Positions 1 through 64,000 of a stretch of DNA of 64,000 nt are shown piece by piece (the stretch's first letter is position 1; every line of letters starts with the position of its first letter). The position numbers and the translations under genes were made by a program. This DNA comes from Indolivaga capnocytophagoides DSM 22835 (GTDB lineage: Bacteria; Bacteroidota; Bacteroidia; Bacteroidales; Dysgonomonadaceae). The notes under the pieces are model-generated. The model did not search any database and had not been told where the DNA came from. It worked only from the letters and a program-made list of their open reading frames with translations. The stretch spans positions 62,001 to 126,000 of the forward strand of contig NZ_AUFL01000004.1 of assembly GCF_000426485.1 (NCBI RefSeq), given 5' to 3'.

Positions 1-1
1 C

Positions 2-214
2 CATTTTTACGATGATGGAAAGAGTTTTAGTGATGAAAAACATTTAGCTCAGATAACTAAAGAAGACTGGTTTTATATCTACCATTTGAGATGGAAACAA
101 TATCGGCTGATGCATACTTATCTGCACGAACAGGGTGTATCTATCAAAAATTTAACACCTGATAGTATGTTAGATGTATTTCCTTTTTCTACATTGGAAG
201 AAGTTTTGAATTAA
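2..214 (+). CDS. C-terminal fragment of an unidentified cluster protein
   Basis: An open frame enters from the left edge and stops at 212-214, giving the last 70 residues of a protein. The piece is rich in aromatic and charged residues (WFYIYHLRWKQYR) and shows no motif I can assign. The acetyltransferase gene begins 10 bases downstream on the same strand, so it is probably co-transcribed with the glycan cluster. A glycosyltransferase or other polysaccharide enzyme is plausible only from context; most of the protein lies outside the window. Confidence 0.6.
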   Translation, partial: HFYDDGKSFSDEKHLAQITKEDWFYIYHLRWKQYRLMHTYLHEQGVSIKNLTPDSMLDVFPFSTLEEVLN

Positions 215-224
215 TATCTTTTTT

Positions 225-911
225 ATGAAATACTTTATTCAGAGGGTTATACGGAAATTAGTGAACAAAATATATGGACAAGACTCACCTGTTTCTTGTT
301 TGTTCGGGAGTACAGATGGCGATAATTTATTTTATAATAAGAATATTTGCTTTAACTCTTCTTTCCATAAAGATGCAAAGGTATATTCTAAATATACGGT
401 TTTAGATTCTTACATTGGAAGATATACTGTTGTAGCTCAAAATGCTACTATAAGATTGAGTAATATCGGCAAGTTCTGTTCTATCGGAGCCAATTTTGTC
501 TGTGGTTGGGGTATTCACCCAACAAATGGTATATCGACTTCTTCTATGTTCTATTCTACTCAAAAACTAAATGGTGTAACATTTAGTAAAACAGATAAGA
601 TAAAAGAGACACTGCCAATTTATATTGGAAACGATGTTTTTATCGGGATGAATGTAACTGTATTGGATGGTGTAACAATTGGAGATGGAGCTGTTGTAGG
701 AGCTGGAAGTATTGTTTCGAAAGATATTCCTCCTTATGCAATTGCTTTTGGAAATCCTATAAGGATACATCGTTACAGATTTGATGACCATATTATAAAA
801 GATTTACTGCAGATTAAATGGTGGGATTGGGATACGGATAAATTGAAGGATGTAGAAGAATCGTTCTTTGATATTGAATCTTTTATTGCTAAAGCAAAGA
901 AAGACTTATAA
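225..911 (+). CDS. CatB-like left-handed beta-helix O-acetyltransferase
   Basis: A 228-residue protein of the xenobiotic/CatB acyltransferase group, expected to transfer an acetyl group to a sugar hydroxyl in the cytoplasm. Hexapeptide repeats run from about residue 60 to 185 (IGKFCSIGAN, YIGNDVFIG, VTIGDGAVVGAGSIVSKDIP). His98 in the segment GWGIHPTNG sits where the family's catalytic His is expected. The C-terminal WWDWD segment is also typical. Length fits the family. It follows the partial gene by 10 bases and heads the visible glycan cluster, so O-acetylation of a surface polysaccharide is the likely role; the acceptor sugar cannot be read from sequence. Confidence 0.85.
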   Translation: MKYFIQRVIRKLVNKIYGQDSPVSCLFGSTDGDNLFYNKNICFNSSFHKDAKVYSKYTVLDSYIGRYTVVAQNATIRLSNIGKFCSIGANFVCGWGIHPTNGISTSSMFYSTQKLNGVTFSKTDKIKETLPIYIGNDVFIGMNVTVLDGVTIGDGAVVGAGSIVSKDIPPYAIAFGNPIRIHRYRFDDHIIKDLLQIKWWDWDTDKLKDVEESFFDIESFIAKAKKDL

Positions 912-920
912 CCTAATTTT

Positions 921-1018
921 TAAGGTCTCAGAGCTATTTTTTGTTTTGGTAAGTGAAACAACCAAAGTTTTTTATAAACTAAAAGTATATAATTAAATAC
1001 TTGCTGTTACTTATTATT
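921..1018 (+). repeat. Long-form intergenic palindromic element (copy A)
   Basis: Starts with the palindrome AAGGTCTCAGAGCT at 922-935, followed by a T-rich stretch, a TTTTGG...CCAAAG inverted pair and the AT-rich tail that contains ATAAACT and ATTAAATACTT. It fills the gap between the acetyltransferase and the two-domain glycosyltransferase and ends just before that start codon. It aligns along its length with the elements at 29291, 52216, 52628 and 58747. Confidence 0.75.
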
Positions 1019-1022
1019 CAAA

Positions 1023-2588
1023 ATGAAATTATCTATAATAACCATAAATTACAATAATTCTGAAGGTTTGGAGAGGACTATTAATAGTATTATTAATCAG
1101 TCTTTTTCCGATTTTGAATATCTTGTAATAGACGGAGATTCGACAGATGGAAGTGTGGATGTAATAAGTAAGTATTCAGAGAATATCGATTATTGGATCA
1201 GTGAATCCGATTCGGGTGTATATAATGCCATGAATAAAGGCATTAAGCGAGCTACGGGAGAGTATGTCCTTTTTATAAATAGTGGCGATCTGCTTTATAA
1301 TAATGATGTGTTGACGGAAGTCTTTAAGCATAATATCGATAATGATTTGATATATGGCGACCTTTGCCGGACTTTCCCTGATGGGCATTCCGACTTTGTT
1401 CAAATGCCTGATTTCGTAGGATGTGACCAACTGATGGAAGCGACCTTAACACATCCCACAACTTTTATTCGTCGAAGCTTATTCGAAAAATACGGGTTGT
1501 ACAGAGAGGATTTGAAAATAGTTTCTGATTGGGCTTTTTTTCTGAAAATAATTGTTTTTTCGAATGTTTCACGAACCCATCTTCCTATCGTTATCTCTAT
1601 TTTTGATATGGGAGGAATGAGTAGTTCGCAAGCTAATCTGGTACAGGCTGAACGACAAAAAGTGATATCCGAATCTTTCTCTTATGAGTTATATAATATT
1701 TACTATACTCATGGAGCCTACCGCGATTTTTATAATCATAAATTGTTTAGAGGAATAAGATCTGTAAAACATTGGGTTAAGAATATAATATCAAAAAAAT
1801 ATTGGTATGATTATATACACCGAACCCGCAAACATTCTCTTATTAAGGTATTCAATAAGAAGGTAAAAGAACAAAAAAAAAGCCCGTTATCCATACCTGT
1901 TATAATAATCAATTACAACAGATTAAAGGATCTGAAAGGACTTGTTTCATTTTTATTAGAGCGTAAACACGAGAATATTATCATAGTAGATAATAAATCT
2001 TCTTATCCGCCATTATTGGAGTATTATGAGCAGATAAAGGGTCGGGTTAAGATCGAAAAAATGGATCAGAATTATGGACATTTGGTATTCTGGAAAAATA
2101 AAGAATTGTATAATAAATATGCTTCAGGATATTATATCATTACAGATTCGGATATTCTTCCGAATAAGAATCTTCCGAATAATTATATAAACTATCTGAT
2201 CAAAACCTTAGATGCTCATAAGGATGTGACAAAAGTAGGTTTTGCGTTGAAAATAGATGATATCCCTGATTCGTATGAACTCAAAGATAAAGTAATACAT
2301 TGGGAGCAGCCTCATTGGCAAGGTAAAATTGGGGATGATTTATTTAAGAATGAGTTAGATACGACTTTCGCAATTTATCCTCCTTATTTTAATTATTCGA
2401 CATTGAAAGAGTTTTATCCCAGCATAAGGATTGCTGGTAATTTTGAGGCTAAGCATATGGGATGGTATATTGATAATAATAATCTGACGGATGAGGATAG
2501 ATATTATTATCAGAGTGCAAACAGTTCGAGTTCATGGAAATTTGACGAGCAAGGGAAATTTACAGGCGATTCGATATATACAAAATAA
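1023..2588 (+). CDS. Two-domain family 2 glycosyltransferase
   Basis: A 521-residue protein with two GT-A type domains. The first (about 1-230) is a typical GT2 enzyme: SIITINYNN start, IDGDSTDGS sugar-nucleotide loop, INSGD in place of DxD, and HPTTFIRR followed by SDWAFFLK. The second (about 292-521) restarts with PVIIINYNR and carries the acidic triad DSD at 375-377. A linker of basic residues joins them and is encoded over a run of nine A's (1873-1881). Most cluster neighbours are single-domain, so this is a natural fusion or a gene pair joined in frame. It should add one or two sugars at the cytoplasmic face of the inner membrane; donor and acceptor are unknown. Confidence 0.88.
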   Translation: MKLSIITINYNNSEGLERTINSIINQSFSDFEYLVIDGDSTDGSVDVISKYSENIDYWISESDSGVYNAMNKGIKRATGEYVLFINSGDLLYNNDVLTEVFKHNIDNDLIYGDLCRTFPDGHSDFVQMPDFVGCDQLMEATLTHPTTFIRRSLFEKYGLYREDLKIVSDWAFFLKIIVFSNVSRTHLPIVISIFDMGGMSSSQANLVQAERQKVISESFSYELYNIYYTHGAYRDFYNHKLFRGIRSVKHWVKNIISKKYWYDYIHRTRKHSLIKVFNKKVKEQKKSPLSIPVIIINYNRLKDLKGLVSFLLERKHENIIIVDNKSSYPPLLEYYEQIKGRVKIEKMDQNYGHLVFWKNKELYNKYASGYYIITDSDILPNKNLPNNYINYLIKTLDAHKDVTKVGFALKIDDIPDSYELKDKVIHWEQPHWQGKIGDDLFKNELDTTFAIYPPYFNYSTLKEFYPSIRIAGNFEAKHMGWYIDNNNLTDEDRYYYQSANSSSSWKFDEQGKFTGDSIYTK

Positions 2589-2596
2589 TATAGGCT

Positions 2597-3505
2597 ATGA
2601 TATCTGTTATTATCCCCAATTATAATCATGCACCCTATCTGAAACAAAGGATTGATTCGGTTCTGAATCAAACTTATACGGATATGGAAGTAATTATATT
2701 GGATGATAAATCGACAGATAACAGCATCGAAATAATAGAACAATACCGGAGCCATCCTAAAGTAGTACAAATAGAATTGAATAAACAAAACAGCGGAACT
2801 ACTTTCAAACAATGGCAAAAAGGTATAAGCCTTGCAAAAGGAGAATATATCTGGATTGCTGAAAGTGATGATTATGCCGATGAAACATTTTTGGAGAAAG
2901 TTGTCGGTTCGATCAATAAATATCACTCCGTATTGGGATGTGCCTTGTCTCATGTGGTGAACGAAAATGGGCATATCAAACGACCTCGTGCTGAGATTAT
3001 TGAAGGCGAATATTGTGATAAAGATACATTAATAAAGAAACACCTGCTTCTTGGAAACGTAATTTACAATGCAAGTACGGTTGTATTTCGTAAAGATGCC
3101 ATAGATCCGTCTATTTGGAAAGAGGTTACAAAGTTGAAGTATTGTGGTGATTGGCTTTTCTGGGCTACACTGATAATGAATCAGTATCAGGGAGTTTCGG
3201 AAGTAAAAGAATATCTGAATTATTTCAGAACTCATAGTGCCAATGTTTCAAACAGATCAGAGCAAAATGGATTAACATTTCTCGAAGGTTTTCCTATATC
3301 GAAGATGATTGCCAAGAAAGAGCATATCTCTTGGGATAAAACTTTCAGGCAGAAGTGGTTCTTCGAATGGCAGCATTACAGAACCTTTTATGGTTTTACA
3401 AAAAAGACAAGCTTTAAAATATTGATGATGTTTGCTCGAAAAGAGCCTATTCTTGTGTTTTATGAATTCAGACGTATTATTATAAGATTTTTCGGAAAAA
3501 GCTAA
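2597..3505 (+). CDS. Family 2 glycosyltransferase
   Basis: A 302-residue single-domain GT2 enzyme. The N-terminus VIIPNYNHAPYLKQRIDSVL and the LDDKSTDNS loop bind the nucleotide sugar, ESDDYAD supplies the metal-binding acidic residues, and a CGDWLFWATL segment matches the usual acceptor-side (ED)xW region. It starts 8 bases after the previous stop, and its stop overlaps the next ATG by one base (TAATG at 3503), suggesting translational coupling. It should build the same polysaccharide repeat unit as its neighbours; the linkage made is not predictable. Confidence 0.88.
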   Translation: MISVIIPNYNHAPYLKQRIDSVLNQTYTDMEVIILDDKSTDNSIEIIEQYRSHPKVVQIELNKQNSGTTFKQWQKGISLAKGEYIWIAESDDYADETFLEKVVGSINKYHSVLGCALSHVVNENGHIKRPRAEIIEGEYCDKDTLIKKHLLLGNVIYNASTVVFRKDAIDPSIWKEVTKLKYCGDWLFWATLIMNQYQGVSEVKEYLNYFRTHSANVSNRSEQNGLTFLEGFPISKMIAKKEHISWDKTFRQKWFFEWQHYRTFYGFTKKTSFKILMMFARKEPILVFYEFRRIIIRFFGKS

Positions 3506-4485
3506 TGACAGACAAACAATATCCATATCTGGTATCGGTATTGATGCCCGCATATAACGCATCCTTGTATATCAGGCAGGCGATTGACAGCATTTTATCC
3601 CAGACTTTTTCCGATTTTGAATTTCTTATTATAGATGATGGGTCTACTGACAATACCATAGATATTGTTAAAAAGTATACTGATACTCGTATCAAACTGA
3701 TTCAAAATGAACAGAACAGAGGATTGGTATATACCTTAAATAAAGGATTGGATATAGCTCAGGGTAAATACATTGCCCGCATGGATGCTGATGATATTTG
3801 TACTTCGCATCGATTGGAGAAGCAAGTTGCGTATATGGAACGCCACTCCGGTGTCGCTGCATTGAGCTGTGCATTTCGGTTTATGAACACACCTCACGAA
3901 ATACATTTCCCGACGGATAGTGAGCGTATTTATATAAAGCTGTTGGATAATACAGCTTTACTACATCCGGGTGCAGTACTGAGATCCGAAGTTTTAAAGC
4001 AAGAAAATATCCGCTACAAAGCTGATTATAAACATGCCGAAGATTATCATCTGTGGGTTCAGTTTGCCGAAAAGGGACTGGAACTTGGGAATCTGGATGA
4101 TGTATTAGTTGAGTACCGTCAGCACGAAGGGCAGGTCAGCACAACCAAACAGGCAGAACAAGATCAGATAAAAGACAAGATTAAATTGGAGTTTTTGTCT
4201 TATTTCTTTAAAGACTTTTTTTCGGAACAGAAGTTACAGTTGGTAAATAAAGTGGATGATATTCCTTTTACTGAAAAAGTGATTCTGATTAATTCATTGA
4301 ATAAGGTAAACCGAAAACAAAAATTTTTCAATCCTGCTTTATTCGAACATTATTTAAAGCAATTATTATATAAAAATAGAAAATCTGCAAACAATGCAGA
4401 TTTCAAAAATTTTTTGAAAATGTTCCGAAAGAATGTTAGCTTTACGTTTATAATAACCGCTTTAATGATAAAAATGAAAGCATAA
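3505..4485 (+). CDS. Family 2 glycosyltransferase
   Basis: A 326-residue GT2 enzyme with VSVLMPAYNAS at the N-terminus, IDDGSTDNT, the canonical ARMDADDIC (DxD) motif near residue 93, HPGAVLR, and HAEDYHLWVQ as the catalytic-base region. This is the best-conserved GT2 motif set in the cluster. Its start and stop each overlap the adjacent gene by one base (TAATG), so it is embedded in a tightly coupled operon. A C-terminal basic and hydrophobic tail (RKNVSFTFIITALMIKMKA) may help attach it to the inner membrane. Confidence 0.9.
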   Translation: MTDKQYPYLVSVLMPAYNASLYIRQAIDSILSQTFSDFEFLIIDDGSTDNTIDIVKKYTDTRIKLIQNEQNRGLVYTLNKGLDIAQGKYIARMDADDICTSHRLEKQVAYMERHSGVAALSCAFRFMNTPHEIHFPTDSERIYIKLLDNTALLHPGAVLRSEVLKQENIRYKADYKHAEDYHLWVQFAEKGLELGNLDDVLVEYRQHEGQVSTTKQAEQDQIKDKIKLEFLSYFFKDFFSEQKLQLVNKVDDIPFTEKVILINSLNKVNRKQKFFNPALFEHYLKQLLYKNRKSANNADFKNFLKMFRKNVSFTFIITALMIKMKA

Positions 4486-5321
4486 TGCTCATGGGGAATC
4501 CTTTGATATCTATAATTATACCTTGTTACAATCAGGCTCAGTATTTGCCGGAAACTTTGCAATCGGTTATGGAGCAGGTGTACCCCAATTGGGAGTGTCT
4601 GATAGTAAACGATGGTTCACCCGATAATACCGAAGAAATAGCATTGGATTGGTGTAGGAAAGATACAAGATTCCGATATTTGTCAAAGCCGAATGGAGGT
4701 CTTTCCGATACCCGTAATTTTGGAATAAAGCATTCATCAGGTAAATATATACAAGTGTTAGACTCTGATGATAAGGTTTCGAGTGACTACTCCAAAGAGG
4801 CAATAGAAATACTGGAACAAAATCAGAATGTTAAATTGGTGAGTTGTAAAGTAATGCTTTTCGGTGATGATAGCGGTGTTTGTGAAATGCTGCCCTATAC
4901 TTACGAGAACCTTCTTTTTAAGCGAAATTGCTTTTATCATTCATGTATCTATAGACGATCAGATTATGATAAAACGATAGGCTATAACACTAACATGAAA
5001 AAAGGCTGGGAGGATTATGATTTCTGGATAAGTCTTCTCGACAAGAACGATAAAGTAATAACCTTGAATAAGGTACACTTTTATTATAGAACAAAAGCAG
5101 TTTCGATGCGGACTCTTATATCTCTAGAAGATGAAGCGCAGCTTCGTATACAGATATTCAAAAATCATATAGACAAATATTTAGCGGAAATAAATCCGAT
5201 AGAACAATATAAGGAATTACAGAAATTCAAGCTGATTGAGAACTCAACCCAGTATAGGCTGGGTGGTTATATATTAGCTCCTTTCAGATTAGTAAGTAAC
5301 TTATTCCGAAAAAAGAAATAA
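4485..5321 (+). CDS. Family 2 glycosyltransferase
   Basis: A 278-residue GT2 enzyme: ISIIIPCYNQAQYL, VNDGSPDNT, LDSDDKVS for the metal-binding acidic site, and GWEDYDFWISLL for the acceptor-side motif. An internal ATG at 4491 gives a product two residues shorter and is a possible alternative start; the first ATG overlaps the previous stop by one base. The C-terminal FRLVSNLFRKKK is a basic amphipathic tail, common in enzymes acting on lipid-linked sugars. The fucosyltransferase gene begins 2 bases downstream. Confidence 0.88.
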   Translation: MLMGNPLISIIIPCYNQAQYLPETLQSVMEQVYPNWECLIVNDGSPDNTEEIALDWCRKDTRFRYLSKPNGGLSDTRNFGIKHSSGKYIQVLDSDDKVSSDYSKEAIEILEQNQNVKLVSCKVMLFGDDSGVCEMLPYTYENLLFKRNCFYHSCIYRRSDYDKTIGYNTNMKKGWEDYDFWISLLDKNDKVITLNKVHFYYRTKAVSMRTLISLEDEAQLRIQIFKNHIDKYLAEINPIEQYKELQKFKLIENSTQYRLGGYILAPFRLVSNLFRKKK

Positions 5322-5323
5322 AG

Positions 5324-6235
5324 ATGATCTATATCGAATTAAATGGCAGGTTAGGCAACCATTTGTTCCAGATTGCAACCGGAGCATCTTTGGCTCGAAA
5401 ATACAATGTCGGATATAAAGTCGTTTGTCATGACGGCTATAAACTGGCTCCGCCCGACAACTGCTATGTAAAGGAGTATATCGAGCAATTCCGCCCGAAT
5501 ATACTTCGGAATATAGATATTCAGATAGGGCGTCCGCAGACCGATTGCGATTATTATTACGATATAGAATATATATACAAAGAGATTCCCTATTCGGGGC
5601 GTGATATGCTTTTATATGGAGCATTTCAGTCCGAAAAATACTTTGATAAACCATTTGTTCGGGAATTGTTTTCTATCCCCGATGACGTAAAAGAATATAT
5701 TCTTGGAAAATTTGGTGATATTATCCGCCAAGGAGTAACGTCTATTAATGTGAGGCGTGGAGATTATTGCCGTTTGCCGCATCAGTATGCCGTTTGCGGT
5801 ATGTCTTATTACAATAAAGCCATCGATTTTCTGGGGCGTGATAAAATGTATCTGATAATCAGTGATGATATTGATTGGTGTAAACGGAATTTTAAAGGTG
5901 CTAATTTTTACTTTGTCGACGACGAAGAGCCTATTATCGATCTGTATATACAAACGCTTTGCGATAATAATATAATCAGCAACAGTACTTTCAGCTGGTG
6001 GGGAGCATGGCTCAATCCAAATAAAGATAAAGTGGTTGTATGCCCTGATCCGTGGTTCGGAAAATCATACAGCAATTACAGTACACAAGACCTGATTCCG
6101 GAGGAATGGGTACAGATAGAAAACAACCTTTCGTTCGATTTAAAGTGTTTGGCTATCTACCTGAGAGGTATAGAAAAGCTTCGGTCTTTAGTGCCTAAAT
6201 CATTAAAGCATAGATTGAAACAATTAAGAAAATAA
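5324..6235 (+). CDS. Family 11 alpha-1,2-fucosyltransferase-like protein
   Basis: A 303-residue GT11 protein. The N-terminal GRLGNHLFQIATGASLA is the family signature, INVRRGDYC near residue 142 matches the conserved HxRRxDY GDP-fucose motif with Asn-Val in place of His, and NSTFSWWGAWLN near residue 222 is the third signature. Known members move fucose (a few move galactose) from the GDP sugar in alpha-1,2 linkage. It lies 2 bases after a GT2 gene in the glycan cluster. Fucose-containing surface glycan is therefore likely, but no GDP-fucose synthesis genes are in this window. Confidence 0.88.
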   Translation: MIYIELNGRLGNHLFQIATGASLARKYNVGYKVVCHDGYKLAPPDNCYVKEYIEQFRPNILRNIDIQIGRPQTDCDYYYDIEYIYKEIPYSGRDMLLYGAFQSEKYFDKPFVRELFSIPDDVKEYILGKFGDIIRQGVTSINVRRGDYCRLPHQYAVCGMSYYNKAIDFLGRDKMYLIISDDIDWCKRNFKGANFYFVDDEEPIIDLYIQTLCDNNIISNSTFSWWGAWLNPNKDKVVVCPDPWFGKSYSNYSTQDLIPEEWVQIENNLSFDLKCLAIYLRGIEKLRSLVPKSLKHRLKQLRK

Positions 6236-6255
6236 GGTTTAAAACCTAAGATAAT

Positions 6256-7527
6256 ATGAAAGTCGTAACATTAAGCACAAAAGATTCATTCGGCGGAGCT
6301 GCCCGTGTTGCTTTTCGCTTACATGAGGAGATAAATAAACTGGGGATTGATAACATGCTCTTGGTAAATAACAAGAGAAGTAATAGTCCAACAGTTCGTC
6401 TAGCTTCTGATTTTCATGATCATTTGAATCGGTTCGAGCGAAAATTGATGATGCTTGGACTAAAATATAAGGAACAAAGACGCAGACGTAACTGGGCCAA
6501 ATATCCTAGAATGCAAAACAAAATATTGTCGGATATTGTCCTCTCTTTACTGAAAAATTCATTGGATAAGATACCCTTTGACCTTATACATATGCATTGG
6601 GTAGGGGAGAGCTATGTCGACTTTACGGAATTCGGATCGGTCAAACATCCTATTATATGGACATTGCACGATTGTTTTTCGTTTACTGCTCTTTGCTCAT
6701 ATTTTGAGGATTGCGATAAATATAAAACCCATTGTGGAGCATGTCCTCAATTAGGTTCTACTAAAGAGAAGGATTTTAGCTATAAAGTATTCGACATGAA
6801 ACGGCAGAGATACGCCTCTCTTAACTTTGTTATAGTAACGCCCAGCCGATGGCTGGCTAAAGCTGCATCAGAGAGTGTATTGTTAAGGAAATATCCGGTA
6901 AGAGTTATTCCCAATGGATTGGATACGGAGGTTTTCAGACCAAAAGATAAAATGGAGGCAAAGAAATCATTATCTTTACAATCTGGTAAGAAAACAATCT
7001 TGTTTGGAGGGATCTCGGCGATGGGAGATCCTCGCAAGGGTGGACATCTACTGAAAGATGCGTTAAAATTATTGGCTGAAACCGAACTGAAAGACCAAAT
7101 TGAATTGTTAATATTTGGTGCAGAGCAGAAGAATGGCGATAATCTGGAATTTCCGGCAAAGTATTTAGGGTATATTTCCGATGAAGATCAATTATGTGAG
7201 GCTTACAATGCCGCAGATGTAATGATTGTTCCTTCTACTTATGAGAATCTACCAAATACGATCTTAGAAAGCCTGTCATGCGGAACACCTGTTGTTGCTT
7301 TTGATATAGGAGGAAACCCCGATATGATAGATCATACCATTAACGGATATTTGGCTGATCCGTATGATATAGCCGATTTAGCGGAAGGTGTCAGGTTTTG
7401 CCTGAACAACAATAAGGACAATCAACTGGGGGGAAATGCTCGAAACAAAGTTCTGGAAAACTTTCGGATAGAAGATATAGCAAAGCGTTATATTGAATTA
7501 TATAACGAAGTTTTAAATAAAGATTAG
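6256..7527 (+). CDS. Family 4 glycosyltransferase (GT-B fold)
   Basis: A 423-residue GT4 enzyme. The N-terminal TKDSFGGAARVAFRLHEE is the glycine-rich acceptor loop. The C-terminal nucleotide domain holds IPNGLDTEVF, FGGISAMGDPRKGG, and ENLPNTILE followed by CGTPVVAFDIGG, which is the E-x7-E donor motif. Four cysteines around residues 150-166 (CSYFEDCDKYKTHCGAC) resemble a metal-binding or disulfide insertion seen in some WcaC/WcaL-like enzymes. It is separated by 20 bases from the fucosyltransferase and by 17 from the methyltransferase, within the same operon. Confidence 0.9.
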   Translation: MKVVTLSTKDSFGGAARVAFRLHEEINKLGIDNMLLVNNKRSNSPTVRLASDFHDHLNRFERKLMMLGLKYKEQRRRRNWAKYPRMQNKILSDIVLSLLKNSLDKIPFDLIHMHWVGESYVDFTEFGSVKHPIIWTLHDCFSFTALCSYFEDCDKYKTHCGACPQLGSTKEKDFSYKVFDMKRQRYASLNFVIVTPSRWLAKAASESVLLRKYPVRVIPNGLDTEVFRPKDKMEAKKSLSLQSGKKTILFGGISAMGDPRKGGHLLKDALKLLAETELKDQIELLIFGAEQKNGDNLEFPAKYLGYISDEDQLCEAYNAADVMIVPSTYENLPNTILESLSCGTPVVAFDIGGNPDMIDHTINGYLADPYDIADLAEGVRFCLNNNKDNQLGGNARNKVLENFRIEDIAKRYIELYNEVLNKD

Positions 7528-7544
7528 GGATAAGAATATACTTT

Positions 7545-8390
7545 ATGGATAATATAAAATGTCTGATTTGTAATAATAATACAGAACCTGTCTTCTCAAC
7601 GCGTGTATTGCATAAGTATGATGTAGCATATCATCGTTGCAGCTGTTGCGGATTTATGCAGACGGATACTCCATATTGGTTGGATGAGGCATATAGTAGT
7701 GCCATAACCTCTATGGATATAGGGCTTGTGTACCGCAATCTGGTATATTCGCCACAGGTGGAACATGTAATAAAATCGTCATTCGACTACAATAAGAAAT
7801 TTTTTGACTATGCCGGAGGTTATGGCTTATTTGTCCGAATAATGAGAGACAAAGGTTTTGACTTTTATTGGGATGATAAATATTGTGATAACTTGTTTGC
7901 TCAGTATTTTACCTTAAACGAATTACCCGATGGGCAGAAGTTTGAAGGGGTTACCGCTTTCGAGATATTCGAACATTTAGTAAATCCGCTGGAAGAGATA
8001 GAAAAACTGTTCAGCTATGCTGATTCCATCATTTTTTCAACAGAACTTATTCCTCATAAAACAATAAAATCATATAACGATTGGTGGTATTTTGCACCCG
8101 AAGGTGGACAGCACATTGCATTCTATACTGAAAAATCATTTGCCGTAATTGCCGAAAAATTCGGCTGTACATTTTATACTAATGGCAAAGATCTGCATAT
8201 CCTAACTAAGAAACGATTAGCTAAAAATCCATTGGCTTTTACTAAACGTACAACCTGGGATAAGATTGTAGATCGTTTGACCGGAATTTTGCAGCGTACA
8301 AAAAATAACAACCCCGTACCCGTCTACCTTCCGAGTAAGATAGGGCAGGATGTACAGTATATAAGAAATATAGTTCATAAAGAAAATTAA
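7545..8390 (+). CDS. Zinc-ribbon class I SAM methyltransferase
   Basis: A 281-residue protein. The N-terminal cysteines CLIC and HRCSCCGF form a probable zinc ribbon, as in sugar C- and O-methyltransferases. The FDYAGGYGLFVRIMRDKGFDFYWDD segment is the SAM-binding motif I with its acidic partner, and FEIFEHLVNPLEEI is the motif II to III region. The layout fits the Methyltransf_23 group. In a glycan operon it most likely methylates a nucleotide sugar or a terminal sugar. The glycine-rich loop reads GGYGLF rather than the common GxGxG, so the exact reaction is uncertain. Confidence 0.78.
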   Translation: MDNIKCLICNNNTEPVFSTRVLHKYDVAYHRCSCCGFMQTDTPYWLDEAYSSAITSMDIGLVYRNLVYSPQVEHVIKSSFDYNKKFFDYAGGYGLFVRIMRDKGFDFYWDDKYCDNLFAQYFTLNELPDGQKFEGVTAFEIFEHLVNPLEEIEKLFSYADSIIFSTELIPHKTIKSYNDWWYFAPEGGQHIAFYTEKSFAVIAEKFGCTFYTNGKDLHILTKKRLAKNPLAFTKRTTWDKIVDRLTGILQRTKNNNPVPVYLPSKIGQDVQYIRNIVHKEN

Positions 8391-8401
8391 CCAGTTTTAC
8401 G

Positions 8402-9565
8402 ATGAAGGTATTGTACGATCATCAGATTTTTGAACATCAGCGTATTGGTGGTGTATCCCGTTATTTTGCGGAGATCATAAGGAATATGCCCGATGATATT
8501 GATGTGGAGGTATCGGTGCAATACTCGTTCAACGAATATCTCAAAGGGCTTGATATTCCTTTTACATGGAAAGATCAGCTTGTATCTTATTATTCGTTTC
8601 TGCCTAATTTCAATTTTAAAGGAAAGAGACAGTTATACACTTATTTACAGAAAAACAATCCGGAGAAATATCCCGATTATTTCAAGGTTAATAAGCAAAA
8701 ATCAATAGATAGCATCCAAAAAGGAGACTATGATATATTTCATCCCACTTTTTTTGAAGACTATTATTTAGATTGTCTGAATGGTAAGCCTTATGTGCTT
8801 ACTGTTCATGATATGATTATCGAACTGTACCCCGAATTTATCAACAGCCCGTTATTTATCCAGCGAAAAAAGAAACTGGTGGATAACGCAGCTCATATAA
8901 TCGCCGTATCGGAGAATACAAAGCTGGATATTATTCAGGTTTTCGGAACAGCCGAAGATAAAATCTCGGTAGTATATCATGCTTCGAGTTTATCAGACGA
9001 AGGAAAAATACCTTCGGGGCTGCCTTTTAAATATTTGCTATATGTTGGAGATAGGCGCATGGGATATAAAAATTTCAATTTTTTTGTATCTTCAATAAAG
9101 CCTTTGTTATCTGAATATAATGATTTGCATATTGTTTGTACCGGAGATAAATTTACGGATGACGAGTTAATATTCTTCCGACAATTGGGGCTTGAAGACT
9201 GTATGCATATTATATTTGCCCGTGATAACGAAATGTACCGATTGTATCAGTCTGCTCAGATGTTTATCTATCCTTCTTATTATGAGGGATTCGGGATTCC
9301 TGTTTTAGAAGCTTTTCAGGCAGGTTGTCCTTTAGTATTGGCTAATGCAAGTTGTTTTCCTGAAGTGGCGCAGGATGCAGGACTATACTTCAATCCGAAA
9401 TCTCCGGTTGAATTAAGAAGTGCAGTTCGTGAAATTCTCGATAATAAAGAAGTCGGAGATACGCTGATTGCAAAAGGCAGAAAAAGATTATCTGATTTTT
9501 CGTGGCAAAAAAGTGCTGTACAGACATCCGAAATTTACCGTAAGGTTTTGAATGAAAGGTCATGA
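8402..9565 (+). CDS. Family 4 glycosyltransferase (GT-B fold)
   Basis: A 387-residue GT4 enzyme. IGGVSRYFAEII near the N-terminus is the acceptor loop, LTVHDMIIELYP is typical of mannosyltransferase-like members, and EGFGIPVLEAFQAGCPLV is the donor-binding E-x7-E motif. It begins 11 bases after the methyltransferase, and its last four bases overlap the ATG of the next GT2 gene (ATGA), which points to translational coupling. The nucleotide sugar used cannot be read from the sequence. Confidence 0.9.
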   Translation: MKVLYDHQIFEHQRIGGVSRYFAEIIRNMPDDIDVEVSVQYSFNEYLKGLDIPFTWKDQLVSYYSFLPNFNFKGKRQLYTYLQKNNPEKYPDYFKVNKQKSIDSIQKGDYDIFHPTFFEDYYLDCLNGKPYVLTVHDMIIELYPEFINSPLFIQRKKKLVDNAAHIIAVSENTKLDIIQVFGTAEDKISVVYHASSLSDEGKIPSGLPFKYLLYVGDRRMGYKNFNFFVSSIKPLLSEYNDLHIVCTGDKFTDDELIFFRQLGLEDCMHIIFARDNEMYRLYQSAQMFIYPSYYEGFGIPVLEAFQAGCPLVLANASCFPEVAQDAGLYFNPKSPVELRSAVREILDNKEVGDTLIAKGRKRLSDFSWQKSAVQTSEIYRKVLNERS

Positions 9566-10371
9566 CGAAAGTATCTGTAATTACAATTTCATATAATAAT
9601 GCCGAAGGGTTGCGACGCACTATCGAGAGTGTTGTTGCTCAGAATTATTCCGATTATGAATATATCATTATAGACGGTGGTTCCACCGATAACAGCCTTC
9701 AGATTATAGAATCGTATGCCAGTCATATTTCTTATTGGGTGAGCGAACCGGATAAAGGAGTATATAATGCTATGAACAAAGGAATTGCTCAGGCAAAAGG
9801 CGAATACCTGCATTTCCTGAATTCGGGAGATTGTTATACTTCGGATCATGTGTTGAGCACGGTATTTTCGAAAGAATACAATGTTCCGTTATTAAGAGGT
9901 GTTCAGATTTGTGATTACGGGGATAGAACCGAACGCTGGGAGAATCTCGGCAACAGGGATGTAACTCTTTATGATATGTTTGTGAATACCCTTTTGCATC
10001 AGGCGACCTTTATCCGGCTGGATATGTTTGATAAATATGGCGGTTATGATGAGAATCTGAAAATAGTTTCGGACTGGAAATTCTTTTTTAAAGCCATTTT
10101 AGGCGGAGAGAAGACAGTTTTTCTTAATACAGATATTGTTCTCTTTGAGATGGATGGTATAAGCACTAATCGATCTTATGGAGAAAAACATCTCGAAGAG
10201 CGCAAAAAAGTAATATCCGAGCTTATGCCGCCTAATCTCTTAACCGATTATGAACGTCTGAGGACTTTAGAGAGCGATGCTTATATAATAGATACAATAA
10301 AGAAGCACAGTTTGATGTGCTTTGTGTTCAGAGCATTAAGCAAGGTGTATAAACTTCTGAAAATAAAATAA
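9562..10371 (+). CDS. Family 2 glycosyltransferase, paralog group 1
   Basis: A 269-residue GT2 enzyme closely related to the first domain of the gene at 1023 and to the gene at 12166. All share the NAEGL or similar N-terminus, IDGGSTDNS, the SEPDKGVYNAMNKGI block, the LNSGD acidic motif, HQATFIR and SDWKFFFKAI. It overlaps the upstream gene by four bases and the next ATG by one base. Members of this group resemble colanic-acid and PGL/WcaA-type transferases. The repeated presence of the subfamily suggests duplication followed by change in sugar specificity. Confidence 0.9.
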   Translation: MTKVSVITISYNNAEGLRRTIESVVAQNYSDYEYIIIDGGSTDNSLQIIESYASHISYWVSEPDKGVYNAMNKGIAQAKGEYLHFLNSGDCYTSDHVLSTVFSKEYNVPLLRGVQICDYGDRTERWENLGNRDVTLYDMFVNTLLHQATFIRLDMFDKYGGYDENLKIVSDWKFFFKAILGGEKTVFLNTDIVLFEMDGISTNRSYGEKHLEERKKVISELMPPNLLTDYERLRTLESDAYIIDTIKKHSLMCFVFRALSKVYKLLKIK

Positions 10372-11276
10372 TGACAAATAGCGAAATAAGGGTTGGTTAT
10401 TTGATTTCATACGATTATGATTATATCAAAAACTCTCTGCCTCTGGTTTACGACGAGGTAGACTATATTGCTATCGCTGTAGATATAAACCGCAAAACGT
10501 GGGTCGGAAAGTCTTTTGAGATTCCCGATACGTTTTTTCAGTGGTTGAAAGATTTTGATAAGGACAACAAAATACATTTATATGAAGATGATTTCTGCGA
10601 TTTGAATTTGACCCCCATGCAATGCGAGACCCGCGAACGCAATATGCTTAGTCGGTTTATGGGAGAAGGCGGATGGCATGTCCAGATTGATACGGATGAA
10701 TATTTTATCGATTTCAAGGGATTCAAAAACTATGTATCCCGATATATGGACTATGATATTGAGCAGGTTTTATTAGTTCCTTTCTACACTATATTCAAAG
10801 AGGATAATACGGGCTTTTTTGTGGTGAAAGATGCCGAAGAATATGTTCCGGTAGCATTTAATAATCCGAAGTTTATCAGAGCCAGATATACCGAATGTAA
10901 AAGAACGCATGTTGTGCCAAGTCCTATATTGCATCAGAGTTGGGCGAAAGATGAAGTTCAGATTCGTAAAAAAATAGAAAATTGGGGGCATAAAAATGAC
11001 TTTGATACCGAAAAGTATTTCCAACTTTGGAAGTTTGTGGATTCATATACTTATAAACGGTTGAAGAATCTGCATCCGTTAGCCGAAAATGCGTGGAAAG
11101 AATTGGAATATATTCCGACAACAAATATTGTGGAACTTATCGAAATACTGAAAAAGCAAGATCTGGAAAAGAGGGCAGAAACAGCTGTCTCGCAAAAGAT
11201 AAAAGGCTCCGACTTTTTCCCGCCGATCTACTATCGGATAAAACGTGTATTGAAACGAAAGTTGAATAGAAGATGA
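10371..11276 (+). CDS. GT2-like glycosyltransferase of unclear subfamily
   Basis: A 301-residue protein with a divergent glycosyltransferase A-type fold. It lacks the usual N-terminal signature but has DTDEYFIDF near residue 105, an acidic metal-binding motif like that of the Glyco_tranf_2_4 and GT92-type proteins. PILHQSWAKDEVQIRKKIENWGH follows, with conserved His and Trp residues typical of that group. The C-terminus is strongly basic (RIKRVLKRKLNRR), consistent with membrane association. Its ATG overlaps the previous stop by one base and its stop overlaps the next start by four. Role in the glycan pathway is inferred from context. Confidence 0.7.
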   Translation: MTNSEIRVGYLISYDYDYIKNSLPLVYDEVDYIAIAVDINRKTWVGKSFEIPDTFFQWLKDFDKDNKIHLYEDDFCDLNLTPMQCETRERNMLSRFMGEGGWHVQIDTDEYFIDFKGFKNYVSRYMDYDIEQVLLVPFYTIFKEDNTGFFVVKDAEEYVPVAFNNPKFIRARYTECKRTHVVPSPILHQSWAKDEVQIRKKIENWGHKNDFDTEKYFQLWKFVDSYTYKRLKNLHPLAENAWKELEYIPTTNIVELIEILKKQDLEKRAETAVSQKIKGSDFFPPIYYRIKRVLKRKLNRR

Positions 11277-12154
11277 CAGATTATCCTAAAATATCTATTA
11301 TTACACCTAATTATAATCAGGCGAAGTATCTCGAAGAAACAATTCTTTCAGTTTTGAATCAAGGGTATCCCAATCTTGAATATATTATTATTGATGGAGG
11401 AAGTACTGATAATTCGGTCGAAATAATAAAGAAATACTCTGATCGGTTGGCTTATTGGGAAAGTGTTCCTGATAAAGGAATGTATGACGCTATACAAAAA
11501 GGATTTGCCAGATCTACAGGTGAGATTATGGCATGGATCAATTCGGATGATATGTATCAGTCTAGATCATTTTTTACAGTAGCCGAGATATTTCAAAAAT
11601 TTAATAAGGTCAATTGGCTTTTAGGTTTTCCGTCTGTTTATGATGCTCAAAGTCGTATTGTTGAATGTCCTCATACTTTGAGGCAATGGTCTAAATATGA
11701 TGTTTATATAGGCCAATACCGCTGGATACAGCAGGAATCTGTATTCTGGAGAAGATCATTGTGGGATAAAGCTGGTTCGAAAATAGATGCTTCGCTGAAA
11801 TATGCCGGAGATTTTGAATTGTGGAACCGCTTTTTTCATATTGATCACTTGTACGTGACAACTGCTATTTTAAGTGGTTTCAGAATGAGGGACGATATGC
11901 AGCTTTCTATGTCTCAGAAAGATGCTTACGATGACGAAATAAAGTCTGTTTTATCACAAAATATCTATACTGAAGAAGAACAATCAATATTAAAGAAATA
12001 CAGTAAATACCGTTCTTTTTCTACTTTTCTGTCACGTTTCAAAATATTCAATAGTAAGTTGTTCCTGGATAAATTTAAGTTGGAAAATTTCGATTATCCT
12101 CCTGTTATCTATTTTGATCGGAAGATACAGGAATTTACAATTAATGCTAAATAA
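11273..12154 (+). CDS. Family 2 glycosyltransferase
   Basis: A 293-residue GT2 enzyme: ISIITPNYNQAKYLEETI, IDGGSTDNS, PDKGMYDAIQKGFARSTGEI, then AWINSDD as the acidic motif, and YAGDFELWNRFF as the acceptor-side segment. The QQESVFWRRSLWDKAG block is shared with many O-antigen transferases that act on rhamnose or fucose acceptors, but I would not assign the linkage. It starts inside the final codons of the upstream gene and is followed after 11 bases by another GT2 gene. Confidence 0.9.
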   Translation: MTDYPKISIITPNYNQAKYLEETILSVLNQGYPNLEYIIIDGGSTDNSVEIIKKYSDRLAYWESVPDKGMYDAIQKGFARSTGEIMAWINSDDMYQSRSFFTVAEIFQKFNKVNWLLGFPSVYDAQSRIVECPHTLRQWSKYDVYIGQYRWIQQESVFWRRSLWDKAGSKIDASLKYAGDFELWNRFFHIDHLYVTTAILSGFRMRDDMQLSMSQKDAYDDEIKSVLSQNIYTEEEQSILKKYSKYRSFSTFLSRFKIFNSKLFLDKFKLENFDYPPVIYFDRKIQEFTINAK

Positions 12155-12165
12155 GTAAGTCTGAT

Positions 12166-12984
12166 ATGAAGCTCTCGATAATTACAATAAACAGAAATGA
12201 TGCAGTTGGATTGGATAAAACAATCCGAAGTGTAGTTTCTCAGTCTTTCAATGATTACGAGTATATTGTAATTGATGGGGCATCGACTGATTCCAGTTTA
12301 GATATTATAAAGAAATACGAAGATCAGATTTACTATTGGGTGAGTGAATCCGATTCGGGTATTTACAATGCCATGAATAAAGGAATTCGTAAAGCAACGG
12401 GTGATTATCTTTATTTTCTCAATTCGGGAGACACATTGGTTGCTGAGGATGTTTTATCTAAAGTTTTTGAAAACGAATTGACCGAAAACTTTGTTTGTGG
12501 TAATATAATCTGGGATAAACGTGGCGATTTAATTGAAGATAAATGCTACAAAAACAGAGACTGGACTTTCTCACTTTATGATTTGTATGCCGGTTTTTTA
12601 TCTCATCAGGCTTTTTTTATTCATAAAAATATGTTTGAAAAGTACGGATTGTACGATGAGCGTTTACGTATAATGTCCGATTGGAAACTCTTCTTTATAG
12701 CAATAGGAATTTATAGAGAAAGAGTCCAATATGTGGATGTTACCTTATCCGTCTACAATACAGATGGATTGAGCAGTACAATTGGAGGAAAAGCTATTCT
12801 CGAGGAAAAAAGGCTTGTTGCCGGAGAAGAACTTTCGCCTCAGGTTTATAATGAAATCGACAGGCTCTACTATTTAAGCCGACATGGCTTTTGGGTAGAT
12901 TTTGTTCATTCGAAAAAGTGGATTCATTTTATGTCAAGAGCTTTTTTAAAGTTATGTACTTCTTTGCGTTTATCTAAATTGTAA
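12166..12984 (+). CDS. Family 2 glycosyltransferase, paralog group 1
   Basis: A 272-residue GT2 enzyme and the last gene of the glycan cluster. LSIITINRNDAVGLDKTI, IDGASTDSS, SESDSGIYNAMNKGI, LNSGD and SDWKLFFIAI match the first domain of the gene at 1023 and the gene at 9562 block by block. The three appear to be paralogs within one cluster. A promoter for aroK begins about 30 bases after its stop, so the cluster probably ends here. Confidence 0.9.
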   Translation: MKLSIITINRNDAVGLDKTIRSVVSQSFNDYEYIVIDGASTDSSLDIIKKYEDQIYYWVSESDSGIYNAMNKGIRKATGDYLYFLNSGDTLVAEDVLSKVFENELTENFVCGNIIWDKRGDLIEDKCYKNRDWTFSLYDLYAGFLSHQAFFIHKNMFEKYGLYDERLRIMSDWKLFFIAIGIYRERVQYVDVTLSVYNTDGLSSTIGGKAILEEKRLVAGEELSPQVYNEIDRLYYLSRHGFWVDFVHSKKWIHFMSRAFLKLCTSLRLSKL

Positions 12985-13038
12985 AGAGACATAGATGAAA
13001 TTATTATTAAATAGACTGTGTGAAGCCTATATTTTAGT

Positions 13039-13046
13039 TATTTTTG
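13039..13046 (+). promoter_or_regulatory. Bacteroidetes-type -7 box for aroK
   Basis: TATTTTTG matches the TAnnTTTG consensus and lies 14 bases before the aroK ATG. No clear -33 TTG stands at the ideal distance. It separates the glycan operon from the housekeeping genes. Confidence 0.5.
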
Positions 13047-13059
13047 CAAAAAAGGCTTT

Positions 13060-13587
13060 ATGAAACGTATTTTTCTGATAGGTTACATGGGAGTTGGCAA
13101 GACTACTGCCGGACGGGAATTGGCTAGGGTGATGAATCTTGAATTTATAGATCTTGATCACTTTATTCAAACCCGTTATAATAAGACAATTGCACAATTG
13201 TTTGAAGAGGGTGGCGAAGAAAAATTCAGAGAGATAGAGAATAAAGTCTTGAAAGAAGTCGCCGAGTTTGAAGATGTGGTAATATCGACAGGAGGGGGAG
13301 CTCCTTGTTTTTTTGATAATATAGAAGTAATGAATGCTGCAGGAACGACTGTATACCTTAAAGCAACACCCGAGTTGTTAGCTGCGCGATTAAATACATG
13401 TAAAGAAAAACGTCCTCTGATAAAGGATAAAAGCGAAGACGAATTATTGGCTTTTGTAGCCGCTAATCTAGAAAAAAGAGAGCCTTTTTATGGACGGGCT
13501 AATCTTATTTTCGAGACCGAAGAATTAGTAAACCGGGAAGATGTAGGGGCGTATGTACTTAAGCTGATGACTAGGATAAACGAATAA
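13060..13587 (+). CDS. aroK: Shikimate kinase
   Basis: A 175-residue cytoplasmic kinase that phosphorylates shikimate at the 3-hydroxyl in the chorismate pathway. GYMGVGKTTAGRELA (8-22) is the P-loop, DLDHFI near residue 34 carries the shikimate-binding Asp, FREIE and STGGGAPC are the substrate-binding arginine and glycine-rich segments, and KRPLI is the lid region. Length is normal. Its own promoter lies directly upstream, and the secreted protease gene follows after 19 bases. Confidence 0.95.
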   Translation: MKRIFLIGYMGVGKTTAGRELARVMNLEFIDLDHFIQTRYNKTIAQLFEEGGEEKFREIENKVLKEVAEFEDVVISTGGGAPCFFDNIEVMNAAGTTVYLKATPELLAARLNTCKEKRPLIKDKSEDELLAFVAANLEKREPFYGRANLIFETEELVNREDVGAYVLKLMTRINE

Positions 13588-13606
13588 TATAACGAGGGAT
13601 ATTTAA

Positions 13607-15343
13607 ATGAAACAATACTTAAAATATATATTCTTGATGGTAATTTTTGCTCCATCGATGTTCTTAAAGGCACAAATCAGCGAGGGAGGTGTACCGCCTA
13701 GTTTTCAAGTCATGAATAAGTTAAGATCTTCTCAGATTGTCCCTATACATACAGTTCCTGTTAATATAGATGTTAAGAGATTAATATGGGAAGATAGTAT
13801 TGCCGAAAGAAATCATAGTACCATACGTGTTGCAGAAGTATTCCCTGTTACTTTAAATATTGATAGTACCGGTATCTGGACATCTCTATCGGATACTCAA
13901 AAAATCTGGCAGCAAACAGTGACAGCCTCTGGAGCTGAGGGGCTAATTGTCAGTTATAAAGATTTTTATATCCCCGAAGGTGGAAGACTATTTATCTATA
14001 ATGGAGATAAGTCTCAGGTGTTGGGTGCATATACACATGCAACAAATAAAGAAGGGGGTAAGTTTGCAACCGAAATTATACATGGAGATAGTTTTACTCT
14101 GGAATATGTTACATCTGAAAAATCACAAGAGAAACCCCGCATCGAATTACTTGATGTCGGATATGTTTATGATATCAGTTCTTTGTTGAGGTCTTCTACG
14201 GATATTAATATAAATTACGGTGTTAAAAGTAATGCTTGTATTCCCAATATAAATTGTTATCCTGAGAATAATAAATGGAAAGATAATAAAAGAGGAGTTG
14301 TATTACAGCTGGTAAAAAAAGAGACGGACAGAGGACCTGCCTGGTATGCTTGTACCGGAAGTTTAGTCAATAATACAAAAGAGGCCGGTGAACCTTATAT
14401 ACTTACAGCTGCTCACTGTCTGATCGGCGATAGCCCATCATCTATGCAAGGCAGTTACGATGCCAGTGTATTTTATTTCAATTACGAAGAACCTAGTTGT
14501 TCAAACGGTGTGTCGCAGCCTTCGCTTTCCCAGACTATGGTGGGATCGACCATCAAAGCATTTATTCCATTAAAGGCGGGCAGTGATGCTGCATTACTTC
14601 TCCTGAATTCACGTATTCCGGATAGTTATCAGGTGTATTTTAATGGATGGGATTACCGGAATAAAGTTCCTACTGATGGAGCGGTAATTCACCACCCGAA
14701 CAGAGACGTGAAGAAAATAGCGAAATATGAGCCGGATGGAGCTAATCCAGCTGTGAATATTGCTACAATTACAGTGGAAGGTGTTACATGTGCTTCTTCA
14801 GCGCATTTTAAAGTTATTTATAATGGAGAAGGTGTTACTCAAAGCGGTTCATCGGGAGCACCCTTGTTCAATGAGGATGGCTTGATAGTCGGAACTCTTA
14901 CTGCAGGAGGCAGTTCTTGTGATGAGCCTAAAAAGGCAGACTATTATGGTCGTTTTTATATGCACTGGGACAAATATCAGTCAGATGAATCAAATCCTCC
15001 GCAAACCAGAAATCTGAAAACTTATCTGGATCCGGATGGAGTAAGTTCCGGGTATCTGGGCGGATTCGATCCGAATGGAACTTCCGGTAATCATGAAATT
15101 ATCAATGATCAGGTTGATTTTGTCCTTTTTCCGAATCCTGCTGATAAAGAAATAAATATAAATGCAAAATCATTGATCCGCTCAATACGTATATTCGATG
15201 TTGCAGGCAGGCTGTTATATTCACAAATGAATTACAATGCGTCTACTATAGCCGTAAATGTAAATGGATGGAGCAAGGGGGTATATAATGTTGTAGTACA
15301 AACATCCGAAGGTAAGATATCAGATAAATTTATAAAAAGATAA
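13607..15343 (+). CDS. Secreted trypsin-like serine protease with T9SS sorting domain
   Basis: A 578-residue exported protein. Residues 1-23 are a signal peptide ending in KAQ. A propeptide-like region runs to about 220, then a chymotrypsin-fold domain shows LTAAHC (His), GSDAALLLLN (Asp) and GSSGAPLF (Ser), giving a complete catalytic triad close to the lysyl endopeptidase (S1/Lys-C) group. The last 75 or so residues (FPNPADKEI, IFDVAGRLLY, GVYNVVV) form a type A T9SS C-terminal sorting domain. The protein should cross the outer membrane through the Por/Gld machinery and be released or anchored at the surface. radA starts 2 bases after its stop. Confidence 0.9.
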   Translation: MKQYLKYIFLMVIFAPSMFLKAQISEGGVPPSFQVMNKLRSSQIVPIHTVPVNIDVKRLIWEDSIAERNHSTIRVAEVFPVTLNIDSTGIWTSLSDTQKIWQQTVTASGAEGLIVSYKDFYIPEGGRLFIYNGDKSQVLGAYTHATNKEGGKFATEIIHGDSFTLEYVTSEKSQEKPRIELLDVGYVYDISSLLRSSTDININYGVKSNACIPNINCYPENNKWKDNKRGVVLQLVKKETDRGPAWYACTGSLVNNTKEAGEPYILTAAHCLIGDSPSSMQGSYDASVFYFNYEEPSCSNGVSQPSLSQTMVGSTIKAFIPLKAGSDAALLLLNSRIPDSYQVYFNGWDYRNKVPTDGAVIHHPNRDVKKIAKYEPDGANPAVNIATITVEGVTCASSAHFKVIYNGEGVTQSGSSGAPLFNEDGLIVGTLTAGGSSCDEPKKADYYGRFYMHWDKYQSDESNPPQTRNLKTYLDPDGVSSGYLGGFDPNGTSGNHEIINDQVDFVLFPNPADKEININAKSLIRSIRIFDVAGRLLYSQMNYNASTIAVNVNGWSKGVYNVVVQTSEGKISDKFIKR

Positions 15344-15345
15344 AA

Positions 15346-16710
15346 ATGGCAAAGACTAAGTCTGTATATGTATGTAGTAATTGTGGTAATGATTCTCCTA
15401 AATGGCTGGGTAAATGTCCTATTTGCGGAGAATGGAATACATATGTAGAGGAAGTTATTGCAAAAGATACGGACAAAAAGAGACCCGGAGTTTTTCTTGA
15501 TACACCAAAGGCCAGACCTATGCTGCTGAAGGATGTAGAAACAGGAGAAGATCCCCGGCTAGATCTTCAGGATGATGAACTGAACCGTGTATTGGGCGGC
15601 GGGCTTGTACCCGGATCTCTTATTCTTTTGGGTGGTGAGCCCGGTATCGGAAAATCTACATTAATTCTCCAGACTGTACTGTCGTTGTCATCATTAAAGA
15701 CCTTATATATATCAGGGGAAGAAAGTGCCCGTCAGTTAAAGTTAAGAGCTGACAGGATAAATCCGTCTTCACAGAACTGTTATATTGTTTGTGAAACTAA
15801 CCTCGAACAGATATTTGTTCATATACAAAATACTAAACCCGATTTTGTCGTGATAGACTCTATTCAGACGGTATTTACTGATGTTGTGGAATCTTCTCCC
15901 GGAAGTGTTTCTCAGGTAAGGGAATGTTCTGCGGCTATATTAAAATTTGCAAAGGAAACCGGTACTCCGGTTATTCTGATAGGGCATATCAATAAAGAGG
16001 GTAGTATTGCGGGTCCTAAAGTATTGGAGCACATCGTAGATACTGTTTTACAGTTCGAAGGAGATCAGCATTATATGTACAGGATACTCCGAAGTATTAA
16101 AAATCGTTTTGGAAGTACTGCCGAATTAGGTATTTATGAAATGCGTCAGAACGGATTACGTGAGGTAAGCAATCCATCGGAATTGTTGTTGACTCAGAAT
16201 CACGAAGGGTTAAGCGGTGTTTCTATTGCTGCTGCTATAGAAGGGGTGCGCCCGTTTTTGATTGAGACACAGGCTTTGGTCAGTACCGCTGCATACGGAA
16301 CACCTCAAAGATCGGCTACTGGCTTTGATATTCGCCGGATGAATATGTTATTGGCTGTATTGGAGAAACGTGCAGGCTTTAAGTTGGTCCAGAAAGATGT
16401 ATTCCTTAATATTGCCGGAGGTCTGAAAGTGAATGATCCGGCTATAGATATGGCTGTTATTAGTGCTGTGTTGTCTTCGAGTCTTGATATATCAATAGAA
16501 CGGAATGTCTGTATGGCAGGTGAAGTCGGATTATCGGGCGAAATTCGTCCTGTAAACAGAATTGAGCAGCGTATTCTTGAAGCCGAAAAATTAGGATTTA
16601 CTAAAATACTTATACCTCATAATAACCTTAAAGGTTTTACGACTAAGGTAAATATCGAGATTATATCGGTTCGTAAAGTCGAAGAGGCTTTCCGTCAATT
16701 ATTTGGATAA
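15346..16710 (+). CDS. radA: DNA repair protein RadA/Sms
   Basis: A 454-residue RecA-like ATPase that promotes branch migration during recombinational repair. Cys10, Cys13, Cys24 and Cys27 form the N-terminal zinc finger, GGEPGIGKST near 96-105 is Walker A, KNRFGS is the RadA-specific motif near residue 245, and the C-terminal domain is the Lon-protease-like S16 fold. Length is typical. It begins 2 bases after the protease stop. Its last 12 bases overlap the 3' end of the convergent pseudouridine synthase gene. Confidence 0.96.
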   Translation: MAKTKSVYVCSNCGNDSPKWLGKCPICGEWNTYVEEVIAKDTDKKRPGVFLDTPKARPMLLKDVETGEDPRLDLQDDELNRVLGGGLVPGSLILLGGEPGIGKSTLILQTVLSLSSLKTLYISGEESARQLKLRADRINPSSQNCYIVCETNLEQIFVHIQNTKPDFVVIDSIQTVFTDVVESSPGSVSQVRECSAAILKFAKETGTPVILIGHINKEGSIAGPKVLEHIVDTVLQFEGDQHYMYRILRSIKNRFGSTAELGIYEMRQNGLREVSNPSELLLTQNHEGLSGVSIAAAIEGVRPFLIETQALVSTAAYGTPQRSATGFDIRRMNMLLAVLEKRAGFKLVQKDVFLNIAGGLKVNDPAIDMAVISAVLSSSLDISIERNVCMAGEVGLSGEIRPVNRIEQRILEAEKLGFTKILIPHNNLKGFTTKVNIEIISVRKVEEAFRQLFG

Positions 16711-17379
16711 CTGTTTCTCAAAAGCTTTCCATAGATTATCTTCCGGAACAGGAGCTGTGACTTCTATCAGTTTTTCCGACACGGGATGCATAAAGCTGAT
16801 ACTTCTGGCGTGCAGGCTGATTCCTCCATCAGGATTCGAACGGTCTGCCCCGTATTTTAGATCTCCTTTTATAACACATCCTATTTTTGCAAGCTGACAT
16901 CTTATCTGATGATGACGACCTGTTTCTAAATCTACTTCCAGAAGATTGTATTTGTCGGATTTAGCAATTAGTTTGTAATGTAGAATTGCTTTCTTGGAGT
17001 TTGGTTTTTCTGTATCGTAAGCGTATGATTTGTTTTGCTTTTCATTTCTTACAAGATAATCCGCTAGAGTACCTATAGGTTCTTTCGGTGCATTTTTAGA
17101 AATAGCCCAATAGGTCTTTTTTATATCCTTTTCCTGAAACATCTTGTTTAAACGGGGAAGAGCTTTACTTGTTTTGGCAAATACAACAATACCACTCACT
17201 GGTCTGTCAAGACGATGAGTTACACCACAAAATACGTTTCCCGGTTTATTGTACTTTTCTTTTAACCATTCTTTGACTGTTTCAGATAAAGGTTTGTCTC
17301 CGGTTTTATCTCCTTGTACGATTTCGGATGTTGTCTTATTAACTATGATGATATGATTGTCTTCGTATAATACTGTCAT
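16699..17379 (-). CDS. RluA-family RNA pseudouridine synthase
   Basis: A 226-residue protein that isomerises uridine in rRNA or tRNA. HRLDRPVSGIVVFAKT near residue 57 contains the catalytic Asp in the RluA motif II, and LETGRHHQIRCQLA is motif III. It lacks an N-terminal S4 domain, which places it with the short RluA/TruC-like group; the target nucleotide cannot be predicted. The 3' end overlaps radA by 12 bases on the opposite strand. Confidence 0.9.
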   Translation of the reverse strand: MTVLYEDNHIIIVNKTTSEIVQGDKTGDKPLSETVKEWLKEKYNKPGNVFCGVTHRLDRPVSGIVVFAKTSKALPRLNKMFQEKDIKKTYWAISKNAPKEPIGTLADYLVRNEKQNKSYAYDTEKPNSKKAILHYKLIAKSDKYNLLEVDLETGRHHQIRCQLAKIGCVIKGDLKYGADRSNPDGGISLHARSISFMHPVSEKLIEVTAPVPEDNLWKAFEKQLSK

Positions 17380-17468
17380 TGCCTAAACTATAAATAAAAA
17401 ATAAAGACACAAAGATAAACTTTATGCCTTTATTTATTTGTATTTTATATAATAAATAGGTTTCCCTT

Positions 17469-18215
17469 TTACATATTCATTCCACCGCAAACAGGAATAG
17501 CTTGTCCGCTAACATATGAAGATAGGTCTGAACCTAAGAATACTGCTACATTTGCAACATCTTCGGGTGTACCTCCTCGACGAAGAGGTATTTGTTCAGC
17601 CCATTTTGCCTTTACTTCGTCAGAAAGCGCACCAGTCATTTCAGTGATGATAAATCCCGGGCAGATAGCATTTGCACGGATACCACGAGATCCTAGTTCT
17701 TTAGCGATTGATTTAGCAAGACCAATCATACCTGCTTTAGATGCCGAGTAATTTGTTTGTCCTGCATTACCAGAAAGTCCAACAACAGAACTCATGTTGA
17801 TGATGCTTCCTGATTTTTGTTTCATCATAACAGGAGTCAAGGCATGGATAAAGTTAAACGCTGATTTCAGGTTCACATTGATAACCATGTCCCATTGTTG
17901 TTCGCTCATACGCATCATAAGACCATCACGGGTAATACCTGCATTGTTTACAAGAATATCCACACGTCCGAAGTCTTTTACAATTTCGTCAACGACTTTG
18001 TGTGTATCCTCAAAATTAGCGGCATTGGATGCATACGCTTTCGCTTTAACTCCTAAAGCTTCGATTTCTTTTTCTGTTTGTTTTGCGTTGTCATCCACAG
18101 CTAGGTCAGTGAATGCGATATTTGCTCCTTCCTGAGCATATTTTAATGCGATAGCTTTTCCAATACCTCTGGCAGCACCTGTTATAATGGCTGTCTTACC
18201 TTCTAATAATTTCAT
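17469..18215 (-). CDS. fabG: 3-oxoacyl-ACP reductase
   Basis: A 248-residue short-chain dehydrogenase that reduces 3-oxoacyl-ACP with NADPH in fatty acid elongation. TGAARGIG (12-19) is the cofactor loop, NNAG is at 90-93, and Ser143, Tyr156 and Lys160 (YSASK) are the catalytic residues. ICPGFIITEMT and the C-terminal SSYVSGQAIPVCGGMNM are the usual FabG end. It lies 37 bases downstream of a TetR gene on the same strand, a pairing that suggests they share a transcript. Confidence 0.93.
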   Translation of the reverse strand: MKLLEGKTAIITGAARGIGKAIALKYAQEGANIAFTDLAVDDNAKQTEKEIEALGVKAKAYASNAANFEDTHKVVDEIVKDFGRVDILVNNAGITRDGLMMRMSEQQWDMVINVNLKSAFNFIHALTPVMMKQKSGSIINMSSVVGLSGNAGQTNYSASKAGMIGLAKSIAKELGSRGIRANAICPGFIITEMTGALSDEVKAKWAEQIPLRRGGTPEDVANVAVFLGSDLSSYVSGQAIPVCGGMNM

Positions 18216-18252
18216 AATAGGTTATTAAATTAATTATTAATTACTTTATTGA

Positions 18253-18846
18253 TCAATCTTTTTTCTTTTTTATGCCTTCAAATATAAGGTGTGATATGTT
18301 CAGATATCTTCTCTTATTATCGGAGTCAATCGGATTTATAAGTCCCCGTATGTAGGGTACTTCCAAGCCTCTTAAGGCATTATGTAATATTTCGGCCGTA
18401 AAATCTACATCAGGCATGGATAAAGAACCTTCGTCGACTCCTTTTTGGAGTATTTCTTTAAGTATCTGGGTTTCTTTTCGGTCGAATGTCTTTCTTACAT
18501 TTTGTACGCGCCATATATCTCTGAAAAAGTCGGCACGGAGATTACCGTTTCGGGCAACAACTTTTTTTACTGCATCTAAACGGGTGTAGAAGAATAGCAT
18601 GAGCTTTTCATCAGCAGGAAGGTCTTTTGCCGCAACATCTTGCAACGCCTTCACCATATTGTCGAGTTCGGTCTCAACAACGGCTTTATATACCTCGTTT
18701 TTATTGTTGAAATAGGTATATAATGTACGTCTACCTTTATGAGAAGCTACTGCTATATCGTTCATAGTTGTGTTTTCCACACCAAGCTTTGCAAAAAGTT
18801 GGCGGGCAACGTCAATAAGCATATTTCTGGTTTTGGTAATTGCCAT
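18253..18846 (-). CDS. TetR/AcrR family transcriptional regulator
   Basis: A 197-residue one-component repressor. The N-terminal helix-turn-helix covers about residues 8-55 (ARQLFAKLGVENTTMNDIAVASHKGRRTLYTYF, with the hallmark TLYTYFxNK). The ligand-binding half shows no family I can name. It is upstream of and co-directional with fabG, and an inverted repeat sits over its own promoter, so control of itself and fabG is likely. The effector could be a fatty-acyl compound, but that is inference only. Confidence 0.88.
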   Translation of the reverse strand: MAITKTRNMLIDVARQLFAKLGVENTTMNDIAVASHKGRRTLYTYFNNKNEVYKAVVETELDNMVKALQDVAAKDLPADEKLMLFFYTRLDAVKKVVARNGNLRADFFRDIWRVQNVRKTFDRKETQILKEILQKGVDEGSLSMPDVDFTAEILHNALRGLEVPYIRGLINPIDSDNKRRYLNISHLIFEGIKKKKD

Positions 18847-18857
18847 AAATTATGAAA

Positions 18858-18889
18858 TTGCACAATGATTGATATTGTGTGCAAAAGTA
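18858..18889 (-). promoter_or_regulatory. tetR promoter with probable autoregulatory operator
   Basis: On the minus strand TACTTTTG (18882-18889) is a Bacteroidetes -7 box. Immediately downstream lies the inverted repeat CACAAT-gattgat-ATTGTG (18861-18879), with outer TTG/CAA bases that also pair after a two-base offset. The palindrome covers the expected transcription start, where a TetR dimer would block initiation. Confidence 0.55.
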
Positions 18890-18932
18890 ATAGAAAAAAA
18901 TTAAGTACGCATTTTCATCGACTTTTTATTTT

Positions 18933-18947
18933 AAGGTCTCAGGCCTT
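18933..18947 (+). repeat. Intergenic palindromic repeat (copy B)
   Basis: AAGGTCTCAGGCCTT followed by TTTGTTTTTTTT. Here the palindrome plus T-tract looks like an intrinsic terminator on the + strand. A second, weaker core, AAGTCACAGACTT, is at 18983-18995. Both lie in the 458-base gap between tetR and rplU. Confidence 0.65.
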
Positions 18948-18959
18948 TTTGTTTTTTTT

Positions 18960-19110
18960 ATCTATAAGTAAAATGTTCTCTGAAGTCACAGACTTTTCTT
19001 GTTAAAGAGCGTTTTTTTGATAAGTGGACAATGTTTTTTTAGGGGTTTCGCAAGAAAAAAAGGTATCATTCAGAAAAGTGCAGTTTCTCTGTAACTTTTG
19101 TAACCTTTTC
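18960..19110 (+). repeat. Possible decayed copy of the terminase-gene element
   Basis: The left end ATCTATAAGTAAAA follows a T-tract and resembles ATCTATACTTAAAA at the two better copies. The right end TAACTTTTGTAACCTTTT resembles TTACTTTTGTTACCTTTT. No coding remnant is recognisable between them. The match rests on two short ends and may be chance. Together with copy B and the rplU promoter this accounts for most of the gap between tetR and rplU. Confidence 0.35.
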
Positions 19111-19213
19111 TTTTCTGTATGGGGAGGATTCTTCTAACAAGAAGACAGTAATTAATTTGATATGTTTTCCCTAAAATTCAAAAGAATAGTTTGTTCGGTT
19201 CTGAATTTTTTCT

Positions 19214-19221
19214 TATTTTTG
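19214..19221 (+). promoter_or_regulatory. Promoter of rplU-rpmA
   Basis: TATTTTTG fits TAnnTTTG, with TTG at 19191-19193 about 20 bases upstream as the -33 element. The implied leader is roughly 75 bases and contains AGGC and GCCT segments that could pair; no known riboswitch is recognised. Confidence 0.6.
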
Positions 19222-19304
19222 CACCCTGATTGCTAATAGGCTGACAAGTAATTGCATAAAGTGATTCGCCTCAGGCACATAACTTGTATAAATTTATATT
19301 GCAA

Positions 19305-19616
19305 ATGTACGCAATTGTAGAAATTCAAGGACAACAATTTAAAGTAGAAAAAGGTCAAAAGTTGTTCGTGCATAAAGTAGCTGGAGACAACGGATCTGAT
19401 TTCGAAGTAGAAAAAGTATTATTGGTTGACAACAGTGGAGCTGTAACAGTTGGTGCTCCTTATGTAAGTGGTGCTAAAGTTGTACTTACAGTCGGAGATG
19501 ATGTGAAAGGCGAAAAAGTTTTAGTTTTTCACAAAAAAAGAAGAAAAGGACATCGTAAATTGAACGGTCACCGTCAACAATTTACTGAAGTTACAGTTAA
19601 AGATATTATTGCTTAA
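19305..19616 (+). CDS. rplU: 50S ribosomal protein L21
   Basis: A 103-residue protein starting [19 protein letters not shown], the universal L21 N-terminus. An in-frame ATG at 19284 would add seven residues (MYKFILQ) absent from the family, so 19305 is preferred. [19 protein letters not shown] is the basic rRNA-binding loop. It binds 23S rRNA domain I near L20. rpmA follows after 21 bases, the standard L21-L27 operon. Confidence 0.95.
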
Positions 19617-19637
19617 TCAGTTAAAATTTAGAAGAAA

Positions 19638-19907
19638 ATGGCACACAAGAAAGGTGTAGGTAGCTCGAAGAACGGCCGTGAATCGGAAAGTAAACGATTA
19701 GGCGTTAAAGCATTTGGTGGTGAAACAGTAAAAGCTGGAAATATTATCGTTCGTCAAAGAGGAACAGCTCATCATCCAGGTGAAAATGTGGGTATCGGTA
19801 AAGACCATACTCTATATGCATTAGTTGATGGAGTAGTAGTTTTCCGCAGAATGAAAAACGAAAGATCATTTGTATCTGTTCTTCCTAAGACGGAAGCAGA
19901 AGCTTAA
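19638..19907 (+). CDS. rpmA: 50S ribosomal protein L27
   Basis: An 89-residue protein starting [22 protein letters not shown], whose N-terminal tail reaches the peptidyl transferase centre. [36 protein letters not shown] is the family core. There is no cleavable N-terminal extension of the Firmicutes type. It is the second gene of the rplU operon and is followed by a strong terminator. Confidence 0.97.
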
Positions 19908-19930
19908 TCTATTTGATCTTAATCATATAA

Positions 19931-19965
19931 AGCAGACTGAATGTAAATTTAGTCTGCTTTTTTAT
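19931..19965 (+). terminator. Intrinsic terminator after rpmA
   Basis: AGCAGACT and AGTCTGCT form an 8-bp stem around a loop of about 12 bases, followed by a T-tract. It ends the ribosomal operon before the convergent TOPRIM gene. Confidence 0.85.
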
Positions 19966-20002
19966 ATATAAGTCGAATGATGTATGTGTATGGGGAGTAA
20001 AG

Positions 20003-20728
20003 TTATTGTGCAGGTGATTTTATCTTTTTTACCGATTCTATAGCCTGAATAAGAGTGTCCAAAGATGGTAGTTTTTTTCTTACATCATGCCGAAGTTTGT
20101 TGAAATCGAGTCTGTTTACCATTTTTTCTACCTGCCATTGTTTTTTAGTATACGATTTACCTACTAATTTGTATATACGATTTAGATCTTCCGATGGATG
20201 TTCTCTGGATACTGGATCTACAGTATAAGGATCGAATCCTAAGTGATGCTCTATAAAGCGACCTGTAAGTCTTTTATCTATTTTCATAAAGTGGCTGGTT
20301 TCGGCAAGAAACCATGTTTCAACTTCTCTTACTGCGACAACTATATCAAAGGGGCTATTCAGGTTTCTTAATGCGTATGGCAAAAATTTTAAACCTTTTT
20401 CGAGTCGGGGCAACTCTTCTATCGGCAATGGGTATAAATCCCGAAGTCCTACAATGTAGTTGTAACCGCTTTCCCGAAGACTGTATATATTATCGAGTAT
20501 TTCGGATTTTACGCGGTTGTCCGAGCCACAATCGTATATGAGGACTGTGTATGTGGGCTTGCGTGAAATACTGTAATTCCTCACAAACTCCCGTTTCGGA
20601 GCATTAGTTCCTCCTGATATTTTCTTTTGTATAATGGTAACATTACCGCTGCCAATAATCTCTTTTACAAGCCTATTGACAAAGATTTGTTCGGTTTGTC
20701 CTTCGACAAAGAATGCAATCTTTTTCAT
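20003..20728 (-). CDS. DUF4276-like TOPRIM-domain protein, putative nuclease
   Basis: A 241-residue protein. The N-terminal FFVEGQTEQIFVNRLVKEI carries the TOPRIM catalytic Glu (residue 9) in the VEGxTE form typical of DUF4276. YDCGSD (65-70) supplies the acidic pair, and VREVETWFLAE near residue 133 is the second family block. These fit a metal-dependent nuclease or nicking fold as in OLD-type proteins. It lies 15 bases after an AAA ATPase gene on the same strand, the pairing seen in ATPase/TOPRIM defence systems such as PARIS. Function in phage defence is inferred. No DUF4435 or full OLD architecture is present. Confidence 0.72.
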   Translation of the reverse strand: MKKIAFFVEGQTEQIFVNRLVKEIIGSGNVTIIQKKISGGTNAPKREFVRNYSISRKPTYTVLIYDCGSDNRVKSEILDNIYSLRESGYNYIVGLRDLYPLPIEELPRLEKGLKFLPYALRNLNSPFDIVVAVREVETWFLAETSHFMKIDKRLTGRFIEHHLGFDPYTVDPVSREHPSEDLNRIYKLVGKSYTKKQWQVEKMVNRLDFNKLRHDVRKKLPSLDTLIQAIESVKKIKSPAQ

Positions 20729-20743
20729 GTGAGTTGCTTGAGA

Positions 20744-21886
20744 CTATTCTTCTTCTTGGTTTTCGAATCCGTGCAAGTAAAAATCTGTAGCAAGGAAATC
20801 GAAGTTGTTCAATCCGGTATATTTATAATCATCAAAAATATCCTTCGAATTGACGTAATTGTAGAATAACGAATATTTAGGTAAACGTTCTATAATTGTC
20901 CAGTATTTAAGGGGTATCTTATTCATTATGTACCGATCGTTGGTAGTTATGAATATCTGGAGGTATGAGTTATTTATTTTATGAATCAGTATGTCGATAA
21001 GTGATTTGGAGCGTGCAAAGTCCAATCCTTCACCAAGATCGTCAATAAGCAGACATACCGACATTTTGCTCATTAATGAGTAGTTGAGTTGTATGATAAA
21101 AGACAGTGCACGGAACATCCCTTGAGACATATCGACTTGCAGGGTAGGGGTTGGCAGTTCTTCTTCCTGTACGGATATGCCGATTCCTTTTTTGTTCTTT
21201 AGAAGATCTACCTCGCTGATGGAGTACCCTATCTGATTCATGTCGGCGATTATCGCCTGAATAAAACCGGCTCCAAAATCTTGTTTTCCTTTTGAGAATA
21301 AAGAGATTATATTATCAGGGTCAAGTCCTTTAGCTAATAGCAGGTTGTCGAATTCATCCTCTGAAACCAATAACGTGTTTTTTTCTATCTGATTAGTGAA
21401 TGTATAATAACGGAGAGCATTACTCCACTCATAAATTTCTGCTATGTAGGGGAAATCTTCTTGGTTTGCGTGCAGCGATGTAATGAATTCGTTGTCTGAT
21501 AAATCAAGCGGAATATTACCTTTTGCTTTTTCCGAAAATATACTGTTCTTTTCCCTGTTTATCTTCTCTATTCCGTTTACTGAGAGAATTTCACTGGTTA
21601 TGGTAAAATCTTCAATAGTAATAGTATATTCGTATCTTGTGGAGTCTTCTTTGAGGGTTATCTGGTACTTTACATTTGGGTACTTAATCTGTGTGATTTT
21701 TTTACGTTCCGATAGTAGTCTTGCTATATCGCAGATTACCGCCAATGTACGGCTTTTGCCAACAGCATTCTTTCCCACAAACAAGTTGATATTTTGGAAG
21801 TCTGCCGGGTTGCCATTCTTGTCTTCGATACCCCATTCGTATGGTTTACCTTCGTATCTTACATATCTTAGGCTTTCGATGATCAT
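20744..21886 (-). CDS. AAA/ABC-type ATPase paired with the TOPRIM protein
   Basis: A 380-residue SMC/ABC-like ATPase. GKNAVGKS (38-45) is Walker A. The signature-like SQGMFRA is near 254, Walker B reads VCLLIDDLGEGLD near 277-289 with Asp at the usual catalytic Glu position, and TTND near 314 replaces the H-loop TTHS. The Walker A leads directly into the family's N-terminal strand (SLRYVRYEGKPYEWGI), so it is a compact AAA_15/AAA_21-type protein with no fused nuclease. The partner nuclease is the next gene. The altered Walker B and H-loop suggest slow hydrolysis or a sensor role, which is inference. Confidence 0.75.
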   Translation of the reverse strand: MIIESLRYVRYEGKPYEWGIEDKNGNPADFQNINLFVGKNAVGKSRTLAVICDIARLLSERKKITQIKYPNVKYQITLKEDSTRYEYTITIEDFTITSEILSVNGIEKINREKNSIFSEKAKGNIPLDLSDNEFITSLHANQEDFPYIAEIYEWSNALRYYTFTNQIEKNTLLVSEDEFDNLLLAKGLDPDNIISLFSKGKQDFGAGFIQAIIADMNQIGYSISEVDLLKNKKGIGISVQEEELPTPTLQVDMSQGMFRALSFIIQLNYSLMSKMSVCLLIDDLGEGLDFARSKSLIDILIHKINNSYLQIFITTNDRYIMNKIPLKYWTIIERLPKYSLFYNYVNSKDIFDDYKYTGLNNFDFLATDFYLHGFENQEEE

Positions 21887-21930
21887 GATTTGTCCTTTAT
21901 TTTCAGTCGTTTATCAAACGGGCTATGATC

Positions 21931-22830
21931 TTATTTTTCTAATGAGAATGACTTAGACCCGATACGGTTTCCATCTGCAAAGATATCAACACGGTATGTT
22001 CCGGGCATTAAGAATTCTTCTACTTTCCAGAAAAGAGAAACATTTACCTCTTCTCCACCGTATTCTATTACACGTTTTATAGAATACTGAATGTTTCCGT
22101 TTTCGTAAGGGAATGTATTCGCTCTATTCTTTACTAATACATCGTCATCGGGTTTCATTATACGCACATAAATAGTTCTTTCCCCGGGTTCGGCTGTAAT
22201 ATTTTTGGTTACTGTAAATGAGACAATCAGTTGTTCTACTTTCTTTATCTTTTTCTGATCTTTACCTTTTAGATTTGTTGCCCGTACACTAATGGCGGTG
22301 GCATCTAGTTTGGCTGCACGAGTCACTTTTTCGTTTAGATTAGCTTTTTCCTGAGATACCTGATTTAAAGTACGGGTTGTTTCCTGATACTTATTAGTAA
22401 TTTCTTCTTTCTCTTTCGTTAATTTTTCGTTAGCTCTATTTAGAGAATCAATCTGGGCAATATAAGATTTCAGTATTTTTCTGAGACTTGCCAATTCGTT
22501 GGTTAAACGGCTTATTTCAGCTTTGTCCGTTGCTTTTACAGTTCTCAATTCTTCTCTTAAACGCTGAACCTTAGCTTGCTCATTGCTTAATTGTTGTAAA
22601 AGAGAATCATTTTTGATTGATATCTTGAACCCTTCGTATTGTGTGTCAATACTGGCATATTCATCTTCGAGCTGCTGTTTTGATATCTCGTTTACCTGCT
22701 GCATTTCTTCTAATTGAGATTTTTGGTTAAAGATAAAATACGCAGCAATACCCATCGCGACCAGTAACGCCACGATTATTGCTATTAATATTTGATTCTT
22801 TTTGGAAGATGTGCTTGCTTTTTGTTCCAT
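21931..22830 (-). CDS. Membrane-anchored coiled-coil protein of unknown function
   Basis: A 299-residue protein. A short basic N-terminus precedes one membrane helix at about 14-33 (ILIAIIVALLVAMGIAAYFIF). Residues 35-170 form a long heptad-rich coiled coil, and residues 195-299 look like a beta-sandwich (YVRIMKPDDDVLV, GEEVNVSLFW, GTYRVDIFADG). The topology implies a periplasmic coiled coil and Ig-like end. It is 44 bases upstream of the ATPase on the same strand and divergent from mdh. It could be an independent core gene or a third component of the ATPase/TOPRIM set. I do not recognise the family. Confidence 0.75.
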   Translation of the reverse strand: MEQKASTSSKKNQILIAIIVALLVAMGIAAYFIFNQKSQLEEMQQVNEISKQQLEDEYASIDTQYEGFKISIKNDSLLQQLSNEQAKVQRLREELRTVKATDKAEISRLTNELASLRKILKSYIAQIDSLNRANEKLTKEKEEITNKYQETTRTLNQVSQEKANLNEKVTRAAKLDATAISVRATNLKGKDQKKIKKVEQLIVSFTVTKNITAEPGERTIYVRIMKPDDDVLVKNRANTFPYENGNIQYSIKRVIEYGGEEVNVSLFWKVEEFLMPGTYRVDIFADGNRIGSKSFSLEK

Positions 22831-22857
22831 AATTTCGTTTACTGCTAATTAGGCTTT

Positions 22858-22992
22858 TTAGGTCTCAGACCCATTTATTAATATCGTTCTGTTCGTTTAA
22901 GCTTTCAGATCTTTTGGTTGGCTTATTAAGTAAGCCTGCAACTATTTGTTGTGTCTGAAAGTAGGACGTTAAATACTTGCTTCTACTTTATT
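22858..22992 (+). repeat. Extended intergenic palindromic element (copy C)
   Basis: Core TAGGTCTCAGACCCATTT at 22859, then a structured insert and a tail GTTAAATACTTGCTTCTAC that matches the tail of copy A. The insert has nested inverted repeats: CTTTCAGA (22902-22909) with TCTGAAAG (22954-22961), and GGCTTA (22920-22925) with TAAGCC (22931-22936). It lies in the 488-base gap between the coiled-coil gene and mdh; a weaker core fragment (AAAAAGGTCTCTC) is near 23126. Confidence 0.6.
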
Positions 22993-23208
22993 TTAGTACA
23001 AATATATTATGTTTTCGACAGATAATATATATGTTGTTAAATACTTTATGATACTTTATACTTAAATTGATGTATTTAAAGAAGATAACAGACTGTACCA
23101 GTTGTGCTTGTCGGAGAAATAAAAAGGTCTCTCATCTATCTTTCATTATTTTTAATAAAAAGTAAAAAATTAAATGTCCAAAATCTTCATATATTACAAA
23201 TAACAAGC

Positions 23209-23216
23209 TAATTTTG
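23209..23216 (+). promoter_or_regulatory. Candidate -7 box for mdh
   Basis: TAATTTTG matches TAnnTTTG and lies about 100 bases before the mdh start. No clear -33 TTG is seen. The rest of the gap is AT-rich without other recognisable signals. Confidence 0.4.
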
Positions 23217-23318
23217 TTTCTCTATAGAGTAATAGAACTTATTTATAACGAAAATAAGGATACTCTCGTAAAAAAAATGAACATAATAATATTAATATAA
23301 ATACTAAAATAAGAAACC

Positions 23319-24260
23319 ATGTCTAAAGTAACAGTCGTAGGAGCCGGAAATGTAGGTGCAACTTGTGCTAATGTTTTGGCCTTTAAAAAAATTGCAGACG
23401 AAGTTGTAATGCTTGATGTTAAAGAAGGTGTTGCAGAAGGAAAAGCAATGGATATGAACCAAACTGCTCAATTATTGGAGTTTAGTTCAAAAATAAAAGG
23501 TGTAACTAACGATTATGCGGCTACAGCTAATTCGGATGTGGTAGTTATCACTTCAGGTATTCCTCGTAAACCAGGTATGACTCGTGAAGAACTGATCGGG
23601 GTAAATGCCGGAATCGTGAAAAGCGTTGCCGAAAATATATTGAAATATTCGCCTAATGCAGTTCTGGTAATCATCTCTAATCCGATGGATACTATGACAT
23701 ATCTTGCATCTAAAGTTACGGGTCTTCCTAAACATAAAGTAGTAGGTATGGGTGGTGCTTTGGATAGTTCTCGTTTTAAATATTATTTGAGTGAAGCGCT
23801 AGGCGTTAATCCTACCGAAGTTGAAGGTATGGTTATCGGAGGTCATGGTGATACTACTATGATTCCGGTCACACGTTTAGCTACATATAAAGGAATTCCT
23901 GTATCGGAATTACTATCAAAAGAAGCCTTGGATAAAGTGGTTGCGGATACTATGGTTGGTGGTGCTACCTTGACAGGCTTGTTAGGTACATCTGCATGGT
24001 ATGCACCAGGAGCAGCCGGTGCGTCGGTTGTGGAAGCTATTCTGCATGATCAGAAAAAGGTAATTCCATGTTGTGTTGCTTTAGACGGTGAATATGGTCA
24101 AAGTGATATCTGTATAGGTGTACCTGTTGTACTTGGTAAAGGTGGATGGGAAAAAATTATCGATCTGAAACTAACAGCAGACGAAAAAGAAAAATTCGAA
24201 GCTTCTGCTGCAGCTGTACATAAAACAAACAGCGTACTAAAAGAAATAAAAGCTATTTGA
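23319..24260 (+). CDS. mdh: Malate dehydrogenase (NAD-dependent)
   Basis: A 313-residue lactate/malate dehydrogenase family enzyme of the TCA branch. VGAGNVGATCA (7-17) is the NAD loop, and MLDVKEG places Asp at the end of the second strand, selecting NAD. TREELIGVNAGI and SNPMDTMTYL bind substrate, with arginines from GIPRKPGMTR. GGHGDTTMIPVTR near residue 174 carries the catalytic His. The MDTMTY and GMGG patterns are those of the LDH-like MDH group common in Bacteroidetes. It is followed by a palindromic repeat and a terminator. Confidence 0.95.
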   Translation: MSKVTVVGAGNVGATCANVLAFKKIADEVVMLDVKEGVAEGKAMDMNQTAQLLEFSSKIKGVTNDYAATANSDVVVITSGIPRKPGMTREELIGVNAGIVKSVAENILKYSPNAVLVIISNPMDTMTYLASKVTGLPKHKVVGMGGALDSSRFKYYLSEALGVNPTEVEGMVIGGHGDTTMIPVTRLATYKGIPVSELLSKEALDKVVADTMVGGATLTGLLGTSAWYAPGAAGASVVEAILHDQKKVIPCCVALDGEYGQSDICIGVPVVLGKGGWEKIIDLKLTADEKEKFEASAAAVHKTNSVLKEIKAI

Positions 24261-24276
24261 TTAGACTAAATAGCGA

Positions 24277-24291
24277 AAAGGTCTAAGACCT
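24277..24291. repeat. Intergenic palindromic repeat (copy D)
   Basis: AAAGGTCTAAGACCT, 16 bases after the mdh stop and just before the mdh terminator hairpin. Short form only. Confidence 0.65.
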
Positions 24292-24306
24292 GAAATTTTT
24301 AATGAT

Positions 24307-24338
24307 AAAGGAAATTCCGTATGGGATTTCCTTTATTT
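24307..24338 (+). terminator. Intrinsic terminator after mdh
   Basis: AAAGGAAAT and ATTTCCTTT form a 9-bp stem with additional C-G pairs and a short loop, followed by a T-rich run. It overlaps the apparent upstream start of the next reading frame, which is one reason to move that start downstream. Confidence 0.75.
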
Positions 24339-24342
24339 GTTC

Positions 24343-24350
24343 TATTTTTG
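24343..24350 (+). promoter_or_regulatory. -7 box for the lipoprotein gene at 24380
   Basis: TATTTTTG lies 29 bases before the ATG at 24380. The expected transcript start is near 24356, so the ATG at 24359 would be nearly leaderless and 24380 is favoured. Confidence 0.5.
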
Positions 24351-24379
24351 CCATAATAATGAACAACACTTTTATTATT

Positions 24380-25132
24380 ATGTATATTAGAGAATGGTAT
24401 GTATTGATACTATTGATTTTCATATGTTTGCTTATTGGTTGTGATGACAATCAAAAAAAGATTTCAGAGATAGATCAGAAACTTACTGTTTTATATGATC
24501 GAGGATGTGATATCTCAGATTCATTAGAGTTTAGGCTTGAGTTTGAATCGGCTTTATCAGATCCGCGGACTTTCTTTAATCATCTGGATAGCTTATCGAC
24601 CCGAATGAAAATAAAACAGTTTAATGATATTAAATCATATGAATTGGCTATGCCTGAATGTACAAAGGTAAGCGAATCTTTTGCTGTTCAGAGTGATGAA
24701 GATTGTATATATATTCAATATCAAGGGGAGGATAAAAATGCTTACTGGCTCAAGATCGCAGAGATAAACGAAGGGCGTGCCATATATAGAACGAAAGAAT
24801 GGGTCAGAGATATTTATACCTTAGATGAGCAAGGTAAGAAATATTATGCAGTGGTGACATTTTTGTATAACGAAGAAGACGAGTTACAAACAGAAGAAGA
24901 TTCTGGAGGAATGATACGTGTATATCGTAAAGATGGAAACGTATTAGTAAAAACAAATGAGTTATTCCCTTCTCGTAATATGTTTAATGAAGTACTAAGT
25001 CTGAGAATGGATAACTTTGCTTTTGATCCGAAAACAAAAACAGTATCTTATGATGAATATGGTTATACGCCGGGTGTAGATGGGGATATGAAAATTATAG
25101 GACGTATAGAGTGGCAGTTGAGATATCATTGA
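24380..25132 (+). CDS. Putative lipoprotein of unknown function
   Basis: A 250-residue protein if started at 24380. Then MYIREWYVLILLIFICLLIGC is a lipoprotein signal peptide with the lipobox LLIGC. The open frame extends up to 24302, but that start lies inside the mdh terminator. After the cysteine comes a charged helical segment and then beta-rich sequence (DEDCIYIQYQGEDKNAYWLKI, YYAVVTFLYNEEDEL). No family is recognised. An exported protein gene follows after 12 bases, so the two are probably one operon acting in the envelope. Confidence 0.75.
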   Translation: MYIREWYVLILLIFICLLIGCDDNQKKISEIDQKLTVLYDRGCDISDSLEFRLEFESALSDPRTFFNHLDSLSTRMKIKQFNDIKSYELAMPECTKVSESFAVQSDEDCIYIQYQGEDKNAYWLKIAEINEGRAIYRTKEWVRDIYTLDEQGKKYYAVVTFLYNEEDELQTEEDSGGMIRVYRKDGNVLVKTNELFPSRNMFNEVLSLRMDNFAFDPKTKTVSYDEYGYTPGVDGDMKIIGRIEWQLRYH

Positions 25133-25144
25133 TTTAATCTGTTT

Positions 25145-25867
25145 ATGAGAAATAAATTATTAGGGGTGCTATTTATGTTAGTATTTCTTACACCAGATAT
25201 TTTGTCTCAGGAGGTAAGAAATATTCCAAGAGTATTAGAAAGTGTCTGGAATAAGAGACATCAGGTAAATGTTATACCAGATGATGCTTTGTCCGGAAAT
25301 TACGAAATCTTAGTATATCCTTATATTCTGAGGGATGATGAGCAGGATGGAATTATCTATGCATTGGAGGTTTCGTGGGAAAGTGCGGCTATAGGCGGAC
25401 GTTATATAATAGAGATTACTCCATTACAGGTATTGCTTTATAGTCAGCATGACAATCCTAATTCAAATTATTTATATTGGATGCATAATTTGCAAGATGG
25501 AGAATATCAGGTCATAAAAGCGCATCTCGAAAAACTGGCATCCGACGAGACCGATATTTTGACTGATTCTTATTCCGGTAAATTGTGTTTCATGTATAAC
25601 TGGCTCTTTACGGATCCGGCCTTGCGGAATCCTGATAAGGTTGCTCGGTTAAGAGAACATACTATATACGAAAAGTTATATGATCAGGCAATCAGAGATC
25701 ATTTGTATCTGAATGCTTTCGTCGTTGTGAAAGAAATAAATGAATGCTTGAAGAACAATCATATTGATTTTCCTGAAAAGGACGATTTTTTCAGAACAAA
25801 AATCATCCGTATGATAAATGATAAGAGCGAGTTGAATGATACCGGAATAAGTGCAGATCTAGAATAA
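25145..25867 (+). CDS. Exported protein of unknown function
   Basis: A 240-residue protein with an N-terminal signal peptide (KLLGVLFMLVFLTPDILSQ, cleavage likely after SQ or nearby). The mature part mixes beta strands (YEILVYPYILRDDEQDGIIYALEVSW) and helices (AIRDHLYLNAFVVVKEINECL). I recognise no domain. It is 12 bases downstream of the lipoprotein gene and likely co-expressed. The pair sits between the mdh terminator and the dnaN promoter. Confidence 0.72.
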   Translation: MRNKLLGVLFMLVFLTPDILSQEVRNIPRVLESVWNKRHQVNVIPDDALSGNYEILVYPYILRDDEQDGIIYALEVSWESAAIGGRYIIEITPLQVLLYSQHDNPNSNYLYWMHNLQDGEYQVIKAHLEKLASDETDILTDSYSGKLCFMYNWLFTDPALRNPDKVARLREHTIYEKLYDQAIRDHLYLNAFVVVKEINECLKNNHIDFPEKDDFFRTKIIRMINDKSELNDTGISADLE

Positions 25868-25934
25868 CTATAGTACACTTTTATAGCTAAATATAAAAGT
25901 TTTCCACATCAATGTCAATGAGAATTTATTGCAT

Positions 25935-25965
25935 TTGGGGATAAAAAAAAATATCGTTACTTTTG
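25935..25965 (+). promoter_or_regulatory. Promoter of dnaN
   Basis: TTG at 25935-25937 and TACTTTTG at 25958-25965, with a 20-base spacer, match the Bacteroidetes -33/-7 pattern. The dnaN start is 44 bases beyond. Confidence 0.65.
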
Positions 25966-26009
25966 TTTAAATTAATCTGATTTTATTGTAACTTAATAAA
26001 ACTAAATAT

Positions 26010-27134
26010 ATGAGATTTGTTGTATCTAGTACTGCTTTACTAAGTCATTTGCAGTCAATAAGCAAAGTAATCAATTCAAAAAACACATTGCCTATATTAG
26101 ATTGTTTCTTATTAGAACTGAACGACTCTAAACTGACGCTTACAGCTGCAGATACAGAAACACGTCTTGTAACCTCGCTCGAAGTCGGTGAAGTTGAAGG
26201 TTCCGGAAAACTGGCTATCAATGCCCGTAATCTTTTAGATCCGTTAAAAGAACTGCCCGATCAGCCATTGACATTCGAGATCAATGACGATAATCTCGAG
26301 ATATTTATTTATTTCCATAATGGAAAATATAATTTTATAGGTCAAAGCGGAGAAGAATATCCACAGCCTAAAGAATTGAAAGAAACAGCTATCAGTCTGA
26401 CAATTGATCCTCAGTTGCTGTGTACTGCTATCAACCGTACATTGTTTGCCAGTGCTGATGATGAGTTAAGACCTGTAATGAATGGTATCTATTTTGATAT
26501 CACAACCGAAGATCTTACATTCGTTGCTTCTGATGGGCATAAGTTGGTTCGAAGTAAAACTTTGTCGGTAAAAGGTTCTGAAAGAGCTTCTTTTATCCTG
26601 CCCAAGAAACCTGCGAACTTATTGAAGAGTTTGCTTCCCAAGGAAAATGAAGAGGTAAATATCAAATTTGACGAAAATAATGCTTATATAACTCTGTCGA
26701 GCTATACTATGACTTGCCGTTTTATAGAAGGACGCTATCCTAATTATAATTCGGTAATTCCGAAAGACAATCCCAATAAAGTAGTAGTAGACCGTCTTTC
26801 ATTTCTGAATGCATTGAAGAGAGTTTCGGTATTTTCTAATCCTGCAAGCAGTCTGGTGCGTTTGCAGTTATCAGACAATCAGATGTTGGTATCGGCTCAG
26901 GATATTGATTTTTCGACAGCAGCCGAAGAAACAATTCCTTGTCAATATGAAGGCACTGCAATGAATATCGGTTTTAAATCAAACTTTCTGATTGAGATAT
27001 TAAACAATATTCCGGCAGCGGAAGTTTCATTGGAATTGTCAGATCCCTCAAGAGCAGGACTTATATTTCCAATTGAAAAAGAGGAGGGTGAAGATTTGCT
27101 GATGCTTCTTATGCCTATGATGCTAAACGATTAA
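26010..27134 (+). CDS. dnaN: DNA polymerase III beta sliding clamp
   Basis: A 374-residue clamp that encircles DNA and tethers polymerase III. MRFVVSSTALLSHLQSISKVI starts the first of three clamp domains. LTAADTETRLV, FVASDGHKLVRSKT and the C-terminal MLLMPMML (the clamp-binding pocket end) are family marks. Length is typical. Its own promoter is upstream and a strong terminator follows, so it is monocistronic here and not beside dnaA. Confidence 0.97.
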   Translation: MRFVVSSTALLSHLQSISKVINSKNTLPILDCFLLELNDSKLTLTAADTETRLVTSLEVGEVEGSGKLAINARNLLDPLKELPDQPLTFEINDDNLEIFIYFHNGKYNFIGQSGEEYPQPKELKETAISLTIDPQLLCTAINRTLFASADDELRPVMNGIYFDITTEDLTFVASDGHKLVRSKTLSVKGSERASFILPKKPANLLKSLLPKENEEVNIKFDENNAYITLSSYTMTCRFIEGRYPNYNSVIPKDNPNKVVVDRLSFLNALKRVSVFSNPASSLVRLQLSDNQMLVSAQDIDFSTAAEETIPCQYEGTAMNIGFKSNFLIEILNNIPAAEVSLELSDPSRAGLIFPIEKEEGEDLLMLLMPMMLND

Positions 27135-27160
27135 AAGAAGTTACTAACACAAAATATCTA

Positions 27161-27202
27161 AAGCATTATCATTTCCGGCTTCGGAGATGATAATGCTTTT
27201 TA
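27161..27202 (+). terminator. Intrinsic terminator after dnaN
   Basis: AAGCATTATCAT and ATGATAATGCTT make a 12-bp perfect stem with a 14-base loop and a T-tract. It sits between dnaN and the exonuclease gene, only 15 bases before that start. Confidence 0.88.
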
Positions 27203-27215
27203 AAGGCTTATAATA

Positions 27216-27986
27216 ATGGAATTAAATCTAAAGAATCCGATCGTTTTTTTTGATCTGGAAACAACCGGAACTAACATTACTCATGACAGGATCGTCGAAA
27301 TTTCGGTCTTGAAGGTTTTCCCGAATGGAAAGCAAGACATAAAGACAAAACGGATCAATCCTGAAATGCCCATCCCTGCGGAATCGACAGCAATACATGG
27401 TATTACAGATGAAGATGTAAAGGATGCTCCGACTTTTCGTCAGGTTGCAAAATCATTGGCAGACCAAATCGAAGGATGTGATTTAGCAGGTTTTAATTCC
27501 AGTCGATTTGATATACCTTTATTGGCAGAAGAATTTTTGAGAGTTGGTCTTGATGTCGACTTTTCAAAGAAAAAGCTGATAGATGTACAGATTATCTTTC
27601 ATAAAAAGGAACAACGTACATTAGAAGCTGCATATCGTTTTTATTGCGATAAAAATTTGGAAGACGCACACTCCGCTGAAGCAGATACTTTAGCAACTTT
27701 TGAAGTTCTGAAGGCTCAGCTCGATAAGTATGATGATTTGCCGAATGATATGGCAAAATTGGCAGAAGAATATTCGTTCTTTAATGATAATGTCGATTTG
27801 GCAGGACGTATTATCCGAAATGAGAACGGAATCGAAGTTTTCAATTTTGGTAAACATAAAGGAAAGCCTGTGTCGGAAGTTCTACGTGTTGAACCGAGCT
27901 TTTATGCCTGGATGATGGACGCAGATTTCCCATTAAATACCAAACAAGCCTTAACTAAAATCAGGCTGAGAGAAATGAATAAGTAA
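27216..27986 (+). CDS. DnaQ-like 3'-5' exonuclease with C-terminal DUF3820-type domain
   Basis: A 256-residue protein. FFDLETTGT (Asp13, Glu15) is Exo I, AGFNSSRFDIPLL is Exo II, and HSAEADTLAT near residue 152 is Exo III of the DEDDh type. After about residue 200 a small domain appears with FNFGKHKGKPVSEVLRVEPSFYAWMM, the DUF3820/ExoX-like C-terminal fold thought to bind nucleic acid. It is likely a repair or proofreading exonuclease. It follows dnaN, which suits a replication link, but a terminator separates them. Confidence 0.88.
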   Translation: MELNLKNPIVFFDLETTGTNITHDRIVEISVLKVFPNGKQDIKTKRINPEMPIPAESTAIHGITDEDVKDAPTFRQVAKSLADQIEGCDLAGFNSSRFDIPLLAEEFLRVGLDVDFSKKKLIDVQIIFHKKEQRTLEAAYRFYCDKNLEDAHSAEADTLATFEVLKAQLDKYDDLPNDMAKLAEEYSFFNDNVDLAGRIIRNENGIEVFNFGKHKGKPVSEVLRVEPSFYAWMMDADFPLNTKQALTKIRLREMNK

Positions 27987-28005
27987 ACTATTCAACTATA
28001 CCCGA

Positions 28006-28035
28006 TTGTATATTCTAAATAATAGACTATCTTTG
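28006..28035 (+). promoter_or_regulatory. Promoter of rplY-pth
   Basis: TTG at 28006-28008 and TATCTTTG at 28028-28035, with a 19-base spacer. The leader of about 75 bases holds a small AAGGA/TCCTT inverted repeat before the rplY ATG. Confidence 0.68.
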
Positions 28036-28115
28036 CAGTCGCTTTTCCGGCAAGCCCGTGTGATGGGAAATAAGGAATAGTCCTTAATTTTGAGTAACAC
28101 ATTTAAAATTAGAAA

Positions 28116-28700
28116 ATGAAAACATTTGAATTAAAAGGATCTTTAAGATCAGATTTAGGAAAAAAGGCTACAAAAGCTGTTCGTAAAGAAGGAATTATCC
28201 CTTCAGTAATTTATGGTGGTGAAAAATCAACAGAAGCTATATCTTTTGGTGTTGCGGCATCGGATGTGCGTAAATTGATCTACACTCCAGAAATTTTCTT
28301 GGTAGATTTAAGCCTTGATGGAAAAGCTTACAAAGCTATATTGAAAGACATTCAATTTCATCCGGTAACAGATGAAGTTCTTCATTTAGACTTCCTTCAT
28401 GTATTCGAAGATAAACCAATCGTAATAGAAGTACCTGTTGTGCTTGACGGTCTTGCTGAAGGTGTGAAAGCCGGGGGTAAATTGTCATTAGATACTCGTA
28501 AGTTGAAAGTTAAAGCATTGTATAATGCCGTACCTGAAAAACTTCATATCAATATCGAGCATTTAGCATTAGGAAAATCTATTCAGGTTGGAGAACTAAG
28601 CTTCGATGGACTTGAATTATTGAATGCTAAAAATGCTGTTGTATGTCGTGTTCAATTGACTCGTGCTGCAAGAGGTCTTGCTGCTAAGGGCGGTAAATAA
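28116..28700 (+). CDS. rplY: 50S ribosomal protein L25/CTC
   Basis: A 194-residue long-form L25. Residues 1-95 ([32 protein letters not shown]) are the 5S rRNA-binding domain, and 96-190 form the TL5/CTC beta domain. It binds 5S rRNA in the large subunit. pth follows after 11 bases, a conserved arrangement. The C-terminal AKGGK is normal for Bacteroidetes. Confidence 0.95.
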
Positions 28701-28711
28701 TAAGAAAATTG

Positions 28712-29275
28712 ATGAAGTACTTAATTGCCGGTTTGGGCAACATTGGTGCAGAGTACCAACATACCCGCCACAATATAGGATTCAGAGTATTGGACGCTTT
28801 AGCTAAAGCGTCCAATATTGTTTTCACGGATAGACGTTATGGTGAAGTTGCTGAGCTGAAAGTAAAAGGCAAAACTTTGATACTATTGAAGCCATCGACC
28901 TATATGAATCTAAGTGGAAATGCTGTAAGGTACTGGCTGAAAGAAGAAAAAATTCCGGTTGAGAATTTGCTGGTTGTAGTTGATGATTTGGCTTTACCTT
29001 TTGGTTCCCTTCGTCTGAAAGGAAAGGGGAGTGATGCCGGACATAATGGATTGAAGAATATTCAATCTGTATTGGGTACACAAGTTTATTCGCGTCTGCG
29101 TTTTGGTATTGGCAGTGAGTTTTCAAAGGGGCGTCAGATAGATTATGTATTAGGCGAATTTTCGGATGAAGAAGAAAAGGCTCTTCCCGAGAGACTCGAA
29201 ACTGCAGACGAAATAATAAAAAGTTTCTGTCTTGCAGGCTTGCAGAATACAATGAATCAGTATAATAACAAATAG
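28712..29275 (+). CDS. pth: Peptidyl-tRNA hydrolase
   Basis: A 187-residue enzyme that frees tRNA from drop-off peptidyl-tRNA. [24 protein letters not shown] carries the conserved Asn10 and catalytic His20. [23 protein letters not shown] (catalytic Asp) and [11 protein letters not shown] complete the active site. The frame is open from a TTG at 28709, but the ATG at 28712 is the natural start. Confidence 0.96.
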
Positions 29276-29290
29276 GTGAATTGACCTGCT

Positions 29291-29388
29291 AAGGTCTCTA
29301 TTTATTGCTTTAGTAAATAAAAATAGCTAAAAGCTGTTATAAACTCTAAGTATATCAATAAAATACTTTCTTTTACAGATCTATTGTT
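29291..29388 (+). repeat. Long-form intergenic palindromic element (copy E)
   Basis: The core is truncated to AAGGTCTC and followed by TATTTATTGC, then the arms GCTTTAG and CTAAAAGC around an A-rich loop, then the tail ATAAACTCTAAGTATATCAA. It fills the pth to hslR gap and ends at the hslR ATG. The second-arm bases differ from copies A and Q but remain complementary. Confidence 0.75.
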
Positions 29389-29814
29389 ATGAAAGAAGGA
29401 AAAAATGAGGTTCGTATAGATAAGTGGCTATGGGCAGTCAGACTTTTTAAGACTAGGACAATTGCTGTAGAGGCTTGTAAAAAAGGACGTATAGCTATAT
29501 CCGGAACAACTATAAAACCATCCCGAAATATTAAAGTCGGAGAGGTAATACAGGTCCGGAAGCCTCCTATAACATATTCGTTCGAAGTTTTGGCTTTGGC
29601 TGATAAAAGAATGGGAGCCAAGTTAGTCCCCGAATTTATGAAAGATGTCACCCCGGCTTCGGAGTATGCTATACTTGAAGTTAGTAAAGCAAGCGGTTTT
29701 GTCGATCGTGGCAGAGGTTTGGGACGTCCTACCAAAAAAGAAAGACGAGACCTTGATGAATTTATAGACGATTCATTTTTTGATGAATGGGACTTTGATT
29801 CGGATGAAGGATAA
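29389..29814 (+). CDS. hslR: S4-domain RNA-binding protein, Hsp15-like
   Basis: A 141-residue protein. VRIDKWLWAVRLFKTRTIAVEACKKGRIAISGTTIKPSRNIKVGEVI is an S4 domain of the Hsp15 type, which in E. coli recycles stalled 50S subunits carrying nascent chain. The C-terminal tail is acidic (DEFIDDSFFDEWDFDSDEG), longer and more acidic than in E. coli. A long-form repeat is directly upstream, and a bidirectional terminator shared with clpC is downstream. Confidence 0.88.
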   Translation: MKEGKNEVRIDKWLWAVRLFKTRTIAVEACKKGRIAISGTTIKPSRNIKVGEVIQVRKPPITYSFEVLALADKRMGAKLVPEFMKDVTPASEYAILEVSKASGFVDRGRGLGRPTKKERRDLDEFIDDSFFDEWDFDSDEG

Positions 29815-29818
29815 TGAT

Positions 29819-29855
29819 AAAAAAGGTTGCAAGAATATAACTTGCAACCTTTTTC
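29819..29855. terminator. Bidirectional terminator between hslR and clpC
   Basis: AAAAAGGTTGCAAG and CTTGCAACCTTTTT form a 14-bp perfect stem with a short loop and A/T tracts on both sides, so it serves both convergent genes. Confidence 0.9.
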
Positions 29856-29873
29856 TTATTCATATTTCTATAA

Positions 29874-32420
29874 TTATTCTGCGTTAACAGGAGATTTCTG
29901 TACAACCTTGATCTTATTAGTTTCCTTGTCAAGAGTTGCTTCTATTATATCACCTTCTTTCAGATTACCTGTCAATATCAACTCTGCAATCTCATCTTCC
30001 AGATATGTTTGTATAGCTCTTTTCAAAGGTCTGGCTCCAAATTGGATATCATATCCTTTGTCTGCAATGAAACCTTTAGCTTCATCTGTCAGAACTAATG
30101 TGTAACCAAGCTCTTTGATCCGGTTGTTGAAGTCAGACATATCGATATCGATGATCTTATTAATAGACTCTCTGCTCAATTGGTCGAATGTGACAATGTC
30201 ATCAATACGGTTCAGAAACTCTGGTGAAAATGTCTTGTTTAGGGCTTTCTGAATTATACCTCTTGAATATTCATTATTGATATTGTCAATTGCATTTCCA
30301 GCACTGAATCCAACTCCCTTACCGAAGTCTTTCAGCTGACGTGTTCCTACGTTGGATGTCATAATCAGAATAGTATTCTTGAAATCTATCTTATGTCCCA
30401 AACTATCGGTTAAATGTCCTTCGTCCAACACTTGCAAAAGCAGGTTAAATACATCGGGATGGGCTTTTTCGATCTCATCAAGCAACACTACAGAATAAGG
30501 TCTGCGACGAACTTTTTCAGTCATCAAACCACCTTCTTCATAACCTACATATCCGGGAGGCGCTCCGACTAAACGGGATACAGTGAATTTTTCCATGTAC
30601 TCACTCATATCGATACGGATAAGTGCATCCGGAGAGTCGAACAACTGTTCGGCTATCTTTTTAGCTAGGTGGGTTTTTCCGACTCCGGTAGGGCCTAAGA
30701 ACATAAATGTTCCTATCGGTTTATTCGGATCTTTCAGTCCGACACGGTTGCGTCGTATTGCCTTGACTATTTTATCAATAGCATTGTCTTGTCCTACAAC
30801 AGCTTTTTTCAGGGTGTCACCCATGCCCAGAAGTTTTAAACCTTCGGCTTCAGCAATACTTTGTACCGGAATTCCGGACATCATAGAAATAACCTCCGCT
30901 ACTTTTTCTTCATCTACGGTCTGTGGTTTTTCTTTAAGCTGTTGTTCCCAGTTAGTTTCTTCCTGTTCGAGTTGAAGCAATAGCTGACGTTGTTTATCTC
31001 TGAAACTTGCTGCCAGTTCGTATTTTTGAGCTTTTACTGCATTCGTCTTCTGGTCTACTATTTCTTTTAAAGAATTCTCTAATTCTTCGATGATGGGCGG
31101 AACGTGTATGTTAGACAAGTGCATTCTAGAACCGGCTTCATCCAAGGCGTCAATAGCCTTATCCGGGAAGTTACGGTCGGTAATATATCTGTCGGTCAGT
31201 TTTACACAAGCCTCAAGAGCGGCATCAGTATATTTTACATTGTGATGCTCTTCGTAACGTTCTTTGATGTTCTTTAATATCTGAAGAGTTTCTTCGGCTG
31301 TAGTAGGTTCTACCAATACTTTTTGGAAACGTCTTTCGAGTGCGCCGTCTTTTTCGATATTTTTACGGTACTCATCCAAAGTGGTTGCTCCAATGCACTG
31401 TATTTCACCTCTGGCCAATGCCGGTTTCAACATATTAGCGGCATCTAGAGAACCTGTTGCTCCTCCAGCTCCGACAATTGTATGAATTTCATCTATAAAC
31501 AAGATGATATTCGGATTTTTAGACAACTCATTCAGAATCGCTTTGATACGTTCCTCGAATTGTCCTCTGTACTTGGTTCCGGCTACAACCGATGCCATAT
31601 CCAGAGAAATAACCCTCTTGTCGAAAAGAACTCTCGATACTTTCTTTTGTATAATTCGCAAAGCCAGTCCTTCAACGATAGCCGATTTACCAACGCCAGG
31701 TTCACCGATCAATATCGGATTATTTTTCTTGCGGCGGCTAAGTATCTGTGCCAATCGTTCTATTTCTTTCTCGCGACCTACTATCGGGTCTAACTTATTT
31801 TCTTGCGCAGCCTTTGTCATATCCGTACCGAAGTTGTCGAGTACAGGTGTGTCTGAAGCTTGACGAGACTGCTGGGTATTGACATTCTGGTATGGCGCAG
31901 CATTGTCCAGAGAGTCATCATCCTCGTCGTCGGTAAAATCTGCCCCCATTTTAGGTGACAAATCTTTATCTATTTCTTCTTCTGTTGAATTTTTGATATA
32001 CATAAATGCTCCTGCGTAATTAAGGTTTCTCGATTCTAAAGTCTGTGCGGCAATGTTGTCACTATCTTTTAATATCGCCAGTAACAGATGTTCCGAATCG
32101 GTTTCTTTACTTTTAGTTAAACGAGCTTCTAATATGCTCAATCTTAATATTTTTTCAGTGCTTTTAGTTAAAACTACCTCTTTGTTATCTGAATTGAGAG
32201 GCATATCTTGTTGGCTGATAATGCGACTGTCTACATCCAGCTTCAGATCATTCAGGTCTATCCCGAAGTCATTCAATGCCTGTACGGCCAATCCTTCCCC
32301 ATTTCTAAGAATACCGAGCATCAAATGTTCAGGTCCCAGATATGAGTTCTGAAGACGTCCTGCTTCTTCACGGCTGTAGCTCATGATCTTGCGGACTCTT
32401 TGCGAAAAGTTATTTTCCAT
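29874..32420 (-). CDS. clpC: ATP-dependent Clp protease ATP-binding subunit ClpC
   Basis: An 848-residue Hsp100 unfoldase. Residues 1-145 are the double Clp_N repeat, [15 protein letters not shown] near 240 is the first P-loop, a UVR/M-domain segment near 460 ([25 protein letters not shown]) follows, and [15 protein letters not shown] near 575 is the second P-loop. The ClpP-contact loop is expected late in the second AAA domain. It unfolds substrates for ClpP. The extra charged insertion at about 150-200 is usual in Bacteroidetes. No CtsR or CIRCE operator was recognised upstream. Confidence 0.95.
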
Positions 32421-32830
32421 AATCTTTTATACCTTTTATTTGATGTTTCCATTTTTTGATATACAAATTCAACTTATAATGTTGCTATTTTTATATCCAC
32501 AGACTATAAACAAAAATGATGCCATAAAAGTTGTAGTCATATTTATTATCCATATTCAATAGATGTATGCTATGATACCACCATATTTTACAAGCATATG
32601 AGATGAGTTAATCTGCCTTGTAAACTAAATATAAATATAGCGTTTTGAAGGATATCCTCACTCTTAAATATCAAATAATTGTCTTATGTCTGTTTTATTT
32701 CTTATTATTTTAATCTTTTCATAAATAATAAGACTCTAAATAATTGATATTGTTGCACAAATAACAGACAGGTAAAAATGATGTTTTTGCTTTTGTCTAC
32801 TTGTTAGTGTATTTGTGTTTATATATGAAT

Positions 32831-32848
32831 AAATAGGTCTTTGACTTT
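32831..32848 (-). repeat. Intergenic palindromic repeat (copy F)
   Basis: AATAAATAGGTCTTTGACTT, a decayed core in reverse orientation with the family's conserved flanking AATAAATA, 360 bases before the first POT gene. Confidence 0.5.
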
Positions 32849-33160
32849 AAATATATAATACTTTTTGTAAAAAAAATAGGCTTTAAATGGTTAAAAGTGT
32901 AAAATTGAGTGCTTTTTTGATTTAATTCCAGTTTAAAATTTAGTGGTATGTTTTGAAATGGTGAGAAGTAGCTGCTTTTATGCTTGATAGGTAAATAAAA
33001 TAGGCTGAGAACTTAATATCTTTTATTTTGATAAAGATTGACAAAAGGAGAGCAAACTCAATTATTTTTTTTATTTTTGTCACTCATGTATCAGCCGGAG
33101 TTAAACGTTTCTGTTTTTGATTAAAACAAACTCTTGCTGTTATGTTGGGTTAGTTAATAA

Positions 33161-33177
33161 ATAGGTCTGTGACCTTA
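33161..33177 (-). repeat. Intergenic palindromic repeat (copy G)
   Basis: ATAGGTCTGTGACCTTA, reverse orientation and preceded by AATAA. It ends 19 bases before the ATG of the first POT gene and so lies in its 5' untranslated region. Confidence 0.7.
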
Positions 33178-33195
33178 GTATAGATAAGTATAATA

Positions 33196-34746
33196 ATGAA
33201 GACGTCAGAGCCTGAGCAAAACTCTTCGGAGTCAGCTCCTAAAGATGGAGGTGTGTCTGCAAAAAGTGCAGCATTGACCTTGGATCAGATTCAAAATTTT
33301 GAAGGAAAGTATCCCAAACAGTTGTGGTATCTGTTTACGGTCGAAATGTGGGAACGGTTTTGTTTCTACGGAATGCGTGGAATTCTGACTATTTTTATGG
33401 TCGATCAGCTATTCCTTCACGAAAAAGAAGCTAACCTCAAATATGGGGCAATACAAGCTTTTGTTTATGCCTTTACTTTTCTGGGTGGTATCTTTGCCGA
33501 TAAAATTCTCGGATTTAAAAAATCGTTGACTTTTGGTGCATTGATGATGATACTTGGTAATTCATTAATTGCAATAGCTCCACACGATTTCTTTTACATA
33601 GGTATCACTTTATCTGTTATAGGTACTGGTTTCTTTAAGCCGAATATATCATCTATGGTCGGTTTTCTTTACAAGGACGGAGACTCTCGAAAAGAAGCTG
33701 GTTTCAGTATGTTTTACGCGGGTATTAATGTCGGAGCTTTTCTGGGAGGAGCAATCTGTGTCTGGCTAGGTAAAGATCACTCATGGAGTTTGGCCTTTTT
33801 GGCTGCTGCTATCGTTATGTTTTTAGGCTTGGTAACCTTTACTTTCACTAAAAAATATCTTGGACCCATTGGTGATAGTCCTCTGAAAGAGGCTTTGCCA
33901 AAAGTGAGATTGAAAAAAGAAATATTTGTATATATCATCGCTATTCTTACTATTCCTTTAATATATATAATGATCCAGAATACCGATTATACTGATTATT
34001 TCATGTATACAGTCGGACCTTTAGCTGTTATTTATTTTGGTTATCAGTTTTCGAAAATAGCTTCGAGTGCCGAACGTAAGAAGCTTACTGCAGCTTTTAT
34101 CCTGATCCTTTTATCTATTATATTTTTCGCATTATTTGAACAAGCAGGAGGATCTTTAGCCTTGTTTGCTAAAAATAATCTACACGATAAACTTCTTTTC
34201 TTTCATGTCGATCCTAATATTGTAAATAATGGAGCTAACGCTCTTTTTGTGATCTTGTTCAGTCCATTACTCGGATTGTTATGGGTCTGGCTCGATAAGA
34301 GACGTTTGGAACCTAATACAGTTGTTAAATTCGGTATTAGTTTCGTTTTATTGGCTTTATCATATTATATATTCTTTTCTACAAAATTATTTGCTGATGG
34401 TAATGGTATGACATCTTTGAATGTGTTTACCGGAGCTTATTTTGTTATGACAATATCGGAACTTTGTTTGTCGCCGATAGGATTGTCTATGATAACAAGT
34501 CTTTCACCAAAACATCTTTCGGGTATGATGATGGGACTTTGGTTTTTGGCAAGTGCCTACGGACAATATCTGGCAGGGTTGATCGGAGCTGGAATTTCTA
34601 ATCCGAATGAAAATGCTTCATTATTGGAAAAACTGGATTCTTATACAAGCGGATACGGACAATTGGCTCTGTATGCAATTATAGTAGCTGTAGTAGTGCT
34701 TGTATTTGCTCCAATGGTAAGAAAACTGATGCAGGAAGTGAAATAA
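33196..34746 (+). CDS. POT family proton-dependent oligopeptide transporter
   Basis: A 516-residue inner-membrane MFS protein with about 12 to 14 helices. Residues 1-40 are a hydrophilic Ser/Glu-rich lead. EMWERFCFYGMRGIL near 50 is the ExxERFxxYG proton-coupling motif, and GTGFFKPNISSMVG plus FSMFYAGINVGAFLG are the PTR2 signatures. It should import di- and tripeptides. The second POT gene starts 102 bases downstream, and two inverted palindromic repeats lie in that gap. Confidence 0.92.
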   Translation: MKTSEPEQNSSESAPKDGGVSAKSAALTLDQIQNFEGKYPKQLWYLFTVEMWERFCFYGMRGILTIFMVDQLFLHEKEANLKYGAIQAFVYAFTFLGGIFADKILGFKKSLTFGALMMILGNSLIAIAPHDFFYIGITLSVIGTGFFKPNISSMVGFLYKDGDSRKEAGFSMFYAGINVGAFLGGAICVWLGKDHSWSLAFLAAAIVMFLGLVTFTFTKKYLGPIGDSPLKEALPKVRLKKEIFVYIIAILTIPLIYIMIQNTDYTDYFMYTVGPLAVIYFGYQFSKIASSAERKKLTAAFILILLSIIFFALFEQAGGSLALFAKNNLHDKLLFFHVDPNIVNNGANALFVILFSPLLGLLWVWLDKRRLEPNTVVKFGISFVLLALSYYIFFSTKLFADGNGMTSLNVFTGAYFVMTISELCLSPIGLSMITSLSPKHLSGMMMGLWFLASAYGQYLAGLIGAGISNPNENASLLEKLDSYTSGYGQLALYAIIVAVVVLVFAPMVRKLMQEVK

Positions 34747-34759
34747 GGTCTCAGGCCTT
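34745..34759 (+). repeat. Intergenic palindromic repeat (copy H)
   Basis: AAGGTCTCAGGCCTT, overlapping the stop of the first POT gene (TAA at 34744-34746). It is paired with copy I in opposite orientation 57 bases downstream. Confidence 0.7.
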
Positions 34760-34816
34760 TTGATTAAGTTTGTTTTAAAATGCATCTAAAATGTCATATT
34801 TGGAAAATCAATAAAC

Positions 34817-34832
34817 GGGTCTATGACCTTAA
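34817..34832 (-). repeat. Intergenic palindromic repeat (copy I)
   Basis: GGGTCTATGACCTTAA preceded by AATAAAC, in reverse orientation, ending about 18 bases before the second POT start codon. Confidence 0.7.
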
Positions 34833-34848
34833 TTAAAATAAATAATTT

Positions 34849-36264
34849 ATGTCGACTGAAACAAAAGTGTATAGAGAACCCTCCGATAAGACCTTTCTAG
34901 GGCACCCTGTAGGTCTCTATTTATTGTTCTTCACTGAACTATGGGAACGCTTTTCGTATTACGGAATGCGTGCTATCTTGGTGTTATATTTGACCAAATC
35001 GTATATCGAAGGAGGTTTAGGATTCGAGGAATCTTATGCCAGTCTTTTATATGGATCGTTTACCGGCTTGGTTTACTTTACTCCGCTTATCGGGGGATGG
35101 CTTGCCGATAAATACCTTGGACATCGTAAGGCTATAACTATAGGTGGTATCACCATGTTCTTGGGGCAGATGGTTTTGTTTCTGGTGGCTACTAAAGCCG
35201 GAATGTATTCCGGGTTATTCTTGCTGATTATAGGTAACGGTTTTTTTAAGCCTAATATATCTACTCTGGTAGGTGGTTTGTATAAGCCGGGTGATGCAAA
35301 ACGTGATTCTGCATTCTCTATCTTTTATATGGGTATCAATGTCGGAGCATTCTTTGCGCCTCTTGTAGTCGGTCTTTTTGCTAATCAATGGTTTGCAGAT
35401 GTAGACGGAGTTACTGGAGAGATAATCCGTCATGCCTATAACTATGGTTTTCTGGCAGCTGCGATTGGTATGCTTGTAGGGCAGATATTGTTTAATACAT
35501 TATCTAATAAATATCTGGGAGATCTCGGTGTTGATCCTGTTGGTGATGGTGCTGAAGAAGAAGCGGTCGCTGAATTAGACAAAGTGGTTGAGCATAAAAC
35601 TCCTCTAACAAAAGAAGAAAAACAACGTACAATTGCGATTTTTGTATATTTCTTCTTTGCAATATTCTTTTTTGCAGGTTTTGAGCAAGCCGGATCTTCA
35701 TTTACTCTTTATACTGAAAAATTCTTAGATAGAAGTATCGGAGGATTTACAGTGCCTACAGAATGGTTTCAATCTATCAATCCTCTCTTCATCGTTTTAT
35801 TGACACCTGTATTTGCTCTGTTCTGGCCTTCGAAAGCCGGACAAAAAGTGACTACTCCGGTCAAGATGGGTATGGGGCTGATGCTTCTTGGTGTCGGATT
35901 TTTATTTATGGTCGGCGCATCGGCTAGTAGAGGAGGAGACTCTGCTGATATTGCAGTTAAAGCAAGCATGTGGTGGATGGTCTTTACATATCTGTTGCAT
36001 ACAATGGGTGAACTATGCTTATCGCCGGTGGGTCTTTCTACAGTAACTAAGTTGGCTCCGGTTAAATTGGCTTCTTTGTTGATGGGGGTATGGCTACTAT
36101 CTTCTTTCTTCGGAAACCTTATTGCCGGTCAGGTGGCAGCGGCTACAAGCTCAATGGGAGCAGGAGCTGTTTATCAGGTTTTAGCGATTGCCGCTATAGC
36201 TTTTGGTGTGGCATTGCTATGTCTTAACAAAGTTTTGCTGAAAATGATGCATGGAGTAAGATAA
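34849..36264 (+). CDS. POT family proton-dependent oligopeptide transporter
   Basis: A 471-residue paralog of the preceding transporter. ELWERFSYYGMRAIL near residue 27 is the ExxERFxYYG motif, GNGFFKPNISTLVGGLY and FSIFYMGINVGAFF are the PTR2 signatures, and GFEQAGSSFTLYTEKF is the conserved mid-protein block. An acidic loop (GDGAEEEAVAELDKVVEHK) near residue 235 joins the two halves. The tandem copy suggests different peptide preferences; the pair suits a proteolytic, amino-acid-using organism. Confidence 0.93.
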   Translation: MSTETKVYREPSDKTFLGHPVGLYLLFFTELWERFSYYGMRAILVLYLTKSYIEGGLGFEESYASLLYGSFTGLVYFTPLIGGWLADKYLGHRKAITIGGITMFLGQMVLFLVATKAGMYSGLFLLIIGNGFFKPNISTLVGGLYKPGDAKRDSAFSIFYMGINVGAFFAPLVVGLFANQWFADVDGVTGEIIRHAYNYGFLAAAIGMLVGQILFNTLSNKYLGDLGVDPVGDGAEEEAVAELDKVVEHKTPLTKEEKQRTIAIFVYFFFAIFFFAGFEQAGSSFTLYTEKFLDRSIGGFTVPTEWFQSINPLFIVLLTPVFALFWPSKAGQKVTTPVKMGMGLMLLGVGFLFMVGASASRGGDSADIAVKASMWWMVFTYLLHTMGELCLSPVGLSTVTKLAPVKLASLLMGVWLLSSFFGNLIAGQVAAATSSMGAGAVYQVLAIAAIAFGVALLCLNKVLLKMMHGVR

Positions 36265-36286
36265 ATAATAAAGATATAATAAGCAA

Positions 36287-36326
36287 CAGACGGCTTTCGA
36301 ATTCTTATTCGGAAGCCGTTTTTGTG
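36287..36326 (+). terminator. Intrinsic terminator after the second POT gene
   Basis: ACGGCTTTCGAAT and ATTCGGAAGCCGT pair over 13 bp with one wobble or mismatch, then a run of five T's. Confidence 0.82.
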
Positions 36327-36377
36327 TCTATGTGTATATTTAACACTAGGCTTTCGTCTTTTCATCTGAAGAAATAA

Positions 36378-36385
36378 TATTTTTG
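36378..36385 (+). promoter_or_regulatory. -7 box for the DUF454 gene
   Basis: TATTTTTG predicts a transcript start near 36391. That leaves only about 5 bases before the ATG at 36397, so the starts at 36409 or 36427 are more likely. Confidence 0.5.
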
Positions 36386-36408
36386 TGTATAACTAAATGT
36401 GTGTTGCG

Positions 36409-36867
36409 ATGAAACTTAATAATAAAATGAAAAAATATATCTTTATCATATGTGGAACAATTAGTCTCTTCCTCGGACTTTTAGGACTGATTACTCCCGG
36501 ATTGCCTACTACTCCTTTTATCTTACTTACAGGAGCTTTGTATGCTAAAAGCTCTCCAACTTTATATAAGAAACTAGAGGGTAATAAGCTTACCGGTATG
36601 TATCTAAAGAGACTCGAAACCGGACTTAGCTGGAAGGTGAAAATTATTTCTATCGGTTTTATGTGGGTAATGATATGTATCTCAGCTTTCTGGGTTTTCA
36701 GAGATAATTATACGATGCACTACTTGATGTTAGGGCTAGGGGTGATAGGTACTGTGGCTCAGTTGATAGCCCTGAGAAAGAAAAAACCGAAGGTTGTGAC
36801 TCAGGAAATCCCTGTGGAGATCAATAATTCCGAAAATATAGAAAGTATTGATGAACAATATAAATAA
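36409..36867 (+). CDS. YbaN-like DUF454 inner-membrane protein
   Basis: A 152-residue membrane protein. MKKYIFIICGTISLFLGLLGLITPGLPTTPFILLTGALYAKSSP is the DUF454 signature with two helices and a conserved PGLPTTPF turn. A third and fourth helix lie near 75-115, and a hydrophilic tail ends the protein. The frame opens at 36397; 36409 and 36427 are alternatives judged from the promoter position. Function of the family is unknown. Confidence 0.82.
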   Translation: MKLNNKMKKYIFIICGTISLFLGLLGLITPGLPTTPFILLTGALYAKSSPTLYKKLEGNKLTGMYLKRLETGLSWKVKIISIGFMWVMICISAFWVFRDNYTMHYLMLGLGVIGTVAQLIALRKKKPKVVTQEIPVEINNSENIESIDEQYK

Positions 36868-36987
36868 ATTATAAGTTATATAGGGAAATGGTTTATCAAA
36901 AATTTTGCCATTCTGTTAGATTTAATTTTCTTTGTGTAAGTAATATTAACGGATAAACCTACCCAAATATAAACTTATCAAATAATT

Positions 36988-37290
36988 ATGAGCGAAAAAG
37001 ATCAACAAAATCAGATACAGATCGAATTAACTGAAGATGTGGCACAAGGTTCTTATGCTAATTTGGCAGTAATCACACATTCATCGTCTGAGTTTGTGCT
37101 GGACTTTATCCGGATAGTACCCGGTGTCCCTAAGGCTAAGGTAAAATCTCGTGTAATTTTGTCTCCGGAACATGCTAAACGCTTGCTGTTAGCTTTGAAT
37201 GACAATGTTAGCCAGTACGAAAAAATACATGGAAAGATAAATCTGGAAGGTGGGTCTGTTGGGGATTTTACTCCGGTAGGACAGGCTTAA
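36988..37290 (+). CDS. DUF3467 domain protein
   Basis: A 100-residue soluble protein. QIQIELTEDVAQGSYANLAVITHSSSEFVLDFIRIVPGVPKAKVKSRVILSPEHAKRLL is the DUF3467 core found widely in Bacteroidetes, often close to transcription or ribosomal genes. Its function is not known. It stands alone between the DUF454 gene and cydA, with no evident operon partner. Confidence 0.87.
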   Translation: MSEKDQQNQIQIELTEDVAQGSYANLAVITHSSSEFVLDFIRIVPGVPKAKVKSRVILSPEHAKRLLLALNDNVSQYEKIHGKINLEGGSVGDFTPVGQA

Positions 37291-37640
37291 TTCCGTGTTT
37301 TGTTGACTTAGTCATAGACCTGTTTTACGCACGGGCTAAGAGGAAATCGGCACATCGATATATATTTTTTGAGTGAAGCTGGTTAGGTTTGGTTTTTCGG
37401 AATCGGACTATATCGTTTTCTATTAAGAATAGATGTGCATGTAGATTCCTCTTTTTTTAATTTTTGAACCTGAACTGAATACTATGAATTATATAAATAA
37501 ATTAGTAATGGTGAAAATAAATTACGTTTGAATCCGGTGTTTTATACTTATGTTCAATCATCTTTTATGTGTCAGAAAATGAATGGCAAATCGGATGTGA
37601 AAAAACGAAAAATAGAATTAACTAATATATCGTCTATCTT
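37291..37640 (+). other. Intergenic region upstream of cydA
   Basis: A 350-base AT-rich gap. A degraded palindromic core, GACTTAGTCATAGACC at 37305-37320, is the only repeat I see. No convincing TAnnTTTG box with a -33 partner, and no recognised riboswitch or Fnr-like site, could be picked out by eye. Confidence 0.4.
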
Positions 37641-39188
37641 ATGGAAATTTTAAACTCTTCACTGATTGACTGGTCGAGAGCACAATTTGCTCTGACAGCT
37701 ATGTATCACTGGCTGTTTGTTCCATTAACATTAGGACTCGGGGTCATAATGGCTATAATGGAAACGGCATACGTCCGCACAGGAAACGAGCAGTGGAAAA
37801 AAACTGCAAAATTCTGGATGAATATTTTCGGGATAAACTTTGCAATAGGTGTTGCAACAGGTATTATCATGGAATTTCAGTTCGGAACCAACTGGTCTAA
37901 TTATTCGTGGTTTGTAGGGGACATTTTTGGTGCACCTTTAGCTATTGAAGCTATTGTTGCATTTTTTATGGAAGCCACATTTATCTCCGTTATGTTTTTC
38001 GGATGGACTCGTGTAAGCAAAAAAATGCACTTGGCTGCAACATGGTTGACAGTTACAGGTGCGACACTTTCAGCATTGTGGATATTAATTGCTAATGCTT
38101 GGATGCAATACCCTATAGGTATGGAGTTCAATCCGGACACTGTTCGTAATGAGATGACAGATTTCTGGGCAGTTGCTTTATCGCCCGTTGCGATTAATAA
38201 GTTTACTCATACAGTCGCTTCGAGTTGGGTATTCGGTGCTGCATTTGTAGCCGGAATTACAGCTTGGTATATGTTGAAAAAAAGAGAACCCGAATTTACA
38301 AAGCAAAGCATGAAAGTTGCGGCTATTTTTGGTTTTGTGGGTATTATTCTGACAGCTTGGACTGGTCATGGATCTGCACAGCAAGTAGCCGAGAAGCAAC
38401 CAATGAAACTGGCTGCAATGGAAGGTTTATACGAAGGTAAGGAAGGGGTTGGACTTATAGCCTTTGCTATACCGAATCCCGATAAAAAATCTTATGATGA
38501 CGGAGTAGAACCATACATCCTGAAAATTGAAATACCTAAAGGATTATCTGCCCTAGGGTTTAGTGATTTCGATGCATTTGTACCGGGTATAACAGATATT
38601 ATAAAAGGAGGGTATAAAGACTATAAAGGCGATGTTCAATTGTCTTTTGCAGAAAAACAAGTTGCAGGTAAAAAAGCTATTCAGGCTTTATCTGATTACC
38701 AGACCGCACAAAAAGATGGCGATGCAGTTGCTGCCGAAAAAAATAGAACTATTCTGAAAGAAAATTATGCATATTTCGGTTATGGATACTTAGATAGCCC
38801 CGATCAGCTAGTGCCTAATATTCCGTTGGTATTTTGGTCATTCCATATAATGGTTTATCTGGGAGGATTCTTCGGTGCATTCTTCTTATTACTATGGTTC
38901 CTAAACTATAAGAATAAGCTCGAAAATACTAAATGGATGCTATGGATTTCGATTCTTTCTGTTCCATTGGTTTATGTTTGTAGTCAGGCAGGCTGGTTAG
39001 TTGCCGAAATAGGTCGTCAGCCATGGACTATACAGGATGTGCTGCCTTTACAGGCTGCTGTTTCAGCGTTGAGTGTTGAGTCTGTGAAAATTACATTCTT
39101 TATATTCTTTGTACTGTTTACTGCTCTTCTGATCGCTGAAATACGTATTATGTTGAATCAGATTAAAAAAGGACCTAAGGCCGAATAA
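37641..39188 (+). CDS. cydA: Cytochrome bd ubiquinol oxidase subunit I
   Basis: A 515-residue inner-membrane haem protein. WSRAQFALTAMYHWLFVPLTLGLG carries the high-spin haem ligand His near residue 22. GINFAIGVATGIIMEFQFGTNW and the late GRQPWTIQDVLP segment are family signatures. The quinol-binding loop between helices 6 and 7 (about 275-380) is long and Lys-rich. It reduces oxygen to water at low oxygen levels, suiting an anaerobe or microaerobe. cydB follows after 52 bases. Confidence 0.95.
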   Translation: MEILNSSLIDWSRAQFALTAMYHWLFVPLTLGLGVIMAIMETAYVRTGNEQWKKTAKFWMNIFGINFAIGVATGIIMEFQFGTNWSNYSWFVGDIFGAPLAIEAIVAFFMEATFISVMFFGWTRVSKKMHLAATWLTVTGATLSALWILIANAWMQYPIGMEFNPDTVRNEMTDFWAVALSPVAINKFTHTVASSWVFGAAFVAGITAWYMLKKREPEFTKQSMKVAAIFGFVGIILTAWTGHGSAQQVAEKQPMKLAAMEGLYEGKEGVGLIAFAIPNPDKKSYDDGVEPYILKIEIPKGLSALGFSDFDAFVPGITDIIKGGYKDYKGDVQLSFAEKQVAGKKAIQALSDYQTAQKDGDAVAAEKNRTILKENYAYFGYGYLDSPDQLVPNIPLVFWSFHIMVYLGGFFGAFFLLLWFLNYKNKLENTKWMLWISILSVPLVYVCSQAGWLVAEIGRQPWTIQDVLPLQAAVSALSVESVKITFFIFFVLFTALLIAEIRIMLNQIKKGPKAE

Positions 39189-39208
39189 GGTTGGATGTCA
39201 TAATAAAT

Positions 39209-39226
39209 AAGAGGTCTTGGACTATA
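39209..39226 (-). repeat. Intergenic palindromic repeat (copy K)
   Basis: AAGAGGTCTTGGACTATA, a degraded core in reverse orientation preceded by AATAAAT, in the cydA-cydB gap and about 16 bases before the cydB ATG. Confidence 0.55.
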
Positions 39227-39240
39227 AAAATATAATAACT

Positions 39241-40404
39241 ATGATTGATTATTCATTTTTGCAACATTACTGGTGGTTCATCATTAGTTTGATTGGAGGT
39301 ATATTCGCATTCTTACTATTTGTACAGGGAGGACAATCTATGTTGTTTTCTTTAGGAAAAGAAGACCGCCACCGTTTTTTGATGGTAAATGCTCTGGGGC
39401 GTAAATGGGAGTACACATTTACAACTCTGGTAACTTTTGGAGGAGCCTTATTTGCTTCGTTTCCCTTATTTTATTCGACTAGCTTCGGTGGAGCATACTG
39501 GGTTTGGATGCTTATCTTATTCTGCTTTGTTATTCAAGCGGTATCTTATGAATACATGTCGAAACCCGGTAATACATGGGGGCGTAAGACTTATCAGACG
39601 TTTTTATTTATTAATGGGTTATTGGGGACTTTCCTTGTAGGTGTGGCTATAGCAACATTCTTCACAGGTGCAGAGTTTGCTGTGAATAAAGGTAATATAG
39701 CGAATTTGGGAGTGCAAAATGTAACCGGATTGGTTATAAGCCAATGGCAAAACCCCTTACACGGACTCGAAGCTCTTGGCGATTTCCGTAACTGGTGCTT
39801 GGGGCTCGCAGTATTCTTCCTTGCACGTACCATTGCCTGTTTGTTCTTTATCAATCGTCTGGCTGATGAAGAACTTGTAGCTCGTTCCCGTAAATTTTTA
39901 GTATATAATGCAATTCCTTTTGTGGTATTCTTCCTTGCATTTGTTATTTGGACCTTATTATCTAAAGGATATGCGGTCGATCCAACAACAAAAGTTGTAA
40001 GTGAAGTTGCTAATAAATACTTCTTCAACCTGATTCAATTACCGATAGTTGGTATTGTATTCTTAGTTGGAGTTGTGTTAGTGTTATTTGGTATTATTAA
40101 AACGGTTATCTCTAAAACGTTCTCATCAGGTATCTGGTTTAGCGGATTGGGTACAGTATTAGCCGTTTGCAGTTTGTTGTTGATTACCGGTTTTAATAAC
40201 ACTCCTTACTATCCATCATCGGTGGATCCCCAAAGCTCATTAACTATACAAAATTCATCGTCAAGTGAGTTTACTCTTACTGCTATGTTTTATGTATCGT
40301 TGCTGGTGCCTTTTGTATTAGGATATATTATCTATGCTTGGAATGCTTTAGAAAAGAAGAAATTCAAGAAAGAAGATTTGAAAGAAGACGGACACGTTTA
40401 TTGA
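39241..40404 (+). CDS. cydB: Cytochrome bd ubiquinol oxidase subunit II
   Basis: A 387-residue membrane subunit. MIDYSFLQHYWWFIISLIGGIFAFLLFVQGGQS is the conserved N-terminus. The frame is open from a TTG at 39217, but the ATG at 39241 aligns with the family and lies after the repeat, so it is preferred. About nine membrane helices follow. No cydX-like small subunit follows; the next sequence is a terminator. Confidence 0.94.
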   Translation: MIDYSFLQHYWWFIISLIGGIFAFLLFVQGGQSMLFSLGKEDRHRFLMVNALGRKWEYTFTTLVTFGGALFASFPLFYSTSFGGAYWVWMLILFCFVIQAVSYEYMSKPGNTWGRKTYQTFLFINGLLGTFLVGVAIATFFTGAEFAVNKGNIANLGVQNVTGLVISQWQNPLHGLEALGDFRNWCLGLAVFFLARTIACLFFINRLADEELVARSRKFLVYNAIPFVVFFLAFVIWTLLSKGYAVDPTTKVVSEVANKYFFNLIQLPIVGIVFLVGVVLVLFGIIKTVISKTFSSGIWFSGLGTVLAVCSLLLITGFNNTPYYPSSVDPQSSLTIQNSSSSEFTLTAMFYVSLLVPFVLGYIIYAWNALEKKKFKKEDLKEDGHVY

Positions 40405-40428
40405 TTCGGATCTGATAATAAGAATAGG

Positions 40429-40464
40429 ATAGGGGATGACAATGAAGTCATCCTCTATTTTTTT
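40429..40464 (+). terminator. Intrinsic terminator after cydB
   Basis: ATAGGGGATGAC and GTCATCCTCTAT pair over 12 bp with one G-T, followed by seven or more T's. The terminase-element relic begins exactly at the end of this T-tract. Confidence 0.85.
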
Positions 40465-40643
40465 ATCTATACTTAAAAAATACACATTACAATTATGGCA
40501 AAATACACAGAAGAACTAGGCACGAAAATACACCGATTTCAAAGAAATGACAGATGATGCCCGTACCGATATTCGATAAGTAATGAGAATGAATAATGAT
40601 CAACAATTATTATTCACTGATCTTGTTACTTTTGTTACCTTTT
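40465..40643 (+). pseudogene. Internally deleted copy of the terminase-small-subunit element
   Basis: The left end ATCTATACTTAAAAAA and the start ATGGCAAAATACACAG (ATG at 40495) match the minus-strand copy at 49322-49983. After about ten codons (MAKYTEELGT) the sequence jumps to the part encoding KYTDFKEMTDDAR, out of frame. It then jumps to the region before and after the parent's stop (ATTCGATAAGTAATG) and the shared right end TTGTTACTTTTGTTACC. Two internal deletions therefore removed about three quarters of the gene, leaving a relic of about 180 bp like a non-autonomous element. The ORF from the ATG stops after 20 codons. Confidence 0.8.
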
Positions 40644-40697
40644 AAGAATGTTTCTTAAATCAATATACCTTATCAAAAAATAGGATAAGTTTTCAGA

Positions 40698-40726
40698 TTG
40701 AATCTAATGATATTTTTGTACTTTTG
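40698..40726 (+). promoter_or_regulatory. Promoter of pyrG
   Basis: TTG at 40698-40700 and TACTTTTG at 40719-40726 with an 18-base spacer. TATTTTTG at 40711-40718 is a second, directly adjacent -7 box. The leader of over 200 bases contains a palindromic repeat. Confidence 0.6.
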
Positions 40727-40734
40727 CATACTTA

Positions 40735-40775
40735 GAAGTCGCAGAGTTATTTGTTGCTTTGACAAATAAACGATA
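40735..40775 (+). repeat. Intergenic palindromic repeat (copy L)
   Basis: AAGTCGCAGAGTT followed by ATTTGTTGCTTTGACAAATA. The core is decayed, but the downstream TTATTGCTTTGGTAAATA-like segment is well kept. It lies in the pyrG leader. Confidence 0.55.
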
Positions 40776-40948
40776 TTAATTAAGGTTTTATCCTTTTTAA
40801 TCACTTTGATAAGAGGAAGATACAAAAAGTATTATTACTAAAAGCTATTTTGATAAATATTACTTTTGCTTACTCAGGATGAAGTGGTATGTTTGTTTGT
40901 GTTTGTTTTTTATTGATTTTATAAATATCTATAATAAAATATACAATC

Positions 40949-42562
40949 GTGACTGATACTAAGTACATTTTTGTAACCGGGGGCGTTATATCTTCTTTAG
41001 GGAAAGGTATTATAGCATCTTCACTCGGTAAACTACTCCAAGCAAGAGGTTATAAAGTAACTATCCAGAAATTAGACCCGTATATCAATATTGATCCGGG
41101 TACCCTTAATCCTTACGAACACGGCGAATGTTATGTTACGGTTGATGGTCATGAAGCTGACCTTGATCTAGGGCATTACGAACGTTTTTTGAACGAGCCG
41201 ACTCACAGAGATAATAACATTACCACCGGACGTATTTATCAGAATGTGATAAATAAAGAACGTAAAGGTGATTATCTAGGGAAAACAGTTCAGATCGTAC
41301 CCCACATTACGGACGAAATACGACGTAATATCAAACTTTTGGGTGCAAAATATAACTATGATTTTGTTATTACCGAAATCGGAGGTACTGTCGGTGATAT
41401 AGAATCCCTGCCTTTTATCGAAAGTGTTCGTCAACTGCGTTGGGAGCTGGGTGCAAAAAACAGTTGCTGTATACACTTAACGTATGTGCCTTATATTGCT
41501 GCTGCCGGGGAGGTTAAAACCAAACCGACCCAACATTCTGTTAAAAGTTTGCAATCTTCAGGAGTACAGCCTGATATGCTGGTTCTTAGAACTGAGCATC
41601 CATTAAATAAAGACATTCTTCGCAAAGTTGCTCTTTTTTGCAATGTAGAAGCTGACGCTGTGGTACAATCAGTGGATGTATCAACCATCTATGAAGTACC
41701 ATTGAAAATGCAAGAACAGGGTATGGACGAAACCGTATTGCGTAAACTTGGTATTGAAGCCGGACCTAAACCGGACCTGAAACCTTGGAAAGATTTTCTG
41801 GATAAGAAAAAGAATGCAAAAGATACAATCACTATCGGACTTGTTGGGAAATATGTGGAGCTACACGATGCTTATAAGTCGATAAATGAATCATTGTTGC
41901 AGGCCTCGATATACAACGATCGTAAACTGGATTTGCAATTTATACATTCGGACAAATTGACCGATGAAAATGTCGCTGAAAAGCTGTCACATCTCGATGG
42001 CATAGTTATTGCTCCTGGATTCGGACAAAGAGGTATCGAAGGAAAATTCATTGCGTTGAAGTTTGCCCGTGAAAATAATTATCCGACTTTCGGTATTTGC
42101 TTGGGTATGCAGTGTATGGTGATCGAATATGCCCGCAATGTTTTGGGGCTGGATGATGCCAACTCTACAGAAATGAACCCTCAGACTTCGTATAAGGTAA
42201 TAGACTTGATGGAAGAACAGAAGAATATTACGAATATGGGAGGATCAATGAGGCTTGGAGCATATAAATGTGCATTAGGTAAAGGAAGCCTTGTACATGA
42301 AGCGTACGGAAAGGATGTCGTAGAAGAACGTCACCGCCACCGTTTTGAATTTAATAATGAATTTAAAGCTCAGTTCGAAGAGTCGGGAATGAAATGTACA
42401 GGTACTAATCCCGAAACAGGATTAGTGGAAGTCGTGGAAGTTCCTTCTCTCAAATGGTTTTTAGGAGTACAATTCCATCCTGAATATAATAGTACAGTAT
42501 TGGCTCCGAATCCGTTGTTTATGAGTTTTATTAAAGCTGTCATTGCTAATAAACAACATTAA
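40949..42562 (+). CDS. pyrG: CTP synthase
   Basis: A 537-residue enzyme that aminates UTP to CTP using glutamine. KYIFVTGGVISSLGKGIIASSLG is the synthetase P-loop region, and VTVDGHEADLDLGHYERF and EIGGTVGDIESLPF are conserved blocks. GICLGMQCM near residue 388 holds the glutaminase Cys, and FHPEYNS the His/Glu partners. It starts at GTG (40949); no better ATG is in frame. yidC follows after 160 bases. Confidence 0.96.
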   Translation: MTDTKYIFVTGGVISSLGKGIIASSLGKLLQARGYKVTIQKLDPYINIDPGTLNPYEHGECYVTVDGHEADLDLGHYERFLNEPTHRDNNITTGRIYQNVINKERKGDYLGKTVQIVPHITDEIRRNIKLLGAKYNYDFVITEIGGTVGDIESLPFIESVRQLRWELGAKNSCCIHLTYVPYIAAAGEVKTKPTQHSVKSLQSSGVQPDMLVLRTEHPLNKDILRKVALFCNVEADAVVQSVDVSTIYEVPLKMQEQGMDETVLRKLGIEAGPKPDLKPWKDFLDKKKNAKDTITIGLVGKYVELHDAYKSINESLLQASIYNDRKLDLQFIHSDKLTDENVAEKLSHLDGIVIAPGFGQRGIEGKFIALKFARENNYPTFGICLGMQCMVIEYARNVLGLDDANSTEMNPQTSYKVIDLMEEQKNITNMGGSMRLGAYKCALGKGSLVHEAYGKDVVEERHRHRFEFNNEFKAQFEESGMKCTGTNPETGLVEVVEVPSLKWFLGVQFHPEYNSTVLAPNPLFMSFIKAVIANKQH

Positions 42563-42623
42563 GTATTAATGCAACTCTAGTTGGAGATTTTATTCTCTGT
42601 TGTATTTATACCAAGTAAGAGAA

Positions 42624-42641
42624 TAAAGGTCTTAGACTTAA
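42624..42641 (-). repeat. Intergenic palindromic repeat (copy M)
   Basis: TAAAGGTCTTAGACTTAA, a partly decayed core in the pyrG-yidC gap, about 80 bases before yidC. Confidence 0.55.
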
Positions 42642-42722
42642 ATAATAAGTGCAGCACATCCTTCTGACTTTAGTATTCGTTATAAGGATTGTTGTTTAAT
42701 TTAGAAATTTACATAATAATCA

Positions 42723-44681
42723 ATGGATAAAAACACAGGTATTGGCTTCGTTTTAATAGCCGCTATAGTGATTGGTTTCACCGTACTAATGAAACCCAGC
42801 CAAGAGGAGCTTGCTAAAGAGCAGAGATATCAGGACTCTATACAGAATGTACAAGCAAAGCAGGTCAAGGATGATATTAAAACCGCCGATTCTGCGGATA
42901 ACGCATCAAAATCGGCGGTTGGTGAGTTCTTCGAAACAAATACCCAGGTTAGTAATGATACTGTAGCAGTTGCAGATAGCGACTCTTTGGCTGTCAATGC
43001 TTTTAAACAACAAAGTAACGCGGAACAAATTGTTTCACTCGAGAATGAGAAGATAAAGATTAATATTTCTTCTAAAGGTGGACAAATGATTAGTGCTCAA
43101 CTCAAGGAGTACAATACTTATAAGGGTGATTCTTTGTATCTGTTTAAAAATGACGCTCGTTTCGCTTTGGAACTGATGAATAAGAAAGGGGTTACTCTTA
43201 ATACATCTGAGGCAGTTTTTAGAGTAATCAAAAGTTCGGGTAACGAGCAGACTGTTGTTATGCGGATGAATTATTCCGAAAATCAGTATATTGATTTTAT
43301 CTATGCTTTGGCACCTGATGATTATATGGTCAAATTTGACATTGCTGTTGTTGGAATGCAGGATATGTTAAGTGTTGATTGTTTGGAGAGATTTAAACTA
43401 AATTGGAATCAAAATCTTCGAAGGCAAGAAAAAAGCGAAAAGAACGAGCAACGTTATGCCCGTATCCACTATAAAGGAACAGATGGCAGTTTTGAAGAAT
43501 TGAGTGATAGTCATGACGAATCGAAAGAAGTTCCAACCGGAGCAAAATGGGTTGCTTTTAAAGATCAGTTCTTTGCTTCGGTACTTATTGCAGATAATGA
43601 ATTTACTTCTCCTACGTTAAATACAATGATGCTTCAGTCCGAAGATTATCTGAAAAGCTATTCCGCATCGCTGTACTTTAAACCTACATTAGGCGAAAAG
43701 GGAGCATTAGTCGGTGGATTCAAATATTTTCTGGGACCTTTGGAGTATTACATGCTTAAAGGCTATGATGATGGTGTCAAAGATAATGCACAGCAATTGG
43801 AATTAGATAAACTAATACCTTTAGGATGGTCGTTGTTCCGTATTATAAACCAGTATTTTATAATTCCACTCTTCAATATGTTGGAAAATACGGGTATGCA
43901 AATGGGACTTGTTATCTTATTACTTACGGTTATCGTTAAGATCATCATTTCCCCTCTTACATACAAGTCGTTTATGTCATCAGCTAAAATGAGAGTGTTA
44001 AAGCCTCAAGTGGATGAACTTAATGAGAAGTATCCCGGACAGGAGAAAGCAATGGAACGTCAGAAAGCGGTTATGCAGTTATACAGCCAAGCCGGAGTGA
44101 ACCCGATGAGTGGATGTATCCCTATGTTATTGCAGATGCCTATCTTATTAGCATTGTTCTCGTTTTTCCCGTCTGCGATAGAGTTGCGTCATGAGAGTTT
44201 CCTTTGGGCTTCGGATTTATCGACATACGATGCTATTATAGAGTGGAATACTAATATTCCATTCATTTCAAGTTGGCTTGGTAATCATTTGAGTTTATTC
44301 TGTATACTGATGACTGTGACTAATGTTATCTATACTAAATTCAATATGGATGCCACAAATACTGGACAGCAACAGATGCCGGGTATGAAATGGATGATGA
44401 TGTTTATGCCGGTTGTATTCTTCTTTGTCTTGAATAACTACCCTTCAGGCTTGACTTACTACTATTTCTTGTCTACTTTGATGACTATTATCATTACTTT
44501 AGTTTGTCGCTGGGTAATCGACGAAGATAAGGTATTAGCCAAATTGGAAGAAAACAAGAAGAAGCCTAAGAAGAAAGGTTTTATGGCTCGCCTTCAGGAG
44601 CAAGCAGAACAAGCTCAAAGAACACAGCAGCAACAAAAAGGAAAGCCTAGTTCAACAGCTAATAAAAAGAAAAAGAAATAA
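42723..44681 (+). CDS. yidC: Membrane protein insertase YidC
   Basis: A 652-residue Oxa1 family insertase. An N-terminal helix (GIGFVLIAAIVIGFTVLM, about 5-22) leads into a large periplasmic beta domain (80-350). The insertase core follows from about 370, with KIIISPLTYKSFMSSAKMRVLKPQVDELNEKYPG and QAGVNPMSGCIPMLLQMPILLALFSFFP as signatures. The basic tail (KKKPKKKGFMARLQEQ, ending TANKKKKK) binds ribosomes. Length fits the family's longer type with a periplasmic domain. Confidence 0.96.
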   Translation: MDKNTGIGFVLIAAIVIGFTVLMKPSQEELAKEQRYQDSIQNVQAKQVKDDIKTADSADNASKSAVGEFFETNTQVSNDTVAVADSDSLAVNAFKQQSNAEQIVSLENEKIKINISSKGGQMISAQLKEYNTYKGDSLYLFKNDARFALELMNKKGVTLNTSEAVFRVIKSSGNEQTVVMRMNYSENQYIDFIYALAPDDYMVKFDIAVVGMQDMLSVDCLERFKLNWNQNLRRQEKSEKNEQRYARIHYKGTDGSFEELSDSHDESKEVPTGAKWVAFKDQFFASVLIADNEFTSPTLNTMMLQSEDYLKSYSASLYFKPTLGEKGALVGGFKYFLGPLEYYMLKGYDDGVKDNAQQLELDKLIPLGWSLFRIINQYFIIPLFNMLENTGMQMGLVILLLTVIVKIIISPLTYKSFMSSAKMRVLKPQVDELNEKYPGQEKAMERQKAVMQLYSQAGVNPMSGCIPMLLQMPILLALFSFFPSAIELRHESFLWASDLSTYDAIIEWNTNIPFISSWLGNHLSLFCILMTVTNVIYTKFNMDATNTGQQQMPGMKWMMMFMPVVFFFVLNNYPSGLTYYYFLSTLMTIIITLVCRWVIDEDKVLAKLEENKKKPKKKGFMARLQEQAEQAQRTQQQQKGKPSSTANKKKKK

Positions 44682-44701
44682 GGTTTTCAATTCTTTAATA
44701 T

Positions 44702-44741
44702 AACAGAAAAGCGATTATCTATTGACAATCGCTTTTCTGTT
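44702..44741. terminator. Bidirectional terminator between yidC and pyrF
   Basis: AACAGAAAAGCGATT and AATCGCTTTTCTGTT form a 15-bp perfect stem with a 10-base loop, with A and T runs inside the stem on both strands. It ends two convergent genes. Confidence 0.88.
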
Positions 44742-44748
44742 GTTATAC

Positions 44749-45573
44749 CTAGAAAATAGATGTTAGATACCCCGCCATTTCTGCTTGTATCTTTTTAGCT
44801 TCTGAAGCTGCTCTGTTTGCAAAGTCTTCAGTATTATCAGCATAAATAATACCTCTTGAAGAATTAACCAATAAGCCGCACTCTTTAGTCATCCCATATT
44901 TTACAACTTCGGCAAGAGATCCACCTTGAGCTCCGACTCCCGGTACAAGCAGAAAATGATTAGGTGCGTGTTTTCTTATATCAGCGAACATAGAACCTTG
45001 GGTTGCTCCGACAACATACATCAATTGTTCATCTGTTGCCCATTCCTGAGATTTTTTCAGTACCTTTTCGAAAAGCCTTTCACCATTACTGTCTTCTGTG
45101 AGCTGAAAATCAGCTGATCCTTTGTTAGATGTTAAAGCCAATAATATTACCCATTTATTAGGATAGATAAGAAAAGGTTTTACACTATCTTCTCCCATAT
45201 AAGGAGCTACAGTTATAGCGTTTGCCTTTAGGTGTTCAAATGCTGATTTAGCATACATTTCGGACGTATTTCCGATGTCTCCTCGCTTAGCATCAAGTAT
45301 AATAAACTGCTTAGGGTATTTAGTCCGAATGTATTCTATCGTTTTTTCTAAGGCCCATATACCTTTTATGCCGATACTTTCGTAAAAAGCAGTATTAGGT
45401 TTATAAGCTACACAATATGGAGCTGTAGCATCAACTATTGCTTTATTGAATGAATAGATAGGGTCTTCTTCTTCTAGAAGATGTGATGGGATTTTTGTCA
45501 AATCAGTATCTAATCCTACACAAAGGAAGGATTGCTTCTGTTTGATGTTTTCGATAAGATCTTGCTTAGTCAT
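44749..45573 (-). CDS. pyrF: Orotidine 5'-phosphate decarboxylase (type 2)
   Basis: A 274-residue enzyme that makes UMP from [36 protein letters not shown] (the Asp-Lys-Asp catalytic array) and VPGVGAQGG are the type 2 PyrF motifs. Length is normal for that group. It lies 6 bases after the lipoprotein gene on the same strand and ends at a strong terminator. In related genomes I would expect prfA closer by, and here two surface genes separate them. Confidence 0.94.
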
Positions 45574-45579
45574 TGTTTA

Positions 45580-47289
45580 TTATTTTATACTAATGGTCTC
45601 AAGACTCCAAGACTCGATGCTTCTTTGAGAGTCAGAGATATTTCTGATTACATATAATATGTCTCCGGCCTTACTGCTAAATATATAATAAGGGGTAACT
45701 TCATAAAATGCTGAAACATTATTGATAGATGTATAATAATCCTTTTCAAAAGAGATATCTTTTATCCAATAATAGCTCGAGCCATTGAATTGTTTAATCG
45801 CTGTATTAGTGGGATTATAATACGAATTCGTTTGATTTATTGCGTAAAATGTATTTGTTTTGGCATTATGATCTATCCATAAATATTCATTAGAGTAAGA
45901 GCTTTTTTCATTAAACTTGCCAATTTCCGGAAGATCATCCCATGTTGAAGTATTTATTGTTGGAGTTTTGACTATGGAACCATAAGAGCCGATCAAATAA
46001 TTACCATTTTCTGTTTGAAATATTTTCTTTCCTAGACTTTGATGCCAATAGTACTCTGTATAATTATTATTATCATCTAATTTAGACAAATCCAACAGTA
46101 TAACCCCATTAGGAGAAACATTTTCTCTACTTCCTATAATGTATGGTTTGTTCATAACCTTTATAAGATTACTATTTCTGTCAAGTTGCGATGAATATCG
46201 ACTAAGCCTACTGGTATTTCCATCCTTAAGATTGATGGCATACAACCCGTCACCTGAGTAGGTTGTAGTATGTGTCGTAAAATAGCAATAACCATTTTCT
46301 CCTGAAACTACACTATGTGTATTTAGATCAATATTGAATTGTTTGCTTATTTTTCTTGTTGGAATATCTATCTCGGTAACAAGTTCACTGAACCCAATAT
46401 AAGCAAGTTTTCCATCTTCGGTTGTACTTATGCAATTAGGAGATTTTGGTAACTCAATTATAGTTTGCTGATTGTTTTTGAAAACAACCATATTATCAGG
46501 GTTTTGAGTCAAAACATACAATTCATCATTTACTTTTGAATAATATACATCTTTTACTGTACCATTTATTGCATATATATTATCTGCATTTCCTTTCCTT
46601 CCTGATACTTTTACCTGAATAGTGATATTGGGTTTTGATTTATCATTAGTTTTTATAATAATTTTACCTTCATAGTCTTTTTCTTCTAATTTTTCTCTGT
46701 TTAATGTAAATAATACAGATTGTATAGAAAAAGGATTAATCGCTTTAGGACTGCTGCTACAAATTAACCATTCCGGCGTACTGTCAACAGACCAAACAAC
46801 AATACCATTATTACTTGTATTAGTTATGGAGAGTTCTAACTGATCCTTAGATTTTCCGAAATTTAAAAGATCCGTACTTATAGATAAGGTTGGATTTCCA
46901 AGATTCTGATAAACTATATTAAATGTATAAACATTATTGTTTTGTTTGAAGTATACAGTTCCAAGCTCACTATAGCCAAGACCTCCAGAAAGATTAATAT
47001 CAGAGCTGGTTCTATAGCTGAAATTTAAGATATTATTACTAACAGACCCCGTATTTGAATTTATTTCCAGCCAAGATGGATATTTGATAATCTGGCATGC
47101 CCCATCAGGAAGCCCATTAACTGTAACTTCAGCCTGAGTAAACTCAGAAACTTTTTTATCTAAAGCTAAAACTCCTTCCGTTTTTATCGGATTGTCGATA
47201 TTATTCTTGTTTTCATCCAGAAAATCATTACTACAAGCTGTCAGGATTGTAATAAAACCTATCAAAACTAAATTATAAATTTTTCTCAT
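45580..47289 (-). CDS. BACON-like lipoprotein with C-terminal repeat domain
   Basis: A 569-residue exported lipoprotein. The signal peptide ends at the lipobox LTAC (Cys19). Two Ig-like segments follow: one with CQIIKYPSWLEINSNTGSVS and one with WSVDSTPEWLICSSSP, both of BACON type with the typical P-x-W-L turn. From about residue 235 there are repeated beta blocks (DDELYVLTQNPDNMVVF, GKLAYIGFSELVTEID, GLYAINLKDGNTSRLS) suggesting a beta-propeller. It is likely surface-exposed or periplasmic. Ligand unknown, possibly a glycan as in some BACON proteins. It is co-directional with the beta-barrel gene. Confidence 0.8.
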   Translation of the reverse strand: MRKIYNLVLIGFITILTACSNDFLDENKNNIDNPIKTEGVLALDKKVSEFTQAEVTVNGLPDGACQIIKYPSWLEINSNTGSVSNNILNFSYRTSSDINLSGGLGYSELGTVYFKQNNNVYTFNIVYQNLGNPTLSISTDLLNFGKSKDQLELSITNTSNNGIVVWSVDSTPEWLICSSSPKAINPFSIQSVLFTLNREKLEEKDYEGKIIIKTNDKSKPNITIQVKVSGRKGNADNIYAINGTVKDVYYSKVNDELYVLTQNPDNMVVFKNNQQTIIELPKSPNCISTTEDGKLAYIGFSELVTEIDIPTRKISKQFNIDLNTHSVVSGENGYCYFTTHTTTYSGDGLYAINLKDGNTSRLSRYSSQLDRNSNLIKVMNKPYIIGSRENVSPNGVILLDLSKLDDNNNYTEYYWHQSLGKKIFQTENGNYLIGSYGSIVKTPTINTSTWDDLPEIGKFNEKSSYSNEYLWIDHNAKTNTFYAINQTNSYYNPTNTAIKQFNGSSYYWIKDISFEKDYYTSINNVSAFYEVTPYYIFSSKAGDILYVIRNISDSQRSIESWSLETISIK

Positions 47290-47310
47290 TTTCAGTGTAG
47301 TTAGTTGTTT

Positions 47311-48018
47311 TTATTTGTAAAAGCGGATACCCAAGCCCAGATTCAGATGCGCCAGATTTATTTTATTGTCACCCGATAGTTTTCCGGATTGACTTTGGTA
47401 ACCGTCATTAAGAGTTACTTTTCCTATTGTACCGACCATGCTGCTTAGAGTAGCTCCGATTGATATATTTTTTGAGCAAAAATATTCTATACCTATTTCG
47501 CTGTTCATCCCAATAGTTCCTCCTGTTGCAACTATATTGTAGATAGAGCGGGCTTCATCTCTATAATGAAGGTAGCCGATTGCGATTTGTGCTGTTAACT
47601 GGAATGGACTCTCACTATTAAATCTTGTCTGCATATAGAAAGACGGTCCAATAAAGTTATAATACATTCTTTCATCAATGTTAAGCATCTCAATATAACC
47701 ATCTCCATCCGTATCAAATGCCAGATTATTTTTCTTTGACGATGATGTGAATAAGTGATACTTTAATCCTACACCCATATTAGCTTGAAAAAGATAATGG
47801 GCATCAATATCAAGGCTTTGTCCCCATTTAAGAGTTTTGTAAAAATCTTTAGCATCTTTTGAGGCCATTCCGGCATCAATTAAACTTCTTTCTGCTTCTT
47901 TAGAGCTGGCTGTTACATAAGATGCACTTCCTGACAAACCAAATCTCCATTTATACTCTTGAGCCGAAGCGTAGACTGTCGTCATAATAAGACTAAGAAT
48001 AAAAAAAAGTCGAGTCAT
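47311..48018 (-). CDS. Outer-membrane beta-barrel protein
   Basis: A 235-residue protein. The signal peptide ends TVYASAQ. The rest shows alternating strands of an 8- to 10-stranded barrel (KWRFGLSGSASYVTAS, MGVGLKYHLFTSSS, FIGPSFYMQTRFN) and ends in LNLGLGIRFYK, whose aromatic-rich final strand fits Bam recognition. It lies 21 bases before the lipoprotein gene and 37 bases after prfA, so it is probably in the prfA transcript. Function is unknown. Confidence 0.78.
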   Translation of the reverse strand: MTRLFFILSLIMTTVYASAQEYKWRFGLSGSASYVTASSKEAERSLIDAGMASKDAKDFYKTLKWGQSLDIDAHYLFQANMGVGLKYHLFTSSSKKNNLAFDTDGDGYIEMLNIDERMYYNFIGPSFYMQTRFNSESPFQLTAQIAIGYLHYRDEARSIYNIVATGGTIGMNSEIGIEYFCSKNISIGATLSSMVGTIGKVTLNDGYQSQSGKLSGDNKINLAHLNLGLGIRFYK

Positions 48019-48055
48019 AGTATTAGTGTTTTAGTAGTTATAGAATGTGTGATGT

Positions 48056-49141
48056 TTATAATTCATTTTCTTTTAATCTCTCTGCATTTTCGGCAATAGT
48101 CAGTTGATCTATAATGTTTTGAATATCTCCATCCATTATTGCCGATAAATTATAAAGAGTAAGATTTATCCGGTGATCGGTTACACGTCCTTGCGGATAA
48201 TTATACGTTCGTATTTTTGCAGATCGGTCTCCGGTTGATACCATAGTTTTTCTTTTCGAAGCAATTTCGTCCTGATATTTTGATAACTCAATGTCGTATA
48301 GCTTTGTCCGAAGCATCAATAATGCTTTTTCACGATTAGCTAACTGAGAACGGGCTTCCTGACACTGAATCATTATCCCTGTAGGTTTATGGGTAAGTTG
48401 AACTTTTGTTTCCACTTTATTTACATTCTGTCCACCCGCACCGCTTGATCTTGCTGTCTGCCATTCAAGATCCGCTGGATTTATTTCCACATCCACTTCT
48501 TCTGCTTCGGGTAAAACTGCTACAGTGGCAGCAGATGTATGTACACGTCCTTGGGTTTCGGTTTCAGGAACACGCTGCACACGATGAACACCCGATTCGT
48601 ATTTCAGAATGCCATAGACCCCTTCACCTGATACGGTAAAGATTATTTCTTTAAAACCACCTGATGAACCTTCTGTATAGCTTGTGAGTTCAGTTTTCCA
48701 ACCCTTCGTTTCGCAGTATTTCTGATACATACGATAAAGATCACCCGCAAATATTGCAGCTTCATCTCCCCCTGTGCCGCCACGTATCTCAACTATGGCA
48801 TCTTTTTCATCCTGAGGGTCAGCAGGAACAAGCAATAGTTTTATTTCTTCTTCGAGTGAAGGTAACCTGTTGTTGGCTGATTCGAGTTCTTCTTTAGCTA
48901 TCTCTTTAAATTCCGGATCTGTTTCATTTTCTAAAATACTTTTCGCTTCCGAAATACTATTTAAGACTTGTTCGTATTCATTTCTGGCATCTACGATTTT
49001 TTCCAAATCCCTGTATTCCTTGTTTAGTTTAACATAACGTTTCATGTCGGATATCACATTGGGATCTGTTATTAACTTTCCGATTTCTTCGAAACGAATA
49101 ACTAATGCATCTAATTTTTCGAGGAGTGATTGTTGACTCAT
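48056..49141 (-). CDS. prfA: Peptide chain release factor 1
   Basis: A 361-residue factor reading UAA and UAG. Residues 192-194 (PET) are the PxT stop-codon reader, and GAGGQNVNK places the hydrolysis GGQ at 236-238. Length is normal. A palindromic repeat sits 22 bases upstream of its ATG. Two surface-protein genes and pyrF follow on the same strand. Confidence 0.97.
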
Positions 49142-49163
49142 TATTTTGTATTAAAAGGCTTTT

Positions 49164-49180
49164 TAGGTCTCAGACCTTTC
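49164..49180. repeat. Intergenic palindromic repeat (copy N)
   Basis: TAGGTCTCAGACCTTTC, 22 bases upstream of the prfA start in its leader. The orientation is uncertain because the conserved ATTTATT flank is lost. Confidence 0.68.
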
Positions 49181-49321
49181 TGCTCTCCATTCAATAATAA
49201 TCGGCACAGCCGACTATGTCATATCTCGGAGAAATGATATTATGTTTATTTTACTGCAAACTTACATAAAAACCGTGATTAATAAGCCTGTTGAATCAAA
49301 ATCACAAGATGATTTTTTCAG

Positions 49322-49983
49322 AAAAGGTAACAAAAGTAACAAGATCAGTGACCAATGATTGTAGTTATTATTCATTCCCATTACCTATCGAATGCCGGAT
49401 CGTAAGCAACCTCCGTCTCCGGAGAATCAGACTTGACTTTGAGAGCTTCTCGTCTTGCTTCCATTTCTTCTTCCGTGAAATTACCGCTGCCATTGTCTTG
49501 CAGAAATTGAAGTTGATCGGCTGCCTCTTGATTCTGTACTATGATTTCCCAGGGCACGCGAATGTTTTCCACTTTTTCTTCTATTTCACCTTCTTTAGCC
49601 ATTGCCATTTTCAGGGTCTTTTCATCTGCTGAATATTCTTTCATGGTTACCGTTTTTCCGGTCAGATATATTTCACCGTACTCGTCTACGGCATATTTAT
49701 AACGCGTTGTAGTTACGGTATAGCCATGCTCTAATCTTTGTTTGAGTATCTGTCGGGCTTTTTGAGCCAGCCGTTCGTCACGACCTGCACGGGCATCATC
49801 TATCATTTCTTTGAAATCGGTGTATTTCCGTGCCCATTGATAGAATGTTTTACGGCTGATGCTGTGCATTGTACAGATTTCACCCAATGTATACTCGTCT
49901 TGTTCTATTGCATCCGCTATTTTCTTGCCTAGTTGTTCTGTGTATTTTGCCATAATTGTAAAGTTTTTTTTAAGTATAGATAA
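49322..49983 (-). mobile_element. Element carrying the terminase-small-subunit-like gene
   Basis: On the minus strand it runs from ATCTATACTTAAAA, just after the T-tract of the lrgB terminator, through the gene at 49381-49953 to TTGTTACTTTTGTTACCTTTT. Both ends and parts of the interior are repeated at 40465-40643. There is no transposase, and no obvious target duplication was found. Calling it mobile is inference from the two related copies. Confidence 0.5.
49381..49953 (-). CDS. Orphan phage terminase small-subunit-like HTH protein
   Basis: A 190-residue DNA-binding protein. EYTLGEICTMHSISRKTFYQWARKYTDFKEMIDDA (about 20-54) is a helix-turn-helix like that of phBC6A51/terminase small subunits, followed by a helical region, a short beta hairpin (YKYAVDEYGEIYLTGK) and an acidic C-terminus. 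Terminase small subunits mark phage DNA for packaging, but no large terminase, portal or other phage gene is near. It may be a phage relic, a satellite gene or a domesticated regulator. A second, internally deleted copy is at 40465-40643. Confidence 0.68.
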   Translation of the reverse strand: MAKYTEQLGKKIADAIEQDEYTLGEICTMHSISRKTFYQWARKYTDFKEMIDDARAGRDERLAQKARQILKQRLEHGYTVTTTRYKYAVDEYGEIYLTGKTVTMKEYSADEKTLKMAMAKEGEIEEKVENIRVPWEIIVQNQEAADQLQFLQDNGSGNFTEEEMEARREALKVKSDSPETEVAYDPAFDR

Positions 49984-50020
49984 AAAAATCTAAATCCGAT
50001 TGTTGTTTGGATTTAGATTT
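49984..50020 (-). terminator. Intrinsic terminator after lrgAB
   Basis: On the minus strand AAATCTAAATCC and GGATTTAGATTT form a 12-bp stem followed by a run of T's. The terminase-like element begins right after this T-tract, the same position as at the cydB terminator. Confidence 0.8.
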
Positions 50021-50021
50021 T

Positions 50022-50042
50022 ACCAAAGATCTGTGACCTTAA
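50022..50042 (-). repeat. Intergenic palindromic repeat (copy O)
   Basis: On the minus strand AAGGTCACAGATCTTTGGTAA; the TTTGGTAA of the long form is kept but the middle is shortened. It lies between the lrgB stop and the lrgAB terminator. Confidence 0.55.
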
Positions 50043-50080
50043 TACTTAATAGAGATATATTATTATGGCTAAAATGCTTG

Positions 50081-50773
50081 TTACGATATCAAACTATGTA
50101 CAAAAGGAATCAACAGAGCGGTCATAACACCCATCAGTCCGATAGCTAATCCACTGATAGCGCCTTCGATTGTTCCCATCTCCATAGCTTTAACTGTGCC
50201 GACACTGTGTGCTGATGCTCCCATAGCTAACCCTTTGGCTATACTACTCTTAATTCCTAACACTCTTAATACATATGGACCAACTATTCCGCCGTATATT
50301 CCGCAAAACAAAACGATAACAGCAGTCAGAGAAGGCATTCCCCCGCTTTGTGTCGAAATGTTTATGGCGATTGCGGTAGTCACTGATTTAGGCTCTAGAG
50401 TCATGACCAAAGCTTCGTCAGCACCTGTCAGTTTAGCAAGGACAATAACGCTGATAATACCCGTAATACTGCCTACGAATATAGAGGTAAGTATTGATAT
50501 GACGTTGCCTTTCAGGTATGACATCTGTTCATATAGTATATACCCTAATGCAACAACGGACGGCCCTAATAAAAAACTGACAAATTGTCCTCCCTGCTGA
50601 AATTTATCATAGTCCATCTTTGTCACCTGTAGAAAGAGTATAATGATCGCTATTGATATAATTAACGGGTGTAATATTGCAACTCTTGTTTTTTTGAATA
50701 TCCATTGACCAAACAAATAACTGCCGAATATGAGTACGAGTATAAACTCTGGAGTTTCAATTAATGCTTTCAT
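50081..50773 (-). CDS. lrgB: LrgB/CidB family membrane protein
   Basis: A 230-residue inner-membrane protein with about eight helices. ETPEFILVLIFGSYLFGQWIFKK at the start and TGADEALVMTLEPKSVTTAIAINIS and GASAHSVGTVKAMEMG later are LrgB signatures. The frame is open to 50815, but MKALIETPEF at 50773 is the family-like start and overlaps the lrgA stop by 17 bases, implying coupling. With LrgA it modulates murein hydrolase activity or pyruvate/metabolite export in other bacteria. Confidence 0.88.
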   Translation of the reverse strand: MKALIETPEFILVLIFGSYLFGQWIFKKTRVAILHPLIISIAIIILFLQVTKMDYDKFQQGGQFVSFLLGPSVVALGYILYEQMSYLKGNVISILTSIFVGSITGIISVIVLAKLTGADEALVMTLEPKSVTTAIAINISTQSGGMPSLTAVIVLFCGIYGGIVGPYVLRVLGIKSSIAKGLAMGASAHSVGTVKAMEMGTIEGAISGLAIGLMGVMTALLIPFVHSLIS

Positions 50774-51119
50774 CTTCTTTCTTTTTTTCCATGCGCTGTT
50801 GAACCAGTCCAACAACTGCGATTACTAAAATTGTGCTGATTGAGCATGTAATGATAATAGAAGCCCAGAATTTACTCAGAACACCGAATGAAGTCATAAG
50901 TCCGGCTCCGGACGGAATAAAAAATATTGCCATGTTTTTAGTAATGGCATTCGCTGTTGAGTCTACGCTATCCGTACGGATTAATTTAAGATAAAGAGCT
51001 AGGAATAATAACATCATCCCTATTATACTCCCGGGAACAAACCCTTTAATGAGGTAGCTGACACATTCTCCTATGAAGTAAAACAGAAGAATGATAAACA
51101 TACCTTTTACCATTTTCAT
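50757..51119 (-). CDS. lrgA: LrgA/CidA family holin-like protein
   Basis: A 120-residue protein with four predicted helices. FYFIGECVSYLIKGFVPGSIIGMMLLFLAL and MAIFFIPSGAGLM are the family signatures, and the C-terminus is charged (QQRMEKKKEDESIN). It is the first gene of a two-gene operon with lrgB. In Firmicutes such proteins act as holin and antiholin; whether this holds in Bacteroidetes is uncertain. Confidence 0.9.
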   Translation of the reverse strand: MKMVKGMFIILLFYFIGECVSYLIKGFVPGSIIGMMLLFLALYLKLIRTDSVDSTANAITKNMAIFFIPSGAGLMTSFGVLSKFWASIIITCSISTILVIAVVGLVQQRMEKKKEDESIN

Positions 51120-51386
51120 ATAACTAATACCTAAAAATTAACGGTACAAAGTTATGCTTTTTTGAGCAGAGCTGCTTGTTTTATCTCAATTTATTTCGTT
51201 AAGATCCTATTTATTTTAGCCTTGATTAAGTATTGTTTTTATCCTTGTATTATGGATTAGAGGGTTCGGTGTTTTTTGAGGAGAATTTGCTGAAATAAAT
51301 GGAATTGATTATTTGCTATATAATAAATAGTTATCTTTTCTATCTTTATAGATTCCCATATTGAAGGGAGCTAAAAATGAGATTTT

Positions 51387-52214
51387 TTAGTTTTCCTCCT
51401 CGAAGACTTCAAGAGACATTGTTTGTCCATCGAAAACAGCATAAGAAAAAAATGTGATCCAGTCTCCTAATATAATTATCCGTGAAGAAACCGATAACAT
51501 GAGGTCGAGCATGATGTGTCGATGACCAAAAAGAAAGAAGTTGATAGATGGGGATTCTTGCAGCTGCTTTTTGGCAAAGAGAACAAGGTGTTCTTTATCT
51601 TCCCCCAGGTAATTCACAATTCCACCTGTAGCACGACTGTGGTTCGACCATTTGTGAGCAATTGCCAGAGCCCATCTCGGGTGTAGATTAGCGAATGCTT
51701 TACGGCACAATTGGCTGTGAAAGATGTGCCTGATCAATTTAAATGACCTCGAGTCATCTCCGAGTCCATCCCCATGAGCCAGAAAAAACTTCTTTCGGTA
51801 TATTTCAGTGACAAGAGGTTCGGTATGAACAATCATTCCACATTCTTTTTGCAAATAATCAGTCACCCATACATCGTGGTTTCCGATAAAAAAATGAATT
51901 TCTATACCCGAGTCTGTCAGTTCTGCAATTTTACCGAGTACCCGTGTAAAGCCTCTGGGTACAACATACTTATATTCAAACCAAAAATCAAAAATATCAC
52001 CTAACAAATAAATGGTTTTAGCATCATTCTTTACAAAATCGAACCATCTGCAAAGCTTTCGCTCGATGTCGTGGTTGACAGGGAGATTGTTGTCCGTTTG
52101 TTTTTTACTGCCGGGTAGAGTCAATGCTCCTTTGTCATTTGTATTGTTCTTGTTGTGTGATGCAGATCCCAGGTGAACATCAGAGAGGAAATATATTTTT
52201 TTCTTTTCAGACAT
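51387..52214 (-). CDS. lpxH: UDP-2,3-diacylglucosamine diphosphatase, LpxH-type
   Basis: A 275-residue calcineurin-like metallophosphoesterase. SDVHLGS (11-17), GDIFDFWFEY, GNHDVW, AHGDGLG and FGHRH supply the two-metal site in order. LpxH makes lipid X in lipid A synthesis at the inner membrane. The protein is somewhat longer than E. coli LpxH (about 240) because of an insert near residue 20-45. A long-form palindromic element ends directly at its start codon. Confidence 0.85.
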   Translation of the reverse strand: MSEKKKIYFLSDVHLGSASHNKNNTNDKGALTLPGSKKQTDNNLPVNHDIERKLCRWFDFVKNDAKTIYLLGDIFDFWFEYKYVVPRGFTRVLGKIAELTDSGIEIHFFIGNHDVWVTDYLQKECGMIVHTEPLVTEIYRKKFFLAHGDGLGDDSRSFKLIRHIFHSQLCRKAFANLHPRWALAIAHKWSNHSRATGGIVNYLGEDKEHLVLFAKKQLQESPSINFFLFGHRHIMLDLMLSVSSRIIILGDWITFFSYAVFDGQTMSLEVFEEEN

Positions 52215-52215
52215 A

Positions 52216-52307
52216 TTAAGTATATGAAAATATTTAATGATATATCTTCAATTTATTACAAGCATAAGCCATTTACCTGCTAAGCAATAAAAAGGTCTGA
52301 GACCTTA
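52216..52307 (-). repeat. Long-form intergenic palindromic element (copy P)
   Basis: Minus-strand reading: AAGGTCTCAGACCTTTTTAT core at 52305 downward, then TTGCTTAGCAGG, a variable middle, and the tail GATATATCATTAAATATTTTC. It spans the gap between the SufT-like gene and lpxH and ends at the lpxH ATG. The tail is nearly identical to that of copy S. Confidence 0.78.
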
Positions 52308-52309
52308 AA

Positions 52310-52627
52310 TTATAAGAACCCAAGTTCGAGTTTAGCTTCTTCACTAAGCATATCTTTATTCCATTCGGGCTCAAAAGTCAGATTGACAATTACGTTTTTG
52401 AGGCTTTTGATTGATTCGAGTTTTAAACGAACGTCTTCGAGTATAAAATCAGCAGCCGGACAGTTCGGCGCAGTCAATGTCATAGTAATGGTTACATTTT
52501 TTTCTTCATCGACATCAACATTATAAACTAAGCCTAAATCGTATATATTTACAGGAATTTCAGGATCATATACTGTTTTCAGCATACGTACTATTTCCTC
52601 TTCTAGTTGCATTATATTATTATCCAT
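52310..52627 (-). CDS. MIP18/SufT-like DUF59 protein
   Basis: A 105-residue protein. VYDPEIPVNIYDLGLVYNVDVDEEKNVTITMTLTAPNCPAADFILEDV is the DUF59 core with the conserved Cys in APNCPAA. Members help iron-sulfur cluster assembly or transfer. A long-form palindromic element fills its upstream gap. It is not next to a suf operon here, so the specific target is unknown. Confidence 0.9.
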   Translation of the reverse strand: MDNNIMQLEEEIVRMLKTVYDPEIPVNIYDLGLVYNVDVDEEKNVTITMTLTAPNCPAADFILEDVRLKLESIKSLKNVIVNLTFEPEWNKDMLSEEAKLELGFL

Positions 52628-52629
52628 AA

Positions 52630-52730
52630 TTTTGAAATTAAGTAATAAAATGTATCAAATGATATATTTGGGTTCATAACAGGCTTTGCTTATTTTTAGT
52701 AACCAAAGCTATAAAAAGGCCTGAAGCCTT
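52630..52730 (-). repeat. Long-form intergenic palindromic element (copy Q)
   Basis: Minus-strand reading: AAGGCTTCAGGCCTTTTTAT at 52730 downward, then the arms GCTTTGG...CAAAGC and the tail AATATATCATTTGATAC. In the core, CT/AG positions changed to GC-like pairs while the palindrome is kept. It ends at the ATG of the DUF59 gene. Confidence 0.75.
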
Positions 52731-52825
52731 AATAAAAAGCAAATTTAAGGAATAAATATCTTTATTCTGCTATTGATAAAGAATTTTGATTGTCTGATAT
52801 AGAAAAGCAATGATGTTAGTTCTAT

Positions 52826-53530
52826 TCAGATAATCCTGTTTTCGTCTTTATAGCTATAAAATCCATCATCTGTAATAATCACATGATCTATCATCTGGAT
52901 ATCGACAAATGATGATGCAACACTGAGTTTAGTCGTAATATCATCATCTTCCCTGCTTGGTGTTAAATTGCCCGATGGATGATTGTGTACAAGTATGATA
53001 CCGGTTGCCAGACTTTCGATTGATTCCTTCATTATCATGCGTATGTCTATCGTTATTCCATTCAGACCGCCTTTGCTTACCTGTAATCTTTTTATAATCT
53101 TGTTAGCTGAATTTAATAATAATATCCAGCTTTCTTCGTGAGGTAAATCTCCTAAAATAGGCTGGAATAGATTGAAGATATCTATACTGGATTTTATCTG
53201 AGCCATTTTTTCTCTCTCGGAATCTTTTCTTCGTCTTCCTAATTCGAGGGCTGCAATAATGGTGATAGCTTTAGCTTCTCCTATACCGTTAAAGTTGTTG
53301 ATTAGTTCATTTATTGATAATCGTCCTAAGGAATTTAGATTGTTTTTTACGAAGTGTAATATCCGTTGTGATAGTTCTACAGCCGTTTCATTCTTATTTC
53401 CCGATCCGATAAGTATTGCCAAAAGTTCTGCGTCAGACAGAGTCTGCACTCCCTTCATCAGGAGTTTTTCACGTGGACGGTCTTCTTCAGCCCAGTCTGT
53501 TATACGTAGTTTTTGTGTCGAGTTGTTCAT
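52826..53530 (-). CDS. radC: RadC/JAB-domain protein
   Basis: A 234-residue protein. An N-terminal HhH-like helical part (ITDWAEEDRPREKLLMKGVQTLSDAELLAILIGSG) precedes the JAMM metalloprotease-like motif EShx..HNHPSGNLTPSREDD near residue 180. Despite the name its biochemical role is unsettled. It lies 78 bases downstream of efp on the same strand but is separated from it by the efp terminator. The stop is followed by about 200 bases containing copy Q. Confidence 0.9.
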   Translation of the reverse strand: MNNSTQKLRITDWAEEDRPREKLLMKGVQTLSDAELLAILIGSGNKNETAVELSQRILHFVKNNLNSLGRLSINELINNFNGIGEAKAITIIAALELGRRRKDSEREKMAQIKSSIDIFNLFQPILGDLPHEESWILLLNSANKIIKRLQVSKGGLNGITIDIRMIMKESIESLATGIILVHNHPSGNLTPSREDDDITTKLSVASSFVDIQMIDHVIITDDGFYSYKDENRII

Positions 53531-53552
53531 AAAAGATCAAGTGTTGTATAAA

Positions 53553-53587
53553 AAAATCGTGTTTGGCACAAAGCTAAACACGATCTT
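53553..53587 (-). terminator. Intrinsic terminator after efp
   Basis: ATCGTGTTT (53556-53564) and AAACACGAT (53576-53584) form a 9-bp stem, with the A-run at 53551-53556 giving a T-tract on the minus strand. Confidence 0.8.
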
Positions 53588-53608
53588 TCGGAATATCAAA
53601 TGATCTTC

Positions 53609-54175
53609 TTATTCTTTTACTCTTTCAACGTAAGATCCGTCACGAGTATTGATTTTGATTTTTTCACCTTCGTTTATGAATAAAGGTACACGCACTTCTG
53701 CACCGGTTTCTACGGTCGCAGGTTTTAATGTGTTGGTTGCGGTGTCACCTTTCAGTCCGGGTTCGGTGTATGTAATTTGCAATACAACATTCTGAGGTAG
53801 TTCGGCTGTAAGAATAGTTTCTGTTTCAGCATGCACCTGTACTTCTATTGTATCACCTTCCTTAAGGAAAGCCACCCCGTCAATCTGATTTCCGGGAATA
53901 GAAACTTGTTCGAATGTTTCGTTATTCATGAAATTATATCCCATATCATCTTTGTATAGATATTGATATGGACGTCTTTCGATACGTACTTCATCTAATT
54001 TGATTCCTGCGTTGAATGTTCTCTCAAGAATACGGCCTGTTGTAACACTGCGCATTTTTGTTCTCACAAAAGCAGCTCCTTTACCTGGTTTTACATGAAG
54101 GAATTCTATCACTACATAATATTGACCTTCGATGTCAATACACATACCGTTTCTTATATCTGCAGTAGTTGCCAT
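53609..54175 (-). CDS. efp: Translation elongation factor P
   Basis: A 188-residue three-domain beta-barrel protein that relieves stalling at polyproline. [21 protein letters not shown] contains the modified-loop Lys (PGKGA) used in EpmA-type systems. The OB domains end with [21 protein letters not shown]. Length is typical. The promoter is at 54245-54276 on the minus strand and a palindromic repeat lies just beyond it. Confidence 0.96.
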
Positions 54176-54244
54176 AAAATGTATTTAGATTATTAAAATT
54201 ATTCAGTTATGCTTATTAATAAGCTGATATGATATTTAAGATCG

Positions 54245-54276
54245 CAAAGATAGAAAAATATTACAAAGGCTTACAA
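54245..54276 (-). promoter_or_regulatory. Promoter of efp
   Basis: On the minus strand TATCTTTG (complement of 54245-54252) is a -7 box and TTG (complement of 54274-54276) lies 21 bases upstream as the -33 element. The palindromic repeat copy R is 15 bases further upstream. Confidence 0.6.
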
Positions 54277-54290
54277 ATATTTATCTTGAA

Positions 54291-54305
54291 AAGGTCTCAG
54301 ACCTT
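54291..54305 (+). repeat. Intergenic palindromic repeat (copy R)
   Basis: AAGGTCTCAGACCTT, a perfect 15-base odd palindrome and the best core in the window, between the efp promoter and the cysE stop. Confidence 0.8.
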
Positions 54306-54377
54306 TTATTAAATCAATGAACAAGTTGACGAGTAGGAATGCATATCAGCTTGTTTACTTCTCAACTATAATAAGAC

Positions 54378-55199
54378 CTATATTGTATAATTGAAAGAAT
54401 CCAGATCCCCGAAATCCTGAGTCGTTTTAATTCTGGCTTCCGAATGATTGAACACGATAGAATAGGGGACGATGCTTTTTGTCAGCCAAACATTCCCCCC
54501 GATGGTTGAATCATGTCCGATAATAGTTCCGCCTCCCAAAATAGTTGCACCTGCATATATTACAACATTATCCTCGATGGTCGGGTGTCTCTTTTTACCT
54601 TTTAAGTCTTTGTTTACAAATAAAGCTCCGAGAGTTACTCCTTGATAAATTTTGACATTTTCGCCTATCTGAGTAGTTTCTCCAATAACAATGCCTGTGC
54701 CGTGGTCGATATAAAAGTTATTTCCGATGTGTGCTCCGGGGTGTATATCTATACCTACTTGCGAATGTGCATGTTCCGAAAACAAACGGGGGATAATGGG
54801 AACTCCCTGTTCGAACAGAATGTGAGAAATCCTATGTACCGATAGAGCATAGAATCCGGGATATGTAAGAATAACTTCTTCTATGCTGCGGGCTGCGGGG
54901 TCGTTCTGGACATAGCATTTGGCTTCGTTATACAGTTTATGTTGTAAATCGGGTAATCCTGAGATGAAAGATTCAACTATTATTTCGGCTTTCTCACGTC
55001 CCATTAAATTGGAGATGTTTTCCAGCAGTATCGAAAACACAAAGTGCAGAGGGCGTGTAGAGCATCTGTTACTTTTGCATATTGGAAATAATAGTTGCTG
55101 AAAGATTGTGTCCAGAGCCTCTTCCAACTCATTTTTATTGATCGGGAGTGTATTTGATTTAGACTCAAGAAGGTCTGATATATGTGATAAACTGTTCAT
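54378..55199 (-). CDS. cysE: Serine O-acetyltransferase
   Basis: A 273-residue enzyme, first step of cysteine synthesis. An N-terminal helical domain (1-140) precedes the left-handed beta-helix with VGIDIHPGAHIGNNFYIDHGTGIVIGETTQIGENVKIYQGVTLGA. HPGA and DHGTG contain the catalytic His and Asp. It is of the long Bacteroidetes EpsC type. It follows the acyltransferase gene by 6 bases in what looks like one operon with proBA. Confidence 0.9.
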   Translation of the reverse strand: MNSLSHISDLLESKSNTLPINKNELEEALDTIFQQLLFPICKSNRCSTRPLHFVFSILLENISNLMGREKAEIIVESFISGLPDLQHKLYNEAKCYVQNDPAARSIEEVILTYPGFYALSVHRISHILFEQGVPIIPRLFSEHAHSQVGIDIHPGAHIGNNFYIDHGTGIVIGETTQIGENVKIYQGVTLGALFVNKDLKGKKRHPTIEDNVVIYAGATILGGGTIIGHDSTIGGNVWLTKSIVPYSIVFNHSEARIKTTQDFGDLDSFNYTI

Positions 55200-55205
55200 T
55201 TCGGT

Positions 55206-56147
55206 TTATAGTAGAATTTTAAAATACTTGTTGCATTTAATCAGCAATACGCCTGTAACCAGCGAAGTTATAACAATATAAGGAAATGATATAATATTTA
55301 CAGCGAATAATAAAGATGTCCATCTGAGCACCATAGGGTGTATATAATATACAGCCGTTGATAACTGGCTGATAACACCTTCGCTTTTATCTATACCTGT
55401 CTTACTGTGCTGTAAAACGAAAATAAACAATGCCGGACATAAGATTAGCAACGAAAACATTAGGTTGTTCGTCTTTTGCTGTATCATATACAGGTAGGAT
55501 TCGGACATCAGAAATACAAAACCTATTGTTATGAGAATGATAACTGTGCTTTTTAATTGTTTAATATTGAATGTCTTAAGCAGATAGCCAAATAAGACAA
55601 ACGGAAATCCAAAGAATAAACAATTGCGGTATTTGATCATTTCGACATTGGTATACGGGTCTTTCATTTGTATCATATAACCAATACCGAAAAGGATAAT
55701 AGCTATAAGTATTAAAATAATCTTATTTTTGATAATCTTATTCACAAAGAAAAGTATAACGATTGCTCCAATAAGCCCCGGTAAATACCATAAGTGAAAA
55801 AATCCTGTGGCAAATACCCGGATGAATGTCGCGGTATCCAAATAAGGATAATACATAGGCAAATAAAACAGAGCCCATGCTATATACATTATAAAGAGTC
55901 GTTTTATATACTTTATAACTTTCGAAGTATTACTCAGGTCCAGAAAAAAACCATTAATAATAAAGAATAAAGGAACTGCTATTTTAGTTATTCCATGCGA
56001 AAAGAACCATCCGGATACATATCCCAACTGAGACCAGAATCCGCTGTCAGTCGGTGGATAAATGGATACAAATGGTGCGTGTATATTAATAACTAAAATA
56101 CTTAATATAATCTTAAAGTAATCGAGTGTTATATTCCTTTCCTTCAT
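55206..56147 (-). CDS. Acyltransferase 3 family membrane protein
   Basis: A 313-residue protein with about ten helices. RNITLDYFKIILSILVINIHAPF is the conserved start with the Asp and His of the family (DxxK...H), and FFFIxNGFFL-like (VPLFFIINGFFLD) follows near residue 60. Members transfer acyl groups to sugars across the inner membrane. It sits 2 bases after the small protein gene and 6 before cysE, an unusual insertion in a biosynthetic operon. O-acetylation of a surface glycan is plausible. Confidence 0.85.
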   Translation of the reverse strand: MKERNITLDYFKIILSILVINIHAPFVSIYPPTDSGFWSQLGYVSGWFFSHGITKIAVPLFFIINGFFLDLSNTSKVIKYIKRLFIMYIAWALFYLPMYYPYLDTATFIRVFATGFFHLWYLPGLIGAIVILFFVNKIIKNKIILILIAIILFGIGYMIQMKDPYTNVEMIKYRNCLFFGFPFVLFGYLLKTFNIKQLKSTVIILITIGFVFLMSESYLYMIQQKTNNLMFSLLILCPALFIFVLQHSKTGIDKSEGVISQLSTAVYYIHPMVLRWTSLLFAVNIISFPYIVITSLVTGVLLIKCNKYFKILL

Positions 56148-56149
56148 TC

Positions 56150-56335
56150 TTAGTATTCTTCGTTGTAGCTGTCCCTGGCTCTTTTCCTGTCGTATATTTT
56201 TTTACTCTTGTGTACCTTTGTTGTGGCAGACCATCCTGTCGAATTTTCGATTTGTATTTCCCTGTCTGCTTTTTTTACAGCTTTTATATAGTCTTCTATT
56301 GTTATTTTTCTGTTTTTATTATTTTTCTTTTTCAT
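56150..56335 (-). CDS. Small conserved basic protein of unknown function
   Basis: A 61-residue protein starting MKKKNNKNRKITIEDYIKAVKKADREIQIENSTGW. The frame is open to 56371, but the ATG at 56335 begins just after the proA stop and gives the natural start. The C-terminal half (KVHKSKKIYDRKRARDS) is strongly basic. I recall similar short Bacteroidales proteins with the HKSKKIYDRKR block but know no function. It is in the proBA-acyltransferase-cysE run with gaps of 1 and 2 bases. Confidence 0.75.
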   Translation of the reverse strand: MKKKNNKNRKITIEDYIKAVKKADREIQIENSTGWSATTKVHKSKKIYDRKRARDSYNEEY

Positions 56336-56336
56336 T

Positions 56337-57590
56337 CTAAGGATTTCTTGTTTGTCCGTTCCCTTCAACAAGCCACTTATAACTGCATAATTCCTGTAAA
56401 GCCATTGGCCCTCTTGCGTGCATTTTTTGCGTGCTGATACCTATTTCGGCTCCTAATCCGAATTGAGCTCCATCCGTAAATGCAGTTGATGCGTTAACAT
56501 AAACACATGCAGCATCTATCAGGGTTTCGAATAATTGGCTGGCTGATATATCTGCTGCGATAATAGCTTCGCTGTGCTGTGATCCGTATGCCGATATATG
56601 GGCAATAGCTTCGTTTATATTATTGACTGTTTTTACAGCCATTTTATAATCTAAAAATTCAGTACCGAAACTTTCGTCGGTGGCTTCGGCTAATAATTTT
56701 TCGGGATAACTGCCCGATAATACATTGTATGCCAATTTGTCTGCGAAGATTGTCACATTATCGTTAGACAGTTCTTCACAAAGATAAGGTAAATCTGATA
56801 ATCGTTCCTTGTCTATAATGAGACAGTCTAGCGTATTGCAAACGCTTACACGCCTGGTTTTGGCATTATGTATGATCTTTCGTGCTATGTCACGGTCTCC
56901 GCTGGTATGGAAATAAGTATGGCAAACGCCTGCACCTGTTTCAATAACAGGTATGTGTGCATTTTCTCTCACATAATTGATCAGAGAGCTTCCTCCGCGG
57001 GGAATAATCAGATCGACATATTTCCGTGCGTTCAACAACTGATCTATAACTTCTCTCTCTTTTGGCAGAAGAACGCATATATTTGGGTTGAGCCCTTTTT
57101 CGTCAAGTATATTACGAATAATTTCGACAATAGCCTGATTCGAGAAGTATGCATCCGAACCACCTTTCAGGATACAGGCATTGCCTGATTTGAAACACAA
57201 AGAAAAAACATCGAACGAAACATTGGGTCTGGCCTCAAAAATTACACCAACAACGCCAAACGGCGCCGTTTTTTTTATCAGGTGTAATCCATTTTCTAAA
57301 TGACGGTCGTCAAGCATACGTCCAACCGGAGAGGGTAGTGTTGCTACATTGCGTATATCGCTTACTATGCCTTTCAAACGGTCTTCAGTCAATTTCAGGC
57401 GGTCGTACTTAGGATTTTCCTTATCCATCCGCTGTAAATCTTTTTGATTTTCGGAAAGAATATGAAAAAAACTCTTTTCTGTTTCTTTGGCTATAGCCTC
57501 CAATATATTATTTATCTGTTCGTTGCTAAGCAGCAAAAGATCTTTGCTTGCTTTCTTTGCTGCTTCAAACAGCTTCTCCGTATCATCCAT
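56337..57590 (-). CDS. proA: Gamma-glutamyl phosphate reductase
   Basis: A 417-residue enzyme, second step of proline synthesis. [31 protein letters not shown] and IPRGGSSLI are family blocks, and the catalytic Cys is in [12 protein letters not shown]. Length is typical. It is 5 bases after proB and one base before the small protein gene. Confidence 0.96.
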
Positions 57591-57595
57591 AACTT

Positions 57596-58690
57596 TTATT
57601 TGTCAATATATAAGTAATCGTAATGTATAATTGGTTTCGAATTATTATGTCCTATAAGTTTTGTTACTCCTTCGTTGTCAAAAGCTGTTCTGCCTACGCC
57701 TATTTGTTTTCCAGATTCATCTATAATCTTTACAATATCATCAGCCTCGAATGTACCTATAACATTAGTAATTCCAACCGGCAAAAGGCTTACTGCTTTA
57801 TTGCCCGTCAATACCTCTTTCGCTCCGTTATTGATGTGTATCTCACCTTTGGCAAAACTTTCGGAGTGGGCGATCCATTTTTTTACAGTCGATACTCTTT
57901 TTGAAGAAGGATTGAATCGGGTACATATTGTTTGCGGTTTAGTTAATAAATCAGGCAATATGTTATCCTTTTTACCATTGGCTATAATCACTTCAACACC
58001 TTCTTCGGCTATTTTGCGGGCAATGTTGTACTTTGTCTGCATTCCTCCACGTCCTGCACTCGATTTAGATGTTTGTATATAGTCTTCTATATTGTCTTTT
58101 TTTGTATCTATTTCTAGTATGACTTTCGATTTGGGATCCGCCGGATTTCCATCGAAAATACCATCTATATTGCTGAGTATAATGAGAGTCCGGCAATTCA
58201 TCATGGTCGCTACCAGTCCCGATAGTTCATCGTTATCGGTAAACATCAATTCATTGACCGAAATGGTATCGTTTTCGTTTACAATAGGGATAATCCCATT
58301 CTCCAGCATGACAGTCATACAGTTTCGCTGATTCAGGTAATGGCGTCTTGTCGCAAAATCTTCTTTTGTAGCCAAAATCTGTCCGCACACTATGTTGTAA
58401 TGATCGAACAACGTGTAATACTGATTTATCAGCCTTACCTGTCCTACCGCAGAATATAACTGACGGGCTGAGACCAGATCCAATTTGTTTTTGGGCTTCA
58501 GAGCCGATTTGCCGGACGCAACCGCACCCGATGAAACCAGTATAATCTCGTATCCGAGTTTGCGGAGTTCAGCCATTTGGTCTACCAGTGCCGACATTCT
58601 TGTTATATCGAGAGAGCCGTCTTTACGCCCTAATACATTACTCCCTATTTTAATTACAATCCGGCATTTATATGTTGCCTTTGTTTTCAT
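57596..58690 (-). CDS. proB: Glutamate 5-kinase
   Basis: A 364-residue enzyme with an amino-acid kinase domain ([51 protein letters not shown]) and a C-terminal PUA domain (about 270-360, [22 protein letters not shown]). It phosphorylates glutamate for proline synthesis. It heads the proB-proA-small protein-acyltransferase-cysE run. Copy S and a terminator stand upstream in the 208-base gap. Confidence 0.95.
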
Positions 58691-58746
58691 AATATGATAT
58701 AAAAATTGCTTTATCTACAAAAATAATAAAATTGGATATATAAAAT

Positions 58747-58834
58747 AAGGTCACAGACCTATTTATTACTTTGGCAAGTATAACCGACTAAGTTTGTTTA
58801 ACTTGAAAATATATCATTAAATTCTTTCATTTAC
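58747..58834 (+). repeat. Long-form intergenic palindromic element (copy S)
   Basis: AAGGTCACAGACCTATTTAT, then TTACTTTGGCAAGTATAACC and the tail AATATATCATTAAATTC. It is in the gap between proB and the dipeptidase gene. Unlike the other long copies it does not lead into a start codon but runs into the dipeptidase terminator. Confidence 0.75.
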
Positions 58835-58835
58835 T

Positions 58836-58868
58836 AAAAAGCCGCAGTGATATATCTCTGCGGCTTTT
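58836..58868 (-). terminator. Intrinsic terminator after the dipeptidase gene
   Basis: AAAAGCCGCAG and CTGCGGCTTTT form an 11-bp perfect stem around about 10 bases. The minus strand ends in a T-tract, consistent with ending the C69 gene. Confidence 0.85.
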
Positions 58869-58876
58869 GTTATAGA

Positions 58877-58891
58877 AAGGTCTGCGACCTT
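58877..58891 (-). repeat. Intergenic palindromic repeat (copy T)
   Basis: AAGGTCTGCGACCTT, a 15-base core just after the dipeptidase stop and before its terminator. Confidence 0.7.
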
Positions 58892-58898
58892 AGTAATG

Positions 58899-60530
58899 TT
58901 AATGTATTTTATACTTGTCTCCTGTTTCTTTAGCCACTTTATCATAATAGTTTTGCGGGTATCCAACACGCTGCGGTGAAGATGGACCTCCATGCTCGTT
59001 GCGGATAAATTGTCCGTCTTTTTCTTTACGAACTACTCCGTCCATATATTTTATAGTAAGGAATTCTCCTAGTTTTTTCCATCTGTCGAATGCAAATTGG
59101 GCTTCTTCTGTGCTGTAAGCAGTTAAGAAAGCTATGGCTTTGTCGGGAGATTCAGCATATAGTTGTTTTGCTTTTGCTTCGATTTCTGCTTGTTGAGAAA
59201 TGAATTTGCCTTCCAGTTCCTGTTGCACTTTCTGTACCTCAGGGTACATATAGTTGTACTTGTTATATACCATATTAGACACCCAGTTGTGGATCCAAAA
59301 TCCGGAAGTCCAAGAGAAGGTATACAAATCTCCATTGCCAATTCTGTAACATTCAGGAGTTTCGGTGATAGAACAATACATCGGTGTGAATACAGTCATA
59401 GCGGCATCATCTACTCCAAACCAAAGTACGCCTCCGATTGCATTGGGTAGCCATGAGCGCATTTGTGAAACAAATACAAAACCGGTTTGCTGTGTCGATA
59501 TTGGACGTTCGTTACAATATTTTACAGAATCTGATTTCCATTCGAGAGGAGCCCATCTGTATGGTGATTCGAATGGTCCTGCTCCGGCATCGTAACGTCC
59601 GTCAAGAGGAGTATCTTCATAATGATCTCTCATCATCGCTTGTACATCACTCAAGCTCAGTTTTCTGTCTGGTTTGATGTATAATGGCATCGGGTCTTGT
59701 GTTTTACCCTGTGCGTAAGTCACAAATTTAGCCATGTCCTTATTGTAGCGGTTGAAAAAGCTCCAGACACGGGCTTCGCAAAAACGTTGTCCTCCGAAAT
59801 CGAGCGGGTTGTATGCTTTCGCAAAGCTGAAGTCTGCATCTTTGCCCGAATAATATCCTTTTTCCTTAGCAAATGATATTACATCTTTCGAATAAATACA
59901 GTTTTTTGTATCATTCAGAGGAAACTGCTGTATCCGAGATTGGTTTGCATGTGCTGATATACAATCGTCCGGAATCCGTACGGCAGCCCACACTGCTCCT
60001 TTTCGGTCTTTTCCTTTTCCGATCATTTCAAGCACCCATATTTCATTCGGGTCTGCAATAGAAAATGATTCACCGCTGCTGGCGTATCCATATTCATTAA
60101 CCAGGTCGGTCATTACTTTAATCGCTTCTTTGGCGTTTTTTGCACGTTGAAGTGTTATGTATATTAAGCTGCCGTAATCTATAATTCCGGCAGGATCAAC
60201 TAATTCTTCACGTCCGCCGAATGTAGTTTCGGCAATTGTAAGTTGATGCTCATTGGTGTTTCCTACTACATTGTAGGTCTGTGCGGCTTGTTTTATTTCA
60301 CCTAAATATTTTCCGGTGTCCCATTCATACACTTTCAGCATTTCATCTTTAGTGTAAGTTTTAGCCGGCCAATGATACAGTTCTCCGTATAACGCGTAAG
60401 AGTCGGCAGAGTAGGATACTAATGTAGATCCGTCTGTGGAGGCTGCTTTTCCCACTAATAGATTTGTACAGGCAAATCCATTCGGAAAAGATATTGCAGC
60501 CATAAAAAGCAGAAATAAAACCTTCTTCAT
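58899..60530 (-). CDS. Secreted C69 family dipeptidase
   Basis: A 543-residue exported Ntn-hydrolase. The signal peptide MKKVLFLLFMAAISFPNGFAC ends at Cys21, which would become the N-terminal nucleophile after cleavage. CTNLLVGKAASTDGSTLVSYSADSY matches PepD/C69. Conserved blocks include IAETTFGGRE, GSLIYITLQRAKNAKEAI and ISAHANQSRI. It probably cleaves dipeptides in the periplasm or outside the cell and fits the peptide-using lifestyle implied by the POT transporters. Confidence 0.88.
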   Translation of the reverse strand: MKKVLFLLFMAAISFPNGFACTNLLVGKAASTDGSTLVSYSADSYALYGELYHWPAKTYTKDEMLKVYEWDTGKYLGEIKQAAQTYNVVGNTNEHQLTIAETTFGGREELVDPAGIIDYGSLIYITLQRAKNAKEAIKVMTDLVNEYGYASSGESFSIADPNEIWVLEMIGKGKDRKGAVWAAVRIPDDCISAHANQSRIQQFPLNDTKNCIYSKDVISFAKEKGYYSGKDADFSFAKAYNPLDFGGQRFCEARVWSFFNRYNKDMAKFVTYAQGKTQDPMPLYIKPDRKLSLSDVQAMMRDHYEDTPLDGRYDAGAGPFESPYRWAPLEWKSDSVKYCNERPISTQQTGFVFVSQMRSWLPNAIGGVLWFGVDDAAMTVFTPMYCSITETPECYRIGNGDLYTFSWTSGFWIHNWVSNMVYNKYNYMYPEVQKVQQELEGKFISQQAEIEAKAKQLYAESPDKAIAFLTAYSTEEAQFAFDRWKKLGEFLTIKYMDGVVRKEKDGQFIRNEHGGPSSPQRVGYPQNYYDKVAKETGDKYKIH

Positions 60531-60946
60531 TCTTTATATTTTGCAAATTATATTTAAACAGTAGCCAAATATCCGATTTTTTAGTCGAAAATCTGTACTT
60601 TTGATCGTAAAGATATATTATATCGAACAAAGAAGAAAATATTGATAGGGTGTATTTGACACATATTAAAATATTAAAAATATTTCTTATAATTTGATAA
60701 TATTATATGTTGTAGAATATGTTTTTTTATTTGGTGTATAAGCCGGAAATCTTTTCCTTTGTATCGATAACCTAAAACAATCTTTTTACCTTAAACACTA
60801 ATACCTAAATTAACTCATAAAAGGAGGTTTTGTGAAAAATCTCCTTTTATTATGTCCTGTCCATTATTTTATCTTATCTAATAGTTTTCTGCTCCGGATA
60901 TTTATTACATTTGTTTGTTAATTTTTCTGAATATTATATCTATTGT
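60531..60946. other. Intergenic region with hairpin and promoter
   Basis: A 416-base AT-rich gap. AAAAGGAG (60819) and CTCCTTTT (60841) form a short hairpin. TACATTTG at 60906-60913 is a -7 box for the gene at 60947. No reading frame or repeat-family core was seen here. Confidence 0.5.
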
Positions 60947-61732
60947 ATGAAAAAAGCATTGAAGGGGTATTTACTACTTATTTGTTTGTTGGTGAGCATG
61001 TCTGTATTATCGAAAAATGATCAGACCGAAATTCATTTTTTCTCGGTTTATGAGCTGTCTCCCAAAACAACAGCATTAGTAATTAATCAAGCAGAATCGG
61101 AAGATGATATCACTTTGTTAGATGAAGTATTTAATAGTATTGATGAGTCGGATTCTATTCGTGCCGAATTTTATTCTAGCTTGTATGACAATAAAAAATT
61201 TACGACACTTCATTATTATGACACTACAGGTGTCTATAAATTGATGATTAATAAGAAATTATCAAAAGAACTCTTGCCCCTTATTGAAAACGAATACTAC
61301 ATATATGGTTTAAAAGGATATTCTAAGTCTAAAATAAAAGACATAACATTAGCCTTGGATGAATGTATGACTAATGTATTTGCTTTTCCGCTACAGAATT
61401 TCGATGTAAAGCAAAATGGACATCCTGTTTTAGCAACAGATCAGAAGCTGGATATTGTATACGGAAAAGAGTATAAAGATGCCGAGCAAAAGATAAACCA
61501 ATATTTCGATAACATCGAAGCGGATTATAAAGACCAGACTTCAGTGGTGGTATTCGCAAATATAGGCGATTTGTATCTGGCTTATAGTGATGATTTTAAA
61601 TGGAATCAGAACCTGTCGGAAGATACTAAATGTTTTTTCCCGTCTCGGATGGCATTTAAAATAGAACCAGATAAGGGAGTTAATCTTATCTGGTCGGATG
61701 GTTTGGATTTATATGGAATTCCTTGTGATTAA
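60947..61732 (+). CDS. Exported protein of unknown function
   Basis: A 261-residue protein. Starting at 60947, MKKALKGYLLLICLLVSMSVLSK is a clear signal peptide. The frame is open from a TTG at 60911, which overlaps the -7 box and is unlikely to be used. The mature part alternates helices and strands, with an acidic stretch (NQAESEDDITLLDEVFNSIDESDSIRAE). No domain is recognised. It stands alone with its own promoter, convergent with the TPR gene 20 bases downstream. Confidence 0.75.
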   Translation: MKKALKGYLLLICLLVSMSVLSKNDQTEIHFFSVYELSPKTTALVINQAESEDDITLLDEVFNSIDESDSIRAEFYSSLYDNKKFTTLHYYDTTGVYKLMINKKLSKELLPLIENEYYIYGLKGYSKSKIKDITLALDECMTNVFAFPLQNFDVKQNGHPVLATDQKLDIVYGKEYKDAEQKINQYFDNIEADYKDQTSVVVFANIGDLYLAYSDDFKWNQNLSEDTKCFFPSRMAFKIEPDKGVNLIWSDGLDLYGIPCD

Positions 61733-61752
61733 AATTAAAGCCTTATAATATT

Positions 61753-63972
61753 TCAATCGAGCTTGTATCTGATCTCATCAAATAGAAGGGGCAAGAATGA
61801 CTCATCTATTCCTGCGGATATTAGTTCTGCCTTGTCGTCCTCAAATAATTTTAGGAACTGATCGAATCCCGAAAGTTTTGATATCACATTTAAATAATGG
61901 CTAAGAGCTGTTTTTTTATTGTTTAGGCATAATTGTACATGTCCTGCATTCAGGAAATCATGAGCGTTGGGCTTGTCTGATAATATTTGTTGATAATATT
62001 TCTCGGCAACATCAAACTTCCGCAGAAGAAAAGCAGTCCATGCTATCGGACGCCATGCTTTATTACTTTTGGTTTCGAGTACTTCTACCTTGAAATAGCA
62101 GTTCAGAGCTTGTTCATATTCTCCTAATTCTAAATAACAGTGACCGATATTTAATTCAAGATTCAGATTGTTTGGATTTAATTGTGCTGCCCTTTGGTAA
62201 TACTCAAGAGAATGTTTCGGATCTTTTAGAGAGCGGTATGTTTGCGCAATCCGCTTAATTATCCATGAATTATTAGGCGAAAATACTTCCGCTTGCAGAT
62301 AAGCATCCAGTGCACCTTGCAAATCGTTTAATATCTGCTTACAGTATCCGATCTTTTGCCATATGTCAGAGTCTTCGATGTGAATTTTGACGAGTTTTTG
62401 ATATACTGGTAAAGCATCCGAAAAGAAGTTTTTGTCGAAACAGAAATTAGCTATCTGCAGCATGTTTTCTTTTCCTGCAATGAGTGGGGATATCGAATTC
62501 AGATCATAAAAATTTAATCGTAGAGTAAATATGTCAAAAAAGTTGCTCCGGTATGGATATAGTTTGAAAAATCGGTACAAATCCTGTATATATTGATTTG
62601 AAATTACATCTTCGGCAATTGTCGGGTTAAGGGATTCTGCGTCCCTTTGTAATTCCTTCAATTGTTCGGATTCTTCATTGAATCGCATGGACATCATTTC
62701 GCGTTGAGCTGAAGGAATTTGTAACAGGCTCAAAGCAAAAGAGTATTTATCCGAATTACACATGTGCCCGGAATTGAGAACAGCTGTTTGAAGGAATCCG
62801 CTAGTGCCCTCTTTGCTCGAAAATATGGTTTGCAGTTCAGAATAAGTTGTATCGAAAGGTAAAAACCAGTTGCTCATATCTCCGAAGAATGTAAAATTCT
62901 TGAGATTGGCAAAAGTCGAATGAAAAACATCGGCTCCTTCCATCTGAAGACTCGAATATTCTTGCAGTTTATTTGCCAATCCCGAGTTTTCGAGTTCCTT
63001 TTTCCAATCAGGATTCTTATCGGCAAAATCGGTTTCACCCATTAAGTCCTCCATATTGAGCTTTTTTCCTGCGAGAGAATTGAATTTCATCATTTCAGGA
63101 ATGATTTCCTCTGTCAATTTGCGGCTGATTTCTTCAGTCTCTCTTGATCTGATCAATTGCTTAACCACAGTTAGAATTGATTTTTTGAATGAATCATTTT
63201 CAATCAGCGCTTCAAGTCTGAAGTGGCATTCGGGATACAGTTTCCATCTCTTGTCATACATCTGTAGGACGATGATCAACCCGACTATCGCTCTTTGTCT
63301 GATGGTTATATCGCTGGCTTTACAAGCTTCGATAAGTACAGTTACTTTGCCTGAATCGAACCGATGAAAAAGACTCATCGTTATTGCTGATATAAATAAG
63401 CTCTTTTCACGGACAGGAACATCCTGATTAGATATAAAACTTAAATATTCTTCTTCGTCACCGACATTTGCTCTCGGTGAAGTAAATACAAAGTTAAACA
63501 TGTCAGAGCCTATTCGCTCTCTTTTGATTGCCAGATCTCTCTTCTGTATGCGTGAGGTTTCGCTGTCATCAAGTAATTCAAGGACAGATAAGGATGCTGA
63601 TATTTCTTTCAGCTGTTTTATGAAATCACTGAATGTTATAACCGGACGTGCAGCCATTATTCTCAAACGTTCATAGAATAAATTGGAAGAGTCTATCGAA
63701 AGCAGTTCGTCTGACGAATCATCTGTTATTTCATATAGTGTCCGCAGGATATTATTATATATAGTATCCTTTTGGGTATCTTCCAGTCCCTCGAACTGAT
63801 AATGGAGCATATAGGTGTAGTTGGTCTCAAGTTCCGACAATCTTTCGGATATTCTCCAGTCCTGTACATTTACAACCAATTTTGTTAATAGCTCAAAAGC
63901 ATCTTTCAACTGACGTTTTGACAGTTTATCGAGTATATTCTTTTTAATATTCAGTATTTCTGTACTGCTCAT
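61753..63972 (-). CDS. Large TPR-repeat protein
   Basis: A 739-residue soluble protein with no signal peptide. An alpha-helical N-terminal half (1-500, HEAT/ARM-like in places) precedes TPR repeats from about 500 to 700: YQKLVKIHIEDSDIWQKIGYC, ALDAYLQAEVFSPNNSWIIKRIAQTYRSL, SLEYYQRAAQLNPNNLNLELNIGHCYLELGEYEQALNCYFKV. It is probably a scaffold or regulator. The family is unclear. Its start is 28 bases from the window's right edge, so its upstream partner is not seen. Confidence 0.85.
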   Translation of the reverse strand: MSSTEILNIKKNILDKLSKRQLKDAFELLTKLVVNVQDWRISERLSELETNYTYMLHYQFEGLEDTQKDTIYNNILRTLYEITDDSSDELLSIDSSNLFYERLRIMAARPVITFSDFIKQLKEISASLSVLELLDDSETSRIQKRDLAIKRERIGSDMFNFVFTSPRANVGDEEEYLSFISNQDVPVREKSLFISAITMSLFHRFDSGKVTVLIEACKASDITIRQRAIVGLIIVLQMYDKRWKLYPECHFRLEALIENDSFKKSILTVVKQLIRSRETEEISRKLTEEIIPEMMKFNSLAGKKLNMEDLMGETDFADKNPDWKKELENSGLANKLQEYSSLQMEGADVFHSTFANLKNFTFFGDMSNWFLPFDTTYSELQTIFSSKEGTSGFLQTAVLNSGHMCNSDKYSFALSLLQIPSAQREMMSMRFNEESEQLKELQRDAESLNPTIAEDVISNQYIQDLYRFFKLYPYRSNFFDIFTLRLNFYDLNSISPLIAGKENMLQIANFCFDKNFFSDALPVYQKLVKIHIEDSDIWQKIGYCKQILNDLQGALDAYLQAEVFSPNNSWIIKRIAQTYRSLKDPKHSLEYYQRAAQLNPNNLNLELNIGHCYLELGEYEQALNCYFKVEVLETKSNKAWRPIAWTAFLLRKFDVAEKYYQQILSDKPNAHDFLNAGHVQLCLNNKKTALSHYLNVISKLSGFDQFLKLFEDDKAELISAGIDESFLPLLFDEIRYKLD

Positions 63973-64000
63973 ACTTTTCTCCCTTATTGTTTTAACCGCA

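Follow-up and report, generated by a model that had tools for sequence, protein, structure and literature searches.

The stretch of DNA analysed here (the window) comprises 64,000 nucleotides (G000:C2:62001-126000) of the 4.38-Mb genome of Indolivaga capnocytophagoides DSM 22835 (G000). At 49322..49985, on the minus strand, it carries a complete cassette of 664 bp whose ends were set by genome-wide recurrence and which consists of a left motif (L), a gene resembling those of phage terminase small subunits (terS) and a right motif (R). The terS-like gene (49381..49953, minus strand) codes for 190 amino acids. L (TTTTATCTATACTTAAAAA; 49967..49985, minus strand) is situated about 30 nt before the ATG and also precedes scattered phage genes; its consensus, taken from 45 sites, is TTTTATCTATAnnnAAA. 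R (GTTACTTTTGTTACCTTTT; 49322..49340, minus strand) is composed of two 9-mers (GTNACYTTT GTNACCTTT) that form 9-bp direct repeats. The sequence TTTT is found at both cassette ends, and the left end may resemble those of Helitrons. The only other frames of at least 60 aa in the cassette are, judged by eye, short antisense ones.

A sequence-only reading of this stretch had pointed to a lone terminase-small-subunit-like gene between prfA and lrgAB, which the family matches given below bear out, and had placed the ends of the element to within a few bases. It had also seen no large terminase or other phage gene. This holds for the neighbourhood, where lrgAB and prfA flank terS on either side, but not for the genome, which encodes TerL, portal and capsid proteins elsewhere. 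The flanks do recur, as that reading had claimed, around a shrunken gene at 40 kb. This second unit (40461..40643, plus strand), located in the cydB-pyrG gap, is an inverted, internally deleted copy that retains L, the start of terS, an inner piece and R, and it is collinear with the cassette over 71 nt at 82%, 46 nt at 96% (the inner piece, within the gene) and 46 nt at 89% (the right end). Searches for R, exact or with up to two mismatches, bring the units of the window to three in all, the last being a gene-less L..R unit (18956..19109, plus strand) upstream of a co-oriented gene, both ends of which recur.

The window protein scores 30.2 bits with the Pfam model Sf6_terminase (PF20901; cut-off 27) and matches a PHROGs terminase small subunit family (E 8.8e-6). 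Its AlphaFold model (mean pLDDT 73, pTM 0.44) contains a helix-turn-helix (HTH) with a recognition helix at residues 34-43, in which residue 35 is a lysine, a long helix (45-76) and two regions of β-strand (78-89 and 95-107). Foldseek pairs the model with Sf6 gp1 (3hef/4dzp) at a probability of 0.97-0.99 but at E values of 0.08-0.3, none of them reaching E ≤0.001. By family and modelled fold, the window gene is thus predicted to encode an Sf6-type terminase small subunit. It shares with Sf6 gp1 a score above the Pfam cut-off and the HTH fold, but differs from it in its extra C-terminal part, in belonging to a dispersed family and in its position away from TerL, since its neighbours are lrgAB and prfA and TerL sits on contig C1. 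Two Porphyromonas phage records annotated as terminase small subunit match TerS over 84 aa at 36%, and 11 viral contigs contain distant relatives; a plasmid search for TerS gave zero matches.

Copies of the cassette within and between genomes

The cassette family is strewn through Dysgonomonas-type genomes, with about fifteen copies of the gene and about a hundred gene-less versions. In I. capnocytophagoides a TerS protein search gives 16 matches, 14 with an intact reading frame of 182-229 codons and another two truncated at contig ends, while a DNA search gives at least 26 places (40 of 126 first-look candidates were scored). The R motif GTNACNTTTGTNACCTTTT occurs 174 times (65+109) in this genome and not once in a reversed control. 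In 400 kb of contig C1, a stretch chosen without regard to R, TTTATCTATA (up to one mismatch) lies within 700 bp upstream of all 23 R motifs (up to two mismatches) and downstream of only two of them, and most of these L..R units are gene-less. Contigs C1-C6 contain 63 R loci over 2.45 Mb, which by extrapolation gives about 110 loci in the genome. Pairs of these loci separated by 1-5 kb are absent, where 5.6 would be expected (P 0.002). An even spacing of R loci, as would befit regular packaging starts, was considered and discarded (CV 0.94 against 0.95 for random placement, P 0.51). The longest gap between exact R motifs (G000:C1:658821-881537; 223 kb, P 0.08) includes many of the scattered phage genes, and an R-like match (up to three mismatches) follows L at 701,894 within it.

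The ends of the L..R units are constant and their interiors are variable. Similarity to terS (E 0.01) is present in 14 of 14 intervals longer than 560 nt but in only 4 of the 78 shorter ones, where chance would give about one; these four are the 40-kb unit and three very short intervals. Gene-less units are therefore not recent deletions of terS. In many of them AAAAGGTAAC is found about 30 nt before R and is able to pair with the end GTTACCTTTT. Folding of 97 R units is only slightly better than that of shuffled sequences (mean z -1.2). A location of L after terminator hairpins was also rejected, since 14 of 58 L sites and 53 of 200 control sites are so placed.

Among the 14 intact copies the median dN/dS is 0.109 over codons 1-135 (91 pairs; median dS 0.89) and rises to 0.297 beyond codon 135 (47 pairs). 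With this ratio of about 0.1 in the core, a decaying phage piece, one of the origins that the sequence-only reading had offered, is contradicted for the intact copies; the others, a satellite and a domesticated DNA-binding protein, are both possible. Its view of the element as a repeated unit agrees with the 14 intact copies and the 174 R motifs, and the search that it had proposed for further copies bounded by the two motifs returned them in numbers: of the 84 TerS genes in the loci collected, 66 are preceded by L (up to one mismatch) at no more than 160 nt and 56 are followed by R (up to two mismatches) at no more than 330 nt, the latter figure being without a control. Homologues are thus found beyond prophages and with conserved flanks, and the 40-kb match is a real copy.

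TerS is present in 9 of the 61 genomes searched. Eight of these nine (6 to 178 copies) and one of the 52 genomes devoid of TerS (one copy) contain R in a slightly relaxed pattern. In the ninth carrier, G017, a broader R pattern matches 18 sites, with the AG form described below in both loci examined; one of its TerS genes (locus L069, contig C48), close to a contig end, has a partly duplicated N-terminal region. In a second set of 13 genomes, reached through TerS loci and overlapping partly with the 61, 12 have 11-506 R sites. Three TerS-negative genomes have no R sites, and reversed controls give 0-2 per genome. D. mossii, D. alginatilytica and D. hofstadii are among the named carriers, as are MAGs labelled Prevotella. 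The remaining genome of the 13, Dysgonomonas sp. 25 (G065; loci L144, L146 and L147), has TerS copies and zero full R motifs, with half-sites GTTACTTTT after two of the genes.

With respect to placement, the 20 units of the 400-kb stretch (17) and the window (3) occupy intergenic gaps, with one L end overlapping a predicted frame. The gene downstream of R, mostly at a distance of 30-460 bp, is co-oriented with the unit in 19 of these 20. In relatives, 46 distinct sites were compared: the downstream gene is co-oriented in 41 of the 45 with a usable gene, and L lies upstream of R in 36 sites and downstream in 8. The pooled figure is 60 of 65 (P 5e-13 against one half). The sites themselves are seldom shared. 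Only 6 of 67 sampled sites in relatives have a homologue among the 63 downstream genes of I. capnocytophagoides, three of them at 67% identity or more, where we estimate that full site conservation would give about half and chance about two. The prfA gap contains the cassette in I. capnocytophagoides, a gene-less unit with one-mismatch motifs in G002 and nothing in seven other relatives. The pyrG gap has units with differing interiors in I. capnocytophagoides and G004 and none in eight relatives (G005 was covered over 113 nt and G002 over 849). Two gaps common to two species each are somewhat above chance, and this counts to some degree for a regulatory role or for insertion hot spots. A regulon conserved as a whole is not supported, since the sites rarely precede the same genes elsewhere, the prfA and pyrG gaps notwithstanding. 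Both gaps are too diverged for filled and empty versions to be aligned, and neither a target duplication nor a clean empty site was found there.

Covariation of TerS residue 35 with the right motif

A typed R could be assigned to 51 of the 84 TerS genes, the other 33 being untyped. Residue 35, located in the recognition helix, is a lysine in 44 of 44 cassettes with the AC type of R, and a glutamate or histidine in 7 of 7 with the AG type. Since this residue separates the two types in 51 of 51 cases, TerS probably binds R, and covariation between a residue and a site makes sequence recognition likely. However, positions 64, 65 and 85 also separate the AC and AG groups, or nearly so, and the association may thus reflect lineage. 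The typed AG cases belong to two lineages, and G017 (E35, AG sites) was found afterwards as a third; residue 35 has therefore changed in just two or three lineages. One TerS gene with N35 is followed by a GTCAT..GTAAT site.

In D. hofstadii (G061) the two 9-mers of R agree with each other in 95 of the 100 sites listed (110 in all). The AG and AC types occur there in similar numbers, and the TerS loci found in this species are of the E35 form. The presence of AC sites with no known K35 TerS predicts a further K35 TerS subfamily in D. hofstadii.

Scattered phage genes preceded by the left motif

Between 607 and 776 kb of contig C1, amid host genes, L precedes genes for a second type of TerS, TerL, a protease/capsid protein, a portal and other phage-like proteins. 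The families represented in this scattered set are Terminase_3/3C, GP3_package (to which the second TerS belongs), Peptidase_S78_2 and Glyco_hydro_19, and PHROGs assigned the head proteins and the portal. We assigned the labels tail, tape measure and holin ourselves, and the large tail and tape proteins have no family match in Pfam or PHROGs. The phage genes were first encountered through L, and the G000 stretches searched for phage units were picked after L matches; for this reason the count of L was repeated on units drawn from a gene list of D. mossii that is independent of L. Of 12 phage units, grouped with the help of D. mossii homologues, 10 carry L in exact form at 18-51 nt ahead of a start, and allowing one mismatch brings the number to 11 (p182). 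The background within 60 nt of a start is 2 of 258 ORFs for exact L (one of them a terS) and 6 of 258 with up to one mismatch. A unit with a cI-like repressor lacks L, and the L of the gene for a sigma-like protein falls within its gene run.

A single 36-kb stretch of the D. mossii genome (19.8-56 kb of contig C10) has matches to 17 of the 20 query proteins. It contains a few host-like genes, a repressor and a replication-like gene, and no integrase was recognised in it by eye. Three of the seven occurrences of TTATCTAT in it are 33-36 nt ahead of starts. The phage genes thus occupy several loci in I. capnocytophagoides, rather than a unit prophage, and form a compact set in D. mossii.

TerL matches are found in 13 of the 61 genomes. 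Each of the nine TerS carriers has a TerL, as does every one of the 11 members of the Dysgonomonas clade (G000-G005, G010, G017, G023, G029 and G035); four of the 13 are devoid of TerS. TerL is solitary in G000, G001, G002, G004, G005 and G017, and L (up to one mismatch) precedes it in 8 of 10 genomes. G004 has a second, distant TerL (35%), and the matches of G018 and G019 (43-45%) resemble those of an ordinary prophage. G005 and G003 (62% complete) have TerL but neither TerS nor R. Distances between TerL proteins correlate with those of PyrG (r 0.87) and PrfA (r 0.64) over 45 pairs, and the comparison of G002 with G005 gives a dN of 0.040 and a dS of 0.76, a ratio of about 0.05. Among the phage TerL proteins listed, the best match shares 42% identity, compared with identities of 63-75% between clade members. 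These comparisons, which concern TerL only, suggest vertical inheritance under purifying selection. From its genes, the scattered set is a candidate gene transfer agent (GTA), that is, inherited phage genes through which fragments of bacterial DNA may pass from one cell to another.

The sigma-like protein (207 aa) is present in 12 of 17 genomes searched, including all 11 of the clade, a distribution nearly that of TerL. It has zero matches in Pfam or PHROGs; in Foldseek, ECF sigma factors rank first (probability up to 0.98, E 0.03 or worse). L with up to one mismatch precedes its gene in I. capnocytophagoides only, being absent in 10 of 10 relatives. In I. capnocytophagoides this gene belongs to a divergent module (G000:C1:607116-610516; loci L300, L405 and L274) together with a repressor, of S24 type by eye, and a replication-like gene, and D. 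mossii, G004 and G017 likewise have the repressor and sigma-like genes as a pair. The module looks like a control region retained from an ancestral phage.

Possible roles of the cassette family

The explanation that we tentatively prefer, while giving it somewhat less than an even chance, is that of a phage-derived packaging-specificity cassette, formed by TerS and its packaging site, that parasitises or serves a GTA-like particle. L would be a promoter or start signal common to the scattered phage genes, perhaps read with the ECF-sigma-like protein, and would drive terS. The Sf6-type TerS would then bind R at its own cassette and at about 100 gene-less L..R loci and recruit the inherited TerL, and the chromosomal DNA next to R would be packaged into the GTA-like particle, much as the TerS of PICIs redirects a helper phage. 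Cassettes so favoured would spread to new loci and turn over between species. This explanation builds on the anatomy and multiplicity of the cassettes, the purifying selection on terS, the co-occurrence of TerS with R, the covariation at residue 35, the location of L before phage genes and the way in which TerL tracks a housekeeping gene. TerS is also dependent in the expected sense, as it never occurs without TerL in the genome set and TerL sometimes occurs without TerS. The proposal that the cassette is a minimal GTA satellite made of promoter, small terminase and packaging site, so that packaging of host DNA into an inherited, scattered particle would begin at about a hundred addressable starts and not randomly, with a specificity set by one recognition-helix residue, must be considered doubtful.

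What packaging chiefly fails to predict is the co-orientation of the units with downstream genes, for which insertion targeting or selection on transcription could account. Also against packaging are the excess of gene-less units over gene copies, the uneven spacing of R, the TerS of Dysgonomonas sp. 25 without R, the TerL of G005 and G003 without TerS or R, and the lack of L before the sigma-like gene in 10 relatives. Moreover, the second TerS, of the GP3_package type, means that TerL may not need the cassette TerS.

The co-orientation and the position of R mostly 30-460 bp before a gene are what would be expected if TerS proteins had turned into transcription factors, with R as an operator upstream of about 100 host genes, and the use of the same gap twice, at prfA (G000 and G002) and at pyrG (G000 and G004), is in line with this. 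We consider such a role unlikely, since few sites in relatives have a homologous downstream gene (6 of 67), L and the tandem structure of R are left without explanation, and the long helix and β-strands that packaging TerS proteins have behind the HTH are retained. The differing occupancy of the prfA and pyrG gaps and the few downstream genes in common between species, together with constant ends, variable interiors and TTTT at both ends, could instead indicate a MITE-like transposable family in which terS is the cargo of the longest members and a trans-acting enzyme moves the L-to-R content into gaps upstream of genes.

This latter possibility appears rather improbable, though less so than the operator. 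No cassette examined contains a transposase, L and R differ from each other and are not terminal inverted repeats, and neither target duplications nor clean empty sites were found in the diverged prfA and pyrG gaps. Among Y1 transposases, the only type searched for, PF01797 is present in 5 of 10 genomes and absent from G000, G005, G017, G029 and G035; a Y1/RAYT enzyme is therefore rejected as the mover in I. capnocytophagoides. Furthermore, the terS copies are old and under purifying selection, unlike cargo, and the covariation at residue 35 links the protein to the ends. It is also conceivable, but very unlikely, that L..R units are small transcription units producing short RNAs, with L as promoter, R as a terminator-like hairpin and terS merely as the longest of them. 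The location of L just ahead of the start codons of phage genes and the pairing of AAAAGGTAAC with GTTACCTTTT would suit such units, but R units barely outfold shuffled sequences, their interiors are not conserved and a terminator does not need two 9-mers that agree.

The packaging cassette can be compared with several known systems. PICIs use their own TerS and their own recognition site to redirect packaging in a host that encodes TerL elsewhere. The cassette likewise has its own TerS and a candidate site, and its carriers always have TerL. However, it measures 0.66 kb and is present in many copies, terS is its sole gene-like frame, with no integrase, regulator or att site and no repressor, replication or capsid-sizing gene seen, and its TerL comes from the scattered inherited set and not from a helper phage. 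RcGTA and BaGTA are phage-derived gene transfer agents. The candidate GTA set described here shares with them phage-derived head, tail and terminase genes, apparently vertical, at several loci and with a possible regulator of their own. The cassette family has some likeness to REP/REPIN-RAYT systems, in which a single protein family is accompanied by short intergenic repeats numbering in the hundreds, but its partner is TerS instead of a Y1 transposase, is multi-copy and bears the repeat at one end, and the units are oriented to the downstream gene. We know of no repeat family in which the sole gene encodes a terminase small subunit and is accompanied by the probable site of that protein. Among the titles and abstract openings listed by searches of open-licence literature, none describes this repeat family or a Bacteroidales GTA. 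An excerpt of PMC12946183 calls known GTA terminases "typically non-specific"; against this description, the TerS genes and candidate sites are here multiplied in a cassette family.

If TerS binds R, the chromosome would carry a dispersed, addressable code for DNA packaging, alongside a candidate GTA of the Bacteroidales. Even if packaging were wrong, the genomes of this group hold oriented repeats between genes, in numbers of tens to hundreds each, that are tied to one protein family, and such repeats bear on the origin of REP-like repeats that have no known transposase.

A different dispersed repeat, AAGGTCTCAGACCT..TTATT, is also present in the window, where it occupies gaps close to the starts of genes at 918, 18929, 22855, 40731 and 58743 (plus strand) and at 52282 and 52713 (minus strand). 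It is sometimes followed by a AAATACTT.. block, is present too in the prfA leader of G002 and is possibly a leader element.
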